DNA from: Sinomonas sp. R1AF57
GTDB taxonomy: Bacteria > Actinomycetota > Actinomycetes > Actinomycetales > Micrococcaceae
Reading direction: 5' to 3'
Assembly: GCF_002224485.1 (NCBI RefSeq)
Contig: NZ_CP022463.1
Span: 1,708,817 to 1,772,816 of the forward strand
Length of the DNA stretch: 64,000 bases
Of the stretch, positions 1-64,000 are shown piece by piece. Within the stretch, counting starts at the first letter, position 1; every line of letters begins with the position of its first letter. The notes below the pieces were generated by a model. That model saw only the letters and a list, made by a program, of their open reading frames with translations. It searched no databases and was not told the DNA's origin. The position numbers and the translations under genes were made by a program.

Positions 1-298
1 GGTCACCACCGGCCGGGTGGGCAGCCCCGCCGAGGCGGCCGCCGCCGTCGGGCTCGCCTCGCCGTACGTGACCGCGGACCCGGGACTGGACGCCGCTGGG
101 CTCGCCGCCCTCGGGTACGGGCTGCGCGGCCTCGACCCGGCGTCGAGCACGTTCTTCACGCTGCCGACCGCGGGAACCGGCCTCTCCGACGACGGCCAGT
201 CGATCGTGGTGCCCGACTACCCCGGCATCGCCGCGGTCGCGGAGGCGCTCGGGTCCGACACGCTCGCGCAGTACACCGTGGCCCACGGCCTCTCCTAG
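1..298 (+). CDS. LytR-CpsA-Psr (LCP) family protein, C-terminal fragment
   Basis: This is the 3' end of a gene that begins before the window; the reading frame is open from base 2 to the TAG at 296-298. The visible residues, including the segment TFFTLPTAGTG and the following DDGQSIVV, resemble the C-terminal end of the catalytic LCP domain, which transfers undecaprenyl-linked glycopolymers onto peptidoglycan outside the membrane. The catalytic arginines lie upstream and cannot be seen. A GTG at 17 is internal, not the start. The family call rests on a short stretch and is moderate; a second, complete LCP gene lies at 31063-32595. Confidence 0.6.
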   Translation, partial: VTTGRVGSPAEAAAAVGLASPYVTADPGLDAAGLAALGYGLRGLDPASSTFFTLPTAGTGLSDDGQSIVVPDYPGIAAVAEALGSDTLAQYTVAHGLS

Positions 299-320
299 GA
301 CCCGCCCGGCGCTTCGCGCC

Positions 321-332
321 TAGACTTGCGCC
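321..332 (+). promoter_or_regulatory. -10 element giving a leaderless uvrA-like mRNA
   Basis: TAGACT at 321-326 is followed by six bases and then the ATG at 333. No Shine-Dalgarno sequence fits in between, so transcription probably starts at the ATG. No good -35 box is visible. Confidence 0.5.
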
Positions 333-2681
333 ATGCCGCACGCTGCCGACAGCCACGACCTCATCCGCGTCCAGGGCGCCCGCGAGAACAACCTCAAGGA
401 CGTGACCCTCGAGCTGCCGAAGCGGCGGCTCACCGTGTTCACCGGCGTCTCGGGCTCGGGCAAGAGCTCCCTCGTGTTCGCCACGATCGCCGCCGAGTCA
501 CAGCGCATGATCAACGAGACGTACTCGACGTTCGTGCAGGGCTTCATGCCGACCATGGCCCGGCCCGACGTCGACGTGCTCGAGGGTCTCACGACGGCGA
601 TCATCGTCGACCAGGAGCGCATGGGTGCCAACATCCGCTCCACGGTCGGGACGGTGACGGACGCCAACGCGATGCTGCGGATGCTCTTCAGCCGGCTCGG
701 GCAGCCGCACATCGGCTCCCCGCAGGCCTACTCGTTCAACGTGCCCTCCGTCAGCGGAGCGGGCGCCATCAAGACGGCGTCGGGGAAGACGGAGAAGCGC
801 TCCTTCACCGTCACCGGCGGGATGTGCCCGAGGTGCGAGGGGACCGGCGCGGTGAGCGACTTCGACCTCACCGCGCTGTACGACGCGGAGAAGTCCCTGG
901 CCGGGGGCGCCATCACCGTCCCGGGGTACAGCATGGACGGCTGGTACGGGCGCATCTTCGCCGGGTCTGGGTTCTTCGACATGGACAAGCCCGTCAAGAA
1001 ATTCACCCAGCGGGAACTGCACGACCTGCTCCGCAGGGAGCCCACGAAGATCAAGGTCGAGGGCATCAACCTCACCTACGAGGGGCTCATCCCCAAGATC
1101 CAGAAGTCCATGCTCTCGAAGGACAAGGAGGCGATGCAGCCGCACATCCGCGCCTTCGTGGAGCGGGCCATCACCTTCCAGGCCTGCCCCGAGTGCGGGG
1201 GCACGAGGCTCGCCGAGCCGGCCCGGTCGTCGAAGATCCAGGGCCTGAGCATCGCCGACGTGTGCGCGATGCAGATCACCGACCTCGCCCGCTGGGTGAG
1301 GGAGCTCGACGAGCCGTCTGTCACCCCGCTCCTGAGGGGCCTGCAGCATCTCCTCGATTCGTTCACGGAGATCGGCCTCGGCTACCTCTCCCTGGACCGG
1401 CCGTCCGGGACGCTGTCCGGGGGAGAGGCGCAGCGCACGAAGATGATCCGGCACCTCGGCTCGTCGCTCACCGATGTCACGTATGTCTTCGACGAGCCGA
1501 CGATCGGCCTGCACCCCCACGACATCCAGCGCATGAACGGCCTCCTCCTGCAGCTGCGGGACAAGGGGAACACGGTGCTCGTGGTCGAGCACAAGCCGGA
1601 GGCCATCGCCATCGCAGACCACGTCGTCGACCTCGGCCCTGGGGCGGGCACCGGGGGCGGGATGATCACCTTCGAGGGGACGGTCGAGGAGCTGCGGGGG
1701 AGCGGGACGCTCACGGGGCGCCACCTCGACGACCGCGCGAGGCTCAAGGACTCGGTGCGCCCGGCGAAGGGATCGCTCGAGGTGCGGGGAGCATCGACGC
1801 ACAACCTCAAGGAGGTCGACGTCGACATCCCGCTGGGCGTGCTCACCGTCGTTACCGGCGTGGCCGGGTCCGGCAAGAGCTCGCTCATCCACGGCTCGGT
1901 AGCGCGGCGCGACGGCGTCGTGGCCATCGACCAGAGCGCCATCAAGGGCTCGCGTCGCAGCAACCCGGCCACCTACACCGGCCTGCTCGAGCCGATCCGC
2001 AAGGCGTTCGCGAAGGCCAACGGCGTCAAGCCCGCCCTGTTCAGTGCGAATTCCGAGGGCGCGTGCCCCGTGTGCAACGGCGCCGGCGTCATCTACACGG
2101 ACCTCGGCTTCATGGACACCGTCTCGACTCCGTGCGAGGAGTGCGAAGGCAAGCGGTTCCAGCCGGCCGTGCTGGAGTTCACGCTCAATGGGCGGGACAT
2201 CGCCGAGGTGCTCGCGATGTCCGTGGAGGACGCCGAGGGCTTCTTCTCCGCCGGCGACTCGGCGATCCCCGCCGCGCATAGGATCCTGGGCCGGATGGCC
2301 GACGTCGGGCTCGGGTACCTCTCGCTCGGCCAGCCCCTCACGACCCTGTCAGGCGGCGAGCGGCAGCGCCTCAAGCTCGCGACGCAGATGGGGGAGAAGG
2401 GCGGCATCTACGTCCTCGACGAGCCCACCACGGGCCTGCACCTGGCCGACGTCGAACAGCTCCTGGGGCTCCTGGACCGGCTCGTGGACTCTGGGAAGTC
2501 AGTGATCGTGATCGAGCACCACCAGGCCGTCATGGCCCACGCGGACTGGATCATCGACCTCGGGCCGGGCGCGGGGCACGACGGCGGGCGCGTCGTCTTC
2601 GAGGGCACGCCGGCCGAGCTCGTGGCCGGGCGGGGAACGCTGACCGGCGAGCACCTCGCGAAGTACGTCGGTGCGGTCTAG
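333..2681 (+). CDS. UvrA-like excinuclease ATPase paralogue
   Basis: Cytoplasmic ABC-type ATPase of 782 residues with two UvrA-type nucleotide-binding halves. The first has Walker A GVSGSGKSS near residue 38, signature LSGGEAQR and Walker B FDEPTIGL; the second has GVAGSGKSS, LSGGERQR and LDEPTTGL. Zinc-finger cysteines are present (CPRC, CPEC, CPVC...CEEC). Canonical UvrA is about 950 residues, so this is a compact paralogue. Such shorter UvrA-like proteins in actinobacteria have been linked to DNA-lesion or drug tolerance, but the role here is inferred. The ATG at 333 is favoured by the -10 hexamer placed six bases before it. It is followed after 30 bases by a lipoprotein gene on the same strand. 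Confidence 0.9.
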   Translation: MPHAADSHDLIRVQGARENNLKDVTLELPKRRLTVFTGVSGSGKSSLVFATIAAESQRMINETYSTFVQGFMPTMARPDVDVLEGLTTAIIVDQERMGANIRSTVGTVTDANAMLRMLFSRLGQPHIGSPQAYSFNVPSVSGAGAIKTASGKTEKRSFTVTGGMCPRCEGTGAVSDFDLTALYDAEKSLAGGAITVPGYSMDGWYGRIFAGSGFFDMDKPVKKFTQRELHDLLRREPTKIKVEGINLTYEGLIPKIQKSMLSKDKEAMQPHIRAFVERAITFQACPECGGTRLAEPARSSKIQGLSIADVCAMQITDLARWVRELDEPSVTPLLRGLQHLLDSFTEIGLGYLSLDRPSGTLSGGEAQRTKMIRHLGSSLTDVTYVFDEPTIGLHPHDIQRMNGLLLQLRDKGNTVLVVEHKPEAIAIADHVVDLGPGAGTGGGMITFEGTVEELRGSGTLTGRHLDDRARLKDSVRPAKGSLEVRGASTHNLKEVDVDIPLGVLTVVTGVAGSGKSSLIHGSVARRDGVVAIDQSAIKGSRRSNPATYTGLLEPIRKAFAKANGVKPALFSANSEGACPVCNGAGVIYTDLGFMDTVSTPCEECEGKRFQPAVLEFTLNGRDIAEVLAMSVEDAEGFFSAGDSAIPAAHRILGRMADVGLGYLSLGQPLTTLSGGERQRLKLATQMGEKGGIYVLDEPTTGLHLADVEQLLGLLDRLVDSGKSVIVIEHHQAVMAHADWIIDLGPGAGHDGGRVVFEGTPAELVAGRGTLTGEHLAKYVGAV

Positions 2682-2711
2682 GTCGGTGCCGACCCACACG
2701 GGCGGCTGCAG

Positions 2712-3446
2712 ATGATCCGCCGCCGTGCGGTGGTCTGCCTGGCGGCCTGCAGTGCGCTGCTGGCCGCCCTGGCCGCGTGCGACGTCGCGGACCGGCGGCC
2801 AGCAGCCCTCCGGTCCCGGCCGCGGGAGGTCAGTGGTCGGCTGGGGCCGGGGGAAGTCAACCTCGGTTCGCCGACCGGCCGGGAGACGGTCCTCTACGTG
2901 CCCAGCAGCGTGGCGCCGGACGCTCCAAGCCCGCTCATCGTCTCCCTCCACGGAGCCGGCAGCGATGCGCGCGACGGGGGCCTGTTCACGCAGCCGCTGG
3001 CAGATCAGCTGGGGGCGCTCATCCTTGCCCCGTCATCGCAGGGCAGGGTCTGGGACCGGAACTTCGGGACGGATCTCGCACTCATCGACGCCTCTCTCGC
3101 GGAGGCCTTCCGCCGAGCCCGCGTGGATCCCGCCCGCATCGCCATCGCAGGCTTCTCCGCGGGCGCCTCGTACGCCCTGGCCCTCGGCCTCGCCAACGGA
3201 GGCCTCTTCAGCAGGGTCATGGCCTTCTCGCCGGGGTCCGTGCCGGACGGAGGGCGGCAGGGGAAGCCGCGCGTGTTCATCACGCACGGGGTCGACGACG
3301 AACTCCTTCCCATCGACCGCGCCAGCCGACGGATCGTGCCCGCCCTGCGCAGCGAGGGGTACGACGTCGCCTATGACGAGTTCGACGGCGGCCATACTGT
3401 CCCGCCGGTGGAGTTGGCGCGGGCCGCTGACTGGTTGGGATGGTGA
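2712..3446 (+). CDS. lipoprotein alpha/beta hydrolase (esterase/depolymerase-like)
   Basis: Protein of 244 residues with a signal peptide ending in lipobox LAAC (Cys23), so it is probably exported and lipid-anchored on the outer face of the membrane. The rest is a small alpha/beta hydrolase of the phospholipase/carboxylesterase or PHB-depolymerase-like type: oxyanion region SLHGAG near residues 78-83, nucleophile elbow GFSAG (Ser149), acid candidate Asp195/196 in HGVDD and His228 in GGHT. The substrate cannot be told from sequence. It starts 30 bases after the uvrA-like gene and may be read through from it. Confidence 0.8.
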   Translation: MIRRRAVVCLAACSALLAALAACDVADRRPAALRSRPREVSGRLGPGEVNLGSPTGRETVLYVPSSVAPDAPSPLIVSLHGAGSDARDGGLFTQPLADQLGALILAPSSQGRVWDRNFGTDLALIDASLAEAFRRARVDPARIAIAGFSAGASYALALGLANGGLFSRVMAFSPGSVPDGGRQGKPRVFITHGVDDELLPIDRASRRIVPALRSEGYDVAYDEFDGGHTVPPVELARAADWLGW

Positions 3447-3574
3447 CGTGCCAACGCCGAGCGTCGCCACGTCGCGACACCGCGTCGGCAGGGCGTAAAG
3501 GGCGATTCCCAAACTGGCAGCGAGACGTGTTGAAGGGGGACGAGTTAGGGCGTGGCGGTGGGGGCTGTTGATGG

Positions 3575-3586
3575 CAGTATCGGGCC
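3575..3586 (+). promoter_or_regulatory. -10-like hexamer before the orphan gene at 3587
   Basis: CAGTAT at 3575-3580 followed by six bases and ATG at 3587; no Shine-Dalgarno is present. This fits the leaderless pattern seen elsewhere in the window. Confidence 0.35.
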
Positions 3587-4189
3587 ATGACGTTCTTCGA
3601 GGGTCTGCCGGCTTCACCTGAACCTCGTCCTCGCCCGGCTCCGGCGCGGCCTGTGTGGGCGGGTCCTCCGGCCAATGAACTGCCGGTCGTTATCCATGTG
3701 GGGCAGTTCCTGCATCGCGGGCCGTCATTGGTGATGGGCGTCCGATCACTGGAGGTCTATTCCACTGGGTGCTGCATCGAGATTGCCTGGGTCCTTCGGC
3801 GGGATGGCATGTCCGAGCATGAGTGGGGCGAACTCGGCTCAAGGGGATTCCGGATGCCGATGGGCGGCCGCTGGTCCTCCGAGTCGGGTCTGCTCTTCGG
3901 GATCGAGTATGCCGATGGCCGCAAGGCGGTGATCGGCCATCCTCGCCCGGCCATGGTCGGAACCGAGCCTGCGGTCGCTGAACCGGTGCTGCTGCAGGCA
4001 GGCGGTGGAGGCGGAATGGGAACCGGCGACGAGTGGGTCAGCTCTTCGAGGCTGTGGCTGTGGCCGCTGCCCGAGCATGGCGATCTCCGTCTCGTGGCGA
4101 GGTGGAACGACGCGGGCATGCCCGAGACGTCGATTGTTCTGGACGGGAACAGGATCGTGGCTGCCCTGGACGGTGTTCAGCCGTTCTGA
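3587..4189 (+). CDS. hypothetical protein next to the recombinase trio
   Basis: Protein of 200 residues, not recognised. It begins with a Pro/Arg-rich tail (about residues 8-30), followed by a beta-strand-rich soluble domain with several Trp and Gly-rich turns (residues 33-200); there is no signal peptide or membrane segment. Its 3' end overlaps the last codons of the convergent zinc-ribbon recombinase-like gene by 13 bases (4177-4189). Third-position GC looks lower than in the flanking housekeeping genes, which hints at acquisition together with the recombinases. The ATG is supported by a -10-like hexamer exactly six bases upstream. It may be element cargo or an unrelated neighbour. Confidence 0.6.
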   Translation: MTFFEGLPASPEPRPRPAPARPVWAGPPANELPVVIHVGQFLHRGPSLVMGVRSLEVYSTGCCIEIAWVLRRDGMSEHEWGELGSRGFRMPMGGRWSSESGLLFGIEYADGRKAVIGHPRPAMVGTEPAVAEPVLLQAGGGGGMGTGDEWVSSSRLWLWPLPEHGDLRLVARWNDAGMPETSIVLDGNRIVAALDGVQPF

Positions 4190-5655
4190 GGTGTGGCGCG
4201 CTTGCCTCGTCTCGTCGCGACGTACTGGCTGTAGGCAGCGGCAGAGTCGGTGGCGTGGCGTTCGATGGTGGCAGGTGAGTAGCCGAGCGTTTCGGCGATG
4301 ATGGCCACGGGTGCGAGCCTGGTCAGCTCGTGGAGCGTGCCGAGTCGGGCGGCACGGGCCCTGAAGACAGCTCGGAGGCGCTGCCGCAGGTGCGCGGAGC
4401 TGATGTGCCGTCCGGGGGAGAGGCCGCGGAAGACCCAGTTGCTGTTCGGGTGTGCAGCGGTGAGGCCGTGCCCCGGGGCTGAGGCGAGCTCGCGCCAGGG
4501 CGCGTCGAGCGGGGCCGGGAGGGCGATCTCGATGCCGCCGAGGCGGACGTTGACGAGCTCGTCGGTGACGGCGACGTCGTCCCAGGTGAGGGCGGCGACG
4601 TGTTCGATCTGCTGGCCGAAGACGATGACGAGGATGGCGACGGCGCGGTCCCGTGGGGGCAGCAGGTCGCTGTGGAGGACCTGCTGGACGGCTTCCTCCT
4701 GCTGGGCGGCGCTGAGCCTGGGGCTGGTTCCCCTCTTGTGCGGGACCATCCTCAGCCCGGCCGGGGCTGTGTGGGTCTTGATGGCCCAGTTGAGGAATCG
4801 GTCGGCGATCTCCCGAGTGGTGGGGCCTTCTGCCTGCCATGCATCCAGGTGGGCCTGCTGGAGTTCGGCGAGACGGGTTCCCCTGTGGGTGAGCCAGTTC
4901 AGGAAGTCGATGGCTACGGTGACGCTCTGCTTGCTGCGCAGGAAAGTGCCGTGGCCGACTCCGTCCGCGTGGTTCATGCGGCGTTGGTGGTGCCAGCGGA
5001 TGTAGCGGCGGACGAGCTCGCGGTTCTCCGGGTCGCCGACCCGTTCGAGGGCTTCCTTCGCCCAGTCGTCGTAGCGGGCGCGGAGTTCGTCGCGGCGTGG
5101 GAGGACGCCGTGTTCGACGAGCAGGCCCCGGACGTATTCCCTGGTGCGCGAGTCCGGCAGACCGTCGAAGGCCTCATGGGTGACCGAAGGGGCGACGGCG
5201 AGGCGGCGGAGGAACGCGCTGACGTGCTCCTGCCGGATCCAGGTCAGGCCGCTGTTGGCACGCTTCATCGACTTCAGCGCTGTCGCGAGCGGGACGAGCT
5301 CCGGGGCGACGGTCCCGCGTGTCGGGCGGGCGAGGAGGCCGTCGACCGTGTCGGCAAGGGTGCAGCTCCAGCAGCGGCCGCCGCTGTGGAGCTCGTCCTC
5401 GGCCCCGCAGGAGGTGCAGTCGACGTTGAGGCGGACCCCGGAGCAGGGCCGGCAGGCGGGTGCGCCGTCGACCAGTCCGGGCAGGATGCCTTCGTGGCCG
5501 CAGTCACAGGTTCCCCGGGTGCGCTTGGCCTGCTGGTAGCAGTAGCCGCAGACCCCTCCGTCGGGCCAGTTCGCGACGGTCTGGTGGTGCTGGCCGCAGC
5601 GGGAGCAGGGGACGGGCCAGCGGGTCGGGTCCTCGGCCTTGCGGGGCCTAGGCAT
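4177..5655 (-). CDS. zinc-ribbon protein with degenerate tyrosine-recombinase domain
   Basis: Protein of 492 residues. The first ~100 residues carry six cysteine pairs (C17/C20, C36/C39, C50/C52, C68/C71, C80/C83, C95/C98), indicating several zinc ribbons. A helical SAM-like segment follows (about residues 190-310), then a C-terminal region that aligns by eye with tyrosine recombinases (residues 320-480). The catalytic set is eroded: the first Arg is replaced by Gln in FGQQIEH (348/349), the HxLRH box reads HELTR (442-446), and the GHS histidine is Tyr459. It is therefore probably a catalytically dead DNA-binding partner. Its start overlaps the HTH gene by 8 bases, making it the third gene of the operon. 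The structural reading is inference. Confidence 0.75.
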   Translation of the reverse strand: MPRPRKAEDPTRWPVPCSRCGQHHQTVANWPDGGVCGYCYQQAKRTRGTCDCGHEGILPGLVDGAPACRPCSGVRLNVDCTSCGAEDELHSGGRCWSCTLADTVDGLLARPTRGTVAPELVPLATALKSMKRANSGLTWIRQEHVSAFLRRLAVAPSVTHEAFDGLPDSRTREYVRGLLVEHGVLPRRDELRARYDDWAKEALERVGDPENRELVRRYIRWHHQRRMNHADGVGHGTFLRSKQSVTVAIDFLNWLTHRGTRLAELQQAHLDAWQAEGPTTREIADRFLNWAIKTHTAPAGLRMVPHKRGTSPRLSAAQQEEAVQQVLHSDLLPPRDRAVAILVIVFGQQIEHVAALTWDDVAVTDELVNVRLGGIEIALPAPLDAPWRELASAPGHGLTAAHPNSNWVFRGLSPGRHISSAHLRQRLRAVFRARAARLGTLHELTRLAPVAIIAETLGYSPATIERHATDSAAAYSQYVATRRGKRATPQNG

Positions 5656-6001
5656 CGTCCTCGGGTGGGATCAGGCGGATCCTGCGGGCGATGGGATCGC
5701 CGGGCTTGACCCCGATGTCCTCGGGCCTGCGCGGGGCGTTCGCCGTGGCGGCCGCGCGCATCTGGACGTAGGGCTCGAACAGGTCGTTGGGGGTGCACTC
5801 GAGGATGTCGCAGAGGGCGGCGAAGGTGTGCGCGGGGATCCGCTCGGGGGTTCCGGTGACGAGCCGGTGGACCTGGGCGTTGGAGAGGTTGATCCCCCGG
5901 GCCCTGAGCAGGGGGAGGAGCTCGGTGGTCTTCCAGAGGTTCCGCTGGGCCATGAGCTTTCGGAGGTTCCAGTGGTAGCCGATGCGGCGCTGTTCGCTCA
6001 T
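5648..6001 (-). CDS. small XRE/Cro-type helix-turn-helix protein
   Basis: Protein of 117 residues whose first ~75 residues look like a Cro/C1-type DNA-binding domain (NLRKLMAQRN, then NLSNAQVHRLVTG as recognition region, then ALCDILECTPNDLF). A basic, flexible tail of about 40 residues follows. The ATG at 6001 lies two bases after the stop of the recombinase gene and its own end overlaps the next start by 8 bases, so the three genes are translationally coupled. It may act as repressor of the operon (an inverted repeat lies in the promoter at 7151-7167) or as a directionality factor. Neither role is demonstrated by the sequence. Confidence 0.8.
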   Translation of the reverse strand: MSEQRRIGYHWNLRKLMAQRNLWKTTELLPLLRARGINLSNAQVHRLVTGTPERIPAHTFAALCDILECTPNDLFEPYVQMRAAATANAPRRPEDIGVKPGDPIARRIRLIPPEDDA

Positions 6002-6003
6002 GC

Positions 6004-7128
6004 TCAGTTCCTGCCTTCGTTCTCCGGGCTGCCGATCCTGGCCGCGATCATGCGCTGGATGGTCCTGTGCTTGAAGTCGGACGAGACGGAAGTGTAGAGC
6101 GCAGTGGTCGAGGAGTAGCTGTGGCCGACCTGCTGCTGGACGAACAGCGGGTCGTATCCGGCCTCGATCAGGTGCGTGACGTACGAGTGGCGCAGCGCGT
6201 GCAGGGACAGCTCCTCGGGCAGGCCGGCCAGCTTCCGGACGGACTGGAAGGACCGGTCGAAGTTCCGTACCGCTGCAGAGGCCGAGCGCTCCGACGGCCA
6301 CAGGCTCTGGGAGCGGTCTGCGGTGGCAAACCTGCCTCGGCCCGCGGGGGAGAGCCAGAACCGGAGCAGGTCGACGACCCACTCGAACTCCGGGACGGTC
6401 AGCACGGTGCGGCGCCGCGGCCCGGAGCCCTTGGTTCCCTTGGCCCAGCGGACCTGGAGCGAGCCGAAGGCCCCGAACGCAGGGACATGGGGATTCGGGC
6501 CGAAGTCGACGTCCTCGAGCATCGCCAGCTCGCGGCGGCGCAGCCCGTAGGCGTAGGCGACCTTGAACGCGACCGAGTCCCGCATCGCCGGCAGCCAGCG
6601 CTTGGAGCCCTTGGCGAACTCGGTGTCCACGACGTCGTCGGCGGCATCGAAGAACGCCTGGAGCTCCGTCTTCGTGAACGCCCGCCGGCGCGGCGGCACG
6701 GCGTCGTCGGTGGTGTGCCTGGGTGAGTTCCACTCGAAGACGACCTGTGTCGGCACGTCCGCGAAGACCCGCTCGCACAGGGCTGCCCAGCCGTAGCGGG
6801 AGTCGGTCAGGTACGCGCAGAACGCCCGGATCGCACCCGCGTAGGAGCGCAGCGTCGACAGGCTCAGCGGCCCCGCGCCACCGCGCTGGTCGGACAGGAA
6901 ATCGTCCACGTGATGGGCCGACCAGCGCCACGGGTACTCATTGGCATGGTCCCTGAAGCGCTCCACGGTCCGGCACGAGGACCTGATGAACGCCGTCGTC
7001 AGCCCGCGCGCGAGCATCTGCGCACGCCACCGGTCCAGCATCGCCTCGAACACCCGGTCCTCGGCACGCAGCAGCCCGACGTCCTGGTCCGTCAGGAAGT
7101 CTGGAATCCGTCCCGGCAGCAGCTCCAC
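6004..7128 (-). CDS. tyrosine-type site-specific recombinase/integrase
   Basis: Protein of 374 residues with an N-terminal SAM-like core-binding domain (about residues 20-120) and a complete catalytic domain: Arg197 in YGLRRRE, Lys230/Lys233 in the beta-hairpin, His310 and Arg313 in HALRHSY, His336 in VGHS, and nucleophile Tyr345. It should cut and rejoin DNA through a 3'-phosphotyrosine intermediate. GTG at 7128 is chosen because a -10 hexamer TACAGT lies seven bases upstream; a longer frame reaching 7299 would run through this promoter. It is the first gene of the recombinase-HTH-zinc-ribbon operon. Target site and element ends are unknown. Confidence 0.85.
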   Translation of the reverse strand: MELLPGRIPDFLTDQDVGLLRAEDRVFEAMLDRWRAQMLARGLTTAFIRSSCRTVERFRDHANEYPWRWSAHHVDDFLSDQRGGAGPLSLSTLRSYAGAIRAFCAYLTDSRYGWAALCERVFADVPTQVVFEWNSPRHTTDDAVPPRRRAFTKTELQAFFDAADDVVDTEFAKGSKRWLPAMRDSVAFKVAYAYGLRRRELAMLEDVDFGPNPHVPAFGAFGSLQVRWAKGTKGSGPRRRTVLTVPEFEWVVDLLRFWLSPAGRGRFATADRSQSLWPSERSASAAVRNFDRSFQSVRKLAGLPEELSLHALRHSYVTHLIEAGYDPLFVQQQVGHSYSSTTALYTSVSSDFKHRTIQRMIAARIGSPENEGRN

Positions 7129-7141
7129 AGCCTGAACTGTA
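7129..7141 (-). promoter_or_regulatory. -10 element of the recombinase trio
   Basis: On the minus strand TACAGT (7141-7136) is followed by seven bases and the GTG at 7128, giving a probable leaderless transcript of the three-gene operon. Confidence 0.45.
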
Positions 7142-7150
7142 CGCGAAAAT

Positions 7151-7167
7151 CTCTCATCTAATGCGAG
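7151..7167. promoter_or_regulatory. inverted repeat, candidate operator or recombinase site
   Basis: CTCTCAT-CTA-ATGCGAG is an imperfect (6 of 7) inverted repeat with a three-base spacer. It sits over the expected -35 region of the recombinase promoter. It could be bound by the HTH protein of the same operon for autoregulation. Confidence 0.3.
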
Positions 7168-7319
7168 AAACCATTGCTGACCTGCGCCGACACAGCAGGC
7201 CGGCACCGACCCGGCCAGCTGCGGCACAAGGACGAACCACCGTCTGACCTGCGACAACGCCCCATGGCACGGTGGGACGAGTCCTCGCACCTGTTTCAAC
7301 TCGTCCTACTCAAAGGGCC

Positions 7320-7332
7320 GATAATCCACATT
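7320..7332 (+). promoter_or_regulatory. -10 element divergent from the recombinase trio
   Basis: GATAAT at 7320-7325 is followed by seven bases and the ATG at 7333. It is a close match to TATAAT and points away from the recombinase operon. Confidence 0.4.
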
Positions 7333-7605
7333 ATGTCAAGTAACGCGGACGGCGCCCCTCCTCCGGCACGGTGCCCTTCCTGCGCGCTGATCGCGCCGGC
7401 ACGCCACCGCTGCTCTGCGCACCTGGCCCTCGCCCGCCAGCTTCGGCGCAACGCCGAAAACGGCGAGAGGTACCTCTACCCCTTTTTGGCCCTCTGGGAT
7501 GCAGCGGCCGAGCGGCGCGCAGGTCAGTTATGTCAACTTGGGCCCTCCGCGCGCGATGTGAGAACTCACATGATCTCCCACTCGGGGCACCGTCCCCCCG
7601 CATAG
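7333..7605 (+). CDS. small Cys/His-containing hypothetical protein
   Basis: Predicted protein of 90 residues, not recognised. It has one possible zinc-binding cluster, C14-x2-C17-x9-C27-x2-H30, then a short helical stretch. Support comes from a good -10 hexamer placed exactly as in leaderless genes. Against it, the C-terminal third is low in structure and spans a 16-bp palindrome at 7556-7571. If it is not a gene, bases 7129-7687 are a 559-bp non-coding interval holding divergent promoters and operators. Confidence 0.35.
   Translation: MSSNADGAPPPARCPSCALIAPARHRCSAHLALARQLRRNAENGERYLYPFLALWDAAAERRAGQLCQLGPSARDVRTHMISHSGHRPPA
7556..7571. promoter_or_regulatory. palindrome ATGTGAG-AA-CTCACAT, candidate operator
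   Basis: Perfect 7-bp arms around a two-base spacer, about 115 bases upstream of the Pyr4-like gene. The shape fits a dimeric repressor site (GntR or TetR type); the spacer is shorter than in a CRP site (TGTGA-N6-TCACA). Confidence 0.35.
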
Positions 7606-7687
7606 GCGGCGCCGGGCCTTGCACCGCCGTCGCGCGCTGCCCTGCGCGCGGCTTGTGCTCGGAGCCGCCTGGGCCCACCCTCTGACC

Positions 7688-8347
7688 ATGGACACCAGCA
7701 CTGTGAGTCTGGGCCTCACGCTCGTGAGCGGCATCGCATGGACGGCGGTCTACGCAGAGGCGATCAGGATCGGCTTCGCCCAGCGCACCTACGCGATGCC
7801 GGTGGCAGCCCTCACCCTGAACATCGCCTGGGAATGGCTCTACGCGCTGGTAGGACTCTCGGAAGGCGGCGGCGTCCAGACTGTCGTGAACGTGGTCTGG
7901 GGCCTGGCCGACGCCCTGATCCTCGTCACCTTCCTCCGATTCGGGTACGCCGAGTTCGCCCCACTGCTCGGCCGCGCGGCCTTCTGGGCCGGCTCGATGG
8001 TCCTGCTGGGTGCGTCGGTGGCCGTGCAGCTGCTCTTCCGGGCCGAGTTCGGCGACCGCCTCGCCCCCGTCTACTCGGCGTTCCTGCAGAACCTGCTCAT
8101 GTCCGGTCTCTTCATCGCGATGTTCCTCTCGCGCGGAGGGCCCCGGGGCCAGTCCCTCGTCATCGCAGTGGCCAAGTGGCTCGGCACGCTCGCGCCTACC
8201 CTCCAGTGGGGCCTCCTCTCCCCCTCGGGCTTCGTGCTCGGCGTCGGGCTGCTGTGTTCCGTCGTCGACCTCGCCTATATCGGCCTCCTGGCCGCGGCCA
8301 GACGCGCAGAACCCGCGCGCATCCCCGCGGAAGTCGCGGCACCATGA
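7688..8347 (+). CDS. Pyr4/PaxB-like integral membrane protein
   Basis: Hydrophobic protein of 219 residues with about seven membrane helices. The motif NIAWEW (Glu49) at the end of the second helix and an acidic residue in the last helix, VVDLAYIG (Asp194), resemble the integral-membrane terpene cyclase family of fungal Pyr4/PaxB, where one Glu and one Asp in comparable positions are reported to be essential. Bacterial members are mostly uncharacterised, so a cyclase activity is only a hypothesis; no prenyltransferase or other terpenoid gene is adjacent. The ATG at 7688 is chosen because the longer frame adds a basic, non-helical stretch. The stop overlaps the next start (ATGA). Confidence 0.6.
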   Translation: MDTSTVSLGLTLVSGIAWTAVYAEAIRIGFAQRTYAMPVAALTLNIAWEWLYALVGLSEGGGVQTVVNVVWGLADALILVTFLRFGYAEFAPLLGRAAFWAGSMVLLGASVAVQLLFRAEFGDRLAPVYSAFLQNLLMSGLFIAMFLSRGGPRGQSLVIAVAKWLGTLAPTLQWGLLSPSGFVLGVGLLCSVVDLAYIGLLAAARRAEPARIPAEVAAP

Positions 8348-8919
8348 GGGCGGGCCAGGAATCATGGGAGTTCCGGGGCTCCCTCGGCTTCCCGACCCAC
8401 GCTGCCCTGTACGTCCGCGACGCCCTCGGCCTGGACACGTCAGCGGACGACGTCGCACCGCCGGCGCTCGCCGCGGACGTCCCAGACCGCTCGGATCGCC
8501 TCGCACCCGTGGACCGCTCCGGCGCCGCTGCCGCCTGGCTGGGCGTGTGGCATGCGCTGGTCGATCGCCCCGACTCCCCCTTCGTCGCGCTCGAGTCCCT
8601 TAGGCGCGCTCCGTTCGTCGCCGCCGTCTGGGACGAGGCGGTGCTGTGGTCGAACGCGGCGCGGCGCGGAGCCGCCTCCGCCGATCCCACCGGTCCCATC
8701 CGCTGGGATATCGTCCAAGCAGTGGCGGCCGGAGTCGCCCGCGACCTGGGCGTCGGCCTGGAGCGGATGCGTGGGGGCGCGGAGTTCGTCCTGGTATGCG
8801 GTGACTGGTGGCGCGTGGCGCGGCCGGGACTCGTGGTGGCCTCCGTGCAGGCCGCCTCTGACCCGGCGTCGGCGACAGCGCTCCTGCGGGCCGCCTTCGT
8901 CTCTGCACTCGAGGGCTGA
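8344..8919 (+). CDS. hypothetical protein coupled to the Pyr4-like gene
   Basis: Protein of 191 residues, not recognised; soluble, with no signal peptide or membrane helix. The N-terminus (ESWEFRGSLGFPTHAALYVRD) is followed by an Ala-rich stretch and a helical middle containing PFVALESLRRAPF, and the C-terminal part holds CGDWWRVARPG. The start ATG overlaps the stop of the Pyr4-like gene (ATGA), so the two are translationally coupled and probably function together. The next gene is convergent. Confidence 0.6.
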   Translation: MRAGQESWEFRGSLGFPTHAALYVRDALGLDTSADDVAPPALAADVPDRSDRLAPVDRSGAAAAWLGVWHALVDRPDSPFVALESLRRAPFVAAVWDEAVLWSNAARRGAASADPTGPIRWDIVQAVAAGVARDLGVGLERMRGGAEFVLVCGDWWRVARPGLVVASVQAASDPASATALLRAAFVSALEG

Positions 8920-8963
8920 GACCCTCCGCGACGTGCGCACTGCACGGCACGCCCGGTGCGCGC

Positions 8964-9317
8964 TCAGCCGGACGAGCCCGCGAAGGCGCGCACCTCGATG
9001 GGCAGGCCCGTGATCTCGGCGAGCCGCCGCGCCCAGCCGAGGGCGGTGTCGAGGTCCGGCGCCTCGATGATGTCGAAGCCGCCGAGGTGTTCGGGGCCCT
9101 CGCTGTAGGGACCGCTGGTGACGTGCACTTCTCCCCCGGGCCCCGCCGTGACGACGGTGGCCGTGGACGCGTCGGTGAGCCCGCGGCCGAACACGAAGGC
9201 GCCAGCGGCCCTGAGCTCCTCCGTGAGTTCCCCGAGCCGCGCCATGACCGGAGCAAGGAACTCCGGTGGGGGCACCACGCCGTCGGGCTGGTACATGCCG
9301 ATCATGTACTGGGCCAT
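8964..9317 (-). CDS. YciI/DGPF-domain protein
   Basis: Protein of 117 residues of the YCII-related (DGPF) fold: N-terminal MAQYMIGMYQPDG, central TSGPYSEGPEHLGGFDIIEAPD, then an amphipathic helix. Members are small ferredoxin-like-fold proteins with a conserved His/Asp pair; function is poorly known. It is the second gene of a pair, starting 7 bases after the end of the VOC-family gene. VOC plus YciI-type pairs are frequent in actinobacteria, often near ECF sigma factors, but none is seen here. Confidence 0.8.
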   Translation of the reverse strand: MAQYMIGMYQPDGVVPPPEFLAPVMARLGELTEELRAAGAFVFGRGLTDASTATVVTAGPGGEVHVTSGPYSEGPEHLGGFDIIEAPDLDTALGWARRLAEITGLPIEVRAFAGSSG

Positions 9318-9324
9318 CCCATCC

Positions 9325-9801
9325 TCATTCCGCGTCCGCGGCCGACTCGAGGTCGGCGATGACGATCCTGCGCATCTGCAGCATCGCGGTCATGGCCCGG
9401 CGGGCCCGTCCCGGGTCAGGGTCCTTGAGCAGCTCGGTGAGCCGGTTCGGAACGATCTGCCATGAGAAGCCGAAGCGGTCCTTGAGCCACCCGCACTGGC
9501 TCTCGTGGCCGCCGTCGGCCGTCAGGGCGTTCCAGTAGTAGTCCACCTCCTCCTGGTCCCTGCAGTGGACCTGGATGGAGACAGCTTCGTCGAAGGTGAA
9601 TTCGGGTCCCCCGTTGAGGGCGATGAAGGGTCGCCCGTCGAGCTCGAACGACACCGTCAGGACACTCCCGGCAGGCCTCGGTCCAGCCTCTCCGTAGTAC
9701 TCGACATCAGTGATCCTGGAGTTGGGGAAGATCCGCGAGTAGTAGTCCGCCGCCTCCTTGGCCTGGTCGTCGAACCAGAGGCACGTGGTCATCGCTGGCA
9801 T
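9325..9801 (-). CDS. VOC/PhnB-like glyoxalase-fold protein
   Basis: Protein of 158 residues of the 3-demethylubiquinone methyltransferase-like (PhnB) branch of the vicinal oxygen chelate superfamily. Typical features are CLWFDDQAKEAADYYSRIF near the N-terminus, the strand FIALNGGPEFTF, and the C-terminal CGWLKDRFGFSWQIVP. The fold usually binds a metal, but the substrate is unknown. The ATG at 9801 is preceded by a good purine-rich ribosome site (gaggag). It is the first gene of a two-gene operon with the YciI-type gene. Confidence 0.85.
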   Translation of the reverse strand: MPAMTTCLWFDDQAKEAADYYSRIFPNSRITDVEYYGEAGPRPAGSVLTVSFELDGRPFIALNGGPEFTFDEAVSIQVHCRDQEEVDYYWNALTADGGHESQCGWLKDRFGFSWQIVPNRLTELLKDPDPGRARRAMTAMLQMRRIVIADLESAADAE

Positions 9802-9895
9802 GGCACTCTCCTCTCCCCTGGGATTCTTCCCCTCCTCACGGCAAACCGAAAGGTTCTGGACAGGCGCACGACGCCGAGTGGCCGCCGCGCGCGCG

Positions 9896-9907
9896 TAGGC
9901 TGGGGGA
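9896..9907 (+). promoter_or_regulatory. -10 element of a leaderless DUF3054 mRNA
   Basis: TAGGCT at 9896-9901, six bases, then ATG at 9908. Confidence 0.5.
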
Positions 9908-10366
9908 ATGCAGTCCTCCCCCGCCCAGAGCCGCCACGACGAGGCCGGTTTCGGCCGCCCTGCGAGCACCTCCACGCGCACAGCCGTCCTTGCCGCAGCC
10001 GCGGATCTCGCCGTCGTCCTCGGGTTCGCCGCAGTCGGCCGGGGCTTCCACAGCATCGAGAACCCGGTCGTCGGTGTGCTCGCTACGGCGTGGCCCTTCG
10101 TCGTCGGGCTCGCGGTGGCGTGGGGCGCCCTCCGGATCTGGCGCCGCCCCCTCCCCGTATGGCCGGCGGGCGTCGCGGCATGGCTCGGTGCGTATATCCT
10201 CGGCATGCTCCTGCGCGCCGCCACCGGTGGCGGGACAGCTCCGGCCTTCCTCCTCGTGGCGTTCGCCACGCTGGGAGCGTTCATCGTCGGCTGGAGGGCC
10301 GTCGTCTGGGGCATCGGGGCGGCCCTCCGGCGGTCCCGCCGTGGCGGCGGTGTCTCTGGCGGATAG
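9908..10366 (+). CDS. DUF3054 membrane protein
   Basis: Protein of 152 residues with a short polar N-terminus and four membrane helices (about residues 26-46, 56-76, 85-105, 110-135). It matches the actinobacterial DUF3054 family in size and pattern, including the ENPVVGVLATAWPF loop. Function is unknown. The ATG is set by a -10 hexamer six bases before it. A single-domain Lrp/AsnC-ligand gene follows after 38 bases. Confidence 0.75.
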   Translation: MQSSPAQSRHDEAGFGRPASTSTRTAVLAAAADLAVVLGFAAVGRGFHSIENPVVGVLATAWPFVVGLAVAWGALRIWRRPLPVWPAGVAAWLGAYILGMLLRAATGGGTAPAFLLVAFATLGAFIVGWRAVVWGIGAALRRSRRGGGVSGG

Positions 10367-10404
10367 GCTGGCCGGGAGAACACCGCCTACACGAACGGAG
10401 GACC

Positions 10405-10683
10405 ATGATCACGGCATTCGTCTTCATCCAGACGGACACAGCGCAGATTCCGGAGGTGGCCGAGAAGATCTCCGCGATCCCGGGCATCAGCGAGGTGTAC
10501 TCGGTCACGGGAGAGTGGGACCTCATTGCCATCGCCCGGGTCCGGGAGCACGAGCAGCTTGCTGATGTCGTTGCAGACAGGCTTTCGAAGGTCGACGGCG
10601 TCCGCGAGACGACCACGCACATCGCATTCCGCGCCTACTCCCGGCATGACCTCGAGGCGGCCTTCTCACTCGGGCTCTCCTGA
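10405..10683 (+). CDS. stand-alone Lrp/AsnC ligand-binding (RAM) domain protein
   Basis: Protein of 92 residues that consists only of the RAM effector domain of Lrp/AsnC regulators (ITAFVFIQTD, then VYSVTGEWDLIAIARV, then VRETTTHIAF). The helix-turn-helix part is absent. Such single-domain proteins form rings and may bind amino acids or partner with full-length Lrp proteins. The ATG has a clear ribosome site (ACGGAGGACC). It ends just before a strong bidirectional terminator that separates it from trpD. Confidence 0.85.
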   Translation: MITAFVFIQTDTAQIPEVAEKISAIPGISEVYSVTGEWDLIAIARVREHEQLADVVADRLSKVDGVRETTTHIAFRAYSRHDLEAAFSLGLS

Positions 10684-10691
10684 CGACGGCC

Positions 10692-10725
10692 GAGGGCCGG
10701 GCCGCATCGCCGCGGCCCGGCCCTC
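10692..10725. terminator. bidirectional terminator between the RAM gene and trpD
   Basis: Perfect 14-bp stem (10692-10705 with 10712-10725) and a six-base loop between two convergent genes. There is no T-run, as is common in high-GC actinobacteria. Confidence 0.7.
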
Positions 10726-10742
10726 TGCTGCGCGCCACCGGC

Positions 10743-11813
10743 TCATGCCCGGGTGAAGTCCACCCATTTCTGGAGGGTCGTGGCGGCGGCACCCGAATCG
10801 ATCGACTCCTCGGCGCGCTCCTTCGCCGCCGCGAGCCGTTCGAGGAGCGGACCGTCCGCGCTCGTGTCGTAGGACACGAGACCCGCGGCCGCGTTGAGCA
10901 CGACGGCGTCCCGCACGGGACCGCGCTCGCCGGCCAGGACGCTGCGCACGACGGCGGCGTTGTGCGCAGCATCCCCCCCGCGGAGGTCGTCGAGGGCTGC
11001 GCGGGCAATGCCGAGGTCTGCCGGGTCGAGGACCGACTCGGACACCTCTCCGCCGCGGACCTCCCATACGCGGGACGTCGTGGTGATGGTGAGCTCATCG
11101 AGGCCGTCGTCGCCCCTGAACACGAGCCCGCGGCTCCCGCGCGCGGCGAGCACGCCGGCAATGAGCGGGGCCGTGCGCGGATCCGCTGCCCCCACCGCGG
11201 ACGCCTGGACGTGCGCCGGGTTGGTCAGGGGGCCCAGGATGTTGAACGCCGTGGGGATGGCGAGCTCCTTCCGCGGCGTCGCCGTGTACCGGAACGACGG
11301 GTGGAAGACCTGCGCGAAGCAGAAGGTGATGCCGCACTCGTCGGCGCACTCGGCCACCCGGGCGACCCCCATGTCCAAGCGGACGCCGAGAGCCTCGAGG
11401 ACGTCGGCGGAGCCCGACTTCGACGACGCCGCCCGGTTCCCGTGCTTGACCACCTTGGCACCTGCGCCGGCGATCACCAGGGCTGCCGTGCTCGAGATGT
11501 TCACGGTGTTCTGCTGATCGCCGCCCGTGCCCACGATGTCGAGCTTCTCGCCGCCGATCTCGATCGGAGTGGCGCGCTCGACCATGGCCTCGACGAGCCC
11601 GGCGAGCTCCTCGACCGTCTCCCCCTTGGACCTGAGCCCGACGAGGAACCCGGCGATCTGCACGTCCGACGCATTGCCGCCCATGATCGTGTCCATCGCC
11701 CACGCCGTCTCGGCCTGGGTCAGGTCATGGCGTGCCACGAGGGATCCGATGAGCGAACGCCACGTGGGCGGGGTCGAAGTGGCACCCGGGGTGCCGGCAG
11801 CGTCGGTAGTCAC
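10743..11813 (-). CDS. trpD: anthranilate phosphoribosyltransferase
   Basis: Cytosolic enzyme of 356 residues that transfers the phosphoribosyl group of PRPP to anthranilate, the second step of tryptophan synthesis. The family motifs are present: [14 protein letters not shown] (PRPP loop), [21 protein letters not shown] and the helical N-terminal domain. GTG at 11813 is chosen because TACCAT lies seven bases upstream, giving a leaderless start. Other trp genes are not in the window. It is divergent from ctaE, as often seen in Micrococcales. Confidence 0.93.
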
Positions 11814-11826
11814 GCCCCTGATGGTA
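11814..11826 (-). promoter_or_regulatory. -10 element of trpD
   Basis: On the minus strand TACCAT (11826-11821) is followed by seven bases and the GTG at 11813; no Shine-Dalgarno of normal spacing is needed. Confidence 0.4.
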
Positions 11827-11880
11827 TCGACCCACGCCAGCGAGGGTGCAAAGCATGACCCCGGCCACAGGGCTTCCGCC

Positions 11881-11984
11881 GCGGATCCCCGCGGATCCGC
11901 ATGATTTCGAGGGTTTGTAGAAAAAGTTCCCGGAAGGGGCGGTTCGCGTTGGGCGAACCTGAGGTTTGTAGACATAATGTCCTT
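11881..11984 (+). promoter_or_regulatory. ctaE-qcrCAB promoter region with repeats
   Basis: CATAAT at 11973-11978 lies six bases before the GTG at 11985, so the mRNA is probably leaderless. Three repeats lie just upstream: an exact inverted repeat GGTTCGC-GTTGG-GCGAACC (11941-11959) over the -35 region, a 10-bp direct repeat GGTTTGTAGA (11912-11921 and 11963-11972), and a tandem GCGGATCC (11881-11888, 11891-11898). Together they suggest regulation of the respiratory operon by DNA-binding proteins not identifiable from here. Confidence 0.45.
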
Positions 11985-12623
11985 GTGACGACAGCGACTC
12001 ATGCCCCGACAACCCCGGCACATCCCACGCTGAATCGCCCCAACATGGTCTCGGTCGGGACCGTGGTGTGGCTGTCCAGCGAGCTGATGTTCTTCGCCGG
12101 CCTCTTTGCCATGTACTTCTCCCTGCGCGCCGCCTCCGGCGAGCTGTGGGCGGAGGAGACGGCCAAGCTCAACTTCCCCTTCGCGCTGGTGAACACCATC
12201 GTCCTCGTGGCGAGCTCGTTCACCTGCCAGATGGGCGTCTTCGCCGCCGAGCGGCTCCAGCCCCGCCGCAGCGGCGGCGTCTTCGCGTTCGGACGCTGGG
12301 GCATGACCGAGTGGTTCCTGCTGACGTTCCTCATGGGCGCGTTCTTCGTTGCCGGCCAGGCCACCGAGTACACGATGCTCGTCTCCGAGCACGTCTCGCT
12401 CTCCTCGAACGCCTACGGCTCCGCGTTCTACATCACCACCGGCTTCCACGGCCTCCACGTGATCGGCGGCCTCGTCGCCTTCCTCTTCATCATCGGACGT
12501 GCGTTCGCAGCCAAGCGCTTCGGGCACTACGAGGCGACCTCGGCCATCGTCACGTCGTACTACTGGCACTTCGTGGACGTGGTGTGGATCGGCCTCTTCC
12601 TGGTCATCTACGTCCTCAAGTAG
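11985..12623 (+). CDS. ctaE: cytochrome c oxidase (aa3) subunit III
   Basis: Membrane protein of 212 residues with five helices, matching the shorter bacterial subunit III ([20 protein letters not shown] at the first helix; [11 protein letters not shown]; the final [15 protein letters not shown]). It stabilises the catalytic subunit of the aa3 oxidase. GTG at 11985 is supported by a -10 hexamer six bases upstream. It heads the operon ctaE-qcrC-qcrA-qcrB, with 73 bases to the next gene. Placing ctaE with the bc1 genes is typical of actinobacteria, where both complexes form one supercomplex. Confidence 0.93.
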
Positions 12624-12696
12624 CACCCGGAGCACAGCAGCACATCTCGCACCCGCGCCCCCATGGCGGCGGCAGGAAACGGATAGGAACGATTTC

Positions 12697-13482
12697 GTGA
12701 AGGCACTCTCGCAGAAGCGGCGTCACCCGCTGGCAGTCCTAGCGCTGCTGGTCATGGGACTGCTGCTGACAGGCGGTCTCTACTACGTGGCCAACGCGGC
12801 CAATTCGGCGAAGGCGGAAACCACGTACTCGGCGTCGGACGTCAGCGAGGGCGAGAAGCTCTTCGTGGCAAACTGCGCCACATGCCACGGCATGGGCGCC
12901 TCCGGCACGGCCTCCGGGCCGTCCCTCGTGGGCGTCGGCGCCGCTGCCGTCGACTTCCAGGTCGGCACCGGCCGCATGCCCATGCAGATGCAGGGCCCGC
13001 AGGCCTACAAGAAGCCCGTGCAGTTCACCGAGGAGCAGACCAAGCAGCTCTCGGCCTACGTAGCCTCGCTCGGCGCCGGTCCGGCCCTCCCGGACGAATC
13101 CATGCTCGACAAGGGCGGCGACGCCACGCACGGCGGCGAGCTCTTCCGCGTCAACTGCGCCATGTGCCACAACGCCGCGGCAGCAGGCGGCGCTCTGACG
13201 CGCGGCAAGTTCGCCCCGTCGCTCGCGGGTGTGTCGGAGAAGCACATCTACGAGGCGATGGCCACGGGCCCGCAGAACATGCCGGTCTTCTCTGACGCGA
13301 ACATCTCGCCGGAAGGCAAGCGCGACATCATCACCTTCCTCAAGACCATCGAGACCCAGGGCTCCCCCGGCGGCGCCGACCTCGGGTCCCTCGGCCCGGT
13401 CTCTGAGGGCCTGTTCGTGTGGGTCGCCGGCCTCGGCGTCATCATCGCCTTCACGATCTGGCTGACGTCGCGCACCTCCTGA
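12697..13482 (+). CDS. qcrC: di-haem cytochrome c subunit of the bc1 complex
   Basis: Protein of 261 residues with an N-terminal membrane anchor (about 11-32), two cytochrome c domains each with a CxxCH haem site (CATCH at 60-64, CAMCH at 154-158), and a C-terminal anchor helix (about 229-247). It passes electrons from the Rieske protein directly to the aa3 oxidase, replacing a soluble cytochrome c, the hallmark of actinobacterial respiration. GTG at 12697 follows a GGATAGGA ribosome site. It is the second gene of the ctaE-qcrCAB operon. Confidence 0.93.
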
Positions 13483-13581
13483 CGCGACAGCGCGCACCGC
13501 AATATGGGCCGCCCCCGTGGCGGCGAAGATTTGAACACCGTCCCCGCGACACATCGGGGGCCAGGAAGGATGAGGGGAAAT

Positions 13582-14631
13582 ATGGGCAACCATAGTGACG
13601 GCTCTCCCCAGCACGGGGGCGCCGTAGCTACGGCTGGTCAGACGGAGCAGAAGTTCGCGGACCCGGGTCTCCCGCCGCACCGCCTCCGTCTGGCTGACAC
13701 CGACCCCAAGGCTGCGAAGCGCGCTGAGCGCCAGGTCACGGCGCTGTTCATCATCTCGGTGATCGGCACGATCGTGTTCCTCGTGGCGTACTTCGCCATC
13801 GATCTTGGGCACAACTCCGACATCGCGACCGTCCGCACGCAGAACATCCTGCTGGGCATCGGGACGGCCTTCGCGATGCTGGGCATCGGGACGGGCATCG
13901 TGCACTGGGCCAAGGCGCTCATGCCGGACCACGAGGTCTCCGAGGCCCGTCACCCCGTCCGCGAGGAAGACGACCGCGTCGCGGCCGTCAAGATCGTCGA
14001 TGACATCATCGAGGAGACCGGCATCAAGCGCCGCCCCCTCATCCGCAACACCCTGATCGGTGCTGTGGCTCTGGCCCCGCTCCCCGCCCTCGCGGTGTTC
14101 GGTGACCTCGGCCCCAACGCCAACGACAAGCTGCGCCACACCATGTGGGCCCCCAAGGACGGCAAGAAGGTCCGCCTCACGCGTGATCCCGACGGAACGC
14201 CGATCAAGGCCTCCGACGTCACGATCGGCTCCGCCTTCCACGTCATCCCCGAGGGCCTGAATGACCTTGCCGAGGGCAAGCTCAACGAGAAGGCCAAGGC
14301 CGTCGTCCTGCTCATGCGTCTCAACCCGGCTGACCTGCACATCTCCGCCGGCCGCGAGAACTGGAGCTACAACGGCATCGTCGCCTACTCGAAGATCTGC
14401 ACGCACGTCGGCTGCCCCGTGGCTCTCTACGAGCAGCAGACGCACCACCTCCTGTGCCCGTGCCACCAGTCGACCTTCGACCTCACGCACGAGTGCCAGG
14501 TGATCTTCGGCCCGGCCAGCCGTCCGCTGCCGCAGCTGCCGATCGAGGTGGACGCCGATGGCTATCTCGTGGCGTCGTCGGACTTCCACGAACCTGTTGG
14601 ACCTAGCTACTGGGAGCGTGAGTACTCGTGA
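13582..14631 (+). CDS. qcrA: Rieske iron-sulfur subunit of the bc1 complex
   Basis: Protein of 349 residues with three membrane helices in the N-terminal half (around residues 55-75, 88-112 and 153-175), the actinobacterial arrangement, and a C-terminal Rieske domain. The 2Fe-2S ligands are visible in CTHVGC and CPCHQS. It oxidises menaquinol and reduces QcrC. The ATG at 13582 follows a gaggggaaat ribosome site; a longer upstream frame lacks such a site. Its stop overlaps the qcrB start by four bases (GTGA). Confidence 0.93.
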   Translation: MGNHSDGSPQHGGAVATAGQTEQKFADPGLPPHRLRLADTDPKAAKRAERQVTALFIISVIGTIVFLVAYFAIDLGHNSDIATVRTQNILLGIGTAFAMLGIGTGIVHWAKALMPDHEVSEARHPVREEDDRVAAVKIVDDIIEETGIKRRPLIRNTLIGAVALAPLPALAVFGDLGPNANDKLRHTMWAPKDGKKVRLTRDPDGTPIKASDVTIGSAFHVIPEGLNDLAEGKLNEKAKAVVLLMRLNPADLHISAGRENWSYNGIVAYSKICTHVGCPVALYEQQTHHLLCPCHQSTFDLTHECQVIFGPASRPLPQLPIEVDADGYLVASSDFHEPVGPSYWEREYS

Positions 14632-16313
14632 GCGGCGCTACCGCCTCCACCTACCAGCCGCCGACGAAGGTCGGCCGCATCGCCGACTTCGTCGACCAGC
14701 GGACCGGTGCTTCGGCCGCGGTCCGCGAATTCGGCCGGAAGGTCTTCCCCGACCACTGGTCGTTCATGTTCGGCGAGGTTGCCCTCTACAGCTTCGTCAT
14801 CCTGCTGATGTCGGGAACCTTCCTGACCTTCTTCTTCGACCCGTCGATGGCGGAGACGCACTACGACGGCGCGTACGTGCCGCTGCGCGGCATGGAGATG
14901 TCCGTCGCGTATCAGTCCTCGCTGCATATCTCGTTCGAGGTGCGCGGCGGGCTGTTCATGCGCCAGGTGCACCACTGGGCCGCTCTGCTCTTCGTGGCTG
15001 CTATGGCCGTGCACATGCTGCGCGTGTTCTTCACGGGCGCATTCCGCAAGCCGCGCGAGATGAACTGGGTCATCGGCGGCGTGCTCCTCATCCTGGGCAT
15101 GGCGGCCGGTTTCACCGGCTACTCCCTGCCGGATGACCTGCTTTCGGGCAACGGCCTGCGCATCATCGACGGCGTGATCAAGTCGATCCCGATCATCGGC
15201 ACCTGGATCTCGTTCTTCCTGTTCGGCGGAGAGTTCCCGGGAACCGCGATCATCGGCCGCCTCTACGTGCTCCACATCCTGCTGGTGCCGGCAATGATCC
15301 TGCTGTTCGTCGCGCTGCACCTGCTCTTCGTGGTCGTCCACAAGCACACGCAGTACCCTGGCCCGGGTCGCAATGACGGCAACGTCGTCGGCTACCCGCT
15401 GGGCCCGGTCTACGCGGCGAAGGCCGGCGGCTTCTTCTTCATCGTGTTCGGCGTGATCGCCGCAATGGCTGCCTTCTTCACCATCAACCCGATCTGGAAC
15501 TACGGCCCGTACGACCCCTCCCCGGTGTCCGCAGGCACGCAGCCCGACTGGTACATCGGATGGGTCGACGGCGCGCTTCGCCTGATGCCGGGCGTGCTCG
15601 GCTCGCTCGACGGCTACCGCCAGCACTTCGAGTTCGTGATCTTCGGGCAGACGCTGACGCTCAACGTCCTCCTCCCGGCCCTGGTGCCCGCGGGCATCGT
15701 CTTCACTGTCCTGTTCACGTACCCGTGGATCGAGCGGTGGATCACGAAGGACGAGCGCGAGCACCACGTTCTCGACCGCCCCCGCAACGCCCCCACGCGT
15801 ACCGCGATCGGCATGGCCGGATTCACGTTCTACTGCGTCATGTGGGCCGCGGCCAGCTCGGACCTGATCGCGACGCATTTCCATGTCTCGCTCAATGACG
15901 TGACGTACTGGCTGCGCACGCTGTTCTTCCTCGGCCCGATCATCGCCTTCGTGGTGACGAAGCGTGTGGCCCTGGCGCTCCAGCGCAAGGACCGCGAGAT
16001 CGCGCTGCACGGCCGGGAGACCGGACGCATCGTACGCCTCCCGCACGGCGAGTTCATCGAGGTCCACGCGCCGCTGGACGAGTACAAGCGCTACCGGCTG
16101 GTGGGCTTCGAGTCGCCCGAGGTGCTCCCCGCCCAGCCGAACGCCAAGGGCGTCGTCGATCGGAAGGAGCGCCGCCGCGCCAAACTCTCGCGGTGGTTCT
16201 TCGAGGACCGCGTCGCGCCGGCCACTCCGGCCGAGCTCGAGGCCGCCCATGCGCATGGGCACCACGAGGCCATCGAGCCCGCCGAAGAGGCGAAGAGCCT
16301 CGGTCGCCGCTAG
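14628..16313 (+). CDS. qcrB: cytochrome b subunit of the bc1 complex
   Basis: Membrane protein of 561 residues with at least eight helices carrying the two haem b groups and the menaquinol sites; haem-ligand histidines lie in RQVHHWAALLFVAAMAVHML and in the helix with ALHLLFVVVHKH. A charged C-terminal tail of about 130 residues, typical of actinobacteria, follows the last helix. The GTG start overlaps the qcrA stop. It is the last gene of the operon and is followed by a strong terminator. Confidence 0.94.
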   Translation: MSGATASTYQPPTKVGRIADFVDQRTGASAAVREFGRKVFPDHWSFMFGEVALYSFVILLMSGTFLTFFFDPSMAETHYDGAYVPLRGMEMSVAYQSSLHISFEVRGGLFMRQVHHWAALLFVAAMAVHMLRVFFTGAFRKPREMNWVIGGVLLILGMAAGFTGYSLPDDLLSGNGLRIIDGVIKSIPIIGTWISFFLFGGEFPGTAIIGRLYVLHILLVPAMILLFVALHLLFVVVHKHTQYPGPGRNDGNVVGYPLGPVYAAKAGGFFFIVFGVIAAMAAFFTINPIWNYGPYDPSPVSAGTQPDWYIGWVDGALRLMPGVLGSLDGYRQHFEFVIFGQTLTLNVLLPALVPAGIVFTVLFTYPWIERWITKDEREHHVLDRPRNAPTRTAIGMAGFTFYCVMWAAASSDLIATHFHVSLNDVTYWLRTLFFLGPIIAFVVTKRVALALQRKDREIALHGRETGRIVRLPHGEFIEVHAPLDEYKRYRLVGFESPEVLPAQPNAKGVVDRKERRRAKLSRWFFEDRVAPATPAELEAAHAHGHHEAIEPAEEAKSLGRR

Positions 16314-16332
16314 GCGACAGAAACACCGTCAC

Positions 16333-16376
16333 AGTCAGAGGGCCCCGCAGCAGCAGCTGCGGGGCCCTCTGACTTG
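16333..16376 (+). terminator. terminator of the ctaE-qcrCAB operon
   Basis: Perfect 18-bp stem (16333-16350 with 16357-16374) with a six-base loop, directly after qcrB. It can also act on the opposite strand, where the GntR-type gene ends at 16436. Confidence 0.85.
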
Positions 16377-16435
16377 TCTGCTGGGGTAGTGTGCGGGCGC
16401 GTGGTGAGAAGCCCTGACAGGCCACAGAAGGGGCG

Positions 16436-17239
16436 TCAGAGGCCCGTGAACCTCTTGGAGGAGTAGCTGCGGGGCGAGCGCGCCCCAGGCCGTTGGAGGG
16501 GCACCCAGAGCTTGTAGCGGTCGGCTCGGTAGTAGGAGACCGAGTAGTCCACGACGGACTTCGAGACGTAGGCATGCCGCTGGATCTTCAGCAGCGGCGC
16601 TCCCATGTCGACGTTCAGCAAGCGGGCCGTCGACGGCGAGGCAGCCGTCGCCTCGATGGTGTCCTCGCCCCACTCCATGACGAGTCCGTACTGCTCGCTC
16701 AGCACCTGGTACAGGGACGTGGGCGGCGGACCGTCGACGAAGCCGGGGACACGGCTGGCGACGATGTAGTTCTCGTCGACGCTCATGGGCTCCTTGTCCG
16801 CAAGCAGGAGGCGACGGAACCGCACGACCGGTGTGCCCTCGTCGACCTGCAGCTCACGGGCCAGGTACGCGGACGCACCGATCTGCTCGAAGCTCAGGAC
16901 CCGCGCGTCGGGCACCATCCCGCGGCGCTGCATCTCCTCGCTGTACGAGGTCAGCTTCATCTGCAGGTCGAGCTTCGGGCGGCTGACGAACGTGCCGAGG
17001 CCGACGATCCTGTCGAGCACTCCCTCGGCCACGAGGGCGTCGATGGCCTGCCGCACCGTCATGCGCGCCACGCCGAAGCGCAGGGAGAGGTCTCGTTCCG
17101 AGGGCAGGGCGGCACCCGGAGCCAACCGGGTGCTGATGTGCGATCGGAGGATCTCACGGAGCTGGACATACATCGCCGTCTTGGAGGCGCGGTCCAGCTG
17201 GCCCTCAATGGCCTCTGCGTTGTCCACAGGACTCCTCAT
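16436..17239 (-). CDS. GntR-family regulator with UTRA effector domain (HutC type)
   Basis: Protein of 267 residues: an N-terminal winged helix of the GntR type (about residues 20-90; TAMYVQLREILRSHI, then PSERDLSLRFGVARMTVRQA) and a C-terminal UTRA ligand domain (about 100-245). It should bind a small sugar- or amino-acid-like effector and control transcription. The start is uncertain: ATG at 17239 (used here) or ATG at 17257; neither has a convincing ribosome site. It lies between the two respiratory operons, but nothing shows that it regulates them. Confidence 0.85.
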   Translation of the reverse strand: MRSPVDNAEAIEGQLDRASKTAMYVQLREILRSHISTRLAPGAALPSERDLSLRFGVARMTVRQAIDALVAEGVLDRIVGLGTFVSRPKLDLQMKLTSYSEEMQRRGMVPDARVLSFEQIGASAYLARELQVDEGTPVVRFRRLLLADKEPMSVDENYIVASRVPGFVDGPPPTSLYQVLSEQYGLVMEWGEDTIEATAASPSTARLLNVDMGAPLLKIQRHAYVSKSVVDYSVSYYRADRYKLWVPLQRPGARSPRSYSSKRFTGL

Positions 17240-17331
17240 TTCTGGTTCCGTCTCCATCGTGCCACAGGGCCCGGAATCGGCGGGAACGCCGCCGGTGGTG
17301 AGGTCGCCCGCACAGTGCGCGCACGCAGACA

Positions 17332-17373
17332 AGGCCTGGGGCCGGCCTCCCGAAGGATGCCGGCCCCAGGCCT
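17332..17373 (-). terminator. terminator of the ctaC-ctaD-ctaF operon
   Basis: A 15-bp perfect stem (17332-17346 with 17359-17373) and a 12-base loop, 27 bases after the ctaF stop. The loop and right arm share 17 bases with the rpsT terminator. Confidence 0.75.
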
Positions 17374-17400
17374 CGTCAGAGCGGTGTTGGTGAGCGGTGC

Positions 17401-17802
17401 TCAGTGGGCGTGGTCGCCGCGGCTGTACTCGAAGACCCAGCCGACCAGCGCCACGAGACCGAGCCCGGCGCCGATGAAGAGGATCCACCAGCCGACAGCC
17501 ACGCCGAGGAACGCGATCGCGCACGCGGCACCGAGGACCAGCGGCCACCAGCTCCAGGGGCTGAAGTGCCCCTGCTCGCCGGCACCCTCGTGGATCTCGG
17601 CGTCCTCGCGGTCCTCGGGACGCATGCCGACGCGCTTCGCGGTCACTCCGAGGTAGCTGCCGATCATCCCGGCGAGACCGCCGAGGAGGAGCATGCCGAG
17701 GATGCCGACCCATTCGGTCCAGTTGACCAGCCACCCGTAGATGAGGGCCACCGGGACGAAGAAGAACACACCCGTGCCGAAGAGCCAGGATTCAATTTTC
17801 AC
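17401..17802 (-). CDS. ctaF: cytochrome c oxidase subunit IV, actinobacterial type
   Basis: Membrane protein of 133 residues with four helices and the N-terminal motif [15 protein letters not shown], typical of actinobacterial CtaF; a charged loop (ENAE-like, residues 60-80) links helices two and three. It is the small fourth subunit of the aa3 oxidase in the bc1-aa3 supercomplex. GTG at 17802 overlaps the ctaD stop by four bases. It is the last gene of ctaC-ctaD-ctaF. Confidence 0.9.
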
Positions 17803-19526
17803 TTGGTGCGGTCCTTCCGGTCGGCGGAGGTCACAGCTGCCGCGGCAGTTCCCGCGTGCTGGATCGCACCGGCCATCGAGAGCTCCGGGTGGTGCAGGTC
17901 CAGCGCGGGGCGCTCCGAGCGGATGCGCGGCAGGGACGTGAAGTTGTGGCGCGGCGGCGGGCACGAGGTGGCCCACTCGAGCGAGGCGCCGAAGCCCCAC
18001 GGATCATCCACGGTGACCTTCTTGCCGCTGCGCGCCGTGATGTACACGTTCCAGAAGAACGGGATCAGCGAGGCGCCCAGGACGAACGAGGCGATCGTCG
18101 AGAACTGGTTCATCGCCGTGAAGTTGTCCTCGATCAGGTAGTCGGCGTAGCGACGGGGCATGCCCATGACGCCGAGCCAGTGCTGGATGAGGAACGTGCC
18201 GTGGAACCCGATGAGCAGGAGCCAAAAGTGGATCTTGCCGAGCCGCTCGTTGAGCATCTTGCCCGTCCACTTGGGCCACCAGAAGTAGAACCCTGCGAAC
18301 ATCGCGAACACCACCGTGCCGAACACGACGTAGTGGAAGTGGGCCACCACGAAGTAGGTGTCGGAGACGTGGAAGTCCAGCGGCGGGGAGGCCAGGATGA
18401 TGCCGGTCAGGCCACCGAAGAGGAAGGTGATGAGGAAGCCGAGGCTCCACAGCATCGGGGTCTCGAACGTGATCGAACCGCGCCACATGGTGCCGATCCA
18501 GTTGAAGAACTTCACGCCGGTCGGAACGGCGATCAGCATCGTCATGAATGAGAAGAACGGCAGCAGGACGGCGCCCGTGACGTACATGTGGTGCGCCCAC
18601 ACCGTGACCGAGAGGGCGGCAATCGCAATGGTGGCGAACACGAGGCCCTTGTAGCCGAAGATCGGCTTGCGGCTGAAGACCGGGAAGATCTCGGAGACGA
18701 TGCCGAAGAACGGCAGGGCGATGATGTACACCTCCGGGTGGCCGAAGAACCAGAACAGGTGCTGCCAGAGGACGGCACCGCCGTTCTCAGGATCGAAGAT
18801 GTGCGCGCCGAACCGGCGGTCGGCGCCGAGGCCGAACAGGGCCGCCGCGAGCGGCGGGAACGCCATGAGGACCAGGATGCCGGTGATGAGCGTGTTCCAG
18901 GTGAAGATCGGCATGCGCCACATGGTCATGCCCGGAGCGCGCATGCAGATGATCGTGGTGATGAAGTTGACCGCGCCCATGATCGTGCCGAAGCCCGAAA
19001 GCGCGAGGCCGAAGACCCACAGGTCGCCTCCGACGCCCGGGGTGAACGTCGTGTTCGACAGCGGCGCGTAGGCGAACCAGCCGAACGAGGCGGCGCCCTG
19101 AGGGGTGATGAAGCCGGCGACCGCGATGGTGGAGCCGAAGAGGAAGAACCAGAAGGCCAGGGCGTTCAGACGCGGGAACGCCACGTCGGGGGCACCGATC
19201 TGGAGCGGCATGATGACATTCGCGAAGCCGGCGAAGAGCGGAGTGGCGAACATCAGCAGCATCACCGTGCCGTGCATGGTGAACAGCTGGTTGTACTGCT
19301 CCTTGGTCTGGAGGATCTGCATACCCGGCTCGAAGAGCTCAGCGCGGATGAGCAGGGCCATGACGCCACCGAGGCAGAAGAACACGAACGAGGCGATCAG
19401 GTACATGTACCCGATGGTCTTGTGGTCCGTGGAGGTGATCCAGTTGACGACGATGCGTCCCTTGGACTTCGGCACCACCGGCGCGCTCAGGGCGCCGGCT
19501 GAAGGCGACTGTGTATAGGTAGCCAT
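17799..19526 (-). CDS. ctaD: cytochrome c oxidase (aa3) catalytic subunit I
   Basis: Membrane protein of 575 residues with 12 helices that holds haem a and the haem a3-CuB centre and reduces oxygen while pumping protons. Visible landmarks are [18 protein letters not shown] (CuB His and the cross-linked Tyr region), [10 protein letters not shown] (CuB His pair) and [15 protein letters not shown] (haem ligands). Length is normal for actinobacteria. The ATG at 19526 follows ctaC by six bases; the stop overlaps ctaF. Confidence 0.96.
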
Positions 19527-19532
19527 GGTCCC

Positions 19533-20390
19533 TTACTTCTCGTTCAGGTTCGGGTTGCGGTCGTACTTCTCATCCAGCAGGCCCTTGTCGAGGCCGGCCA
19601 GGTGTGACTGGAACTCCGCCTCGGAGACGACCTTCACGCGGAACAGCATCTCCGAATGATACTCACCGCAGAGCTCGGCACACTTGCCGTCGTAGGTGCC
19701 CTCCTTCTGCGGGGTGAAGTACATGGTGTTGGGCTTGCCGGGGATCATGTCGCGCTTCTGCAGGAACGCGGGCACCCAGAAGGAATGGATGACATCGCGC
19801 GAGGTGAGCTCGACGGTGACCGACTTGTTGACCGGCAGGTACAGCGTCGGCAGGCTGTCGAGGTTGTACGGCTGGCCGGTGAGGTGGGCCTGGACGCCGC
19901 CCTCGTGGACGTCCTCCTTGATGACGCCGCCCTGCTTGTAGTTGAAGTCCCAGGACCACTGCTTGCCGACCACATTGACGGTCACGTCGGGGTTCTGCTG
20001 CGGGGTGTCGACTGCGCGCTGGTCACGGTCGGTGAAGTAGAAGAACGTCACGATGAGGAACAGCGGGATCGCCGTGTAGAAGATCTCGAGCGGCAGGTTG
20101 TAGCTGATCTGGCGGGGGAAGCCGGTCGCGCCCTTGCGGCGGCGGTAGGCGACGACGCACCAGAGCATGAGGCCCCACGTGATGAGGCCGATCACCATGG
20201 CCGCGATCCACGAGTTCACCCAGAGGTCGGTCAGGATCCCCGTGTTGCTCGTGGTATCCCGCTCAGTGGGTAGCCAGCCACGCTGGACCTCGGATGAACA
20301 TCCAGACAGTGCGAGCGCACCGGTCACGGCGACCGCCGAGACCGTGATGATGCGAGTGCGCTGGCTGCTGGTTCGGTTCTGCGACCTCAC
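19533..20390 (-). CDS. ctaC: cytochrome c oxidase (aa3) subunit II
   Basis: Protein of 285 residues with a lipoprotein signal (lipobox LSGC, Cys31), two membrane helices, and an external cupredoxin domain carrying the binuclear CuA site (CAELCGEYHSEML). It accepts electrons from QcrC. The GTG at 20390 has a purine-rich ribosome site (gaggaaggg). It is the first gene of the ctaC-ctaD-ctaF operon. The 213 bases upstream hold its promoter region and the erpA hairpin. Confidence 0.95.
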   Translation of the reverse strand: MRSQNRTSSQRTRIITVSAVAVTGALALSGCSSEVQRGWLPTERDTTSNTGILTDLWVNSWIAAMVIGLITWGLMLWCVVAYRRRKGATGFPRQISYNLPLEIFYTAIPLFLIVTFFYFTDRDQRAVDTPQQNPDVTVNVVGKQWSWDFNYKQGGVIKEDVHEGGVQAHLTGQPYNLDSLPTLYLPVNKSVTVELTSRDVIHSFWVPAFLQKRDMIPGKPNTMYFTPQKEGTYDGKCAELCGEYHSEMLFRVKVVSEAEFQSHLAGLDKGLLDEKYDRNPNLNEK

Positions 20391-20535
20391 AGACGGCCCT
20401 TCCTCTTGGTGCTTCTCTCCGGTGACGGCGCGGCAGGCGAGCCAGCGCGCGCGAGACCGGGTGACATAGTTTTACTACTCGGTGTAGAGCTTACAACCAT
20501 CCCCGGCGAATATCCCACATGTCCGGGACACGCGT

Positions 20536-20580
20536 CGGCCGTGCGCCCCGGAGGCCCTGAGGTCCCGGTGCGCACGGCCG
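20536..20580 (-). terminator. hairpin after erpA
   Basis: An 11-bp stem (20536-20546 with 20570-20580) with a large GC-rich loop lies just after the erpA stop. No T-run follows, so confidence is modest. Confidence 0.4.
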
Positions 20581-20603
20581 AATGCATCGTGCGGAGTGCG
20601 GCG

Positions 20604-20969
20604 TCAGTGGAAGGAATCACCGCATGCGCACGAGCCCTGCGCATTGGGGTTGTCGATGGTGAAGCCCTGCTTCGAGATCGTGTCCTCGAAGTCGATGGTG
20701 GCGCCCGCGAGGTACGGCACGCTCATCTTGTCCACGACGACCTCGACGCCGTCGAAGTCTCGGACGGCATCGCCGTCGAGGAGGCGCTCGTCGAAGTAGA
20801 GCTGGTAGATGAGGCCCGAGCACCCGCCGGGCTGGACGGAGACGCGCAGTCGGAGGTCGGTGCGGCCTTCCTGCTCCAGGAGGCTGCGGACCTTGCCTGC
20901 GGCCACCTCGGTCAGGGTCACCTCGTGCGAGGCGAGGGCCTCGGAGGTCTCGTTGGTTGCAGTGCTCAT
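20604..20969 (-). CDS. erpA: A-type iron-sulfur cluster carrier/insertion protein
   Basis: Protein of 121 residues of the HesB/IscA/ErpA family that carries 2Fe-2S or 4Fe-4S clusters to apo-enzymes. The three cluster cysteines are visible: Cys50 in PGGCSG and Cys114/Cys116 in SCACG near the C-terminus. The ATG follows a gagaagg ribosome site. The gene lies next to the ctaC operon, as in many actinobacteria. ErpA rather than IscA is chosen because actinobacteria usually have only this A-type carrier. Confidence 0.88.
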   Translation of the reverse strand: MSTATNETSEALASHEVTLTEVAAGKVRSLLEQEGRTDLRLRVSVQPGGCSGLIYQLYFDERLLDGDAVRDFDGVEVVVDKMSVPYLAGATIDFEDTISKQGFTIDNPNAQGSCACGDSFH

Positions 20970-21032
20970 TCCCTACCTTCTCTCGGTGCCACGGTGGCGG
21001 CGGGGCCGCCGGCGTCACGGGGCCTTCCATCC

Positions 21033-21063
21033 ATGCTACGACTCCCCTCTCGCCGATCGCCAA
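21033..21063 (-). promoter_or_regulatory. possible erpA promoter
   Basis: On the minus strand TTGGCG (21063-21058) and TAGCAT (21038-21033) are separated by 19 bases, somewhat wider than ideal. Confidence 0.3.
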
Positions 21064-21078
21064 CCCTCTGGGCGCAGA

Positions 21079-22485
21079 TCACACGGCGCGTCCGAGCCCT
21101 GCCAGGAGCAGCGCCTCAGCGGCGATGCACTTCTCGAAATCGCCCAGATGGAGGGACTCGTTGGCGCTGTGCGCGCGGGAATCCGGATCCTCGACGCCGG
21201 TGATGAGGACATCCGCCTCCGGGAAGACCTCCTTCAGGTCGGCGATGAAGGGGATGGATCCGCCCATGCCGGTGCGGACCGCGGGCACCCCCCACGCCGC
21301 GGCAAGCGCCCACAGCACGGTGCGCGCCGCTGCCGAGTCCGTGTCGGCGAGGTAGGCGCTCCCCTGCTCGCCCGGAGTGAATGTCACGCGCGCTCCAAAA
21401 GGCGCGTGGTGCTCGACGTGCCGCCGCAGGGCGTCCATCGCCGCCGCGGGGTCCTGGCCGGGCGCGAGGCGGAGGCTGAACTTCGCCCGGGCACGCGGCT
21501 GGATCGTGTTGGAGGCGACGGCGACGCTCGGGACGTCGATTCCGATGATGGACAGTGCGGGTCGGGCCCACAGGCGCGCCGCGACGCTCCCACTGCCGGC
21601 GAGACGGACGCCGTCCAGCACGCCGGCATCGCGGCGGTACTGGTCCTCGGGATAGTCGACATCCGGATCGTCCCCGGCGGCGAGGCCCGCCACCGCGACG
21701 TTCCCCTCCTCGTCGTGGAGGGTCGCGATGAGCCTGGCCAGGAGCGTGGGCGCGTCGAGGACGGGGCCGCCGAACACACCCGAGTGCACCGCGTGCTCGA
21801 GGACCGAGACCTCGAAGGTGCCGTCGACGAGTCCTCGGAGGCTCGTGGTGAGTGCCGGCTGCCCGACGGACCAGTTGCTCGAGTCCGCGACGACGATGAC
21901 ATCAGCGGCAAGCCGGTCGCGGTAGGTGTCCAGGAACGACCGGAAGCTCGGCGAGCCGGCCTCCTCCTCCCCCTCGATGAAGAGCGTGACCCCGACACCG
22001 CTGCGCTCGCCGAGGACCTCCTGGACCGCCCGGCATGCGCCGAGGTGCACGAGCAGGCCGGCCTTGTCGTCCGCGGCGCCCCGTCCGTAGAGCCTGTCGC
22101 CGCGCTCGGTGGCAATGAACGGCTCGGAGTCCCACAGTTCGAGGTCACCCGGGGGCTGGACATCGTGGTGGGCGTAGAGCAGGACGGTCGGCTGGCCTGG
22201 GTGCGCTGGGCGGCTGGCCACCACGGCCGGACCGCCCAGCGTTCCGTCCGCCAAGGGCGCACGGAGGATCTCGGCGTCCTCGAACCCGGCCGCGCGCACG
22301 AGGCGGAGCACCTCCTGGGCGCTGCGTTCCAGCTCTGCCGAAGGGAAAGCCGGCCATGCGATGCCGGGAACCGCGACAAGCGCGGACAGCTCGGCGACGG
22401 TTTCGCCGAAACGACGGGCGACGGCGTCGCGCAGCGCCGCGACTTCGTCTTCGGACAGGGGCGGCTCGATCGCATCTGAAGGCAT
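21079..22485 (-). CDS. M20-family dipeptidase/peptidase
   Basis: Cytosolic metallopeptidase of 468 residues, M20 family (ArgE/DapE/CPG2 type, carnosinase-like branch). Metal and catalytic residues are visible in YAHHDVQPPGDLELWDSEPF (His and its partner Asp), GRGAADDKAG (bridging Asp), FIEGEEEAGSPS (general base Glu pair) and the late SANESLHL with its preceding His. A dimerisation domain is inserted in the middle. ATG at 22485 is chosen because TACTGT stands six bases upstream, a leaderless arrangement. It is divergent from the DUF3043 gene. Confidence 0.9.
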   Translation of the reverse strand: MPSDAIEPPLSEDEVAALRDAVARRFGETVAELSALVAVPGIAWPAFPSAELERSAQEVLRLVRAAGFEDAEILRAPLADGTLGGPAVVASRPAHPGQPTVLLYAHHDVQPPGDLELWDSEPFIATERGDRLYGRGAADDKAGLLVHLGACRAVQEVLGERSGVGVTLFIEGEEEAGSPSFRSFLDTYRDRLAADVIVVADSSNWSVGQPALTTSLRGLVDGTFEVSVLEHAVHSGVFGGPVLDAPTLLARLIATLHDEEGNVAVAGLAAGDDPDVDYPEDQYRRDAGVLDGVRLAGSGSVAARLWARPALSIIGIDVPSVAVASNTIQPRARAKFSLRLAPGQDPAAAMDALRRHVEHHAPFGARVTFTPGEQGSAYLADTDSAAARTVLWALAAAWGVPAVRTGMGGSIPFIADLKEVFPEADVLITGVEDPDSRAHSANESLHLGDFEKCIAAEALLLAGLGRAV

Positions 22486-22497
22486 GGCTTGACAGTA
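22486..22497 (-). promoter_or_regulatory. -10 element of the leaderless M20 peptidase mRNA
   Basis: On the minus strand TACTGT (22497-22492), six bases, then ATG at 22485. Confidence 0.5.
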
Positions 22498-22536
22498 CAA
22501 GGGGCGCCGTCCCCCATCAACGCTCCGCCCGGCCGG

Positions 22537-22548
22537 TATTCTAGGGAG
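22537..22548 (+). promoter_or_regulatory. -10 element of the leaderless DUF3043 mRNA
   Basis: TATTCT at 22537-22542, six bases, then GTG at 22549. A GGGAGG sits immediately against the GTG, too close to serve as a ribosome site for it. Confidence 0.45.
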
Positions 22549-23136
22549 GTGTTTGGACGCAAGAACGAGCCCGCCGCCGAGAGCCCCGGGCAGCCCGAAG
22601 AGGACCCCGCCCAGCCCCTGACGGGCAAAGGCACGCCGACCCCCCGTCGCAAAGACCAGGAGGCGGCCCGCAGGCGCCCCCTCGTCCCGACTGACAGGAA
22701 GGCCTCGAAAGCCGCCGAACGGCAGGCCGCCGCGGACGAGCGCGTCCGCGTGCGGCGCGCCCTCGAGACCGGGGACGAGCGCCACATGCCCTGGCGCGAC
22801 CGCGGCCCGCAGAAGCGCTTCGCCCGCGACACGGTCGACGCAAGGTTCAACCTCGGCGAGTACCTCATGTTCGCCGCGCTCGCCTTCGTCGTCGCGTCCT
22901 TCATCATTCCCCAGGACAGCCAGATGCAGATCTACATCCTGAGCTCGTTCTGGGTCGTGTTCCTCCTCGTCTTCGCGGACACGTTCTGGCTGTCGCGCCA
23001 GCTCAAGAAGCGGCTCACCGCCAAGTTCGGCGCGGTCGAGCGCGGGACGGTCTGGTACGGGAGCATGCGGGCGCTCCAATTCCGTCCGCTCCGGCTGCCC
23101 AAGCCGCAGGTGAAGCGCGGGCAGTACCCCTCCTAG
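22549..23136 (+). CDS. DUF3043 membrane protein
   Basis: Protein of 195 residues: a long charged, Lys/Arg/Glu-rich N-terminal half (starting VFGRKNE), then two membrane helices (about residues 103-120 and 125-145), then a basic C-terminus. This is the layout of the actinobacterial DUF3043 family. Function is unknown. GTG at 22549 is set by the -10 hexamer six bases before it and by the family start VFGRK. It faces pyrD across a bidirectional terminator. Confidence 0.82.
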   Translation: MFGRKNEPAAESPGQPEEDPAQPLTGKGTPTPRRKDQEAARRRPLVPTDRKASKAAERQAAADERVRVRRALETGDERHMPWRDRGPQKRFARDTVDARFNLGEYLMFAALAFVVASFIIPQDSQMQIYILSSFWVVFLLVFADTFWLSRQLKKRLTAKFGAVERGTVWYGSMRALQFRPLRLPKPQVKRGQYPS

Positions 23137-23159
23137 GCATCGCCCAACGCTGAGCGCAC

Positions 23160-23193
23160 GACGGCGCGGCACCCACCCGGGTGCCGCGCCGTC
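23160..23193. terminator. bidirectional terminator between DUF3043 gene and pyrD
   Basis: A perfect 15-bp stem (23160-23174 with 23179-23193) around a four-base loop, located between two convergent genes. Confidence 0.8.
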
Positions 23194-23210
23194 GTCGTGC
23201 GTGGGGTGCC

Positions 23211-24293
23211 TCAGGCGCGGACCGCCGGGGCGCTGCGCCGGGCGAGGCCGCGGTTGACCTGTGCGGCCCAGAACGGGCCCTCGTAGAGGAACGCCGTGTA
23301 GCCCTGCACGAGGGTGGCCCCCGCGTCGAGGCGCTCGCGGACGTCGTCTGCGGTCTCGACCCCGCCGACCGCGACGAGTGCGAGCCGGTCCCCCACCGCG
23401 GCCTTGAGGCGCCTGAGCACCTCGAGCGAGCGTGCCTTGAGCGGCGCCCCCGAGAGGCCGCCCGCCCCGGCGGCCTCGACCGTCTCGGCAGGGCTGGCCA
23501 GGTTCTCACGCCCGATGGTCGTGTTGGTGGCGATGATCCCCTCGAGGCCCAGGTCCAGGGCGAGGCGCGCGACGTCGTCGACATCCTCATCGGAGAGGTC
23601 TGGGGCGATCTTGACCAGGAGGGGCACGCGCCGACCGGCGGCCCACTCGGATTCCTCGCGCACTGCCGCCAGCAGCGGGCGCAGGGACTCGGCGCTCTGC
23701 AGGAGCCGCAGGCCCGGGGTGTTGGGCGAGCTGACGTTCACCACCAGATAGTCCGCGAGGGGGGCGAGCTCGCGCGCGCTCGCGCGGTAGTCGTCCACCG
23801 CGTGCTCGAGCTCGACCGCCTTCGTCTTGCCGATGTTGACCCCGATCACCGGCCTCCGCGCGCCGTAGCGGGCCTCGAGCGCGGCGCGCGCGGCCGCGAT
23901 CCGGGGCGCGACGGCAGCGGCGCCGTCGTTGTTGAACCCCATGCGGTTGATGACAGCGCGGTCCTCGATGAGGCGGAACAGGCGGGGCTTGGGGTTTCCC
24001 GGCTGCGCCTGGCCGGTGATCGTCCCCACCTCGATGTGGCCGAAGCCCAGCTCTGCGAGGGCCGCGATCCCCCGGCCCTCCTTGTCGAAGCCAGCCGCGA
24101 GGCCGAACGGCGACGGGAAGGAGACGCCGAAGGCCTCCGTGGCGAGCGAGGGCGCCGGCGCGGTGAACCGCTCGAGCACGCGGCCCAGGCCGCACGCGTG
24201 CACGGCACGGATCGCGCCGAAGCCGATCCGGTGCGCGCGCTCGGCGTCCATCCAGGAGAAGGCAGCACGGAAGAAGAGGGGGTAGAAGCGCAT
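23211..24293 (-). CDS. pyrD: quinone-dependent dihydroorotate dehydrogenase (class 2)
   Basis: Protein of 360 residues that oxidises dihydroorotate to orotate in pyrimidine synthesis and passes electrons to menaquinone through FMN. The N-terminal [21 protein letters not shown] is the membrane-associating extension of class 2 enzymes. FMN and substrate motifs include [37 protein letters not shown] (catalytic Ser) and ATNTTI. The ATG at 24293 matches the family start; a weak -10-like GAGACT lies six bases upstream. Confidence 0.94.
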
Positions 24294-24357
24294 GGATCTA
24301 GTCTCCCACGGCGGGACCGGCCTACCCTCGGATCGAGGAGCCGCCGGAAGGAACACG

Positions 24358-25362
24358 ATGCTCGACTGGACTGACGACTTCCTCGGCCCCGGCGTCGAGG
24401 CGGCGCCGCTCGGGCGGGGGCATCACGGCGACTCGGGCACCCTGATCCGGTTCGCCCCCCGCCGCCCGGCAGCCGGGAGCGCGCCCGACGCGAACGGCGT
24501 CGGCACCCACCCGCCCGGCGCGCTCCTGTACGTGCACGGCTGGAGCGACTACTTCTTCAACCAGGAGCTCATGCACTTCGCCACGGCCCGGGGCTATCGC
24601 TTCTACGCCCTCGACCTCCCCGAGCACGGGCGGAGCCTCACGGCGGGCGAGATGCCAGGCTTCGTGGGGTCGGCCGAACACTACCTCGAGAGCGTCGGCG
24701 CAGCAGTCGAGGCGGTGCGCCAGGACAGCGGCGCGCCCCCCGTGCTCATGGGGCACTCGACCGGTGGGCTTGCCGCGGCGCTCTACGCCCAGCGCCACGA
24801 GCAGCGGCTCGCCGGCGTCGTGCTCAGCAGCCCGTGGCTCGTGGCGCATGGCGGCGCTGCCACCGGCCGCCTCCTCGAGGCGGCGCTGCGCCCGGCCGCC
24901 ATGAGGTGGCCGCGCGGGCGGCTGCCGCTGCCGGCACGGGGCTACTTCTGGCGGGCTGTGGCGAAGGAGGCGGGCGGCGAATGGGAGCTGCGGGAGGACC
25001 TCCGCCCCCGCAACGCCTTCCCGGTGCGGCTCGGGTGGCTCCACGGCGTGCTCGAGGGCCAGCGGATGCTGCGCACGGGGCCGCGCCTCCGCCTGCCCGT
25101 GCTCCTGCTCGCCTCAACCACCTCGGACACCGGGCTCGTCTGGCGCGAGCACATGCGGGAACGGGACGCAGTGCTGTCCATCGCGCCCATGCGGCGCGCC
25201 GCCGCGGGGCTCTGCGACGATCTCGACGAAGCGCTGGTCGAGGGCGGCCTCCACGATGTCCTGCTCTCCAGCGGTGCCGTGCGGGCGGAAGCGTACGCTC
25301 GGCTCGGGCGCTGGCTCGACGGGCTCCGGGCCCCGGCGGGAGCGACGCCGCCGCAGTCCTAG
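24358..25362 (+). CDS. alpha/beta hydrolase (monoacylglycerol lipase-like)
   Basis: Cytosolic hydrolase of 334 residues, serine-hydrolase type: oxyanion loop YVHGWSDY, nucleophile Ser134 in GHSTGG, and a late His in [10 protein letters not shown]. The [11 protein letters not shown] segment and EHGRS resemble monoacylglycerol lipase/lysophospholipase (Hydrolase_4) proteins. The substrate is unknown. The ATG has a ribosome site (ggaagga), and TACCCT at 24323-24328 could be its -10. Its stop codon overlaps that of uppS in the shared CTAG. Confidence 0.85.
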
Positions 25363-26177
25363 CCGACGGGTGCGCGGTCGACGGCGCCGCCGTAGCGCCG
25401 GTCGCGGCGGGCGTAGATCTCCACGGCCTCCCACAGGGTGCGGCGGTCCACGTCCGGCCAGAGAGTGTCGAGGAACACCATCTCGGCGTAGGCGGACTGC
25501 CACAGGAGGAAGTTGCTCAGCCGCTGCTCGCCGGAGCTGCGGAGGAAGAGGTCCACGTCCGGGAGGTCCGGCTCGTCGAGGTAGCGCTGGACGGTCTTCT
25601 CGGTCACCGAGCGGGCGCTGAGACGTCCGGCCTCGACCTCGCGCGCAATGGCCGCCACGGCGTCGGCGATCTCGGCCCGGCCACCGTAGTTCACGCACAT
25701 CGTCAGGTGGCACACGGAGTTCCCACGCGTGTACGCCTCGGCCTCCTCGAGCTCCTTGATCACCGAGCCCCAGAGCTTCGGCCGCCGCCCGGCCCAGCGG
25801 ATGCGGACACCCCATGAGTCCAGCGTGTTCCGCTGGCGCCGGAGCACGTCCTTGTTGAAGCCCATGAGGAAGCGCACCTCCTCCGGGGAGCGCTTCCAGT
25901 TCTCGGTGGAGAACGCGTACACGGACACGTACTCGATGCCGAGCTCGATGGCGCCGGCCATGACGTCAAGGAGCGCGGGCTCCCCCGCCTTGTGCCCTTC
26001 GATGCGCGGCAGGCCGCGCTGGTTGGCCCAGCGGCCATTGCCGTCCATGACAATCGCGACATGCCGTGGGACGAACTCGCGCGGGATGTCCGGCGCCTTC
26101 GCACCGCTCGGGTGCGGGTAGGGCGCGACCGGAGCGGTGCGTTCCGAGCGTGCTCGGCGGGGGACGGCGGGGCTCAA
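25359..26177 (-). CDS. uppS: cis-prenyltransferase (polyprenyl diphosphate synthase)
   Basis: Protein of 272 residues that builds the long-chain polyprenyl diphosphate used as lipid carrier for cell-wall synthesis. Family motifs: [12 protein letters not shown] (catalytic Asp45), the helix with [40 protein letters not shown], and the end LWPDV. TTG at 26177 is chosen because a GAAGGTGA ribosome site lies about seven bases upstream and no ATG or GTG is nearby. The region before residue 35 is a loose extension. It is 71 bases after recO, an order shared with mycobacteria. Confidence 0.93.
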
Positions 26178-26248
26178 GGGATGGTCACCTTCGGGCTCGG
26201 GGGCGGGTGGGTTGCAACGGGTTCGCGCTCGACGGCGGCGCCTCGCCG

Positions 26249-27013
26249 TCAGGGGACTGTCGGCTCCCGTTCGACGAGCCGGAGCGCGCCGACGGCACGT
26301 TCGAGGTGCCACTGGGCGTAGGCCGCGACCAGTCCGGCCGCCTCGCGCCGCGCGCCCGGCTCGGAGGCGTCTGCCGTGGGCCAGTCGCCCGCGAGCAGCG
26401 CGGCGAGGAGCCGCACGGTGTCAGGGGCGGGGGCCGGGGAGCCGGGAGGGCGGCAGTCTGAGCAGACGATGCCGCCCAGGGCCGCGCTGAAGGCTCCGTG
26501 CGGGCCGGGTTCGCCGCACCGCGCACAGTCTGTGAAGCTCGGTGCCCAGCCGGCCGTGGCGAGCGCCCGCAGGAGGTACGAGTCGAGGATGAGCCCCGGC
26601 GCGTGGGCCCCCCTGCTCAGCGCGGCCAATGCACCGACCAGGAGCATGTACTGGGAGGCCGAGGCGTCCGAGTCGGAGGCGGTGAGGCGCTCGGCGATCT
26701 CCGCCATCGCGGCGGCCACCGTGTAGCGCGGGTAGTCCGCTGCGATCGTGGTGCCGTAGCTGGCCCGGGCGGCCGCCTGTCCGACGATGTCGAGGGAACG
26801 GCCGTGGACGAGCTGCAGGTCGGCGACCATGAACGGCTCGAGCCGGGCCCCGAAGCGGCTCCTGGTCCGCCGTGCACCGCGCGCGACGGCCCGGACCTGG
26901 CCATGCTGGCGGGTCAGGAACACGACGATCCTGTCGGCCTCGCCGAGCTTGTACGTGCGCAGCACGACGCCGTCGTCCCGGTAGCTCCGGGATGCGAACG
27001 TCGACTCGGCCAT
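26249..27013 (-). CDS. recO: DNA repair protein RecO
   Basis: Protein of 254 residues that helps load RecA on gapped DNA in the RecFOR pathway. It has the N-terminal OB-fold ([21 protein letters not shown], near residues 9-80), a helical middle, and the zinc finger CARC...CSDC. Two ATGs compete (27013 and 27022); 27013 is used because GGGAGA stands nine bases before it. Its promoter must lie in the 88 bases after leuA, or it is read through from leuA. Confidence 0.92.
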
Positions 27014-27101
27014 GGGTGCCATTCTCCCACGGCGAGGGCCTTGGAACGTGCGACGGCGGCGGGATGCACCCGCCGCCGTCGCACGCTGCGCAGGTGGCCG
27101 C

Positions 27102-28991
<1,890 letters not shown>

Positions 28992-29027
28992 CTAAGAAGA
29001 AGCAGCGCGGTTGGCACATCGTCACCA

Positions 29028-29067
29028 TAGCATCCCTAAGATGAAGCAACCCCATACAGGAGGCACG
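29028..29067 (+). promoter_or_regulatory. -10 and ribosome site of the M13 peptidase gene
   Basis: TAGCAT at 29028-29033 places transcription start near 29041. An AGGAGG at 29058-29063 then serves the ATG at 29068. An in-frame ATG at 29041, seven bases after the hexamer, could instead be used as a leaderless start, adding nine residues. Confidence 0.45.
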
Positions 29068-31032
29068 ATGACAAGCCAAGCCGCGCCGTCCGGCGTCGAC
29101 CGCCAGTACTTCGACGACACCGTCCGTCCTCAGGACGACCTCTACCGCCACGTCAACGGCGGATGGCTCCGCTCCACCGAGATCCCGGCGGACCGCGCCC
29201 TCGTGGGCACGTTCGTCCAGCTGCGCGACCTGTCCGAGGAGAACGTGCGCGCGCTCATCGAGGACCTCGCCTCCGCCGAGCACCCCGCGGGCTCGGACGA
29301 GGAGAAGATCGGCGCGTTCTACCGGTCCTTCATGGACGCCGACGCCGTCGAGCGGCTCGGCGCGCAGCCGCTCGCCCCCCTCCTGGCCGAGATCGACGCC
29401 GTCGAGGACATCTCCTCGCTCGTGGCGGCCTCCGCACGCCTCGGCCGCGGGGGCGCCGACGGCCTGCTCGGCTACTACGCGGCTCCCGATGCCGGCCAGC
29501 CCGACCGTGTGGTGCTCTACGTCTCCCAGAGCGGGCTCGGCCTCCCCGACGAGTCGTACTACCGGGACGAGAAGTTCGCCGCGATCGTCGAGGCCTACGA
29601 GGCATATCTGGCCGACATGTTCGCCCTCCTGGGCTCGGCCACCGCCGCCCAGGACGCGGCGGACGTGCTGGGCCTCGAGCGGCGGATCGCGGCCCTCCAC
29701 TGGGACCGGGTCACACTGCGCGACCCGCAGAAGACGTACAACCTCCGGACCGAGGCCCAGGCCGTCGAGGCGTTCCCCCACTTCGCCCTCTGGGCCGAGG
29801 AGACCGGGGTGACGGCCGACGCGCGGGCCGAGCTCGTCGTCGGCAACCCCGAGTACCTCGCCGGGATCACCGCGCTGCTGGACGACGTCCCCCTGCGCAC
29901 CTGGAGGCTCTGGCTCACCGGCCACCTCCTCGGCTCGACTGCGCCCTACCTGTCCTCTGCCTTCGTCGACCGGCACTTCGCCTTCTACGGCACCGTGCTG
30001 TCCGGGACACCGGAGAACAAGGAGCGCTGGAAGCGCGGTGTCGGGGCCGTCGAGGCCGGTCTCGGGATGGCGGTGGGCCGCCTGTACGTCGCCCGCCACT
30101 TCCCCGAGGAGCACAAGGAGTCGATGCGGGCCCTCGTGGACAACGTCGTCGAGGCCTATCGGCGCAGCATCTCAGTGCTGCCGTGGATGGGCGCCGAGAC
30201 GCGCGAGCGCGCGCTCGCCAAGCTGGCAGCCTTCCGTCCCAAGATCGGCTACCCGGACGAGTGGATCGACTTCTCGCCGGTGGTGGTGGACGAGGCCGAC
30301 CTGCTCGGCAACGTCCGCCGCGCCCACGCCGCGGAGCTGGACCGCCTGCTCGACGAGATCGGCAAGCCGGTGGACCGCGTCAAGTGGCTCATGACCCCGC
30401 AGACGGTCAACGCCTACTACCACCCGCTGATGAACGAGATCGTCTTCCCGGCCGCCATCCTCCAGGAGCCGTTCTTCCACCCCGAGGCGGACCCTGCGGT
30501 CAACTACGGCGGCATCGCGGCCGTGATCGGGCATGAGATCGGCCACGGGTTCGACGACCAGGGCTCCCAGTTCGACGGCGACGGCGCGCTGCGGAACTGG
30601 TGGTCCGACGAGGACCGGGCGGCCTTCGAAGCGCTCACGGGCAAGCTCGTGGAGCAGTTCGAGGTCCTCTCCCCCGCGGAGACCCCGGGCAGCACCGTCA
30701 ACGGGCGGCTCACGCTCGGTGAGAACATCGGCGACCTCGGCGGCCTCGGCATCGCCTACAAGGCCTACCAGCTGAGCCTCGACGGGCAGGAGCCCCCGGT
30801 GATCGACGGCCTCACCGGTCCGCAGCGCTTCTTCGTCTCGTGGGCGACAGTCTGGCGCCAGGTGTGCCGCCCGGAGGAGACGCAGCGCCGCCTCTCGATC
30901 GACCCGCACTCGCCGAACGAATTCCGTACGAATGCGATCGTGAAGAACCTCGACGCCTTCCACGAGGCCTTCGACGTGGCCGACGGCGACGCGATGTGGC
31001 TGGACCCCGAGGAGCGCGTCACCATCTGGTGA
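29068..31032 (+). CDS. M13-family zinc metallopeptidase (PepO/neprilysin-like)
   Basis: Protein of 654 residues with the N-terminal M13_N helical domain (starting RQYFDDTVRPQDDLYRHVNG) and the C-terminal catalytic domain. Zinc ligands and base are visible in VIGHEIGHGFDD and in GENIGDLGG; the end has the conserved RTNAIVKNLDAFHEAF. There is no signal peptide, so it probably acts in the cytosol as an oligopeptidase. The start is set by AGGAGG before ATG 29068; 29041 is an alternative. It is divergent from leuA. Confidence 0.92.
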   Translation: MTSQAAPSGVDRQYFDDTVRPQDDLYRHVNGGWLRSTEIPADRALVGTFVQLRDLSEENVRALIEDLASAEHPAGSDEEKIGAFYRSFMDADAVERLGAQPLAPLLAEIDAVEDISSLVAASARLGRGGADGLLGYYAAPDAGQPDRVVLYVSQSGLGLPDESYYRDEKFAAIVEAYEAYLADMFALLGSATAAQDAADVLGLERRIAALHWDRVTLRDPQKTYNLRTEAQAVEAFPHFALWAEETGVTADARAELVVGNPEYLAGITALLDDVPLRTWRLWLTGHLLGSTAPYLSSAFVDRHFAFYGTVLSGTPENKERWKRGVGAVEAGLGMAVGRLYVARHFPEEHKESMRALVDNVVEAYRRSISVLPWMGAETRERALAKLAAFRPKIGYPDEWIDFSPVVVDEADLLGNVRRAHAAELDRLLDEIGKPVDRVKWLMTPQTVNAYYHPLMNEIVFPAAILQEPFFHPEADPAVNYGGIAAVIGHEIGHGFDDQGSQFDGDGALRNWWSDEDRAAFEALTGKLVEQFEVLSPAETPGSTVNGRLTLGENIGDLGGLGIAYKAYQLSLDGQEPPVIDGLTGPQRFFVSWATVWRQVCRPEETQRRLSIDPHSPNEFRTNAIVKNLDAFHEAFDVADGDAMWLDPEERVTIW

Positions 31033-31062
31033 GTGCTGCCCCGCCGCGGCGGACGCCAGGTG

Positions 31063-32595
31063 TCAGTGGCCGAAGGCCGCCTGGCACGTGGCGTCCGCCG
31101 CGGTCTGCGCCACGACGTTCTCCGGGACGGGGGCACTGTACTTCTCCCCGGCCGTGAAGTCCGAGCCGACGTAGAACTGGACGCCGTGGATGGCCGTGGA
31201 GGGCTGCACCTGGGCGGCCGGGAGCCCGAAGCGCGCGGCGATGTCTGTGGCGACGTCTTCGAATCCGGTGCTGTAGTAGACGACGGTGGTGGCACTGGGA
31301 GCGGCGGCGAACGTCTGCAGCTGGGCGAACCCGTCCGCTTTGAGGTAGCCGAGGATCTGCTGGGCCCGGCCTTGGACACCCGAGCCGTTGGCCACGCTGA
31401 CCGGCTGGATCGCCTTGTTGTAGGCCGGAGGTGCGCTCGTCGGCGCCGCGCCGGTCTCCGTGGGCGCTGCGGACGCCGAGTCCGACGGCGACGCCGTCCC
31501 CTTGGGCGCCGTGAGGTCGCGGCCCTCGCGCATCGCCTGGAACAGCCCCTCGGCGTCGGGCTCCTTGATCTGGACCCGGTTCGGGTCGTTGACGTACGGC
31601 TCCCAGGGCACGGTCACGAACGCGACCTTGGACAGGTCAACGTCCTTGAGCCTGCTCCCGATGGTCAGGAGGGACTTCGGGTTCGCGAGCCCGCTGTCGA
31701 CGGTGAGGTTGCGCGTGATCGTGTCCGCGATGGAGAGCATCTTCGGCACGTCGGTCAGCGTCCCGTCGGACTTCACCTTGCGGGCGAGCGAGGCGAGGAA
31801 GGCCTGCTGCGACTTGATCCGCGACAGGTCGCTCCCGTCCCCCACCCCGTGGCGGCTGCGCAGGAACGCGAGGGCCTGTTCGCCCTGGATCGTGTTCGTC
31901 CCGGCGTTCAGCTTCAGGCCTGAGGCCGGGTCGTCGACGGCGGCGTTGACGCACACCTGCACGCCGCCGATCGTGTTCGAAAGTTCTTTCACGGCATTGA
32001 AGTCCGCGAGCAGGAAATGGTCGACCGTGAGGCCGGTGATCTTGTTGATCGTATCCAGCAGGCAGCCCGGGCCGGCCTCGCTCATGGCGGAGTTGAGCTG
32101 GCCTGCGCTCTGGGCGGGGTACGTCTGCTTGGTCTTGGGATCCGTGCACGCAGGAATGGGGACCATGAGGTCCCGGGGGAAGCTCGTCATGGAGATCTGG
32201 CGGTTGTCCGCCGAGATGTCCATGAGGATCATGACGTCGGAGTTGCCGTAGCCGGCACTGTCCGCCTGGGAGCCGTATTCCTTGTTCGCGCCGTCGCGCG
32301 TGTCCGAGCCCATGATCAGGATCTGCAGGCGGTCGTTCGCGTCGCTTGACGCGTCGGCGGTGGCGCTGCCCGCCGAGAGCGGCGCCTGCTTGAGGTTCGA
32401 CTGCAGCCTGAGCACCCAGTAGCCGGCGAACACGATGACCCCGAGCAGCACGAAGGCCGCAACGGCTGCCGTCACGCGGAGCCAGAGGCGTTTCTTTCCG
32501 GGGGTGCGGGCATGCCGCGGCGTGGGGGAACCGTCCCGACGCGCATGGTGCACGCCGCCGAGCCGCGGCGCGGCGTCATCAGCTCGTCGAGCCAA
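31063..32595 (-). CDS. LCP-family cell-wall glycopolymer transferase with LytR_C domain
   Basis: Membrane protein of 510 residues: cytoplasmic basic tail, one helix (about 39-63), an external LCP domain (about 90-310; ILIMGSDTRDG, SFPRDLMVPIP and FLRSRHGVGDG carry the conserved Asp/Arg residues), a Ser/Thr/Pro linker (about 340-385), and a C-terminal LytR_C domain (PVSVANGSGVQGRAQQILGYL onward). It should attach teichoic-acid- or arabinogalactan-like polymers to peptidoglycan. The start is TTG at 32595 with GGAAGG about eight bases upstream; a downstream GTG is possible. Confidence 0.9.
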   Translation of the reverse strand: MARRADDAAPRLGGVHHARRDGSPTPRHARTPGKKRLWLRVTAAVAAFVLLGVIVFAGYWVLRLQSNLKQAPLSAGSATADASSDANDRLQILIMGSDTRDGANKEYGSQADSAGYGNSDVMILMDISADNRQISMTSFPRDLMVPIPACTDPKTKQTYPAQSAGQLNSAMSEAGPGCLLDTINKITGLTVDHFLLADFNAVKELSNTIGGVQVCVNAAVDDPASGLKLNAGTNTIQGEQALAFLRSRHGVGDGSDLSRIKSQQAFLASLARKVKSDGTLTDVPKMLSIADTITRNLTVDSGLANPKSLLTIGSRLKDVDLSKVAFVTVPWEPYVNDPNRVQIKEPDAEGLFQAMREGRDLTAPKGTASPSDSASAAPTETGAAPTSAPPAYNKAIQPVSVANGSGVQGRAQQILGYLKADGFAQLQTFAAAPSATTVVYYSTGFEDVATDIAARFGLPAAQVQPSTAIHGVQFYVGSDFTAGEKYSAPVPENVVAQTAADATCQAAFGH

Positions 32596-32711
32596 GGAGG
32601 GGGCCTTCCGTCAGGGTCCTGAGTCACTCCATATTACTCGGTAGCCCTGTACGGCCGCTGGGAGACGCGGCAGCAGCAGCGTCACAGTGTGGCCTACCCG
32701 AGTGGGGCCGT

Positions 32712-33665
32712 CTAGAAACCGAGCCTGCCCAGCTGCTTGGGATCCCTCTGCCAGTCCTTGGCGACCTTGACGTGGAGGTCCAGATAGATGCGCGTGCCGA
32801 GCAGCGCCTCGATCCCGCGCCGCGCGGCAGTCCCGACCTCGCGGAGCCGCGAGCCTCCCCGACCGATGATGATGGCCTTCTGCGACGGCCGCTCCACGAA
32901 CAGGTTCACCCGGACGTCGAGCAGGGGGTTGTCCTCGCTGCGGCCCTCACGGGGCACGATCTCCTCGACCACGACGGCGAGCGAGTGCGGGAGCTCGTCG
33001 CGCACGCCCTCGAGCGCCGCCTCGCGGATGAGCTCCGCGACCATGACCGCCTCGGGCTCGTCCGTGAGCTCGCCGTCCGGGTACAGCGGTGGCGAGGAGG
33101 GCATGTGGCCGATGAGGACGTCTTCGACGGTCTTGACTTGGTAGCCGTCCTGGGCCGAGACCGGCACGAGGTCGCTCCAGCCCTCTCCGCCGACAACCTC
33201 CCGGCCCAGAGCCTCGACGTCGAGGAGCTGCTCGGCCAGTGCGGCACGGTCCACGAGATCGGCCTTCGTCACGAGCGCCACGATCGGCTTCCGGGGAACC
33301 CCTGCCAGCTGGTTCGCGATGTACCTGTCCCCGGGGCCGATCCGTTCGTTCGCCGGAATGCAGAACCCGATGGCGTCCACCTCCGAGAGGGTCTCGGCCA
33401 CGAGGTCGTTCAGACGCTGGCCCAGGAGGGTGCGCGGCCGGTGCAGGCCCGGCGTGTCGACGAGGATCAGCTGGCCGTCGGAGCGGTGCACGATCCCGCG
33501 GATCGTGTGCCGCGTCGTCTGGGGCTTGGCCGAGGTGATGGCGACCTTCTGGCCGACGAGCGCATTGGTCAGGGTCGACTTGCCCGCGTTCGGCCGCCCG
33601 ACCAGCACCGCGAATCCGGCCCGGTAGTCCGGCGCGGTGCCGTGTCCTGCGGAAGTCTCAGCCAT
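32712..33665 (-). CDS. era: GTPase Era
   Basis: Protein of 317 residues: N-terminal Ras-like GTPase domain and C-terminal KH RNA-binding domain. It binds the 3' end of 16S rRNA and helps mature the 30S subunit. G1 is GRPNAGKS (23-30), G3 is DTPG; the G4 motif reads TKAD rather than NKxD, as often seen in actinobacterial Era. The KH domain holds IIGRGGSRLREVG. The start overlaps the end of the CorC-like gene by 8 bases; it is the last gene of phoH-ybeY-corC-era. Confidence 0.96.
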   Translation of the reverse strand: MAETSAGHGTAPDYRAGFAVLVGRPNAGKSTLTNALVGQKVAITSAKPQTTRHTIRGIVHRSDGQLILVDTPGLHRPRTLLGQRLNDLVAETLSEVDAIGFCIPANERIGPGDRYIANQLAGVPRKPIVALVTKADLVDRAALAEQLLDVEALGREVVGGEGWSDLVPVSAQDGYQVKTVEDVLIGHMPSSPPLYPDGELTDEPEAVMVAELIREAALEGVRDELPHSLAVVVEEIVPREGRSEDNPLLDVRVNLFVERPSQKAIIIGRGGSRLREVGTAARRGIEALLGTRIYLDLHVKVAKDWQRDPKQLGRLGF

Positions 33666-34956
33666 GGTTGGTCCCTGCTTCTTCGTTCTCGTCGGTGGTG
33701 GTTGGTTCGTGCACTCGTTCTGCCAGGATGTGGCTCACCCGGTTCCGCCGGCCTTCAATGCGCTCGGCGGTGAGCTGCACCCCGTGGATCTCGGCGGAGC
33801 TCCCCACGATCGGGACCCGCCCGAGGGCCTTCGCCAGGAGGCCGCCCACGGTCTCGACCTCGTCGTCCTCGATGTCGAGGTCGAACAGCTCCCCGAGGTC
33901 ATCGAGGCTCATCCGGGCGGCAACCCGGAACCGCCCGTCCCCGAGAGGGACTGATTCGGCCGCGTCGTCGTCGTACTCGTCGACGATCTCGCCCACGATC
34001 TCCTCGATGAGGTCCTCGAGGGTCACGAGGCCCGCGGTCCCGCCGTACTCGTCGACCACGATCGCAAGGTGGATCGACTCCCTCTGGAGTTCCTTGAGCA
34101 GCTCGTCCACCGGCTTGGACTCGGGGACGAATCGGGGTTCGCGGGCCAGGTCCTCGACGCGCCCGGCGGCCGCAGCCGGGTCCTGGTGCAGGCGCGCAGC
34201 GACATCCTTCAGGTAGAGGATGCCCACGACGTCGTCGAGGCTCTCGCGGAACACGGGCACGCGGGAGCATCCGGAGCGGAGGAAGAGGCTCATCGCCTGC
34301 GCGAAGGTGGAGCCGGCCTCGATCGAGATGATGTCGGTGCGCGGCACCATCACGGCTCGCACGAGCGTCTCCCCCAGCTCGAACACGGACTGGAGCAGCT
34401 CCGCCTGCTCCTCCTCGAAGTCCTCGGCATCGCTCGCACGCTCGACGAACTCGCGGAGCTCGGTCGAGCTGTAGGTGGCTTCCTCGCTGCCCGGATCGGT
34501 TCCGGTGGCCCGGCTCCCGAGGGAGACCAGCCAGCCCGGGACCGGCCCCAGCGCGATGCGCAGCCCGCTCACGAGGGGGGCCGAGGCGACCGCCACCGGC
34601 AGCGCGTGCTGGCGGCCGAGCTGGCGCGGCGAGACGCCGACGAGGAGGAACCCGACAAGCGCCATGACGGCGGTGGCGGCCAGGCCCGCCAGCCACACGT
34701 TGTCGAGCAGGCTGAAGGCGAGGACCGCCACCGCAACAGCCGCCGCAGTCTCGAACCAGATGCGCCAGAACCGCAGGGCGTGCAGGTGCGGGACGGGGTC
34801 CCCGAGGATCCTTGCGAGGGCGGCCGCCTGGCCCGCTTCGATCCGCTCCTCGGCGTCGTGCCGCGGGAGGAAGGCGAGCGCGGCCTCCGCGGCCGTGAGG
34901 AGCCCCGCGAGGGCTATGAAGACCAGCGCCAGGACAGAGAGGAGGACCGGGGTCAC
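33658..34956 (-). CDS. CBS-domain transporter of the CorC/HlyC (CNNM-like) family
   Basis: Membrane protein of 432 residues with an N-terminal CNNM-type domain of three to four helices (about residues 1-130), two CBS domains (about 190-330; MVPRTDIISIEAG and HLAIVVDEYGGTAGLVTLEDLIEEIVGE), and a C-terminal CorC_HlyC domain. The family is associated with magnesium/cobalt handling, not with haemolysis. The GTG overlaps the ybeY stop by four bases and the 3' end overlaps era. Confidence 0.9.
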   Translation of the reverse strand: MTPVLLSVLALVFIALAGLLTAAEAALAFLPRHDAEERIEAGQAAALARILGDPVPHLHALRFWRIWFETAAAVAVAVLAFSLLDNVWLAGLAATAVMALVGFLLVGVSPRQLGRQHALPVAVASAPLVSGLRIALGPVPGWLVSLGSRATGTDPGSEEATYSSTELREFVERASDAEDFEEEQAELLQSVFELGETLVRAVMVPRTDIISIEAGSTFAQAMSLFLRSGCSRVPVFRESLDDVVGILYLKDVAARLHQDPAAAAGRVEDLAREPRFVPESKPVDELLKELQRESIHLAIVVDEYGGTAGLVTLEDLIEEIVGEIVDEYDDDAAESVPLGDGRFRVAARMSLDDLGELFDLDIEDDEVETVGGLLAKALGRVPIVGSSAEIHGVQLTAERIEGRRNRVSHILAERVHEPTTTDENEEAGTNHG

Positions 34957-35426
34957 GCCACCGTCTCGCTCGGGGCAGGGCGGCCGAGGAACTCGGTGAG
35001 CAGCTCCCTCTGGAGCGTGAACATCTCGTCCCTTTCCTCCGGCTCCGCGTGGTCGAAGCCCAGGAGGTGCAGGATGCCGTGGGTGGCGAGGAGGAGCATC
35101 TCGTCGTCGGTCGAGTGCCCCCCGCGCTTCGCCTGCTGCGCGGCGACCTGGGGACAGATGGCGATGTCGCCCAGCATCCCCTGCGGGGTCTGGCGGCCGG
35201 GGGTCCCCGGGGTCAGCTCGTCCATCGGGACTGAGAGCACGTCGGTCGGCCCGGGCTCGTCCATGAGCTCGACGTGCAGGCGCTCCATCGCCTCCTCGTC
35301 CACGAGGAGGACCGAGAGCTCGGTCTGGGGATGGAGCCACAGGCGCTCGAACACGAAACGGGCCAGACGGACGAGTGCCTCCGCGTCGACGGCCACGCCG
35401 GACTCGTTGTTGACTTCGATGCTCAC
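34953..35426 (-). CDS. ybeY: rRNA maturation endoribonuclease YbeY
   Basis: Protein of 157 residues, a zinc-dependent endoribonuclease that helps process the 3' end of 16S rRNA. The metal site HGILHLLGFDH is visible near residues 118-128, and the conserved TDVLSVPMDE precedes it. Its start overlaps the phoH stop (ATGA) and its stop overlaps the CorC-like gene (GTGA), so phoH, ybeY, corC and era form one coupled operon. Confidence 0.95.
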   Translation of the reverse strand: MSIEVNNESGVAVDAEALVRLARFVFERLWLHPQTELSVLLVDEEAMERLHVELMDEPGPTDVLSVPMDELTPGTPGRQTPQGMLGDIAICPQVAAQQAKRGGHSTDDEMLLLATHGILHLLGFDHAEPEERDEMFTLQRELLTEFLGRPAPSETVA

Positions 35427-36490
35427 TGCTCCAGCTTAGTCGGCGTCGGACCGTCGGGCGCCTGCGCGCGGGCCCGGGCACGACGCCGCTCCTGCGCGGC
35501 GCGCTGCTCGTCGTCCCAGCGCCCGTACGCATCGACGATGTCGCTCACGAGCCGGTGCCGGACGACGTCGGACGCCTCGAGGACGGAGAAGCTGACGTCC
35601 TCGACGCCGGCCAGGATCTGCTGGACCACGCGCAGCCCGGAAGCCGTCCCCGACGGGAGGTCGACCTGCGTCACGTCCCCCGTGACCACCATCTTGGAGC
35701 CGAACCCGAGACGGGTCAGGAACATCTTCATCTGCTCCGGGGTCGTGTTCTGCGCCTCGTCGAGGATGATGAACGCGTCGTTGAGGGTACGGCCGCGCAT
35801 GTACGCCAGCGGCGCGACCTCGATGGTCCCAGCAGCCATCAGCCGCGGGATGGACTCGGGGTCCATCATGTCGTGCAGCGCGTCGTACAGCGGGCGGAGG
35901 TAGGGGTCGATCTTGTCGCTCAGCGTACCCGGCAGGAAGCCCAGCCTCTCCCCCGCCTCGACCGCCGGCCGCGTGAGGATGATCCGGCTGACGTCCTTGT
36001 GCTGGAGTGCCTGGACGGCCTTGGCCATCGCCAGGTAGGTCTTGCCGGTGCCGGCGGGCCCGATGCCGAAGATGACCGTGTGCTCGTCGATCGCGTCGAC
36101 GTAGTTCTTCTGGTTGGCCGTCTTCGGGCGGATCGTGCGGCCCCGGCTGGAGAGGATGTTGTGGGTGAGCACCTCAGACGGGCTCGACACCGTCTGGGTG
36201 CGCAGCATCGACACGAGCTGGGCCAGCGAGGCGGTGGTCACAGCCGTGCCCTGGCCGGCCATCGCGGAGACCTCCTCGAAGAGCCGACGGATATGCGGCA
36301 CCTCCTCAGGAGGCCCGACGATCGTGAGCTCGTTGCCGCGCGCATGGAAGGAGACTGCTGGGAACTGCTCCTCGATGAAGCGCAGCGCTTCATCGTGCGG
36401 GCCGAGGATCTGGACCATCTCCTCGCTCGAGCCGAATCGGAGCACCTCAGTGCGTGCTGCCGGGGTCGTGTGCGGGAAGTCCGCTGTCAC
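35423..36490 (-). CDS. PhoH-like ATPase
   Basis: Cytosolic ATPase of 355 residues with an N-terminal KH-like region (GSSEEMVQILGPHDEALRFIEE, about 12-70) and a C-terminal PhoH domain (Walker A GPAGTGKT, Walker B FIILDEAQNT). It is presumably RNA-associated, given its position with ybeY and era in an RNA-processing operon. GTG at 36490 is used; the upstream extension of the frame is not conserved-looking. It is the first gene of the operon. Confidence 0.93.
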   Translation of the reverse strand: MTADFPHTTPAARTEVLRFGSSEEMVQILGPHDEALRFIEEQFPAVSFHARGNELTIVGPPEEVPHIRRLFEEVSAMAGQGTAVTTASLAQLVSMLRTQTVSSPSEVLTHNILSSRGRTIRPKTANQKNYVDAIDEHTVIFGIGPAGTGKTYLAMAKAVQALQHKDVSRIILTRPAVEAGERLGFLPGTLSDKIDPYLRPLYDALHDMMDPESIPRLMAAGTIEVAPLAYMRGRTLNDAFIILDEAQNTTPEQMKMFLTRLGFGSKMVVTGDVTQVDLPSGTASGLRVVQQILAGVEDVSFSVLEASDVVRHRLVSDIVDAYGRWDDEQRAAQERRRARARAQAPDGPTPTKLEQ

Positions 36491-36782
36491 AGGCCGTCTC
36501 TCTCCTCGTCCGGGCCGAACCCTCGCGTCGGCCCTACGCCGGGCCGCTCGCGTGCCGCCCGTGGCGCCCATCCTACTGCCGCTGTGCCGTGCTGCGACCC
36601 GAAAGGAGCCGGAGGGCGCCAACGTCTCAATCGCGCATCACTTGGGACACGGGCGCGTCCACGGGGGCTTCCGCGCGCCGGTGCTGTGCCAAGCTGGAAT
36701 GTGGCCCGGGCACCCCGACGGCGTCCCGGCGGCCCCGGACACAAGCGACGCCCTCGAGGCGGCGACGACCAGCGGAGGATGC

Positions 36783-37727
36783 ATGGGACCCACGGCGCTG
36801 CGCGCGCGCTGCCGGCTGTGGCCGGCCGTGCCTGCGGTGCTCGCGGCTGCCGTGGTCTCGCTCGCAGGCTGCACGGCCGTCGGGTCGCCCCAGCCGAGCA
36901 TCGCCGCCGGAGCCACGGCGAGCCAGGTTCCCGGCAACACCCAGCCCTCGGCACCCCTCGAGACATCCCAGACCTCGGCGAAGGCCCCGGTGTACTGGCT
37001 GGGGCGCGCCAAGGACGGCGTGTACCTGTACCGCGAGTTCCGGGACGCGGGCGGCCAGGACAATCCCATCGCGACCGCGCTGCGCATCATGATGTCCCAG
37101 AAGCCGCTCGACCCTGACTACTTCAGTCCCTGGCAGACGCCGAAGAAGCTCGCCGCGTCGGTTTCGGGCCGGAACGTGATCACCGTGGACGTGTCGGCGG
37201 ACGCGTTCAACACCGGCGTCGACGAGCCGACAGCCCAGCTCGCGGTGCAGCAGCTCGTCTACACCGCGACAGCGGCCGCCGCGAGTGCCGGCCTCATCGA
37301 CTCGGACCAGCCGATCTCGGTCATGCTCCTCGTCGATGGGCATACCTCCCAGCTCGCCTTCGAGCGGGTGCAGCTCGGCCAGCTCATGCAGCGCGACCCC
37401 TCGATGCTGGCCCCGGCCTGGATCATCGACCCGCAGGAAGGCGTGGGGCTCGACGGGCCGGTGAAGGTGTTCGGCAGGTCGACCCGAGCGGACCAGGAGC
37501 TCGGCTGGCAGGTGCTCCGCAGGGATTCGCCTGGCAAGTCCTCCGTCTACCTCAGCGGGACCGTGGTCCCGGGCACCCAGAGCTCGCGTCCCGGCGAGTT
37601 CACCTTCACCGTCAACCTGCCCCCGGGCGACTACGAGGTCCGCGTGCTGCCCAAGGAGGAGGCCTCGGCCGCTCCCAACACCGGCAACACCGCCTGGGAT
37701 TCAAAGGACGTGCACGTCGGCGCCTGA
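36783..37727 (+). CDS. lipoprotein with GerMN and Gmad2 domains
   Basis: Protein of 314 residues with a signal peptide ending in lipobox LAGC, so probably exported and lipid-anchored. A low-complexity linker (about 37-65) leads into a GerMN domain (about 70-205; the FNTGVDEPTAQLAVQQLVYT helix) and a C-terminal Gmad2 immunoglobulin-like domain (GPVKVFGRSTRADQELGW to LPPGDYEVRVLP). Both domains are extracellular and of unknown specific function in non-sporulating actinobacteria. A GCGGAGG ribosome site supports ATG 36783. It is convergent with rsmE. Confidence 0.88.
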   Translation: MGPTALRARCRLWPAVPAVLAAAVVSLAGCTAVGSPQPSIAAGATASQVPGNTQPSAPLETSQTSAKAPVYWLGRAKDGVYLYREFRDAGGQDNPIATALRIMMSQKPLDPDYFSPWQTPKKLAASVSGRNVITVDVSADAFNTGVDEPTAQLAVQQLVYTATAAAASAGLIDSDQPISVMLLVDGHTSQLAFERVQLGQLMQRDPSMLAPAWIIDPQEGVGLDGPVKVFGRSTRADQELGWQVLRRDSPGKSSVYLSGTVVPGTQSSRPGEFTFTVNLPPGDYEVRVLPKEEASAAPNTGNTAWDSKDVHVGA

Positions 37728-37782
37728 CCCATCGGCCCCTCCCCCGGCAACAGTCCGCAGCTGCGCACGCAGCCCTGTGCGG

Positions 37783-38571
37783 CTAGGAGTCGGCGCGGCC
37801 GTCCCGCGCCCGCCAGCGGCCGAGCCGGTCGCCAGCGAGGGCCAGCGCCGCCGGGCCCGCCGTGGACGAGCGCAGGACATGGGGACCGAGGAGCGCGAGC
37901 CGCGCGCCCGCGGCAGTGAACCGGGCCAGCTCGTCTGGGGTGATCCCGCCCTCGGGCCCGACGACGAAGAGCACCTCGCCCTCGTCACCGTCCTGGGCCG
38001 CAAGCGTCTCGAGGACCGCAGACAGCGGCTCGACCGCATCTTCGTGGAGGACGACGGCGAGCCTCGCCGAGGCGATCCGCTCGGCCAGCCGCGCGCCGTC
38101 GTGCGCCGCCTCGACGGCCGGCACCACGGCGCGGCGCGCCTGCTTGGCCGCCGCCACCACGACGGAGCGCCACTTGGCGAGGGCCTTCTCTCCGCGCTCG
38201 CCCTTCCACCGCACGATCGAGCGCTCAGCCTGCCACGGGATGACGGCGTCGACGCCGAGCTCCGTCGCGGCCTCGGCCGCGAGCTCGTCGCGGTCGCCCT
38301 TGGCGAGGGCCTGGACGAGCACGAACCGGAACGGCGGGCGCGGCTCACGGGCGATCCTCTCGACGCCCACGGTCAGCGTCTGGCCTTCCGCCCCGGCGAC
38401 GGTGCCGACAGCCCGGACGCCTGCGCCGTCGGCAAGGTCGACCCCCTCGCCCCTGGCGAGACGCTTCGCCGCGACGGCGTGGCGGCCCTCAGGCCCTCCC
38501 ACCTGGATGAGGTCCCCGGGCTGGATCCCGTCGAGCTCCCCGGCTGGGACGTAGAAGAGGGGCCGGGACAT
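37783..38571 (-). CDS. rsmE: 16S rRNA (uracil1498-N3)-methyltransferase
   Basis: Protein of 262 residues of the RsmE/SPOUT family that methylates N3 of U1498 in 16S rRNA using S-adenosylmethionine. It has an N-terminal PUA-like domain (MSRPLFYV onward) and a C-terminal knotted SPOUT domain with VLFVVGPEGGITPDELA and the late LGPHVLRSSTAGPAALA. It lies two bases after dnaJ, in the operon hrcA-dnaJ-rsmE. Confidence 0.95.
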   Translation of the reverse strand: MSRPLFYVPAGELDGIQPGDLIQVGGPEGRHAVAAKRLARGEGVDLADGAGVRAVGTVAGAEGQTLTVGVERIAREPRPPFRFVLVQALAKGDRDELAAEAATELGVDAVIPWQAERSIVRWKGERGEKALAKWRSVVVAAAKQARRAVVPAVEAAHDGARLAERIASARLAVVLHEDAVEPLSAVLETLAAQDGDEGEVLFVVGPEGGITPDELARFTAAGARLALLGPHVLRSSTAGPAALALAGDRLGRWRARDGRADS

Positions 38572-38573
38572 CT

Positions 38574-39701
38574 CTAGAGGTTGCCCAGCTTGTCGCGCAG
38601 CTTGGCGAAGACCCCGCCGCTGGCGACGAGCTTGCCGTCGCCGACGTGCTCGCCCCGCAGCTTCGCGAACTGGCGCAGGAGCTCCTCCTGCTCGGCGTCG
38701 AGCTTGGTCGGCGTCTCGACCCGGATGTGCACGAGCAGGTCGCCTCGGCCCGAGCCGCGGAGCCGGGCGACGCCCAGCCCGTGGAGGGTGACGACGTCAC
38801 CGGACTGCGTGCCCGGGCGCAGGGTTATGGTCTGCTCGCCGTCGAAGGTCTCGAGGCTCAGCTCGGAGCCCAGAGCTGCAGCGGTCATCGGGACGCTGAC
38901 GGTCGCGTTGAGCTGGTCGCCATCGCGCGTGAACGTCGAGTGCGAGGCCACGCGGATCTCGACGTACAGGTCTCCCGAGGGGCCGCCAGCTGTCCCCGCC
39001 TCGCCCTGGCCTGCAAGCTGGATGCGGGTACCGGTCGACACGCCCGCCGGGATCTTGACGGTGAGCGAGCGGCGGCTGCGCACGCGGCCTTCGCCGCCGC
39101 ACTCGTTGCACGGGCTCGGGATCTCGGTGCCGAAGCCCTGGCAGGTGGGGCACGTGGCCAGCGTCATGACCTGGCCCAGGATCGAGCGGACGGGCCGCTG
39201 GATGTGGCCGCTGCCGCCGCACACGGTGCAGCGCACGGGTTCCGTGCCCGGCTCGCAGCACGAGCCGTCGCAGCGCTCGCAGGTCACGGCCGTGTCCACC
39301 TCGAGCTTCTTGTTGACCCCGAAGACAGCGTCCTTGAGCTCGATCCGCACCGCGATGAGGGCGTCCTGGCCGCGCCGCACCCGCGAAGCCGGGCCGGCCT
39401 GCGCGCCGCCCCCGCCGAAGAACGTCTCGAAGATGTCCTGGAACGCGAAGCCGGAGCCGTTGTAGGCGCCGCCGAAGCCGTTGTCGGTGCCGTTCTCATT
39501 GCCGGTGGTGTCGTAGACGCGCCGCTTCTGCGGGTCCGAGAGGACCTCGTAGGCGTGGGTCACCGCCTTGAACTGCTCTGAGGCCTCCTCGCCCGGGTTG
39601 ATGTCCGGGTGGAGCCTGCGGGCCAGCTTCTTGTAGGCCTTCTTGATCTCCTCGGTGGTCGCGTCGGTCGGAACGCCGAGGGTTTCGTAATGGCTGCTCA
39701 C
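38574..39701 (-). CDS. dnaJ: chaperone DnaJ (DnaJ2 type)
   Basis: Co-chaperone of 375 residues that stimulates DnaK ATPase and delivers unfolded clients. It has the J domain with HPD (around residue 33), a short G/F-rich segment, four zinc-finger CxxC modules ([31 protein letters not shown]) and the two C-terminal client domains. The short G/F region and the position directly after hrcA match the second DnaJ of actinobacteria rather than the one in the dnaK operon. It starts 12 bases after hrcA. Confidence 0.95.
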
Positions 39702-39713
39702 GGTCTTCTTTCT

Positions 39714-40730
39714 CTAGCTTCCAGCGAGAATCTTGGAGAGGTACCGGGCGACGGCGCGGACCGCGGCCATGCTGGCCGGATAGTCCATGCGCGTCGGGCC
39801 GAGGATGCCCAGCTTGGGGCCGTCGTCCCCGCCGTACCCGGTGGCCACGACAGAGGTCTCGGCAAGGCCGTCGTAGGCGTTTTCGCGCCCGATGGTGACG
39901 GCGACTCCCCGGGAGTCATTCGCCATCTCGGACAGCAGGCGGAGCAGGACGACCTGCTCCTCGAGGGCTTCGAGCACCGGCGAGATGCTCTGGAGGAAGT
40001 CGCTGTTCGACCTGGCCAGATAGGCCGTGCCCGCCATGACCATGCGGTCTTCGCGGCTCGACTCGGCCAGGAGGGACAAGCCCCGCCCGAGCTCCGCCGC
40101 GAGCGACTGGTCCGCGGGAGGCAGTGACCCGACGACGCGGCCGAGGGCCTCGCCGAGTTTCACGACCGGGGCGCCGACCAGCCCCGCGAGGAGCTTCTCC
40201 CGCAGGGCCGCGAGCCGGTCGCGGTCCACCTCCTCGGAGACCGTGTGGACGCGCTGCTCCACGGTCCCGGTGTCCGCGATGAGCACGAGGAGGATCTGAT
40301 GCGGTGCCATGAGCACCGCCTCCACGTGTCGCACCCGGGCCCGGCCGAGCTGGGGGTACTGCACGACGGCGACCTGGTTCGTCAGCTGTGACAGGAGGCG
40401 AACGGTGCGCTCGAGCACGTCGTCGAGGTCGTCGGCGCCGTCGAGGAGGCTCTGGATCGCGTGCTTCTCCGCCGGGGACAGGGGGCGCACGGCGGCGAGG
40501 TGGTCGACGAAGACGCGGTAGCCCTTGTCCGTCGGGACGCGTCCTGCGCTCGTGTGGGGAGCCGTGATGAGTCCGTCGTCCTCGAGTGCGGCCATGTCGT
40601 TGCGGATCGTGGCACTCGAGACGCCGAGCCTGTGGCGGTCGACGAGTGCCTTGGAGCCGACCGGCTCCCTGAAGTGCACATAGTCCTCCACGATGGCCCG
40701 CAGCACCTCGAGCTTGCGCGGCTCGCTCAC
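39714..40730 (-). CDS. hrcA: heat-inducible transcription repressor HrcA
   Basis: Repressor of 338 residues that binds CIRCE sites in front of groE-type and hrcA operons; its folding depends on GroEL. The N-terminal winged helix (RKLEVLRAIVEDYVHFREPVG, then SSATIRNDMAALEDDGLI) and the C-terminal GAF-like domain are present. GTG at 40730 has a clear ribosome site (GGAGGTG). A CIRCE element lies 32 bases upstream, so the operon hrcA-dnaJ-rsmE is autoregulated. Confidence 0.96.
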   Translation of the reverse strand: MSEPRKLEVLRAIVEDYVHFREPVGSKALVDRHRLGVSSATIRNDMAALEDDGLITAPHTSAGRVPTDKGYRVFVDHLAAVRPLSPAEKHAIQSLLDGADDLDDVLERTVRLLSQLTNQVAVVQYPQLGRARVRHVEAVLMAPHQILLVLIADTGTVEQRVHTVSEEVDRDRLAALREKLLAGLVGAPVVKLGEALGRVVGSLPPADQSLAAELGRGLSLLAESSREDRMVMAGTAYLARSNSDFLQSISPVLEALEEQVVLLRLLSEMANDSRGVAVTIGRENAYDGLAETSVVATGYGGDDGPKLGILGPTRMDYPASMAAVRAVARYLSKILAGS

Positions 40731-40761
40731 ATCCCACCTCCTGCTCGCATGGCCGGTTGCG

Positions 40762-40788
40762 TTAGCACTCTCTCAGAGCAAGTGCCAA
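40762..40788 (-). promoter_or_regulatory. CIRCE operator of hrcA-dnaJ-rsmE
   Basis: TTAGCACTC-N9-AAGTGCCAA: the left arm matches the consensus exactly and the right arm matches seven of nine positions of GAGTGCTAA. On the minus strand the TTGGCA within it may double as the -35 box. Confidence 0.85.
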
Positions 40789-40871
40789 GTCTATTATGCC
40801 CACGCGCCGTTCCGCACGGTCTGTGCCCCGCGCCACGCATGGATGAGCGCACCGTCCGAGCGGCGGGGCCG

Positions 40872-40884
40872 TAGGATCCGACGG
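40872..40884 (+). promoter_or_regulatory. -10 element of the leaderless DUF3097 mRNA
   Basis: TAGGAT at 40872-40877, seven bases, then GTG at 40885. Confidence 0.5.
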
Positions 40885-41736
40885 GTGGACCGACTCTCCT
40901 ATGACAGCTGGGGCCCTGCAGACCTGAGCACCCCCTCCCGACGCGAGCTGCCCACGGTCCCTGCCTCGGTCGGCCTCGTCCTCGAGGACGCCGAGAGCGG
41001 ATGGGTGGGCGCCGTCACACGCATCGAGAAGTCCGGCGGGATGCACCTCATGACCCTCGAGGACCGGCGGGGCCGCTCACGGTCCTTCCAGCTGGGGTAC
41101 GGCTTCCTCGTGGACGGCCGCCCCGTCCGGGTCGGGCCGCCGGCACCCCAGCGGACCGCGGCCCCGCCCGCCCGTACGGCCTCGGGCTCGGTCCGGGTCG
41201 AGGGCATGCGCGCACAGGTTGCCAAGGCCAGCCGCATCTGGGTCGAGGGCAAGCACGACGCCGAGCTCGTCGAGAAGGTCTGGGGAGACGACCTGCGCGT
41301 GGAGGGAATCGTCGTCGAGCCGCTGCACGGTGTGGACGACCTCGCCGCCGCCATCGCGGACTTCGGACCCGGCCCGGAACGCCGGCTGGGCATCCTCGTG
41401 GACCATCTGGTGGAGGGATCGAAGGAATCCAGGATCGCAGCGGAGGCCATGCGGAGCCCCGGGGCGGCAGGAAACGTCCTCATCGTCGGCCACCCGTACG
41501 TGGACGTGTGGCAGGCCATCAAGCCGTCCACGCTGGGGATCCCGGCCTGGCCGGCGGTACCGCGGGGCACCGATTGGAAGACCGGCATCCTTGCCGCCTT
41601 CGGCTGGGCCCGCAGCACACCCGAGGACTTCGGGCTCGCATGGCAGAAGCTGCTGGGCACCGTGCGCACCTACGCGGACCTCGAGCCCTCCCTGCTGGGA
41701 CGCGTCGAAGAGGTGATCGACTTCCTGACCGCCTGA
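40885..41736 (+). CDS. DUF3097 family protein
   Basis: Soluble protein of 283 residues matching the actinobacterial DUF3097 family: an N-terminal beta-rich part (VGLVLEDAESGWVGAVTRIEK) and a larger domain starting at IWVEGKHDAELVEKVWGDDLR with a Toprim-like look (an acidic GKHDAEL and later GILVDHLVEGSKE). Biochemical role is unknown; a link to nucleic-acid handling is only a guess from the Toprim-like motifs. The GTG is fixed by TAGGAT seven bases before it. It is divergent from hrcA. Confidence 0.82.
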   Translation: MDRLSYDSWGPADLSTPSRRELPTVPASVGLVLEDAESGWVGAVTRIEKSGGMHLMTLEDRRGRSRSFQLGYGFLVDGRPVRVGPPAPQRTAAPPARTASGSVRVEGMRAQVAKASRIWVEGKHDAELVEKVWGDDLRVEGIVVEPLHGVDDLAAAIADFGPGPERRLGILVDHLVEGSKESRIAAEAMRSPGAAGNVLIVGHPYVDVWQAIKPSTLGIPAWPAVPRGTDWKTGILAAFGWARSTPEDFGLAWQKLLGTVRTYADLEPSLLGRVEEVIDFLTA

Positions 41737-41825
41737 GCGCACAACCTTGGATATCCTTGGAATGCCCTCGGGCAGGCCGTCTGGTGCGGCCACCGCACGA
41801 CGACACCAACAGGCAAGGACATCCA

Positions 41826-42230
41826 GTGGCCGAGTACCCGCAGGACCGACGCGACGGAGAGAGCGAATACCACGGCGCGCCAGCCCGTGCCATGCCGCTC
41901 ACGGCGGCTGAGGACCGCCAGTGGGCGACGCTCGCTCACTTCGGCGGGATCCTCGGGTGCCTGCCGTCGCTGCTGATCTACCTGGTCTTCAGGGACCGGG
42001 GGCCCTTCACGGCCCAGGAGTCCAAGGAGGCGCTCAACTTCACGCTCCCGCCGACCGCCGCCGCCGTGGTCTGCAACATCCTGGCGCTCATCCCGGTGGT
42101 CGGCAACGTGTTCGCGGTCCTGGCGACGCTCGTGTGGATCGCGCTCACGGTCTTCTCCGTGATCGCCGGCATCCAGGTCAACCGCGGCCAGCCGTACCGC
42201 TACCGCTACAACCTCCGGCTCATCTCCTAG
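41826..42230 (+). CDS. DUF4870 membrane protein
   Basis: Protein of 134 residues with a polar N-terminus of about 30 residues and three membrane helices. The pattern TAAEDRQWATLAHFGGILG, GPFTAQESKEALNF and the last helix ending VNRGQPYRYRY is that of DUF4870/Tic20-like small membrane proteins. Function is unknown. The GTG has an AAGGA ribosome site. It is convergent with hemW, 37 bases away. Confidence 0.82.
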   Translation: MAEYPQDRRDGESEYHGAPARAMPLTAAEDRQWATLAHFGGILGCLPSLLIYLVFRDRGPFTAQESKEALNFTLPPTAAAVVCNILALIPVVGNVFAVLATLVWIALTVFSVIAGIQVNRGQPYRYRYNLRLIS

Positions 42231-42267
42231 GAACCGCGGGCACGGAACGCCGGGGGCATGGCCTGGT

Positions 42268-43506
42268 TCAGGCGAGGAGCCGGCGCACCACGGCGTCGGC
42301 GAGCAGGCGCCCGCGAAGCGTGAGCACAAGCCGCCCGCGGAGGGCCGCTGCACCCTCGACGAGCCCCTCGGCGATCAGGCCCGCGACCTCGGAGCGGCCC
42401 TCCGGCCCGAGCTCCGCCACAGGCAGTCCTGAGGCGAGCCGGATCTGCAGGAGGACCCGCTCGACGTGGCGCGTCTCGTCGTCGAGCGTCTCCCGGCCGG
42501 CCGCAGGGGAGGTCCCCTCGCCCAGCCGCCCGGCGTAGGCGGTGGGATGCTTGACGTTCCACCAGCGGACTCCGCCGACGTGGGAGTGGGCTCCCGGGCC
42601 GATCCCCCACCAGTCGCCGCCGTTCCAGTAGGCGAGGTTGTGCCGGCAGGCGTACTGCACCGATCCAGCGTCTCCACGGGCCCAGTTGCTCACCTCGTAC
42701 CAGCTGAAGCCGGCGGCGGCGAGCACGGCGTCGGCGAGCTCGTACTTCTCGGCGTGGTCGTCGTCGTCGACGTCGGGGACCTGGCCGCGGCGGATCTGCG
42801 CGGCGAGCTTCGTCCCCTCCTCGACGATGAGCGCATAGGCGCTCACGTGGTCGGGTTCGCAGGCAAGGGCCGCGTCGAGTGACGCGCGCCAGTCATCGAG
42901 GCTCTCCCCCGGCGTGCCGTAGATGAGGTCCAGGCTCACATCGAGGCCTGCCTCCCGCGCCCAGCGCACCGCCTCGGGCACGCGCGACGGCGTGTGGGTG
43001 CGGTCGAGGACCCGCAGCACGTGCGGGACGGCGGACTGCATCCCGAAGGACACCCGCGTGAAACCGGCCGCCGCGAGCGTCACGAGCGATTCCGGCGTGA
43101 CCGAGTCCGGGTTGGCCTCGGTCGTCACCTCGGCGCCGGGCTCGAGGCCCCACTCCTCCACGGCCGCCGTGAGGATCGTGGCGAGGTCCTCCGCCGGCAG
43201 GAGCGTGGGCGTTCCTCCGCCGAAGAAGACGGTCGACAGGGGACGGCGCGGCACGCCGGAGGCGTCGAGGGCCGAGGCCGCGAAGCGCACCTCGGATGCC
43301 GCGGTAGCGGCGTACGCGTCCTGCGAGGCTCCGCCGCCGAGCTCCTTCGCCGTGTACGTGTTGAAGTCGCAGTACCCGCAGCGGACGGCGCAGAACGGGA
43401 TGTGCGCGTAGAGCGAGAAGCCCCGCTCCCCGGCACCGGCCGCAGCCTGCGGCGGCAGGGCGCCGTCGGCCGGCGCGGGGTCCCCGAGCGGCAGTGTGCT
43501 GGGCAC
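42268..43506 (-). CDS. hemW: radical SAM haem chaperone HemW-like
   Basis: Protein of 412 residues of the HemN-like radical SAM family. The 4Fe-4S motif CxxxCxxC is Cys39, Cys43, Cys46 in HIPFCAVRCGYCDFN. Downstream are VFFGGGTPTLL, the EANPDSV strand and the C-terminal HemN_C domain. HemW members bind haem and probably deliver it to enzymes rather than acting as coproporphyrinogen oxidase. It begins next to the lepA stop, so lepA-hemW are an operon. HemW versus true HemN is decided by the lepA neighbour and the short length. Confidence 0.9.
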   Translation of the reverse strand: MPSTLPLGDPAPADGALPPQAAAGAGERGFSLYAHIPFCAVRCGYCDFNTYTAKELGGGASQDAYAATAASEVRFAASALDASGVPRRPLSTVFFGGGTPTLLPAEDLATILTAAVEEWGLEPGAEVTTEANPDSVTPESLVTLAAAGFTRVSFGMQSAVPHVLRVLDRTHTPSRVPEAVRWAREAGLDVSLDLIYGTPGESLDDWRASLDAALACEPDHVSAYALIVEEGTKLAAQIRRGQVPDVDDDDHAEKYELADAVLAAAGFSWYEVSNWARGDAGSVQYACRHNLAYWNGGDWWGIGPGAHSHVGGVRWWNVKHPTAYAGRLGEGTSPAAGRETLDDETRHVERVLLQIRLASGLPVAELGPEGRSEVAGLIAEGLVEGAAALRGRLVLTLRGRLLADAVVRRLLA

Positions 43507-45369
43507 TTACTTCTTCGCTCGATCCTTCGAGTCTTTCGACTCGTCCGTGGTGAGCGCGGCGATGAAGGCCTCCTGCGGGACCTCCACGCGCCCGACCATC
43601 TTCATGCGCTTCTTGCCTTCCTTCTGCTTCTCGAGCAGCTTGCGCTTGCGGGTGATGTCGCCGCCGTAGCACTTGGCGAGGACGTCCTTCCGGATCGCCC
43701 TGATGTTCTCGCGGGCGATGATGCGCGAGCCGATCGCGGCCTGGATGGGGACCTCGAACTGCTGGCGCGGGATGAGCTCCCGGAGTTTCGCCGTCATCAT
43801 CGTGCCGTACGAGTAGGCCTTGTCGCGGTGGGTGATGGCGCTGAAGGCGTCCACCTGCTCGCCCTGGAGGAGGATGTCGACCTTGACCAGGTCGGCGGCC
43901 TGCTCGCCGTCGGCCTTCCAGTCGAGCGACGCGTAGCCGCGGGTCTTGGACTTGAGCTGGTCGAAGAAGTCGAAGACGATCTCGGCGAGAGGGATCCAGT
44001 AGCGCAGCTCCACGCGGTCCTCGGACAGGTAGTCCATGGCCTTCATCTGGCCGCGGCGGCTCTGGCACAGCTCCATGATCGCGCCGACGAACTCGTTCGG
44101 GGCGAGGATCGTCGCGGAGACCATCGGCTCCCGCACCTCTTTGACCTTGCCGGTGGGGAACTCGCTCGGGTTCGTGACCGTGACGACCGACTTGTCCTCG
44201 AGCGTGACCTCGTAGATGACGTTGGGGGCGGTGGAGATCAGGTCGAGGTTGAACTCGCGCTCGAGGCGCTCCCGCACGATCTCGAGGTGCAGGAGGCCGA
44301 GGAAGCCGACGCGGAAGCCGAAGCCGAGCGCGGCCGAGGTCTCCGGCTCGTAGACGAGCGCGGCGTCGTTCAGCTTGAGCTTGTCCAGCGCGTCGCGCAG
44401 GTCCGGGTAGTCCGACCCATCGAGGGGGTACAGGCCCGAGAAGACCATCGGCTTGGGGTCCTGGTAGCCGCCGAGCGATTCCGCGGCGGGCTTGGACAGG
44501 TTGGTGATGGTGTCGCCGACCTTGGACTGGCGCACATCCTTCACGCCCGTGATGAGATAGCCGACCTCGCCCACGCCCAGACCCTTCGACGGGATGGGCT
44601 CCGGGGAGATCACGCCGATCTCGAGCAGCTCGTGGCTGGCCTTGGTGGACATCATCTGGATGCGCTCGCGCGGATTGAGCGAGCCGTCCACGACGCGGAC
44701 GTAGGTCACGACGCCGCGGTACGTGTCGTACACCGAGTCGAAGATCATGGCCCGGGCGGGCGCCGTCGCATCGCCGACCGGTGCAGGGATGGACGCCACG
44801 ATGCGGTCCAGGAGCCCCTCGACTCCGACGCCGGTCTTCCCCGACACCTTCAGCACGTCTGCCGGATCCCCGCCGATGAGGTTCGCGAGTTCCTCCGCGT
44901 ACTTCTCGGGCTGGGCTGCGGGGAGGTCGATCTTGTTAAGGACCGGGATGATCGTGAGGTCGTTCTCCATCGCGAGGTAGAGGTTTGCCAGCGTCTGCGC
45001 CTCGATCCCCTGCGCCGCGTCGACCAGGAGGACCGCTCCCTCGCAGGCAGCGAGCGAGCGGGAAACCTCATACGTGAAGTCGACGTGCCCGGGCGTGTCG
45101 ATCATGTTCAGCGCGTAGGCGGTGCCGTCGACCTCCCAGGGCATGCGCACGGCCTGGGACTTGATGGTGATGCCGCGCTCGCGCTCGATGTCCATACGGT
45201 CCAGATACTGGGCCTTCATGTCCCGGGGCTGGACGACGCCCGTGAACTGCAGCATGCGGTCGGCAAGGGTCGACTTGCCGTGGTCGATGTGCGCAATGAT
45301 GCAGAAGTTGCGGATGATCGACGGATCCGTCGCGGCAGGCACCGGGGCGGTGCGGGCCATGGGAGACAC
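43507..45369 (-). CDS. lepA: elongation factor 4 (LepA)
   Basis: Ribosome-associated GTPase of 620 residues. G1 AHIDHGKS (26-33), G3 DTPGHVDF, G4 NKID; then EF-G-like domains II, III and V and the LepA-specific C-terminal domain ([13 protein letters not shown] near the end). It acts in ribosome back-translocation or 30S biogenesis. GTG at 45369 is used because GAGGAC lies eight bases upstream; ATG at 45360 is an alternative. It is followed directly by hemW. Confidence 0.97.
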
Positions 45370-45420
45370 TGTGAACGGTCCTCACTTCGGGCGGGGAGTT
45401 GCTCACTTCCCAGTGTCCCA

Positions 45421-45432
45421 TAGGCTGTGCCT
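45421..45432 (+). promoter_or_regulatory. -10 element of the MazF-like gene
   Basis: TAGGCT at 45421-45426, six bases, then GTG at 45433. It favours this GTG over the in-frame GTG at 45427, which would touch the hexamer. Confidence 0.45.
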
Positions 45433-45903
45433 GTGCTGCGCAGCCTTCTCCACCGTGCCCTGTCCGCGGTCCGCGCCGTCGCCCGTGGCGGCAGCCCGAC
45501 CGGCTATGCCGGCGACTTCACCGGGACGGCGACGGTCGACTACCGCCCCAGCGCCGATGGCGCGCCGGATCCCGGCGAGATCGTCTGGACGTGGGTGCCC
45601 TATGAGGAGGACCACGGACAGGGCAAGGACCGGCCGGTGCTCATCGTTGCCAAGCGGCGAGGACTGCTGCTTTCGCTCATGCTCACGAGCAGGGACCGCG
45701 TGCCCGGCGACGGCCGGGGTGGCGATCCAGACTATGTCGACATCGGGGCAGGCCGCTGGGATCCACTGCGGCGTCCCAGCGAGGTCCGGCTCGACCGCGT
45801 CCTGCAGATCGATCCCCGGACGGTGCGGCGCGAAGGAGCGATCCTGGACCGCGCCCGGTTCGACCGCGTCGCGGAGGGGCTGCGCCGCCGCGGCTGGCGT
45901 TGA
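45433..45903 (+). CDS. PemK/MazF-like protein without visible antitoxin
   Basis: Protein of 156 residues. The middle contains the PemK/MazF fold pattern: PGEIVWTWVPYEEDHGQGKDR (the conserved G-E-I-V-W strand), then RPVLIVAKR, LMLTSRD and a late strand-helix region. An N-terminal extension of about 45 residues precedes it. MazF proteins are sequence-specific RNases, but no antitoxin gene is adjacent, so it may be a domesticated relative. It stands between lepA and rpsT. The start is set by TAGGCT six bases upstream. Confidence 0.75.
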   Translation: MLRSLLHRALSAVRAVARGGSPTGYAGDFTGTATVDYRPSADGAPDPGEIVWTWVPYEEDHGQGKDRPVLIVAKRRGLLLSLMLTSRDRVPGDGRGGDPDYVDIGAGRWDPLRRPSEVRLDRVLQIDPRTVRREGAILDRARFDRVAEGLRRRGWR

Positions 45904-46068
45904 CCGGTGCTCGGCCGCCTGCCCGTCTGGTAGCATTGTCTGCTGTGTGTCCGTGCAGGTCGGCGGGCACTGAAGACCGGCTGCCATAGGCATCCCCACG
46001 CCGCTCAGTCGATGGCCGGTCTGAAGCCCTCTAGACCCGTGTTGGCATCAACAAGAGAGTTTTCATAA
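45904..46068 (+). promoter_or_regulatory. rpsT upstream region
   Basis: A TAGCAT at 45931-45936 is a reasonable -10, which would give a leader of about 125 bases. The leader contains ACCGGC...GCCGGT arms that could form a hairpin. Ribosomal protein S20 genes are often autoregulated, but no specific motif is recognised here. Confidence 0.3.
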
Positions 46069-46329
46069 GTGGCAAACATCAAGTCCCAGAAGAAGCGCAT
46101 TCTCACCAACGAGAAGGCGCGTCAGCGCAACGTGGCGGTCAAGTCCGAGCTGAAGACGGCCATCCGCGCCGTCAACACCGCCGTCTCGGCTGCCGACAAG
46201 GACACCGCCGTTGCTGCTCTGGCCCACGCGAGCAAGAAGCTCGACAAGGCCGTGAGCAAGGGCGTCATCCACAAGAACCAGGCGGCCAACCGCAAGTCGG
46301 GCATCGCCAAGAAGGTCGGCTCGCTCTGA
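46069..46329 (+). CDS. rpsT: 30S ribosomal protein S20
   Basis: Basic protein of 86 residues ([21 protein letters not shown] at the start; the family end [10 protein letters not shown]). It is a three-helix bundle that binds the 5' domain of 16S rRNA. The GTG at 46069 encodes the initiator; an AGAGAG lies about 11 bases upstream. A perfect intrinsic terminator follows 17 bases after the stop and separates it from convergent holA. Confidence 0.96.
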
Positions 46330-46346
46330 GCTGAGGTTCGCTTCCG

Positions 46347-46392
46347 GCCGGGGGCCGGCATCCTGACGAAGGATGCCGGCCCCCGGCTTTTT
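46347..46392 (+). terminator. rho-independent terminator of rpsT
   Basis: An 18-bp perfect stem (46347-46364 with 46370-46387), five-base loop and a run of five T. It is the most canonical terminator in the window. Confidence 0.95.
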
Positions 46393-46448
46393 CCGTATCC
46401 GAAAGACGGAGGCGGAAGCGGGCGTGGCCCGGCCAGCACCGCCCGCGC

Positions 46449-47486
46449 TCAGCGGGCCCGAGCGGCCGAGGCAACGATCCCGAGCGCCCGTTCGACGGCA
46501 TAGGCCGGGTCCCGGGCGAGCCCCTTGACCTCGGCGTCGGCCTCGGCGATCGCCCTGATGGCTGTCGCGAGGCTCTGCGGCGTCCAGCCGCGGATGTCGC
46601 GCTGGGCCTGCTCGACGAGCCACGGCTGCATGCCGAGGTCGCGCGCGACGGCCTGGGCCGAGCCGCGCGCACCCGCAACGCGGGCGAGGGTGCGGAGCTT
46701 GGAGGCGATGGCCGCGACCATGGGAACGGGGTCGACGCCGGTCTCGAGCGCGTGCCGGAACGCCGACAGGGCCCTCGCCCGGTCGCCCGCGAGGGCGGCG
46801 TCTGCGACCTTGAAGGCTGTCGCCTCGACGCGGCCCCCGTAGTACTTCTCGACGGTCGCGACGTCGATGGCAGCCGAGGCATCCAGCGTCAGCTGGGCGC
46901 AGGCCGCGGCAAGCTCGGCGAGGCTGCTGCCCACTGCGGCAACGAGCGCCTCGATCGCATCGCGCTCGATCCTGCGCCCGGAGCCCTTGAACTCGGCCGC
47001 GACAAAGGATGCCTTGTCGCTGTCCTTCTTCAGGGGCTGGCAGTCGATGACAGGCGCTCCCGAGGCGCGGACGGCGTCGAGGAGCTTCTTCCCGCGGGTT
47101 CCGCCCGCGTGGCGCAGGACGAGGACGACGTCCTGGTCCGGTGAGGCGGCATACGCGAGGCCGTCTTTGAGGAACTCCTCCGACATCGACTCGAGCCCGT
47201 GCACCTCCACGAGCTTCCTCTCGCCGAAGAGCGAGGGCGAGGCAGCAAGCAGCAGCTCGCCCCCCGCGTAGGAACCGGCATCCAGTCTGGTCACCTCCAG
47301 ATCGGGAGCGGCGGCCCGGGCGGTGGACCGGATGGCGTCCATGGCCCGCGCGGCGAGGTAGTCCTCCGGACCTGTCAGCAGGACGATCGGGGCGGGGGCG
47401 GCTTCACGCCAGCCGACGGTCCCCCCGCGGCCCGGGCCTGCGGCGGGCCCTCGTCCAGTTGGCCGTTGCGTTCGGGAGGCGGCCAT
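46449..47486 (-). CDS. holA: DNA polymerase III delta subunit
   Basis: Protein of 345 residues, the clamp-loader wrench that opens the beta sliding clamp. It matches the HolA layout: N-terminal degenerate AAA+ domain (APIVLLTGPEDYLAARA), helical lid, and C-terminal collar domain (PWLVEQAQRDIRGW). There is no functional Walker A, as expected. ATG at 47486 follows a GGAGGCGG ribosome site. It ends close to the rpsT terminator. Confidence 0.92.
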   Translation of the reverse strand: MAASRTQRPTGRGPAAGPGRGGTVGWREAAPAPIVLLTGPEDYLAARAMDAIRSTARAAAPDLEVTRLDAGSYAGGELLLAASPSLFGERKLVEVHGLESMSEEFLKDGLAYAASPDQDVVLVLRHAGGTRGKKLLDAVRASGAPVIDCQPLKKDSDKASFVAAEFKGSGRRIERDAIEALVAAVGSSLAELAAACAQLTLDASAAIDVATVEKYYGGRVEATAFKVADAALAGDRARALSAFRHALETGVDPVPMVAAIASKLRTLARVAGARGSAQAVARDLGMQPWLVEQAQRDIRGWTPQSLATAIRAIAEADAEVKGLARDPAYAVERALGIVASAARAR

Positions 47487-47538
47487 CACCGCCGCCTCCG
47501 CGAGCTCGCTGTCGCCATGATCACTGCACCCGTCCTCG

Positions 47539-49341
47539 TCACCCGTCAACTCTGCCACGACCCGGCCGTAGACCCAATCCGAGGATTCCGGCCACGCGGC
47601 GGGCATGGGCCCACTGCACCAGGAGCAGCTCCACCGCCCACCGCACCAGTCCAGCTGCCCGCGCGCGTCCCGCGGGCACCATGAAAGCCCACAGCAGCAG
47701 GATGTTCAGCCCCGAGAACGCTGCCATCGCGGCCGCACCGGCGACGCCCTCCGGCCACGGCAGGGCTGCGCCCGGGACAGCGGCGAGCCCCGAGGCAATG
47801 AGGGCGAGCAGCTGGGCGGCGGCCCCGCCGACGGCGGCCGCTGCGACCGCCAGTGGCTGGGCAGCGCCCAGCGCCAGTGCCACCGTGCCAGCCACCGTGA
47901 TCACCGGCACGAGCGGGGCGACCACGATGTTCGCGATCAGGGACAGGCTCAGGAACGCGGGCTGGATCAGGACCATGATCGGCCCGCACAGGAGCTGGGC
48001 CGAGAGCGGAACCGAGATCGACAGCGCCATCCACAGCGGCAGGCGCGCGGCCAGCACAGCGGAGAGCGGTGGCCCGAGCAGGACGATGCCGAGCGTGGCC
48101 ATGACCGAGAGCAGGAATCCGAGGCTCGCCCCGAGCGGCGGGTCCGCGAGGACGAGGACGAGGACCGCCGCCGAGAGCGCCGAGCAACTGCGCCCCGCGC
48201 GCCCTGTGGCGAGCGCGACGAGCCCCACGGCGCCCATCACGGCCGCCCGGAGGACGCTCGGCTCCGGCCCGACCACGAGGGCGAAGGCGAGGAGGACTGC
48301 GGCGCACCCGGTCAGCGCGCCCCAGCGCGGCGCCCTCAGCGCCCGGAGGGTCAGGAGGGCGGCGCCGAGCAGGATCGTGAAGTTGGCACCGCTCACCGCC
48401 GTGAGGTGCCCGAGGCCGACCTCGCGCATCGCTGCCTCGAGCTCGGGCGGAAGCACGCTCGTGTCCCCGACGGTGATCCCGCTCAGGAGCCCTGCCGCCT
48501 CGGGCGACAGCCAGTCCGAGGAAGCGCGCAGGGCCGCCCGCGCCTCCGCAGCGGCACCGAGCGCTGGATCCGTGCCCAGGACTCGGGGGCGGTTGCTGAT
48601 GCTCAGGAGCGCAGTCCCCGACGGCTCGCGGGCAGGTGTGACGGTTCCCGCCACACTCACCCGCTGCCCGGGACGGAGGCCTGAGAGGTCCTTGCCGCCT
48701 GCCAGCAGGATGCGAGCCGAGGAGGCGAATTCGACACCCTGCCCGGTGGCCCGCTCAAGGCGCGCGCCGGCGAGGAAGCGGTCTGCTGAACCGAACCGCG
48801 CGCCCTGCGCCTGCTGGCGCGGTTCCGCCGAGACCAGGACCACCGCCCTGGTCTGCCCTCCCACAGCCAGGAGCTCGCCTGCGGGGCCCGCACGCTCGGC
48901 CGCCGCGTGGGAGGCCGCCGCCGCAAGTCCCGCGGCCAGGGCGAGTGCTGCGCAGCCGGGCAGGACGAGGGCGCGGGCCGCCCGCCGCGCACCGAACAGC
49001 CCAGTCCCGGCGACGCCGGCGCCGAAGACGAGCAGGACGATGACGACGCACGCCATCCCTCCTCCCCACCCAGGGGCGCCGTCCAGATGATGTCCGAGGA
49101 AGGGTGCCGCCGCCGCGCCCGCCCAGGCCGAACCCCCCACCGGCACGAGCCTCAGGTCGCGGAACCGGCTCCTGGACTGCACAGGCGCCGGTTCGTCCGA
49201 GGACGCCCATAACCGGGCCGTCCACTCCCGGAGGCGGCCGACGCCGGCGGCGCGCTCGGCGGGCAGGTTCTGCGCTGCGACGCCTCGGGCCGCCGCAGTC
49301 CGGTAGCGATCCCACGCCGCGCTTCTCTCTGCCCCGCTCAT
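47539..49341 (-). CDS. comEC: ComEC/Rec2-family DNA-uptake membrane protein, without beta-lactamase domain
   Basis: Membrane protein of 600 residues with about ten helices. An N-terminal DUF4131-like OB region (about 150-260) is followed by the Competence domain (GLLSGITVGDTSVLPPELEAAMREVGLGHLTAVSGANFTIL and onward). ComEC normally forms the channel for single-stranded DNA in transformation. The metallo-beta-lactamase domain seen at the C-terminus of many ComEC proteins is absent: the protein ends shortly after the last helix. The ATG overlaps the comEA stop (ATGA). Confidence 0.88.
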   Translation of the reverse strand: MSGAERSAAWDRYRTAAARGVAAQNLPAERAAGVGRLREWTARLWASSDEPAPVQSRSRFRDLRLVPVGGSAWAGAAAAPFLGHHLDGAPGWGGGMACVVIVLLVFGAGVAGTGLFGARRAARALVLPGCAALALAAGLAAAASHAAAERAGPAGELLAVGGQTRAVVLVSAEPRQQAQGARFGSADRFLAGARLERATGQGVEFASSARILLAGGKDLSGLRPGQRVSVAGTVTPAREPSGTALLSISNRPRVLGTDPALGAAAEARAALRASSDWLSPEAAGLLSGITVGDTSVLPPELEAAMREVGLGHLTAVSGANFTILLGAALLTLRALRAPRWGALTGCAAVLLAFALVVGPEPSVLRAAVMGAVGLVALATGRAGRSCSALSAAVLVLVLADPPLGASLGFLLSVMATLGIVLLGPPLSAVLAARLPLWMALSISVPLSAQLLCGPIMVLIQPAFLSLSLIANIVVAPLVPVITVAGTVALALGAAQPLAVAAAAVGGAAAQLLALIASGLAAVPGAALPWPEGVAGAAAMAAFSGLNILLLWAFMVPAGRARAAGLVRWAVELLLVQWAHARRVAGILGLGLRPGRGRVDG

Positions 49342-50210
49342 CCGACGGTCACCAGGGGCAGGAGGGACTCGAGCATCTTGGGGCCCACTCCGTCCACCGC
49401 GTCGAGGTCCTCCGGCGAGCGGAAGCGGCCGTGGGCGGTCCGGTAGTCGATGATGCGCTGGGCGAGGACGGGGCCGACTCGCGGGAGCGTGCCGAGCTCC
49501 TGTGCGGTGGCCTGGTTGATGTTCACCTTCGCGGCAGGGGCGCTCGCGGCCCCGGAGCCTGTATGCGTGCCCGCTGCCGTGCCGGTTTCCGAGGCGGCCG
49601 CCGGGTCGGGTTCCTCGCCCAGGCGCGGCACGTGGAGCCGCGATCCGTCCTCGACGGGCGCTGCGAGATTGAGCCGGTGCACGTCGGCCTCCGGGAGCGC
49701 ACCGCCGGCCGCCGCAATGGCCTCGTGGATCCGCGAGCCACCGGGCAGCCTGATCACGCCCGGTGATGCCACCGCGCCGGCCACGTGCACGACAAGATCG
49801 GAGCCCGTCGCCGCGGCCCCGGCGGTCGGCAGTCCCGGAGCCGTGCTGTCCGCGGGGACCGCGCCGCCGGCCTCCGCTGCCTCCGCCGTGCCCGAGCCGA
49901 CAGCGTGGACGAAGGGTTCCGCCGTCCGGGAGCTCCACCACCAGGCGCCCCCGGCCGCCGCCCCGATCGCGCACAGCAGCACGACGAGGCGCGCCGAGAG
50001 GAGGAGGCGGCGCCGGGGAAGAGCGCCTTCGCTGTCCGCGGGCGGGATGTCGCGCTGCGGCGGGGCGTCCTCCGCGCCGCCCGTGGGAGGATCGGGGTCC
50101 ATCGGCTCGAGGAGCCCGGGCGTGGCAGGCAGGGGGACCGGGAACAGCTCGTCCCAGCGGTGCCGGGCTCCGCCCCGCGCCGCCCGACGATCCCTCCCCG
50201 CCCGAGCCAT
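49338..50210 (-). CDS. comEA: ComEA-like DNA-binding protein
   Basis: Protein of 290 residues: Pro-rich cytoplasmic tail, one membrane helix (about 69-92), an external linker, an SLBB domain (LVVHVAGAVASPGVIRLPGGSR, about 138-195), a second linker and a C-terminal pair of helix-hairpin-helix motifs (VNINQATAQELGTLPRVGP, then FRSPEDLDAVDGVGPKML). It should capture double-stranded DNA outside the membrane and hand it to ComEC. It is coupled to comEC by a four-base overlap. Confidence 0.93.
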   Translation of the reverse strand: MARAGRDRRAARGGARHRWDELFPVPLPATPGLLEPMDPDPPTGGAEDAPPQRDIPPADSEGALPRRRLLLSARLVVLLCAIGAAAGGAWWWSSRTAEPFVHAVGSGTAEAAEAGGAVPADSTAPGLPTAGAAATGSDLVVHVAGAVASPGVIRLPGGSRIHEAIAAAGGALPEADVHRLNLAAPVEDGSRLHVPRLGEEPDPAAASETGTAAGTHTGSGAASAPAAKVNINQATAQELGTLPRVGPVLAQRIIDYRTAHGRFRSPEDLDAVDGVGPKMLESLLPLVTVG

Positions 50211-50296
50211 GGCGCTACGGTTGCACGGTCGGCCCCCGGCGGCGTCCCTGCGGCCGCCTATGTGGACAGGCCCCCGCGAACAGGGGCTGTGGAGGA

Positions 50297-51295
50297 CTAG
50301 TTGCCCCCGGCCGCGGGCGCCTCCGCCGGCAGGTCCTGCCCGCCCACCGCCGCCCGGGCGATGACCACGGCCAGGACCCCCAGCCCCGTGTGGGCGGCGA
50401 GGACGGCCGGCAGCGGCGACAGCACGACGTCGTCCGCCTCCTTCCCGACCGAGCGGGCGAGGGTCCGCGCGAACTCCTCGGCCTCGGGGCGGTTGCCGAA
50501 GTAGTGCACCGCGACCTCGGCGGGATCCAGGGCCGAGAAGGCGGACGCCGCGAGCTCCTGCAGCCGCTGGACGGCACGGGTCGCGGTGCGCACCCTCTCG
50601 AGGGGGACGATGAGGCCCTCGCGGAGGGTCAGGAGGGGCTTGATCGACAGCATCGTTCCCACGAGCGACGCAGCTGCGCCGATGCGTCCGCCCCTGCGCA
50701 GCTGCTCGAGGCTTGGGACGTAGAAGAGCACCTCCGATCCGCTGAGGCGGGCCATGGCGGCCGACTTCACCCCGTCGGCGTCGGCTCCCGCCTCAGCGGC
50801 ACGGACTGCATCCCGGACGGCGAATCCGAGTGCCATGGCTGCGGAACGGGAATCGACGACCTCCACCGGGATGCCGACCCGCTGGGCGGCGAGCCGCGCG
50901 GCGTCGGCGGTGCCGGAGAGCTTCCCTGACAGGTGCAGCGACACGACGGCCTCGAATCCGGCGTCCTCGAACCCGCGGTACACCCGCTCGAACTGGCCCG
51001 GAGCGGGCCTCGAGGTGCGCACGGGCCGCCCGGCCGCGAGGGCGAGGCTGAGCGCGGTGTCTACGTCGGCCCCCTCCGTGAAGATCTCGTCCCCCGCCAT
51101 CACGGGCAGGTCCACGACGGCGAAGCACCCGAGCTGGAGGAACGCGTCGGTCCACTCCGGCGGCAGCGCGGCCGCGGAGTCGGTGACGACTGCGACCCGC
51201 GGTGCCGGGGTCGGCGCCGGTGCGGGCCCGGGCCGCAGCCGTTCCCAGCGCCGCCTCAGCCAGCCGAGGGCGTCGGGCCCCTGTCCGTCAGCCAC
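50297..51295 (-). CDS. DegV family fatty-acid-binding protein
   Basis: Protein of 332 residues with the DegV fold: VAVVTDSAAALPPEW near residue 34, the TSRPAPGQF loop, LHLSGKLSGTADAA, VDSRSAAMALG and a C-terminal lobe with LSIKPLLTLREG. Characterised members bind fatty acids and present them to fatty-acid kinase, but some families differ. GTG at 51295 is used. It lies 13 bases after leuS on the same strand and probably shares its transcript. Confidence 0.9.
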   Translation of the reverse strand: MADGQGPDALGWLRRRWERLRPGPAPAPTPAPRVAVVTDSAAALPPEWTDAFLQLGCFAVVDLPVMAGDEIFTEGADVDTALSLALAAGRPVRTSRPAPGQFERVYRGFEDAGFEAVVSLHLSGKLSGTADAARLAAQRVGIPVEVVDSRSAAMALGFAVRDAVRAAEAGADADGVKSAAMARLSGSEVLFYVPSLEQLRRGGRIGAAASLVGTMLSIKPLLTLREGLIVPLERVRTATRAVQRLQELAASAFSALDPAEVAVHYFGNRPEAEEFARTLARSVGKEADDVVLSPLPAVLAAHTGLGVLAVVIARAAVGGQDLPAEAPAAGGN

Positions 51296-51308
51296 TCGGC
51301 GCCGCAGA

Positions 51309-53804
51309 TCAGGCCGGGACGATGTTGACCAGCTTCGGCGCGCGCACGATCACCGTGCGGATGCCGCGGCCGTCCAGGATGCGCTCGACGTTCGGCGACG
51401 CGAGCGCGAGCTCCCGCAGCTCGTCCTCGGAGATCCCCGGTGCCACCTCGAGCCGGTCGCGCACCTTGCCCTGGACCTGCACGACGGCGGTGACGGTCTC
51501 CTCGACGGTCAGCGCCGGGTCGTGCTGGGGCCACGCGGCGTTCGCGACGGAGGGCTCGCGGCCGAGCGCGGCCCACAGGTCCTCCGCGGTGTACGGGGCG
51601 AAGAGGCTGAGCATGATCGCGATCGCCTCGACAGCCTCGCGCACGGCCGGATCCGCACCGCCGGGGCCCGAGTCGATGGCCTTGCGGGTCGCGTTGACCA
51701 GCTCCATGGCCTTGGCGACTACAACGTTGAACTTCCGCGACTCGAGCAGGTCTGTCGCCTCGGCGAGGGTCCGGTGTGTCACCGCGCGGAGCGCGCGGTC
51801 ACCCGCGGCCGGATCGGTTCCGGGAGCGCTCGTGACGTCCTGGCCGAGCCGCCACGCACGGGCGAGGAACTTGGCGGAGCCCGACGGCGAGACGTCCGCC
51901 CAGTCGACGTCGTCCTCCGGCGGCGAGGCGAAGACCATGGTGAGGCGGACGGCGTCCACCCCGAACTGGTCGAGCTGCTCTCCGAGGTCGACGCCGTTAC
52001 CGAGGGACTTGCTCATGGCCTTGCCGCCGTTGAGGACCTGGCCCTGGTTCATGAGCGCGGCGAAGGGCTCGTCGAACTCGATGAGTCCCATGTCCTTGAT
52101 GACCTTGGTGAAGAACCGGCTGTACAGCAGGTGCAGGATCGCGTGCTCGACGCCGCCCACGTACTGGGCGACCGGCATCCAGTTCTTCGCGGCCTCGGGG
52201 TCGAACGGGCCCTCGGTGTACTGGGGCGAGAGGTACCGGAGGTAGTACCAGGACGAGTCGACGAACGTGTCCATCGTGTCCGTGTCCCGCTTGGCGGCCC
52301 CGCCGCAGGACGGGCACGTCACGTTCACCCAGCCCTCGGCGGCCGCGAGAGGGGACGTGCCCTTGGGCGCGAGCTGCTCGCCGCGGAGGTCGTCCGGCAG
52401 CCGGACCGGCAGCTGGTCGTCCGGGACAGGCACTTCACCGCATTCGGCACAGTGGATGATCGGGATCGGCGCGCCCCAGAAGCGCTGCCGGGACAGCAGC
52501 CAGTCCCGGAGGCGGTAGTTGACGGTGCCCTCGCCCGTGCCGGCGTCCTTCACGATCTCGATCGCCTTGGCGATGCCCTCGGCCTTGCTGAGGCCATCGA
52601 GGGGTCCCGAGTTGATGATCGTGCCTTCGCCGACGGTGGCCACTCCGGTGACCGCAGGGTCGTCCTCGCCGGTGTCGAGGACGGGCCGGACGGGCAGGTC
52701 GAAGGCCTTGGCGAAGTCGAGGTCGCGCTGGTCGTGGGCCGGCACCGCCATGATGGCGCCCGTGCCGTACTCGGCCAGGACGTAGTCCGCTGCCCACACG
52801 GGAAGCTTCTCGCCGCTGAGCGGATTCACGGCGTAGCGGCCCAGGAACACGCCGGTCTTCTCCCGGTCGGTGTTCTGCCGCTCGATCTCGGACAGGTTCT
52901 TCACGCGGTCCTGGTACTCGCCCAGAGCCTGGGCCTGTTCGGGCGCGACGAGGTCCCCGGCGAGCTCGGCGTCGGCGGCGACCACGAAGAAGGTCGCCCC
53001 GTAGAGCGTGTCGGGCCGGGTCGTGAAGACCGTGACCGTGCGCTCGGGACGGCTGTCCGTAGCCTCGACGGTGAAGTCGACGTGAGCCCCTTCAGAGCGG
53101 CCGATCCAGTTGCGCTGCATCGCCAGGACGCGCTCGGGCCAGTGGCCCTCGAGCTCGGCCATGTCGTCGAGCAGGCGGTCGGCATAGTCGGTGATCTTGA
53201 AGTACCACTGGTTCAGGGCCTTCTTGGTCACGGGGGTGCCGCAGCGCTCGCAGGCCCCGTTGACCACCTGCTCGTTGGCGAGCACGGTCTGGTCCTTCGG
53301 GCACCAGTTCACGGGATGGTTCTTGCGGTACGCGAGGCCGCGCTCGTAGAACCGCAGGAACAGCCACTGGGTCCAGCGGTAGTACTCGGGGTCCGAGGTG
53401 TGGAGGCGGCGGGACCAGTCCAGGCTCAGGCCGTACCGCTTGAACGAGGCCGCCTGGGTGTCGATGTTCGCATACGTCCACTCGGACGGGTGCGCGTTGC
53501 GCTTGATGGCCGCATTCTCAGCCGGCAGGCCGAAGGAGTCCCAGCCGATCGGGTGCAGGACGTCGTAGCCCTTGAGCCGCCAGTAGCGCGCCACGACGTC
53601 GCCCATGGCGAAGGCCTCGGCGTGGCCCATGTGGAGGTCGCCCGAGGGGTAGGGGAACATGTCGAGCACGTAGCGGCGCTCGCGGCTGCCGTCGTCCTTG
53701 GGCGTGAACACGCCCAGCCTGTCCCACACCGCCGGCCACTTGGCCTCCATCGCGGCGAAGCTGTACGTACTCTCCGACTGCTCCGCGACCCGCTCTTCGC
53801 TCAC
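51309..53804 (-). CDS. leuS: leucyl-tRNA synthetase
   Basis: Class I aminoacyl-tRNA synthetase of 831 residues that charges tRNA-Leu. Landmarks: HMGH at 58-61 (HIGH box), zinc-type cysteines (CPKDQ, CERCG), the CP1 editing domain in the middle, and AMSKS (KMSKS box) near residue 594. GTG at 53804 follows GGAGAGAAG. It sits behind a leader of about 140 bases containing a Leu-codon leader peptide and a terminator, so its expression is probably attenuated by charged tRNA-Leu. The degV gene follows. Confidence 0.97.
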
Positions 53805-53858
53805 CGTGCTTCTCTCCACTTGTCGTCCACTTCCTGCACCGCTCGGCTCCACACACAC

Positions 53859-53881
53859 AAAAGCCCCTCGCACGGAGGGGC
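53859..53881 (-). terminator. attenuator terminator in the leuS leader
   Basis: On the minus strand GCCCCTC-CGTGC-GAGGGGC is followed by TTTT. It lies between the leader peptide and leuS, 55 bases before the leuS GTG. Confidence 0.75.
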
Positions 53882-53882
53882 G

Positions 53883-53920
53883 GCCGCTCGCTGTCCCGGA
53901 GGCCCCGGGGCGCAAGCGGC
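53883..53920 (-). promoter_or_regulatory. RNA helix between leader peptide and attenuator
   Basis: On the minus strand GCCGCTTGC (53920-53912), which begins at the leader-peptide stop codon, can pair with GCGAGCGGC (53891-53883) with one G-U pair. The second arm abuts the left arm of the terminator. Alternative pairing of GGGGC (53906-53902) with GCCCC of the terminator is also possible. The real antiterminator fold is not resolved here. Confidence 0.4.
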
Positions 53921-53946
53921 TAGCGAAGGAGGAGGATGCCACGCAT
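53920..53946 (-). CDS. leuS leader peptide, eight residues with three Leu codons
   Basis: ATG-CGT-GGC-ATC-CTC-CTC-CTT-CGC-TAG encodes MRGILLLR. The -10 hexamer TAGCAT (53958-53953) lies six bases before the ATG, so the mRNA would be leaderless and the peptide would be read by the first ribosome. Three consecutive Leu codons followed by RNA hairpins and a terminator before a leucyl-tRNA synthetase gene is the design of a ribosome-mediated leucine attenuator. Confidence 0.7.
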
Positions 53947-53958
53947 GCGAATATGCTA
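53947..53958 (-). promoter_or_regulatory. -10 element of the leuS transcript
   Basis: TAGCAT on the minus strand, six bases before the leader-peptide ATG at 53946. Confidence 0.55.
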
Positions 53959-53982
53959 CCCCAGCACCTCCCCCGGGCCGGG

Positions 53983-54016
53983 CGCGCACGACGGCGAGCG
54001 CTCGCCGTCGTGCGCG
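53983..54016 (-). terminator. terminator of the glpDFK operon
   Basis: A 16-bp perfect stem (53983-53998 with 54001-54016) lies 18 bases after the glpK stop and just upstream of the leuS promoter. No T-run. Confidence 0.7.
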
Positions 54017-54033
54017 GGTGCGGGCCTGCTGGA

Positions 54034-55566
54034 CTACTTCACGTCCTCGTCGACCCAGTCCATCGACTTGGTGACGGCCTTCTTCCAGAGCCGCAGCTGG
54101 CGGTCTCGCTCCGCCGGATCCATCTGCGGGCTCCAGCGCTTGTCCTCGCCCCAGTTCGCGGCGCACTCGTCGAGGTCCTTCCAGAAGCCCACGGCGAGCC
54201 CGGCAGCGTAGGCCGCCCCGAGCGCCGTCGTCTCGATGACCTTGGGCCGCACCACGTCCACGCCGAGGATGTCCGCCTGGAACTGCATGAGCGCGTCGTT
54301 GGCGACCATGCCGCCGTCGACCTTGAGCTCCGACAGCGGCACGCCGGCGTCCGCGTTGACGGCGTCGAGCACCCCGCGGGTCTGGAACGCGGTCGCCTCC
54401 AGCGCGGCGCGCGCGATGTGGCCCTTGTTGGCGAACCGTGTGAGGCCGACGATGGTGCCGCGGGCGTCCGGGCGCCAGTAGGGCGCGAAGAGCCCCGAGA
54501 ACGCAGGCACGATGTACACCCCGCCGTTGTCCTGGACGCTCCTGGCGAGGCTCTCGACCTCCGGTGCAGTGCGGATCATGCCCAGGTTGTCGCGCAGCCA
54601 CTGCACGAGGGAGCCTGTCACGGCGATCGACCCCTCGAGCGCGTAGTGGGGGGCCGCGTCGCCGAGCCTGTAGCCGACGGTGGTGAGGAGGCCGTTCTTC
54701 GAATGGACGATCTCCTCACCCGTGTTGAAGATGAGGAAGCTGCCCGTGCCGTAGGTGCTCTTGGCCTCGCCGGCGGCGAACGCTGCCTGCCCGAACGTCG
54801 CGGCCTGCTGGTCGCCCAGGATGCCGGCGATGGGGACTTCGCGCAGCAGCTGGGAGCTGTGGACCGTCCCGTAGACCTCGGAGGAGGACTTGATCTCCGG
54901 CATCATGGACGCGGGCACCCCGAAGATGTCGAGGATCTCCTTGTCCCAGGAGAGCTTCTCGAGGTCCATGAAGAGGGTGCGGGAGGCGTTCGTGACATCT
55001 GTCGCGTGCACCCCGCCGTGCACGCCGCCCGTGAGGTTCCACAGCACCCAGGCGTCGGTGTTGCCGAAGAGGAGGTCTCCCCTCTCGGCACGCTCGCGGG
55101 CGCCGGCGACGTTGTCGAGGATCCACTTGATCTTCGTGCCGGAGAAGTACGTGGCGAGCGGGAGTCCCACGGTCGCCTTGAAGCGGTCGACGCCGCCCTC
55201 GGCCGCGAGCTCGTCGACGATGGCCTGCGTGCGGGTGTCCTGCCAGACGATGGCGTTGTAGACGGGCTTGCCCGTGTGCCTGTCCCAGACGACCGCGGTC
55301 TCGCGCTGGTTGGTGATGCCCACCGCAGCGATATCGTGCCGGGTGAGGTTGGCCTTGGAGAGGGCCTGCCCGATGACCTCGCGGGTGTTGTCCCAGATCT
55401 CGGTGGGATCGTGTTCGACCCAGCCGGCCTGGGGGAAGATCTGCTCGTGCTCGAGCTGGCCGGTGGAGACGATCGACCCGGAGTGGTCGAACACGATGGC
55501 CCGCGTGCTCGTGGTCCCCTGGTCGATCGAGATGACGTACTGCGGGGTGTCGGTCTGCTCAGACAT
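54034..55566 (-). CDS. glpK: glycerol kinase
   Basis: Cytosolic FGGY-family kinase of 510 residues that phosphorylates glycerol to glycerol-3-phosphate with ATP. The N-terminal [18 protein letters not shown] binds phosphate, NQRET and WQDTRT are substrate-region motifs, and [12 protein letters not shown] and the late [19 protein letters not shown] are FGGY signatures. AAGGAG precedes the ATG by about eight bases. It is the third gene of glpD-glpF-glpK, 55 bases after glpF. Confidence 0.97.
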
Positions 55567-55621
55567 TCATTGCTCCTTTGGATGAGGGTCTGACGTGGAG
55601 GGTGAGGGTGTTCCGGCTGCC

Positions 55622-56377
55622 TCAGGAGGCAATCGAGGTGAAGAGGTCGGGCACGGCGCGTGCGAAGAGGCCAGCGAGCGCGCCGCCGAGGAGGGGGCCG
55701 ACGACGGGGATCCACGCGTACGCCCAGTCGCTGCTCCCCTTGCCGCGGATGGGCAGCACGGCATGGGCGATGCGCGGGCCGAGGTCGCGGGCAGGGTTGA
55801 TCGCGTAGCCGGTCGGGCCGCCGAGGGAGGCTCCGATGCCGACGACCAGGAGGGCGACGGCGAGCGGCCCCAGGCCCGAGGGGGTGCCCCCGAAGGCGAG
55901 GATCACCTCGACCAGCACAAAGGTTCCGATCACCTCGCTGACGAGGTTCCAGCCGCTGCTGCGGACAGCCGGGACGGTGGAGAAGGTTCCGAGCTTGTTG
56001 GCGGGGTCGTCCTCATGGTCGAAGTGTGGCTTGTAGGCGAGCCAGCACACAACAGCCCCGAGGAATGCGCCGACCAGCTCCCCGGCGATGTAGGTGAGCG
56101 TCGAGGCGACGTCGACGGGGACGCCGGGCGCGTATTCGGACTTGCCGGTGAGCAGGAGGCCGAGGGTGACGGCTGGGTTGAGGTGGGCACCCGAGCGTGC
56201 GGCGACGTAGACACCGGCGAACACGGCGATGCCCCAGCCCCACGTGACCATGAGGAAGCCGCCGGCGTTGCCTTTGGTGCCCTTGAGCGCCACGTTGGCG
56301 ACCACGCCGCAGCCGAGCAGCGTGAGCATGCCGGTGCCCAGGACTTCGGACAGGAAGACCAGTCCTAGAGACATCAT
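55622..56377 (-). CDS. glpF: glycerol uptake facilitator (MIP family)
   Basis: Membrane channel of 251 residues with six helices and two NPA half-helices: HLNPAVT (about residue 66) and YAINPARD (about 200). The Asp after the second NPA-R is the usual mark of glycerol facilitators rather than water channels. It sits between glpD and glpK on one strand, which fits import coupled to phosphorylation. The AAGGAG ribosome site serves one of two adjacent ATGs (56377 or 56374). Confidence 0.95.
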   Translation of the reverse strand: MMSLGLVFLSEVLGTGMLTLLGCGVVANVALKGTKGNAGGFLMVTWGWGIAVFAGVYVAARSGAHLNPAVTLGLLLTGKSEYAPGVPVDVASTLTYIAGELVGAFLGAVVCWLAYKPHFDHEDDPANKLGTFSTVPAVRSSGWNLVSEVIGTFVLVEVILAFGGTPSGLGPLAVALLVVGIGASLGGPTGYAINPARDLGPRIAHAVLPIRGKGSSDWAYAWIPVVGPLLGGALAGLFARAVPDLFTSIAS

Positions 56378-56411
56378 TGACTCCTTGAGGTGGTGGTTCG
56401 GATGGGGTGTC

Positions 56412-56447
56412 CAGACAAGCCAGACAAGTCAGACAAGTCAGACAAGA
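56412..56447. repeat. four tandem 9-bp repeats over the glpD stop codon
   Basis: On the plus strand four copies of CAGACAAG plus one variable base (C, T, T, A). On the glpD strand the unit reads CTTGTCTGA or CTTGTCTGG, so the first copy encodes the last residues Leu-Val and the stop, and the second repeats Leu-Val-stop in frame. Confidence 0.9.
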
Positions 56448-58162
56448 AGGTGGGCGACATCGACCCGGTGCCGCTCCGCGAGCGTGGCGAGGGCGCGCTG
56501 GGCTTCGCGGCGGCTCTGCTGTGCGTCCCAGCCCAGCGGCCCTGCGAGGTGGGTGGCGACCTCCTCGACCAGCTCGGCGGTGACAAGACCGCGGAAGGCC
56601 AGGGACGTCCGGCGGATGAGGACGTCCTCGACGTGGGCGACCTGCTCGCGCTCCGCCATCCACAGCAGCTCGCGCGCGCTGAGCTCGCGCGTGCTGTGCA
56701 GGGCCTGGTCGGCACCGGCCCGGAGGAAGTCGATGACCTCAGCGGCCCGGGTTCCGTAGCGGGTCAGCAGGACGTCAGCCCGCGCACGGTCCAGCCCCCG
56801 TGCCATCTGGGCAGCGAGCCAGCGCTCGACCCCCTCCGGCGTGGACGGGTAGTCCCGGCCGCCACCGATCGGGAGGTCCTCGGTGGTGGTCCTGCGGGCG
56901 GTGCCGAGCAGGCCCATCACCTCGTCGGCGAGGTGCGCGGAGAGGGCCCGGAAGGTGGTCCACTTCCCGCCCACGAGGCTCAGCACAGGCTGGGTTCCGC
57001 CGGGCAGCTTCGACCGTTCGATGCGGTAGTCCCGCGAGACGAATCCCGGTGCCGTGTCGTCGTGGCGGGGCAGGGGGCGAACGCCGGAGAAGGTGTAGAC
57101 GATGTCTGACCGGCCCACGGTGACCGCCGGGAACACGTGGCGGATGAGGTCGAAGAAGTAGTCGATCTCGGCGTCCGTGCAGGTCGGGTCGAGGTCTTCG
57201 CCGGCGTCGATGTCGGTGGTGCCGACGAGCACCCGATCGCCCATGGGGTAGATGAGCACGATCCGCCCGTCGCTGTGCTCGAAGAAGATCTCCCGGCCGG
57301 CGCAGGCGGCGATCAGTCCGGGGTGGTCCAGGACGATGTGCGAGCCCTTCGTCCCGCCCATGAAGCGCGTCGAGGCGCCGAAGGCGCTGTTGGTGCGGTC
57401 GACCCAGGCGCCGGTGGTGTTGACCACCACGTCGGCGGAGAACGGGAACTCCTCACCGGTCAGCTCGTCGCGGAGCAGGACCGCGCCGTCGGACACGCCC
57501 ACCGCCGAGGTGTAGTTCGCGGCCCTCGCGTGCGGGCCGGCGGCGAGGCCGTCGCCGAGGACGTCCAGGGTGAGCCGCTCGGGGTTGTGCACCGAGGCGT
57601 CGAAGTAGGTCGCGGTGTACTTCACGTCGCCACGCAGGCCGGGAAGCTCGGCAAGGGCCCTCTTGCGCCCCAGGAAACGGTGCCGCGGGACTGCCCGTCC
57701 GCCCCGGGAGAAAGCGTCGTAGAGGCTCAGCCCGAGCTTGATCAGGACGGCGCCCCGGGCACGTGGCTTGCCAGAGCGATGCGTGAGGAACCGCAGGGGT
57801 GCATTGAGGACGCCCGAGAACACGGAGAAGACCGGGATGGTGGTCTCCAGCGGCTTCACGTAGTGGGGGGCGATGCGGAGCAGCCGGTTTCGTTCGACCA
57901 CTGATTCCCGGACCAGGCGGAACTCGCCGTTCTCGAGGTAGCGGATGCCTCCGTGGATCATGTGGGACGACGCTCCGGAGGCGCCGTGGCAGTAGTCCGC
58001 GCGCTCGACGAGGGCGACGTCCACGCCCTGCAGCGCGAGGTCCCGGAAGGTCCCGACGCCGTTGATCCCGCCCCCGATGATGAGGACGCTCGCCCGCGGC
58101 GCGGCCTTGAGAGAAGCCCTCGCCGACGTCGGGGGGCGGGGGTTGGTGGTCTGCTCGTCCAT
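56438..58162 (-). CDS. glpD: aerobic glycerol-3-phosphate dehydrogenase
   Basis: FAD enzyme of 574 residues that oxidises glycerol-3-phosphate to dihydroxyacetone phosphate and feeds the quinone pool at the membrane. The dinucleotide site VLIIGGGINGVGTFRDLALQ is near residues 25-45, followed by the family motif SSHMIHGGIRYLENGEF; a DAO_C domain forms the C-terminal quarter. AAGGAAG precedes the ATG. It is the first gene of glpD-glpF-glpK and diverges from a SorC-type regulator. Confidence 0.96.
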   Translation of the reverse strand: MDEQTTNPRPPTSARASLKAAPRASVLIIGGGINGVGTFRDLALQGVDVALVERADYCHGASGASSHMIHGGIRYLENGEFRLVRESVVERNRLLRIAPHYVKPLETTIPVFSVFSGVLNAPLRFLTHRSGKPRARGAVLIKLGLSLYDAFSRGGRAVPRHRFLGRKRALAELPGLRGDVKYTATYFDASVHNPERLTLDVLGDGLAAGPHARAANYTSAVGVSDGAVLLRDELTGEEFPFSADVVVNTTGAWVDRTNSAFGASTRFMGGTKGSHIVLDHPGLIAACAGREIFFEHSDGRIVLIYPMGDRVLVGTTDIDAGEDLDPTCTDAEIDYFFDLIRHVFPAVTVGRSDIVYTFSGVRPLPRHDDTAPGFVSRDYRIERSKLPGGTQPVLSLVGGKWTTFRALSAHLADEVMGLLGTARRTTTEDLPIGGGRDYPSTPEGVERWLAAQMARGLDRARADVLLTRYGTRAAEVIDFLRAGADQALHSTRELSARELLWMAEREQVAHVEDVLIRRTSLAFRGLVTAELVEEVATHLAGPLGWDAQQSRREAQRALATLAERHRVDVAHLLV

Positions 58163-58241
58163 GGTTGCCTTCCTTGGCTGTGGCGTGCTGTGGGGTATGC
58201 CATCTATGGTTTGAGGAGGTGCACGAAAAGATCAACAACTA

Positions 58242-58255
58242 TGCACATACGTGCA
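58242..58255. promoter_or_regulatory. palindrome TGCAC-ATAC-GTGCA, candidate SorC-family operator
   Basis: Perfect 5-bp arms in the glpD/regulator intergenic region, 13 bases before the chosen regulator ATG. Another GTGCAC occurs at 58220-58225. Such a site could control both the glp operon and the regulator itself. Confidence 0.45.
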
Positions 58256-58267
58256 GAAGAGGCTCAG

Positions 58268-59281
58268 ATGGACCCGAACGAAAGCGGCTCCGCCGCCCCC
58301 GAGGCAGGCCCGCGCGCACAGAATCCCGTCACCCGCAAGCACCGGGACGCGCTGCTGGCCGCCCGGCTCTACTACCTCCAGGACCTGACCATGGAGGGAA
58401 TCGCGCGCCAGCTGCGCACCTCGCGGTCCACCGTCTCGCGCCTGCTGGCCTTCGCCCGGGACGAGGGGCTGGTGCAGATCCAGATCCACAGTCCCATCGA
58501 CTCTGCAGCCGAGCTCGAGACGGCCGTGTCGCGGCGGTTCGGGGTGCAGTCCCACGTGGTCCCCCAGGTCGACCACCTCACGGAGGCGGAGACACTGGAC
58601 CGTGTGGCCATGTACGCCGCCAGGACGCTGACGCCCCTGGTCCAGTCCGGCGCTGTGATCGGCATTGCCTGGGGGTCGACGCTCAGCGCCATGAGCCGCC
58701 ACCTCACGCGGCGGCCCACCCACGGGACGACGGTCGTCCAGCTCAACGGCGCTGCCAACACCCAGACGATGGGTCTGGGCTACGCGAGCGAGATCATGCG
58801 CCGTTTCGCCGACGCCTTCGACGCGGACGTCGAGGAGTTCCCGGTGCCGGCGTTCTTCGACCGGCCCGAGACCAAGGAGTGGATGTGGCGCGAGCGCAGC
58901 GTGCGGCGCGTGCTCGACGTCCAGGACCGCATGACGCTGGCCGTCTTCGGCATCGGGTCGGCGAAGGCCGACGTGCCCAGCCACGTGTACTCCGGCGGGT
59001 ACCTCGACAGGGCCGACCTCGAGTCGCTCGAGGCCGAAGGAGTGGTGGGCGACGTCGCGACGGTGTTCTACCGGGCCGACGGCTCCTCGGAAGGGATCGA
59101 CCTCAACCTCCGCGGCACAGGGCCAGACCTTGCGGGACTGCGTCGCGTGCCGCGCAGGCTGTGCATCGTCTCGGGCATCTCGAAGTCCGCGGCGCTCCGC
59201 GGCGCCCTCAACGCCCGCCTCGCAACGGACCTCATCGTCGACGAGCCCACCGCGCGGGACCTGCTTGCCGAGCAGGTCTGA
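58268..59281 (+). CDS. SorC/DeoR-type sugar-binding transcriptional regulator
   Basis: Regulator of 337 residues: N-terminal helix-turn-helix (about residues 38-65; DLTMEGIARQLRTSRSTVSRLL) and a C-terminal SorC sugar-phosphate-binding domain (about 80-335; GIAWGSTLSAM and GIGSAKAD are its phosphate-loop motifs). Given the divergent glpDFK operon it probably responds to glycerol-3-phosphate or a similar effector; this is inference. ATG at 58268 has an AAGAGG site; an in-frame ATG at 58241 would place the palindromic operator inside the gene. Confidence 0.88.
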   Translation: MDPNESGSAAPEAGPRAQNPVTRKHRDALLAARLYYLQDLTMEGIARQLRTSRSTVSRLLAFARDEGLVQIQIHSPIDSAAELETAVSRRFGVQSHVVPQVDHLTEAETLDRVAMYAARTLTPLVQSGAVIGIAWGSTLSAMSRHLTRRPTHGTTVVQLNGAANTQTMGLGYASEIMRRFADAFDADVEEFPVPAFFDRPETKEWMWRERSVRRVLDVQDRMTLAVFGIGSAKADVPSHVYSGGYLDRADLESLEAEGVVGDVATVFYRADGSSEGIDLNLRGTGPDLAGLRRVPRRLCIVSGISKSAALRGALNARLATDLIVDEPTARDLLAEQV

Positions 59282-59294
59282 TGCCGCCGGCCGG

Positions 59295-59306
59295 TAGGGT
59301 GGTCGC
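59295..59306 (+). promoter_or_regulatory. -10 element of a leaderless hydrolase mRNA
   Basis: TAGGGT at 59295-59300, six bases, then ATG at 59307. Confidence 0.5.
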
Positions 59307-60224
59307 ATGACCGCCTCCCCCACGGCGCCCGACTTCCTCTCCGACCAGCTCGCCCTGCGGGAACGCCGCGTGCTGGTGCCTGCCGACGGCGCGGACACGG
59401 CCGTGTTCACCTACGAGCCCTCCCCTGCCGACGACGCCGCGCCCGCCATCCTCGCCGTCCACGGGTTCCGCGGCACCCACCACGGCCTGCTCCGGGTCGT
59501 CGACCAGCTTCCGGGCGTGCGGTTCGTCATGCCGGACCTTCCCGGGTTCGGGGAGTCCGGCGTCCTGCCGACGGGTGAACACTCCGTCGCGGGCTACGGA
59601 CGGTGGCTCGGGTCGCTCGCCGACGAGCTCGGGCTCGGCCCCGAAACCGTACTCCTCGGCCACTCGTTCGGGTCGATCGTGGCGGCGCACTTCGCGGCCG
59701 CGCATCCCGGCCGCTTCCGCCGGCTCATCCTGGTGAACCCCATCTCGGCACCGGCGCTCGAGGGCCCTGCCGGCATCGCGAGCCGGCTTGCCGAGCTCTA
59801 CTACTGGAGCGCGGCCAAGCTGCCCGAGAGCGCCGGAGCGGCGCTGCTGCGGAGCCCCGCGGTCGTGCGCGTGATGAGCGGGATCATGGCCAAGACGAAG
59901 GACCCCGACCTGCGCGCATTCATCCATGCCCAGCATCACGCGCACTTCAGCGAGTTCGCCAACCGGGCCTCGCTGCTCGAGTCGTTCAAGGCATCGATCT
60001 CGCACCATGCCGCGGAGACGGCGGACAGGCTGGACCTCCCCGTCCTGCTCATCGCCGGCGAGAAGGACGAGGTGGCCGACCTCGCGGACGTGCGCAGGTT
60101 CCACGAGCGCTGCGCGGACTCGCGCCTGACGGTGATCCCCGGCGTCGGGCATCTCATCCACTACGAGACGCCCGAGCCAGCGGCCGCGGCCATCGAGGAG
60201 TTCCTGGCGGAGGGAGGCGAATGA
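59307..60224 (+). CDS. alpha/beta hydrolase
   Basis: Hydrolase of 305 residues of the epoxide-hydrolase/haloalkane-dehalogenase-like branch: oxyanion VHGFRGTHHG, PDLPGFGES, nucleophile elbow GHSFG (Ser120), acid candidate in AGEKDEVAD and His in GVGHLIHYE. Substrate unknown. The start is fixed by TAGGGT six bases upstream. Its stop overlaps the glycosyltransferase start (ATGA), so the two genes are coupled. Confidence 0.87.
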   Translation: MTASPTAPDFLSDQLALRERRVLVPADGADTAVFTYEPSPADDAAPAILAVHGFRGTHHGLLRVVDQLPGVRFVMPDLPGFGESGVLPTGEHSVAGYGRWLGSLADELGLGPETVLLGHSFGSIVAAHFAAAHPGRFRRLILVNPISAPALEGPAGIASRLAELYYWSAAKLPESAGAALLRSPAVVRVMSGIMAKTKDPDLRAFIHAQHHAHFSEFANRASLLESFKASISHHAAETADRLDLPVLLIAGEKDEVADLADVRRFHERCADSRLTVIPGVGHLIHYETPEPAAAAIEEFLAEGGE

Positions 60225-61309
60225 GGGTCCTCATCGATGCCCGCTTCACACGGACGGACCAGCACGACGGCATCAGCCGCTTCGGCTCGAGCCTGATCGA
60301 GGCGGTCGCGCGCAAGGCGGAGGTGGCCGTCCTCATCAACGACGACCGGCAGCTCGCCCTCCTCCCTGACGTTCCCCACGTCAAGGTCACGAGCCCGCTC
60401 TCCCCCGCGGAGCTGTTCATCGCCGCGCGTGTCAACGCGCTCGCGCCGGATGTCGTCTTCTGCCCGATGCAGACGATGGGGACCTGGGGGCGGCGGTACC
60501 CACTGATCCTGACGCTGCACGACCTCATCTACTACGAGCACCCCGAACCCCCGGGCTTCCTGCCTGCGCCGGTCCGCCTCCTCTGGCGGCTCTACCACAA
60601 GGCGTACTGGCCGCAGCGGCTCCTGCTCAACCGCGCCGACGTCGTCGCCACCGGGAGCCACACGACGCGCTGGCTCATGTCGGAGAAACGGCTCACGCGG
60701 CGGCCGGTGCGCATCGTCGGCAACGCGCCCCAGGGAGGGCGCACTCCCCGGCGCCCCGAGGACGGCGCGGACAGGACGCTGCTCTACATGGGCTCCTTCA
60801 TGCCGTACAAGAACGTCGAGACGGTGGTGGCGGGGATGGCGGAGCTGGGCGACTACGAGCTTCATCTCCTCTCGCGCATCTCCCCCGCCCGCCGGGCAGA
60901 GCTCGAAGCGGCCGTCCCGCCCGGGGCCAGGGTCGTCTTCCACGGCGGCGTGAGCGAGTCGGAGTACGAGGCGCTGCTGCGCCGCACCACTGCGCTCGTG
61001 AGCCTCTCGCGCTCCGAGGGCTACGGCCTGCCCCTCGTGGAGGCCATGAGCCTCGGCACCCCGGTCATCGCGAGCGACATCCCGATCTTCCGCGAGGTGG
61101 GCGGCGCTGGAGCGTCCTTCGTCGATCCGGACTCCCCCGCGGAGTTTGCCCGGGCGGTCCGGGCCCTCGAGGCGCCGGGAGCGTGGGAGGCGGCATCGGC
61201 CGCAGCGCTCGCCCAGGCGGGAACGTTCAGCTGGGATGCCTCCGCGGACGCCCTGCTCGCAGCCGCCGAGGAGGCCGTCGCGGCGTTCGCCGCGCGCAGG
61301 CGGGGCTGA
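60221..61309 (+). CDS. GT4-family glycosyltransferase
   Basis: Glycosyltransferase of 362 residues with the GT-B fold. The N-terminal acceptor domain begins MRVLIDARFTRTDQHDGISRF; the C-terminal nucleotide-sugar domain has YMGSFMPYKNVETVVAGM and the E-x7-E motif in SRSEGYGLPLVEAMSLGTPV. Donor and acceptor are unknown; a mannosyl- or glucosyl-transfer to lipid or glycan is typical. It is translationally coupled to the upstream hydrolase, which suggests a shared pathway, and is convergent with priA. Confidence 0.9.
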   Translation: MRVLIDARFTRTDQHDGISRFGSSLIEAVARKAEVAVLINDDRQLALLPDVPHVKVTSPLSPAELFIAARVNALAPDVVFCPMQTMGTWGRRYPLILTLHDLIYYEHPEPPGFLPAPVRLLWRLYHKAYWPQRLLLNRADVVATGSHTTRWLMSEKRLTRRPVRIVGNAPQGGRTPRRPEDGADRTLLYMGSFMPYKNVETVVAGMAELGDYELHLLSRISPARRAELEAAVPPGARVVFHGGVSESEYEALLRRTTALVSLSRSEGYGLPLVEAMSLGTPVIASDIPIFREVGGAGASFVDPDSPAEFARAVRALEAPGAWEAASAAALAQAGTFSWDASADALLAAAEEAVAAFAARRRG

Positions 61310-61375
61310 GGCGGCACCGGCGCTGACGGACGACGGCGCAGCCCCGCCGGACGTCTGCACCTCACCGGATCCGCG

Positions 61376-63541
61376 TCAGAGCACGTCGGGCGAGTCGACC
61401 CGCACCTGCACAGGGCCGGTCTCGCGGCGGGCGGCGAGCGACGTCCGCACGTGCCGCAGTCCGCGGGTGAGGGCCGCCCCGGACGCGATGGGGAAGAAGA
61501 CCAGTGCCCTGACGGCGGCGGCCTGCTCGTGGGGTCCGGGCCCCTCGGGTTCCCTCTCGACCGGTCCGGCCACCCGGACCCCCGGGACGTCGAGAAGAGG
61601 CCGTGCCGCGGCGAGGAATGCCTCCACGTCGGGGGCCGCCCCGGTGAGCGCCGCGACGCGGACCGCCGGCGGCAGCCCGAGCTCGCGCCGGAGGTCGAGC
61701 TCGCGCGCGGCGAAGCCCGCAGGGTCCCACCGGACCAGCGCCGCGACCGCCTCGCTCTCGCCCGCGGTGATGACCACGCGCCCGCCGTCGCCGGCTGCCC
61801 GGACCAGGGCCGCGGCATTGAGCCACCGGCGCAGGGCCTCCTCGGGCGCGCGCAGGCTCTCGCGCCTCAACAGCGTCTCGCCGTCGAGGAGGACCGCTGC
61901 CGCGTATCCGGACGGCGCGACAGGCTCGGCGCCTACGGTGGCGACGACGAGGGCGGGCGCATCCGGCACCTCGGCCTTGACGGCGTCCCCGGACGAGGTG
62001 ACCACGACGGCCCCGGGGAAGGCCCGCCCGAGCTCCTCGGCGGTCCGGAGGGCGCCCACAGCGGTGCGCCGCAGCCCGTGTCCGCCGCACACCCGGCACG
62101 TGAAGTCCCGCTCGGGCGTCGCGCACCAGCGGCACTCGACGGTCCGCTCGCGCCCGGCCGCTCGCTCGGCCAGAGGGCCGGCGCAGTGCCGGCAGCGCGC
62201 GGGTTCCCGGCAGCGCGTGCAGGCGAGCGACGGCGCGTAGCCGGCCCGAGCGACCTGGACGAGCACGGGGCCGTCTGCGAGGGCATCGCGGGCGAGCTGC
62301 CACGCAGCGTGCGGGAGCCGGGCTATCCGGGCGAGCGGGTCCCGCGCCGATTCGACGCTGTCGGCAGTGCTCGTCACGCGCGGCAGCGAGCGGCGCAGGA
62401 CCGACCGCTCCGCGGCGATGCGCTGGAGCCATCCGGTGGCCGCGAGCCGCTCCGACTCGGCGCTGACCGTGTGGCCCGCGATGAGCACCGCGCAGCCGGT
62501 CTGCTCAGCGCGCAGGAGCAGGACCTCGCGGGTGTGGAAGTACGGCGCGCGGGGCTCGGCGTGGAGGTCGTCCCCGTCGTCCCAGCACACCACCAGCCCC
62601 AGGCTGGGAACGGGTGCGAACGCCGCGCCGCGCGTTCCGACGGCGACGTGGGCGCGTCCGGTGAGCAGCTCGAGGAAGCCCCGCGACCGTGTGCTCGGGC
62701 CGTCCTCGGCAGCGAGGCGGACGACGCGCTCGCCAGGCAGCGCAGCTTCCAGGGCGGCGTGGGCGCGCGCGAGGTCCCTGCGGTCGGGCACGACGACGAG
62801 GGCTCCCCGCCCGGACGACCTCGCCGCGGCGACCGCTCCGGCCACGAGCTGGGGCCACGCCGCGGGGCCGAAGCCATGCACCGCGGACAGCACCGCACGA
62901 GGGCTCCCCCCGGCGGCGAGGTGCCGCAGGAAGGCCGCGCCGTGGCGGAGCTCGGTCCAGCCAGCGGCCACCGACGCGTCGGTCACGTGACGGGACGGGT
63001 CCGGGTCCGACGGTCGCGTGCCCGCACGAGGCTCCCCAGCGGCGTCGTCCGCCTCATCCTGCCCCTCTCCCGCGGCGAGGTCGCGGGCGAACTGGGCCTC
63101 GACCTTCGCCGCCCGTGGGGGCACGGCGAAGCGCAGGACATCCCCGAGGGCGCCGGCCCAGCGCTCCGCCACGGCGGACGCAAGCTCGGCCACCTCGGGG
63201 GTGAGCACGGGGAGGGGCGAGAGGACCGCGGCGATCGGCGTGAGGCGGACGCCGGCGTCGGAGGTCTCACGGCGCTCGAGGATGAAGCCGACATGCTCCT
63301 GCCCCGCGACGCGGACCTTCACGCGCACGCCGGGGCGCGCCGCGTCGTGGAGCTCTTCGGTGACGAGGTAGTCGAACGGGCGGTCCAGCTGCGGCAGCGG
63401 CGACTCGACGCTCACCCGCGCGACGGGAAGCTCAGGGGCCGGTCGTGGAGCGGAAGGAGGCGGCGGGACAGCGGGGAAGCCGCTCAGGAGCGAGGGCTGG
63501 ACCGGTTCGCGCTCGGGCACCGCTCGTTGCCCGGTGCTCAC
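61376..63541 (-). CDS. priA: PriA-type primosomal protein N' lacking helicase motifs
   Basis: Protein of 721 residues. The N-terminal 3'BD domain ([21 protein letters not shown], about 35-130) and the zinc-binding cysteines (CTRC, CRHC, CRWC, CRVC) of PriA are present. The ATPase motifs are not: where Walker A would stand the sequence reads [10 protein letters not shown], and the DEAH box reads CWDDGDD. It is probably a DNA-structure-binding replication restart factor without helicase activity, as in other actinobacteria. GTG at 63541 overlaps the metK stop by four bases. Confidence 0.9.
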
Positions 63542-64000
63542 TCGCCGAAGAAGTCCCTGAGGTCCTGCACGCGGTCGAGGCGCTCCCACGTGAAGTCCGG
63601 CTCCTCGCGGCCGAAGTGGCCGTGCGCGGCGGTCTTGGCGTAGATCGGGCGCTTGAGGTCGAGCGCCTCGATGATGGCCCTCGGGCGGAGGTCGAACACC
63701 TCGTTGATGGCGGCGCTGATGCGCAGCGGGTCGACGCTCTCGGTGCCGAAGGTCTCGACGTAGATTCCGACGGGGCGTGCCTGCCCGATCGCGTAGGCGA
63801 CCTGGACCTCGGCGCGGCGAGCCAGTCCGGCCGCAACGACGTTCTTGGCGACCCACCGCATGGCGTACGCGGCCGACCGGTCCACCTTCGAGGGGTCCTT
63901 GCCTGAGAAGGCGCCGCCGCCATGACGGGCGAATCCGCCGTACGTGTCCACGATGATCTTGCGTCCAGTGAGGCCCGCGTCCCCGACGGGACCGCCGATG
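63538..64000 (-). CDS. metK: S-adenosylmethionine synthetase, C-terminal part
   Basis: The visible 154 codons are the C-terminal third of MetK, which makes S-adenosylmethionine from methionine and ATP; the start lies beyond the window. Recognisable family segments are [34 protein letters not shown] and GIYVETFGT. Its stop overlaps the priA start (GTGA), an order common in actinobacteria. Confidence 0.96.

Follow-up and report, generated by a model that had tools for sequence, protein, structure and literature searches.

A leucine-rich, probably leaderless leader before leuS in Sinomonas and its apparently strict geometry across actinomycete families

We looked at the region upstream of leuS in Sinomonas sp. 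R1AF57, within a window of 64,000 nucleotides (contig NZ_CP022463.1, positions 1,708,817 to 1,772,816), by which we mean the whole stretch of DNA that was analysed. In this window, leuS is preceded by a short leucine-rich reading frame and an intrinsic terminator, and a second leucine-rich reading frame lies before leuA. The features are listed below with the evidence for each; strand 3 and strand 4 designate the two arms of the terminator stem.

53953..53958, minus strand: -10-like hexamer TAGCAT, 6 nt before the leader start (sequence)
53952-53947, minus strand: spacer ATTCGC between TAGCAT and the leader ATG (sequence)
53920..53946, minus strand: leader reading frame ATG CGT GGC ATC CTC CTC CTT CGC TAG, encoding MRGILLLR*, presumed leaderless (sequence, conserved)
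53926..53928, minus strand: CTT, the last Leu codon and the best conserved of the control codons (codon counts in relatives)
53912..53920, minus strand: helix strand 1, GCCGCTTGC, which begins on the final G of the stop codon (fold, covariation)
53902..53906, minus strand: GGGGC in the loop of helix 1:2, a weak candidate antiterminator partner of strand 3
53883..53891, minus strand: helix strand 2, GCGAGCGGC, pairing with strand 1 over 9 bp (fold, covariation)
53863..53881, minus strand: intrinsic terminator stem-loop GCCCCTC CGTGC GAGGGGC, 7 bp, 1 base after helix 1:2 (terminator search, fold)
53854..53862, minus strand: T-run and conserved tail TTTTGTGTG, directly after the terminator stem-loop
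51309..53804, minus strand: leuS, with a GTG start at 53804-53802 (sequence, LeuS comparison)
28964..29017, minus strand: second leucine leader, before leuA, GTG...TGA, with TATGGT at 29029-29024, six nt upstream

The order of parts that an earlier note had proposed for leuS (a -10 hexamer, 6 bases, ATG, an eight-residue peptide, a stop, a 9-bp helix, a terminator and a T-run) was confirmed base by base. When the leuS upstream region was searched for terminators, 1 was found, against a mean of 0.1 in shuffles. The fold of the window's element was mildly better than that of shuffles (z -1.72, 10/200 shuffles being equally good), and such a mild value for a single sequence is no proof alone; the proof is supplied by the comparison with relatives. 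The Rfam 15 families gave 0 matches above the gathering score in the window. The leuS frame is open upstream through the terminator (53942-53805, minus strand), so that mechanical ORF calling extends LeuS to the GTG at 53942; this codon could be taken as the start, and the LeuS start is thus open to misannotation. A palindrome with arms of ~17 bp and without a T-run was also seen by eye at 53983-54016, between the end of a glycerol-kinase-like gene and the leuS leader.

To follow the element among relatives, LeuS loci were compared in 15 genomes of the genus, the own genome included, in 80 named genomes (the best 80 of at least 590 matches) and in a class-wide sample of 158 genomes, 87 of which had a LeuS match at E 1e-60 or better and from which 81 loci were examined. 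For 57 LeuS places of this class sample no locus was at hand at first; 52 of them were added, and G081, G088, G090, G047 and G021 were left out. The nearest named LeuS among the best 80 of at least 590 was that of Sinomonas notoginsengisoli, at 89%, in a set from which records of the own genome may be excluded. The earlier note had made its reading depend on the conservation of the Leu codons and the terminator in relatives, and both were kept: leader and terminator were present in 14/15 genomes of the genus, own included, and at 60/80 named leuS loci (best 80 of at least 590), these 60 including four loci added from a combined scan (L034, L039, L050 and L099) and one added by eye (L079). Among the same best 80 of at least 590, the element was absent at 20 loci, namely all 7 of Kocuria, 2 of Rothia, 3 of Propionibacteriaceae and one each of Arthrobacter (L041), Glutamicibacter (L076), Citricoccus, Auritidibacter, Nesterenkonia, Yaniella, Tessaracoccus and Micrococcus; of these absence calls, L085 and L112 have less than 100 nt upstream, and in L091 the right place was covered by the combined scan only. 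A strict scan of the class-level loci found the element in 25/81, which is a lower bound because the scan required the TANNNT spacing and LL and because some loci had short upstream DNA (in L146 the leader is cut). The element was also present in 5/18 genomes with a more distant LeuS.

The combined scan, which asked for a short ORF with LL, TANNNT 5-8 nt upstream and a hairpin with a T-run, was run over the 80 named loci (1.44 million strand-bases); it gave 5 matches beyond the parsed set, and all 5 were leuS leaders. A covariance model built from 30 elements gave a single match in the own genome, at leuS, and one match each in 60 of 120 family genomes, the position beside leuS being checked for six of them. 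The exact sequence GGGGCTTTTGTG occurs in the own genome at leuS only, with four further places at one mismatch. A second similar genome site (L003) was rejected, as by eye it seems to fall within a coding region and has no leader. One genome of the genus (L005) carries what looks like a natural broken copy, in which the leader start is ATT and the Leu run is lost (CTC CGG GGT), with helix and terminator retained. Of the 98 elements parsed in total, two (L074 and L100) yielded no terminator stem, and 95 of the other 96 entered the geometry and complementarity tests. Counts are uncorrected for relatedness, and the covariation analysis counts identical rows once. Judged from this conservation, the leuS leader is a selected element: a real, conserved, leucine-rich and probably leaderless leader.

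The evidence for a leaderless start comes from promoter spacing. For this, we used 52 leaders that had been picked by their Leu-Leu-Leu peptide, start codon and length, the promoter criterion not being used; this set holds both members of two pairs with identical elements (L012/L013 and L015/L034). TANNNT was found 6-7 nt before the leader start in 51/52 of them (6 nt in 42 and 7 nt in 9), and in the exception, L094, a GTG three codons upstream fits the same spacing. By comparison, it stood at this distance before 0/239 other ATGs of the same regions. The spacing was taken from these 52 leaders, since a larger set of 68 leaders used the TANNNT spacing as a selection rule for 60 rows and was thus partly selected by it. 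As this is the spacing expected of a transcript beginning at the start codon, the leuS leader transcript probably starts at or within ~1 base of the leader AUG. The leaderless reading of the earlier note fits this spacing well, and the homologue in Streptomyces is reported to be leaderless (PMC8079986).

The last Leu codon of the leader is nearly constant. Among the 68 leaders, in which L013 and L034 are not counted, it was CTT in 62, CTA in 5 and CTC in 1, the control codon of L071 (CTA at position 7) being assigned by hand; among 30 further leaders, it was CTT in 23 and CTC in 7. For comparison, the leuS genes of the named loci (best 80 of at least 590) have 187 CTT and 41 CTA among 5013 Leu codons. 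The first two Leu codons of the leader are less constant and are sometimes lost (LVL, LQL, LPL). A precedent for a rare Leu control codon is the Salmonella leu leader, for which replacing CUA by CUG is reported to have lowered sensitivity (PMC1183508). In Glutamicibacter and kin (L067, L068, L071, L072 and L073, of which L067, L068 and L072 were labelled 'Glutamicibacter-like' by the analyst and are Arthrobacter in their records), the very rare CTA stands at the control position, for example in MNPKRNLA* and MYSQFHLL*; 4/5 of these leaders have a single Leu codon, and in 4 the helix is shifted.

The distances around the helix are equally regular. Counted from the first base of the last Leu codon, helix 1:2 begins at 8 nt in 80/95 elements, as it does in the window's copy. 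In 84/95, 0-1 nt separate this helix from the terminator stem, and the loop of the helix varies from 3 to 48 nt. The stop codon begins 6 nt from the first base of that Leu codon in 65/95 elements and 15 nt from it in 24/95; it thus drifts, while the helix stays at its distance from the Leu codon. In many other families, CTT NNN is followed by GAG, GGG or CAG and then by CCG CGC TGA, so that strand 1 lies inside the reading frame, and in most Micrococcaceae, Nocardioides, Kribbella and several Propionibacteriaceae, TAG replaces the GAG-like codon. The leader of one Arthrobacter (L042) is of the long kind. In Pseudarthrobacter sp. GA104 (L058), a CAG at the stop position gives a 17-residue leader that runs through helix strand 1, with unchanged Leu-to-helix spacing. 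From the end of the stop to the terminator there are at least 18 nt in 94/96 elements, with a median of 26 nt.

Helix 1:2 is supported by covariation: 34 cells were changed on both sides, against 8.5 in shuffles, and the score was 0.216 against 0.090, with 0/500 shuffles as high in either case and the score far above that of slid versions. No variation is seen in the 30 aligned elements at three pairs of the helix (CCG/CGG) or at five of the terminator (CCCCT/AGGGG), and 99.5% of the cells of the terminator stem are paired in this alignment. The tail after the T-run is conserved across families, mostly as [AG]TG[TC] (TTTTGTGTG, TTTTGCATG, TTTTTCATG). Its [AG]TG was rejected as a start codon, given that its frame relative to leuS varies (0, 1 and 2 are all common) and that the ORFs are unconserved. 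Pairing of strand 2 with the tail, which would extend the terminator, was also rejected, the native value of -2.62 being weaker than that of shuffles (-4.05 and -3.81). Altogether, the aligned sequences describe what appears to be a strict geometry across many actinomycete families: a promoter six bases before the start codon, and a last Leu codon followed at eight bases by the helix and then by the terminator.

The device is already in print for Streptomyces, in papers of 2005 and 2021. Attenuators of leuS were predicted in S. coelicolor and S. avermitilis (PMC1262725, 2005), and in S. lividans TK24, LeuL2 before leuS is reported as leaderless and followed by a hairpin and a U stretch (PMC8079986, 2021). 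The window's leuS leader is a homologue of LeuL2. It shares with it the leuS gene, the Leu run, the hairpin with its U stretch and probably the leaderless start, which is reported there and agrees with the promoter spacing here; moreover, two of the leaders collected here (L150 and L157) encode exactly MRAVRLLLSEPR, the S. lividans LeuL2 peptide, and have a terminator. The two differ in that the window's peptide is 8 residues long and its last Leu codon begins 6 nt before the stop, whereas the LeuL2-type stop follows strand 1. The helix at 8 nt after the last Leu codon is a feature of LeuL2-kind leaders that was defined in this analysis and is not in print.

A leucine-rich leader is also described before leuA of Actinobacteria, as the LEU element or LeuL1 (PMC1262725, PMC8079986). 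The earlier note had considered leuA to lack such a device. Contrarily, the window has a GTG leader before leuA (29017-28964), which reads GTG CCA ACC GCG CTG CTT CTT CTT AGC TGC CGT GGC GGG GCC TCA CGT CGC TGA, contains CTG CTT CTT CTT, follows a TATGGT by six nt and shares LLLLSCRG with S. lividans LeuL1 (PMC8079986). By its sequence, this leuA leader is leucine-rich and probably leaderless. Since leuA has a leucine-rich leader too, the contrast drawn by the note, with leucine sensed at charging rather than at synthesis, falls. LeuL1 differs from the leuS leader in the gene that it precedes and in that no typical Rho-independent terminator is described for it in the S. lividans report. The leuA gene itself has TACAGT six bases before the ATG at 28850 (TACAGT-N6-ATG, 28862-28850, minus strand), and it may thus also be transcribed leaderless from a second start. 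A likeness with another amino acid is found in the mycobacterial polycysteine sORF attenuators (Canestrari 2020; via PMC9031893 and PMC13236596), which carry their control codons in a leaderless short ORF but use cysteine and are described as regulating the translation of downstream genes (PMC9031893).

With a Leu run before a terminator and leuS, the natural reading is that leucine shortage leads to a stall, to failure of the terminator and to synthesis of LeuS. The leuS leader is probably a leucine-responsive transcription attenuator of leuS, with a transcription start at or ~1 base from the leader AUG. The ribosome would begin directly at the 5' end of the transcript, as the promoter spacing suggests and as is described of LeuL2 in S. 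lividans. With Leu-tRNA charged, it would run to the stop and leave, the GC hairpin would form and transcription would end before leuS. When charged Leu-tRNA is scarce, the ribosome would come to a halt within the Leu run, chiefly on the rare CTT that lies 8 nt ahead of helix 1:2; the terminator would fail and leuS would be transcribed. Some points speak against an attenuator. The close relative L005 keeps helix and terminator without the ATG and the Leu run, no antiterminator is found family-wide, and 20/80 named loci (best 80 of at least 590) are without the element. In S. coelicolor, mutating the regulatory codons of the ilvB leader is reported to have had no effect, and the effects of such mutations in the leuA leader are described as inconsistent with classical attenuation (PMC1262725). 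The loss of the leader in L005 would also suit a plain leaky terminator with a decorative ORF and no regulation. This is very unlikely, as different families retain a rare Leu codon at a set distance from a covarying helix, together with the spacing from promoter to ATG. Control of leuS translation rather than termination, with the Leu codons pairing with the leuS ribosome-binding site, would follow the pairing described for the leuA LEU element (PMC1262725), but we hold it to be highly improbable in view of the conserved intrinsic terminator with its T-run between leader and leuS.

How a halted ribosome would make the terminator fail is a separate question. A trp-type attenuator requires a hairpin that competes with the terminator. 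In the textbook arrangement, the ribosome stalled at Leu would cover strand 1, and strand 2 or the loop would pair with strand 3 and exclude the terminator. We measured the complementarity between the region left free after a Leu stall and strand 3 with its loop, and found no excess in 95 elements (-8.78 kcal/mol against -9.92 in shuffles, mean rank 0.62). The same test was applied as a control to six E. coli attenuators, which resemble the window's element in leader codons, helix and terminator; the ranks were 0.00 for thr, 0.23 for leu, 0.05 for trp, 0.02 for his, 0.17 for ilv and 0.00 for phe, so that, in contrast to the leuS family, a competing antiterminator ranks clearly in 4/6. Strand 2 with strand 3 and its loop folded worse than shuffles (-3.55 against -5.57), and the Leu codons or strand 1 showed no clear excess of pairing with strand 3, strand 4 or the tail (mean ranks 0.39 to 0.59). 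Only the positive controls 1:2 and 3:4 stood out, both at rank 0.02. The test loses power in GC-rich sequences, whose shuffles pair well.

We also followed strand-3 pairing before strand 4 exists, the mean of which was 0.31 in the naked RNA, 0.40 in the stalled state and 0.43 with the ribosome at the stop. It rose by at least 0.3 in 15/96 elements, against 4/6 E. coli leaders, and a strict rule (pairing of at least 0.8 with a rise of at least 0.3) was passed by 1/95 elements and 1/6 E. coli leaders. In the window's copy, it went from 0.23 naked to 0.67 with a ribosome on CTT, a change not seen when the ribosome stood on either of the Leu codons before it. The weak candidate here is GGGGC, which lies in the loop of helix 1:2 and can pair with GCCCC; when strand 4 has been made, the terminator prevails even so. 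Masking strand 1 in folds that included strand 4 left the terminator in place in 67/68 elements. Thus, a competing antiterminator seems undetectable across the family by folding, the window's own copy having a weak candidate. Of the ribosome-mediated attenuation layout proposed in the earlier note, the Leu-codon leader with its intrinsic terminator stands, and the competing antiterminator lacks support across the family.

These results bear on the two ways in which the last step could work. The trp-type mechanism is the one called for by Seliverstov 2005, where the leuS leaders of S. coelicolor and S. avermitilis are named classical and given antiterminator hairpins (PMC1262725), and the GGGGC of the window's copy could serve it. 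It nevertheless appears unlikely here, for besides the pairing tests given above, strand 2 sits 0-1 nt from the terminator stem in 84/95 elements, so that no loop is left for an antiterminator. The other mechanism, which we put forward tentatively, is a direct block. Helix 1:2 would fold its loop away. With only a few bases, the closed helix and 0-1 nt between it and the terminator, a ribosome halted on CTT would abut the base of the terminator and prevent the terminator from folding. On reaching the stop two codons later, it would open the helix and so create slack; it would then leave and the terminator would fold. Such a block, working without an antiterminator, would explain the two fixed spacings and the free loop: 8 nt from Leu to helix in 80/95, 0-1 nt from helix to terminator in 84/95 and a loop left free at 3-48 nt. 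It agrees also with a stop that drifts while the helix does not and whose end lies at least 18 nt from the terminator in 94/96. There are precedents, as a ribosome close to tR2 is reported to repress termination (PMC4824070), and in the tlrB (yxjB) leader of Bacillus subtilis, which has an intrinsic terminator, a stalled ribosome is described as preventing the terminator, with no overlapping antiterminator identified in that account (PMC6851288). The tlrB case differs in that the stall is caused by tylosin and the ribosome itself holds nucleotides of the terminator base, without a helix bringing it near (PMC6851288).

Against a direct block, full termination at tR2 is reported to need more than about 27-30 nt from the stop (PMC4824070), and the median here is 26 nt; a ribosome waiting at the stop could therefore still hinder the terminator, and the model leans on release. 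In addition, the first helix pairs would lie under a footprint reaching ~10-12 nt beyond the A-site codon. By the reasoning of the tR2 study, 10-15 nt of RNA, counted from the A site, have to be free, and at intermediate distances their results depend on the sequence (~0.8 at 18 nt, and ~0.12 at 17 nt in another series; PMC4824070). Even so, the fixed Leu-to-helix distance together with the helix gap of 0-1 nt suggests that the stalled ribosome itself blocks the terminator, and direct blocking is favoured for the last step as a hypothesis. As a general statement, somewhat more doubtful, the actinobacterial leuS leader might work without any antiterminator, helix 1:2 acting as a folding ruler and control being exerted by distance rather than by competing base pairs. 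While closed, the helix would keep a ribosome that has stalled on a single rare Leu codon close up to the terminator, however long the loop, and would in this way stop the terminator from folding; a ribosome moving on would open the helix and release the slack. A narrowly worded search of open-licence papers found no antiterminator-free leucine leader, which is weak evidence of absence.

Beyond the device already known, the points of interest seem to be the fixed geometry and the missing antiterminator. A leuS leader known from Streptomyces is found here to span many actinomycete families with what appears to be a strict geometry, which would make it a cheap reporter for leucine charging on a probably leaderless mRNA. 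If the missing antiterminator is real, a leader peptide can gate an intrinsic terminator tens of nucleotides away without competing hairpins.
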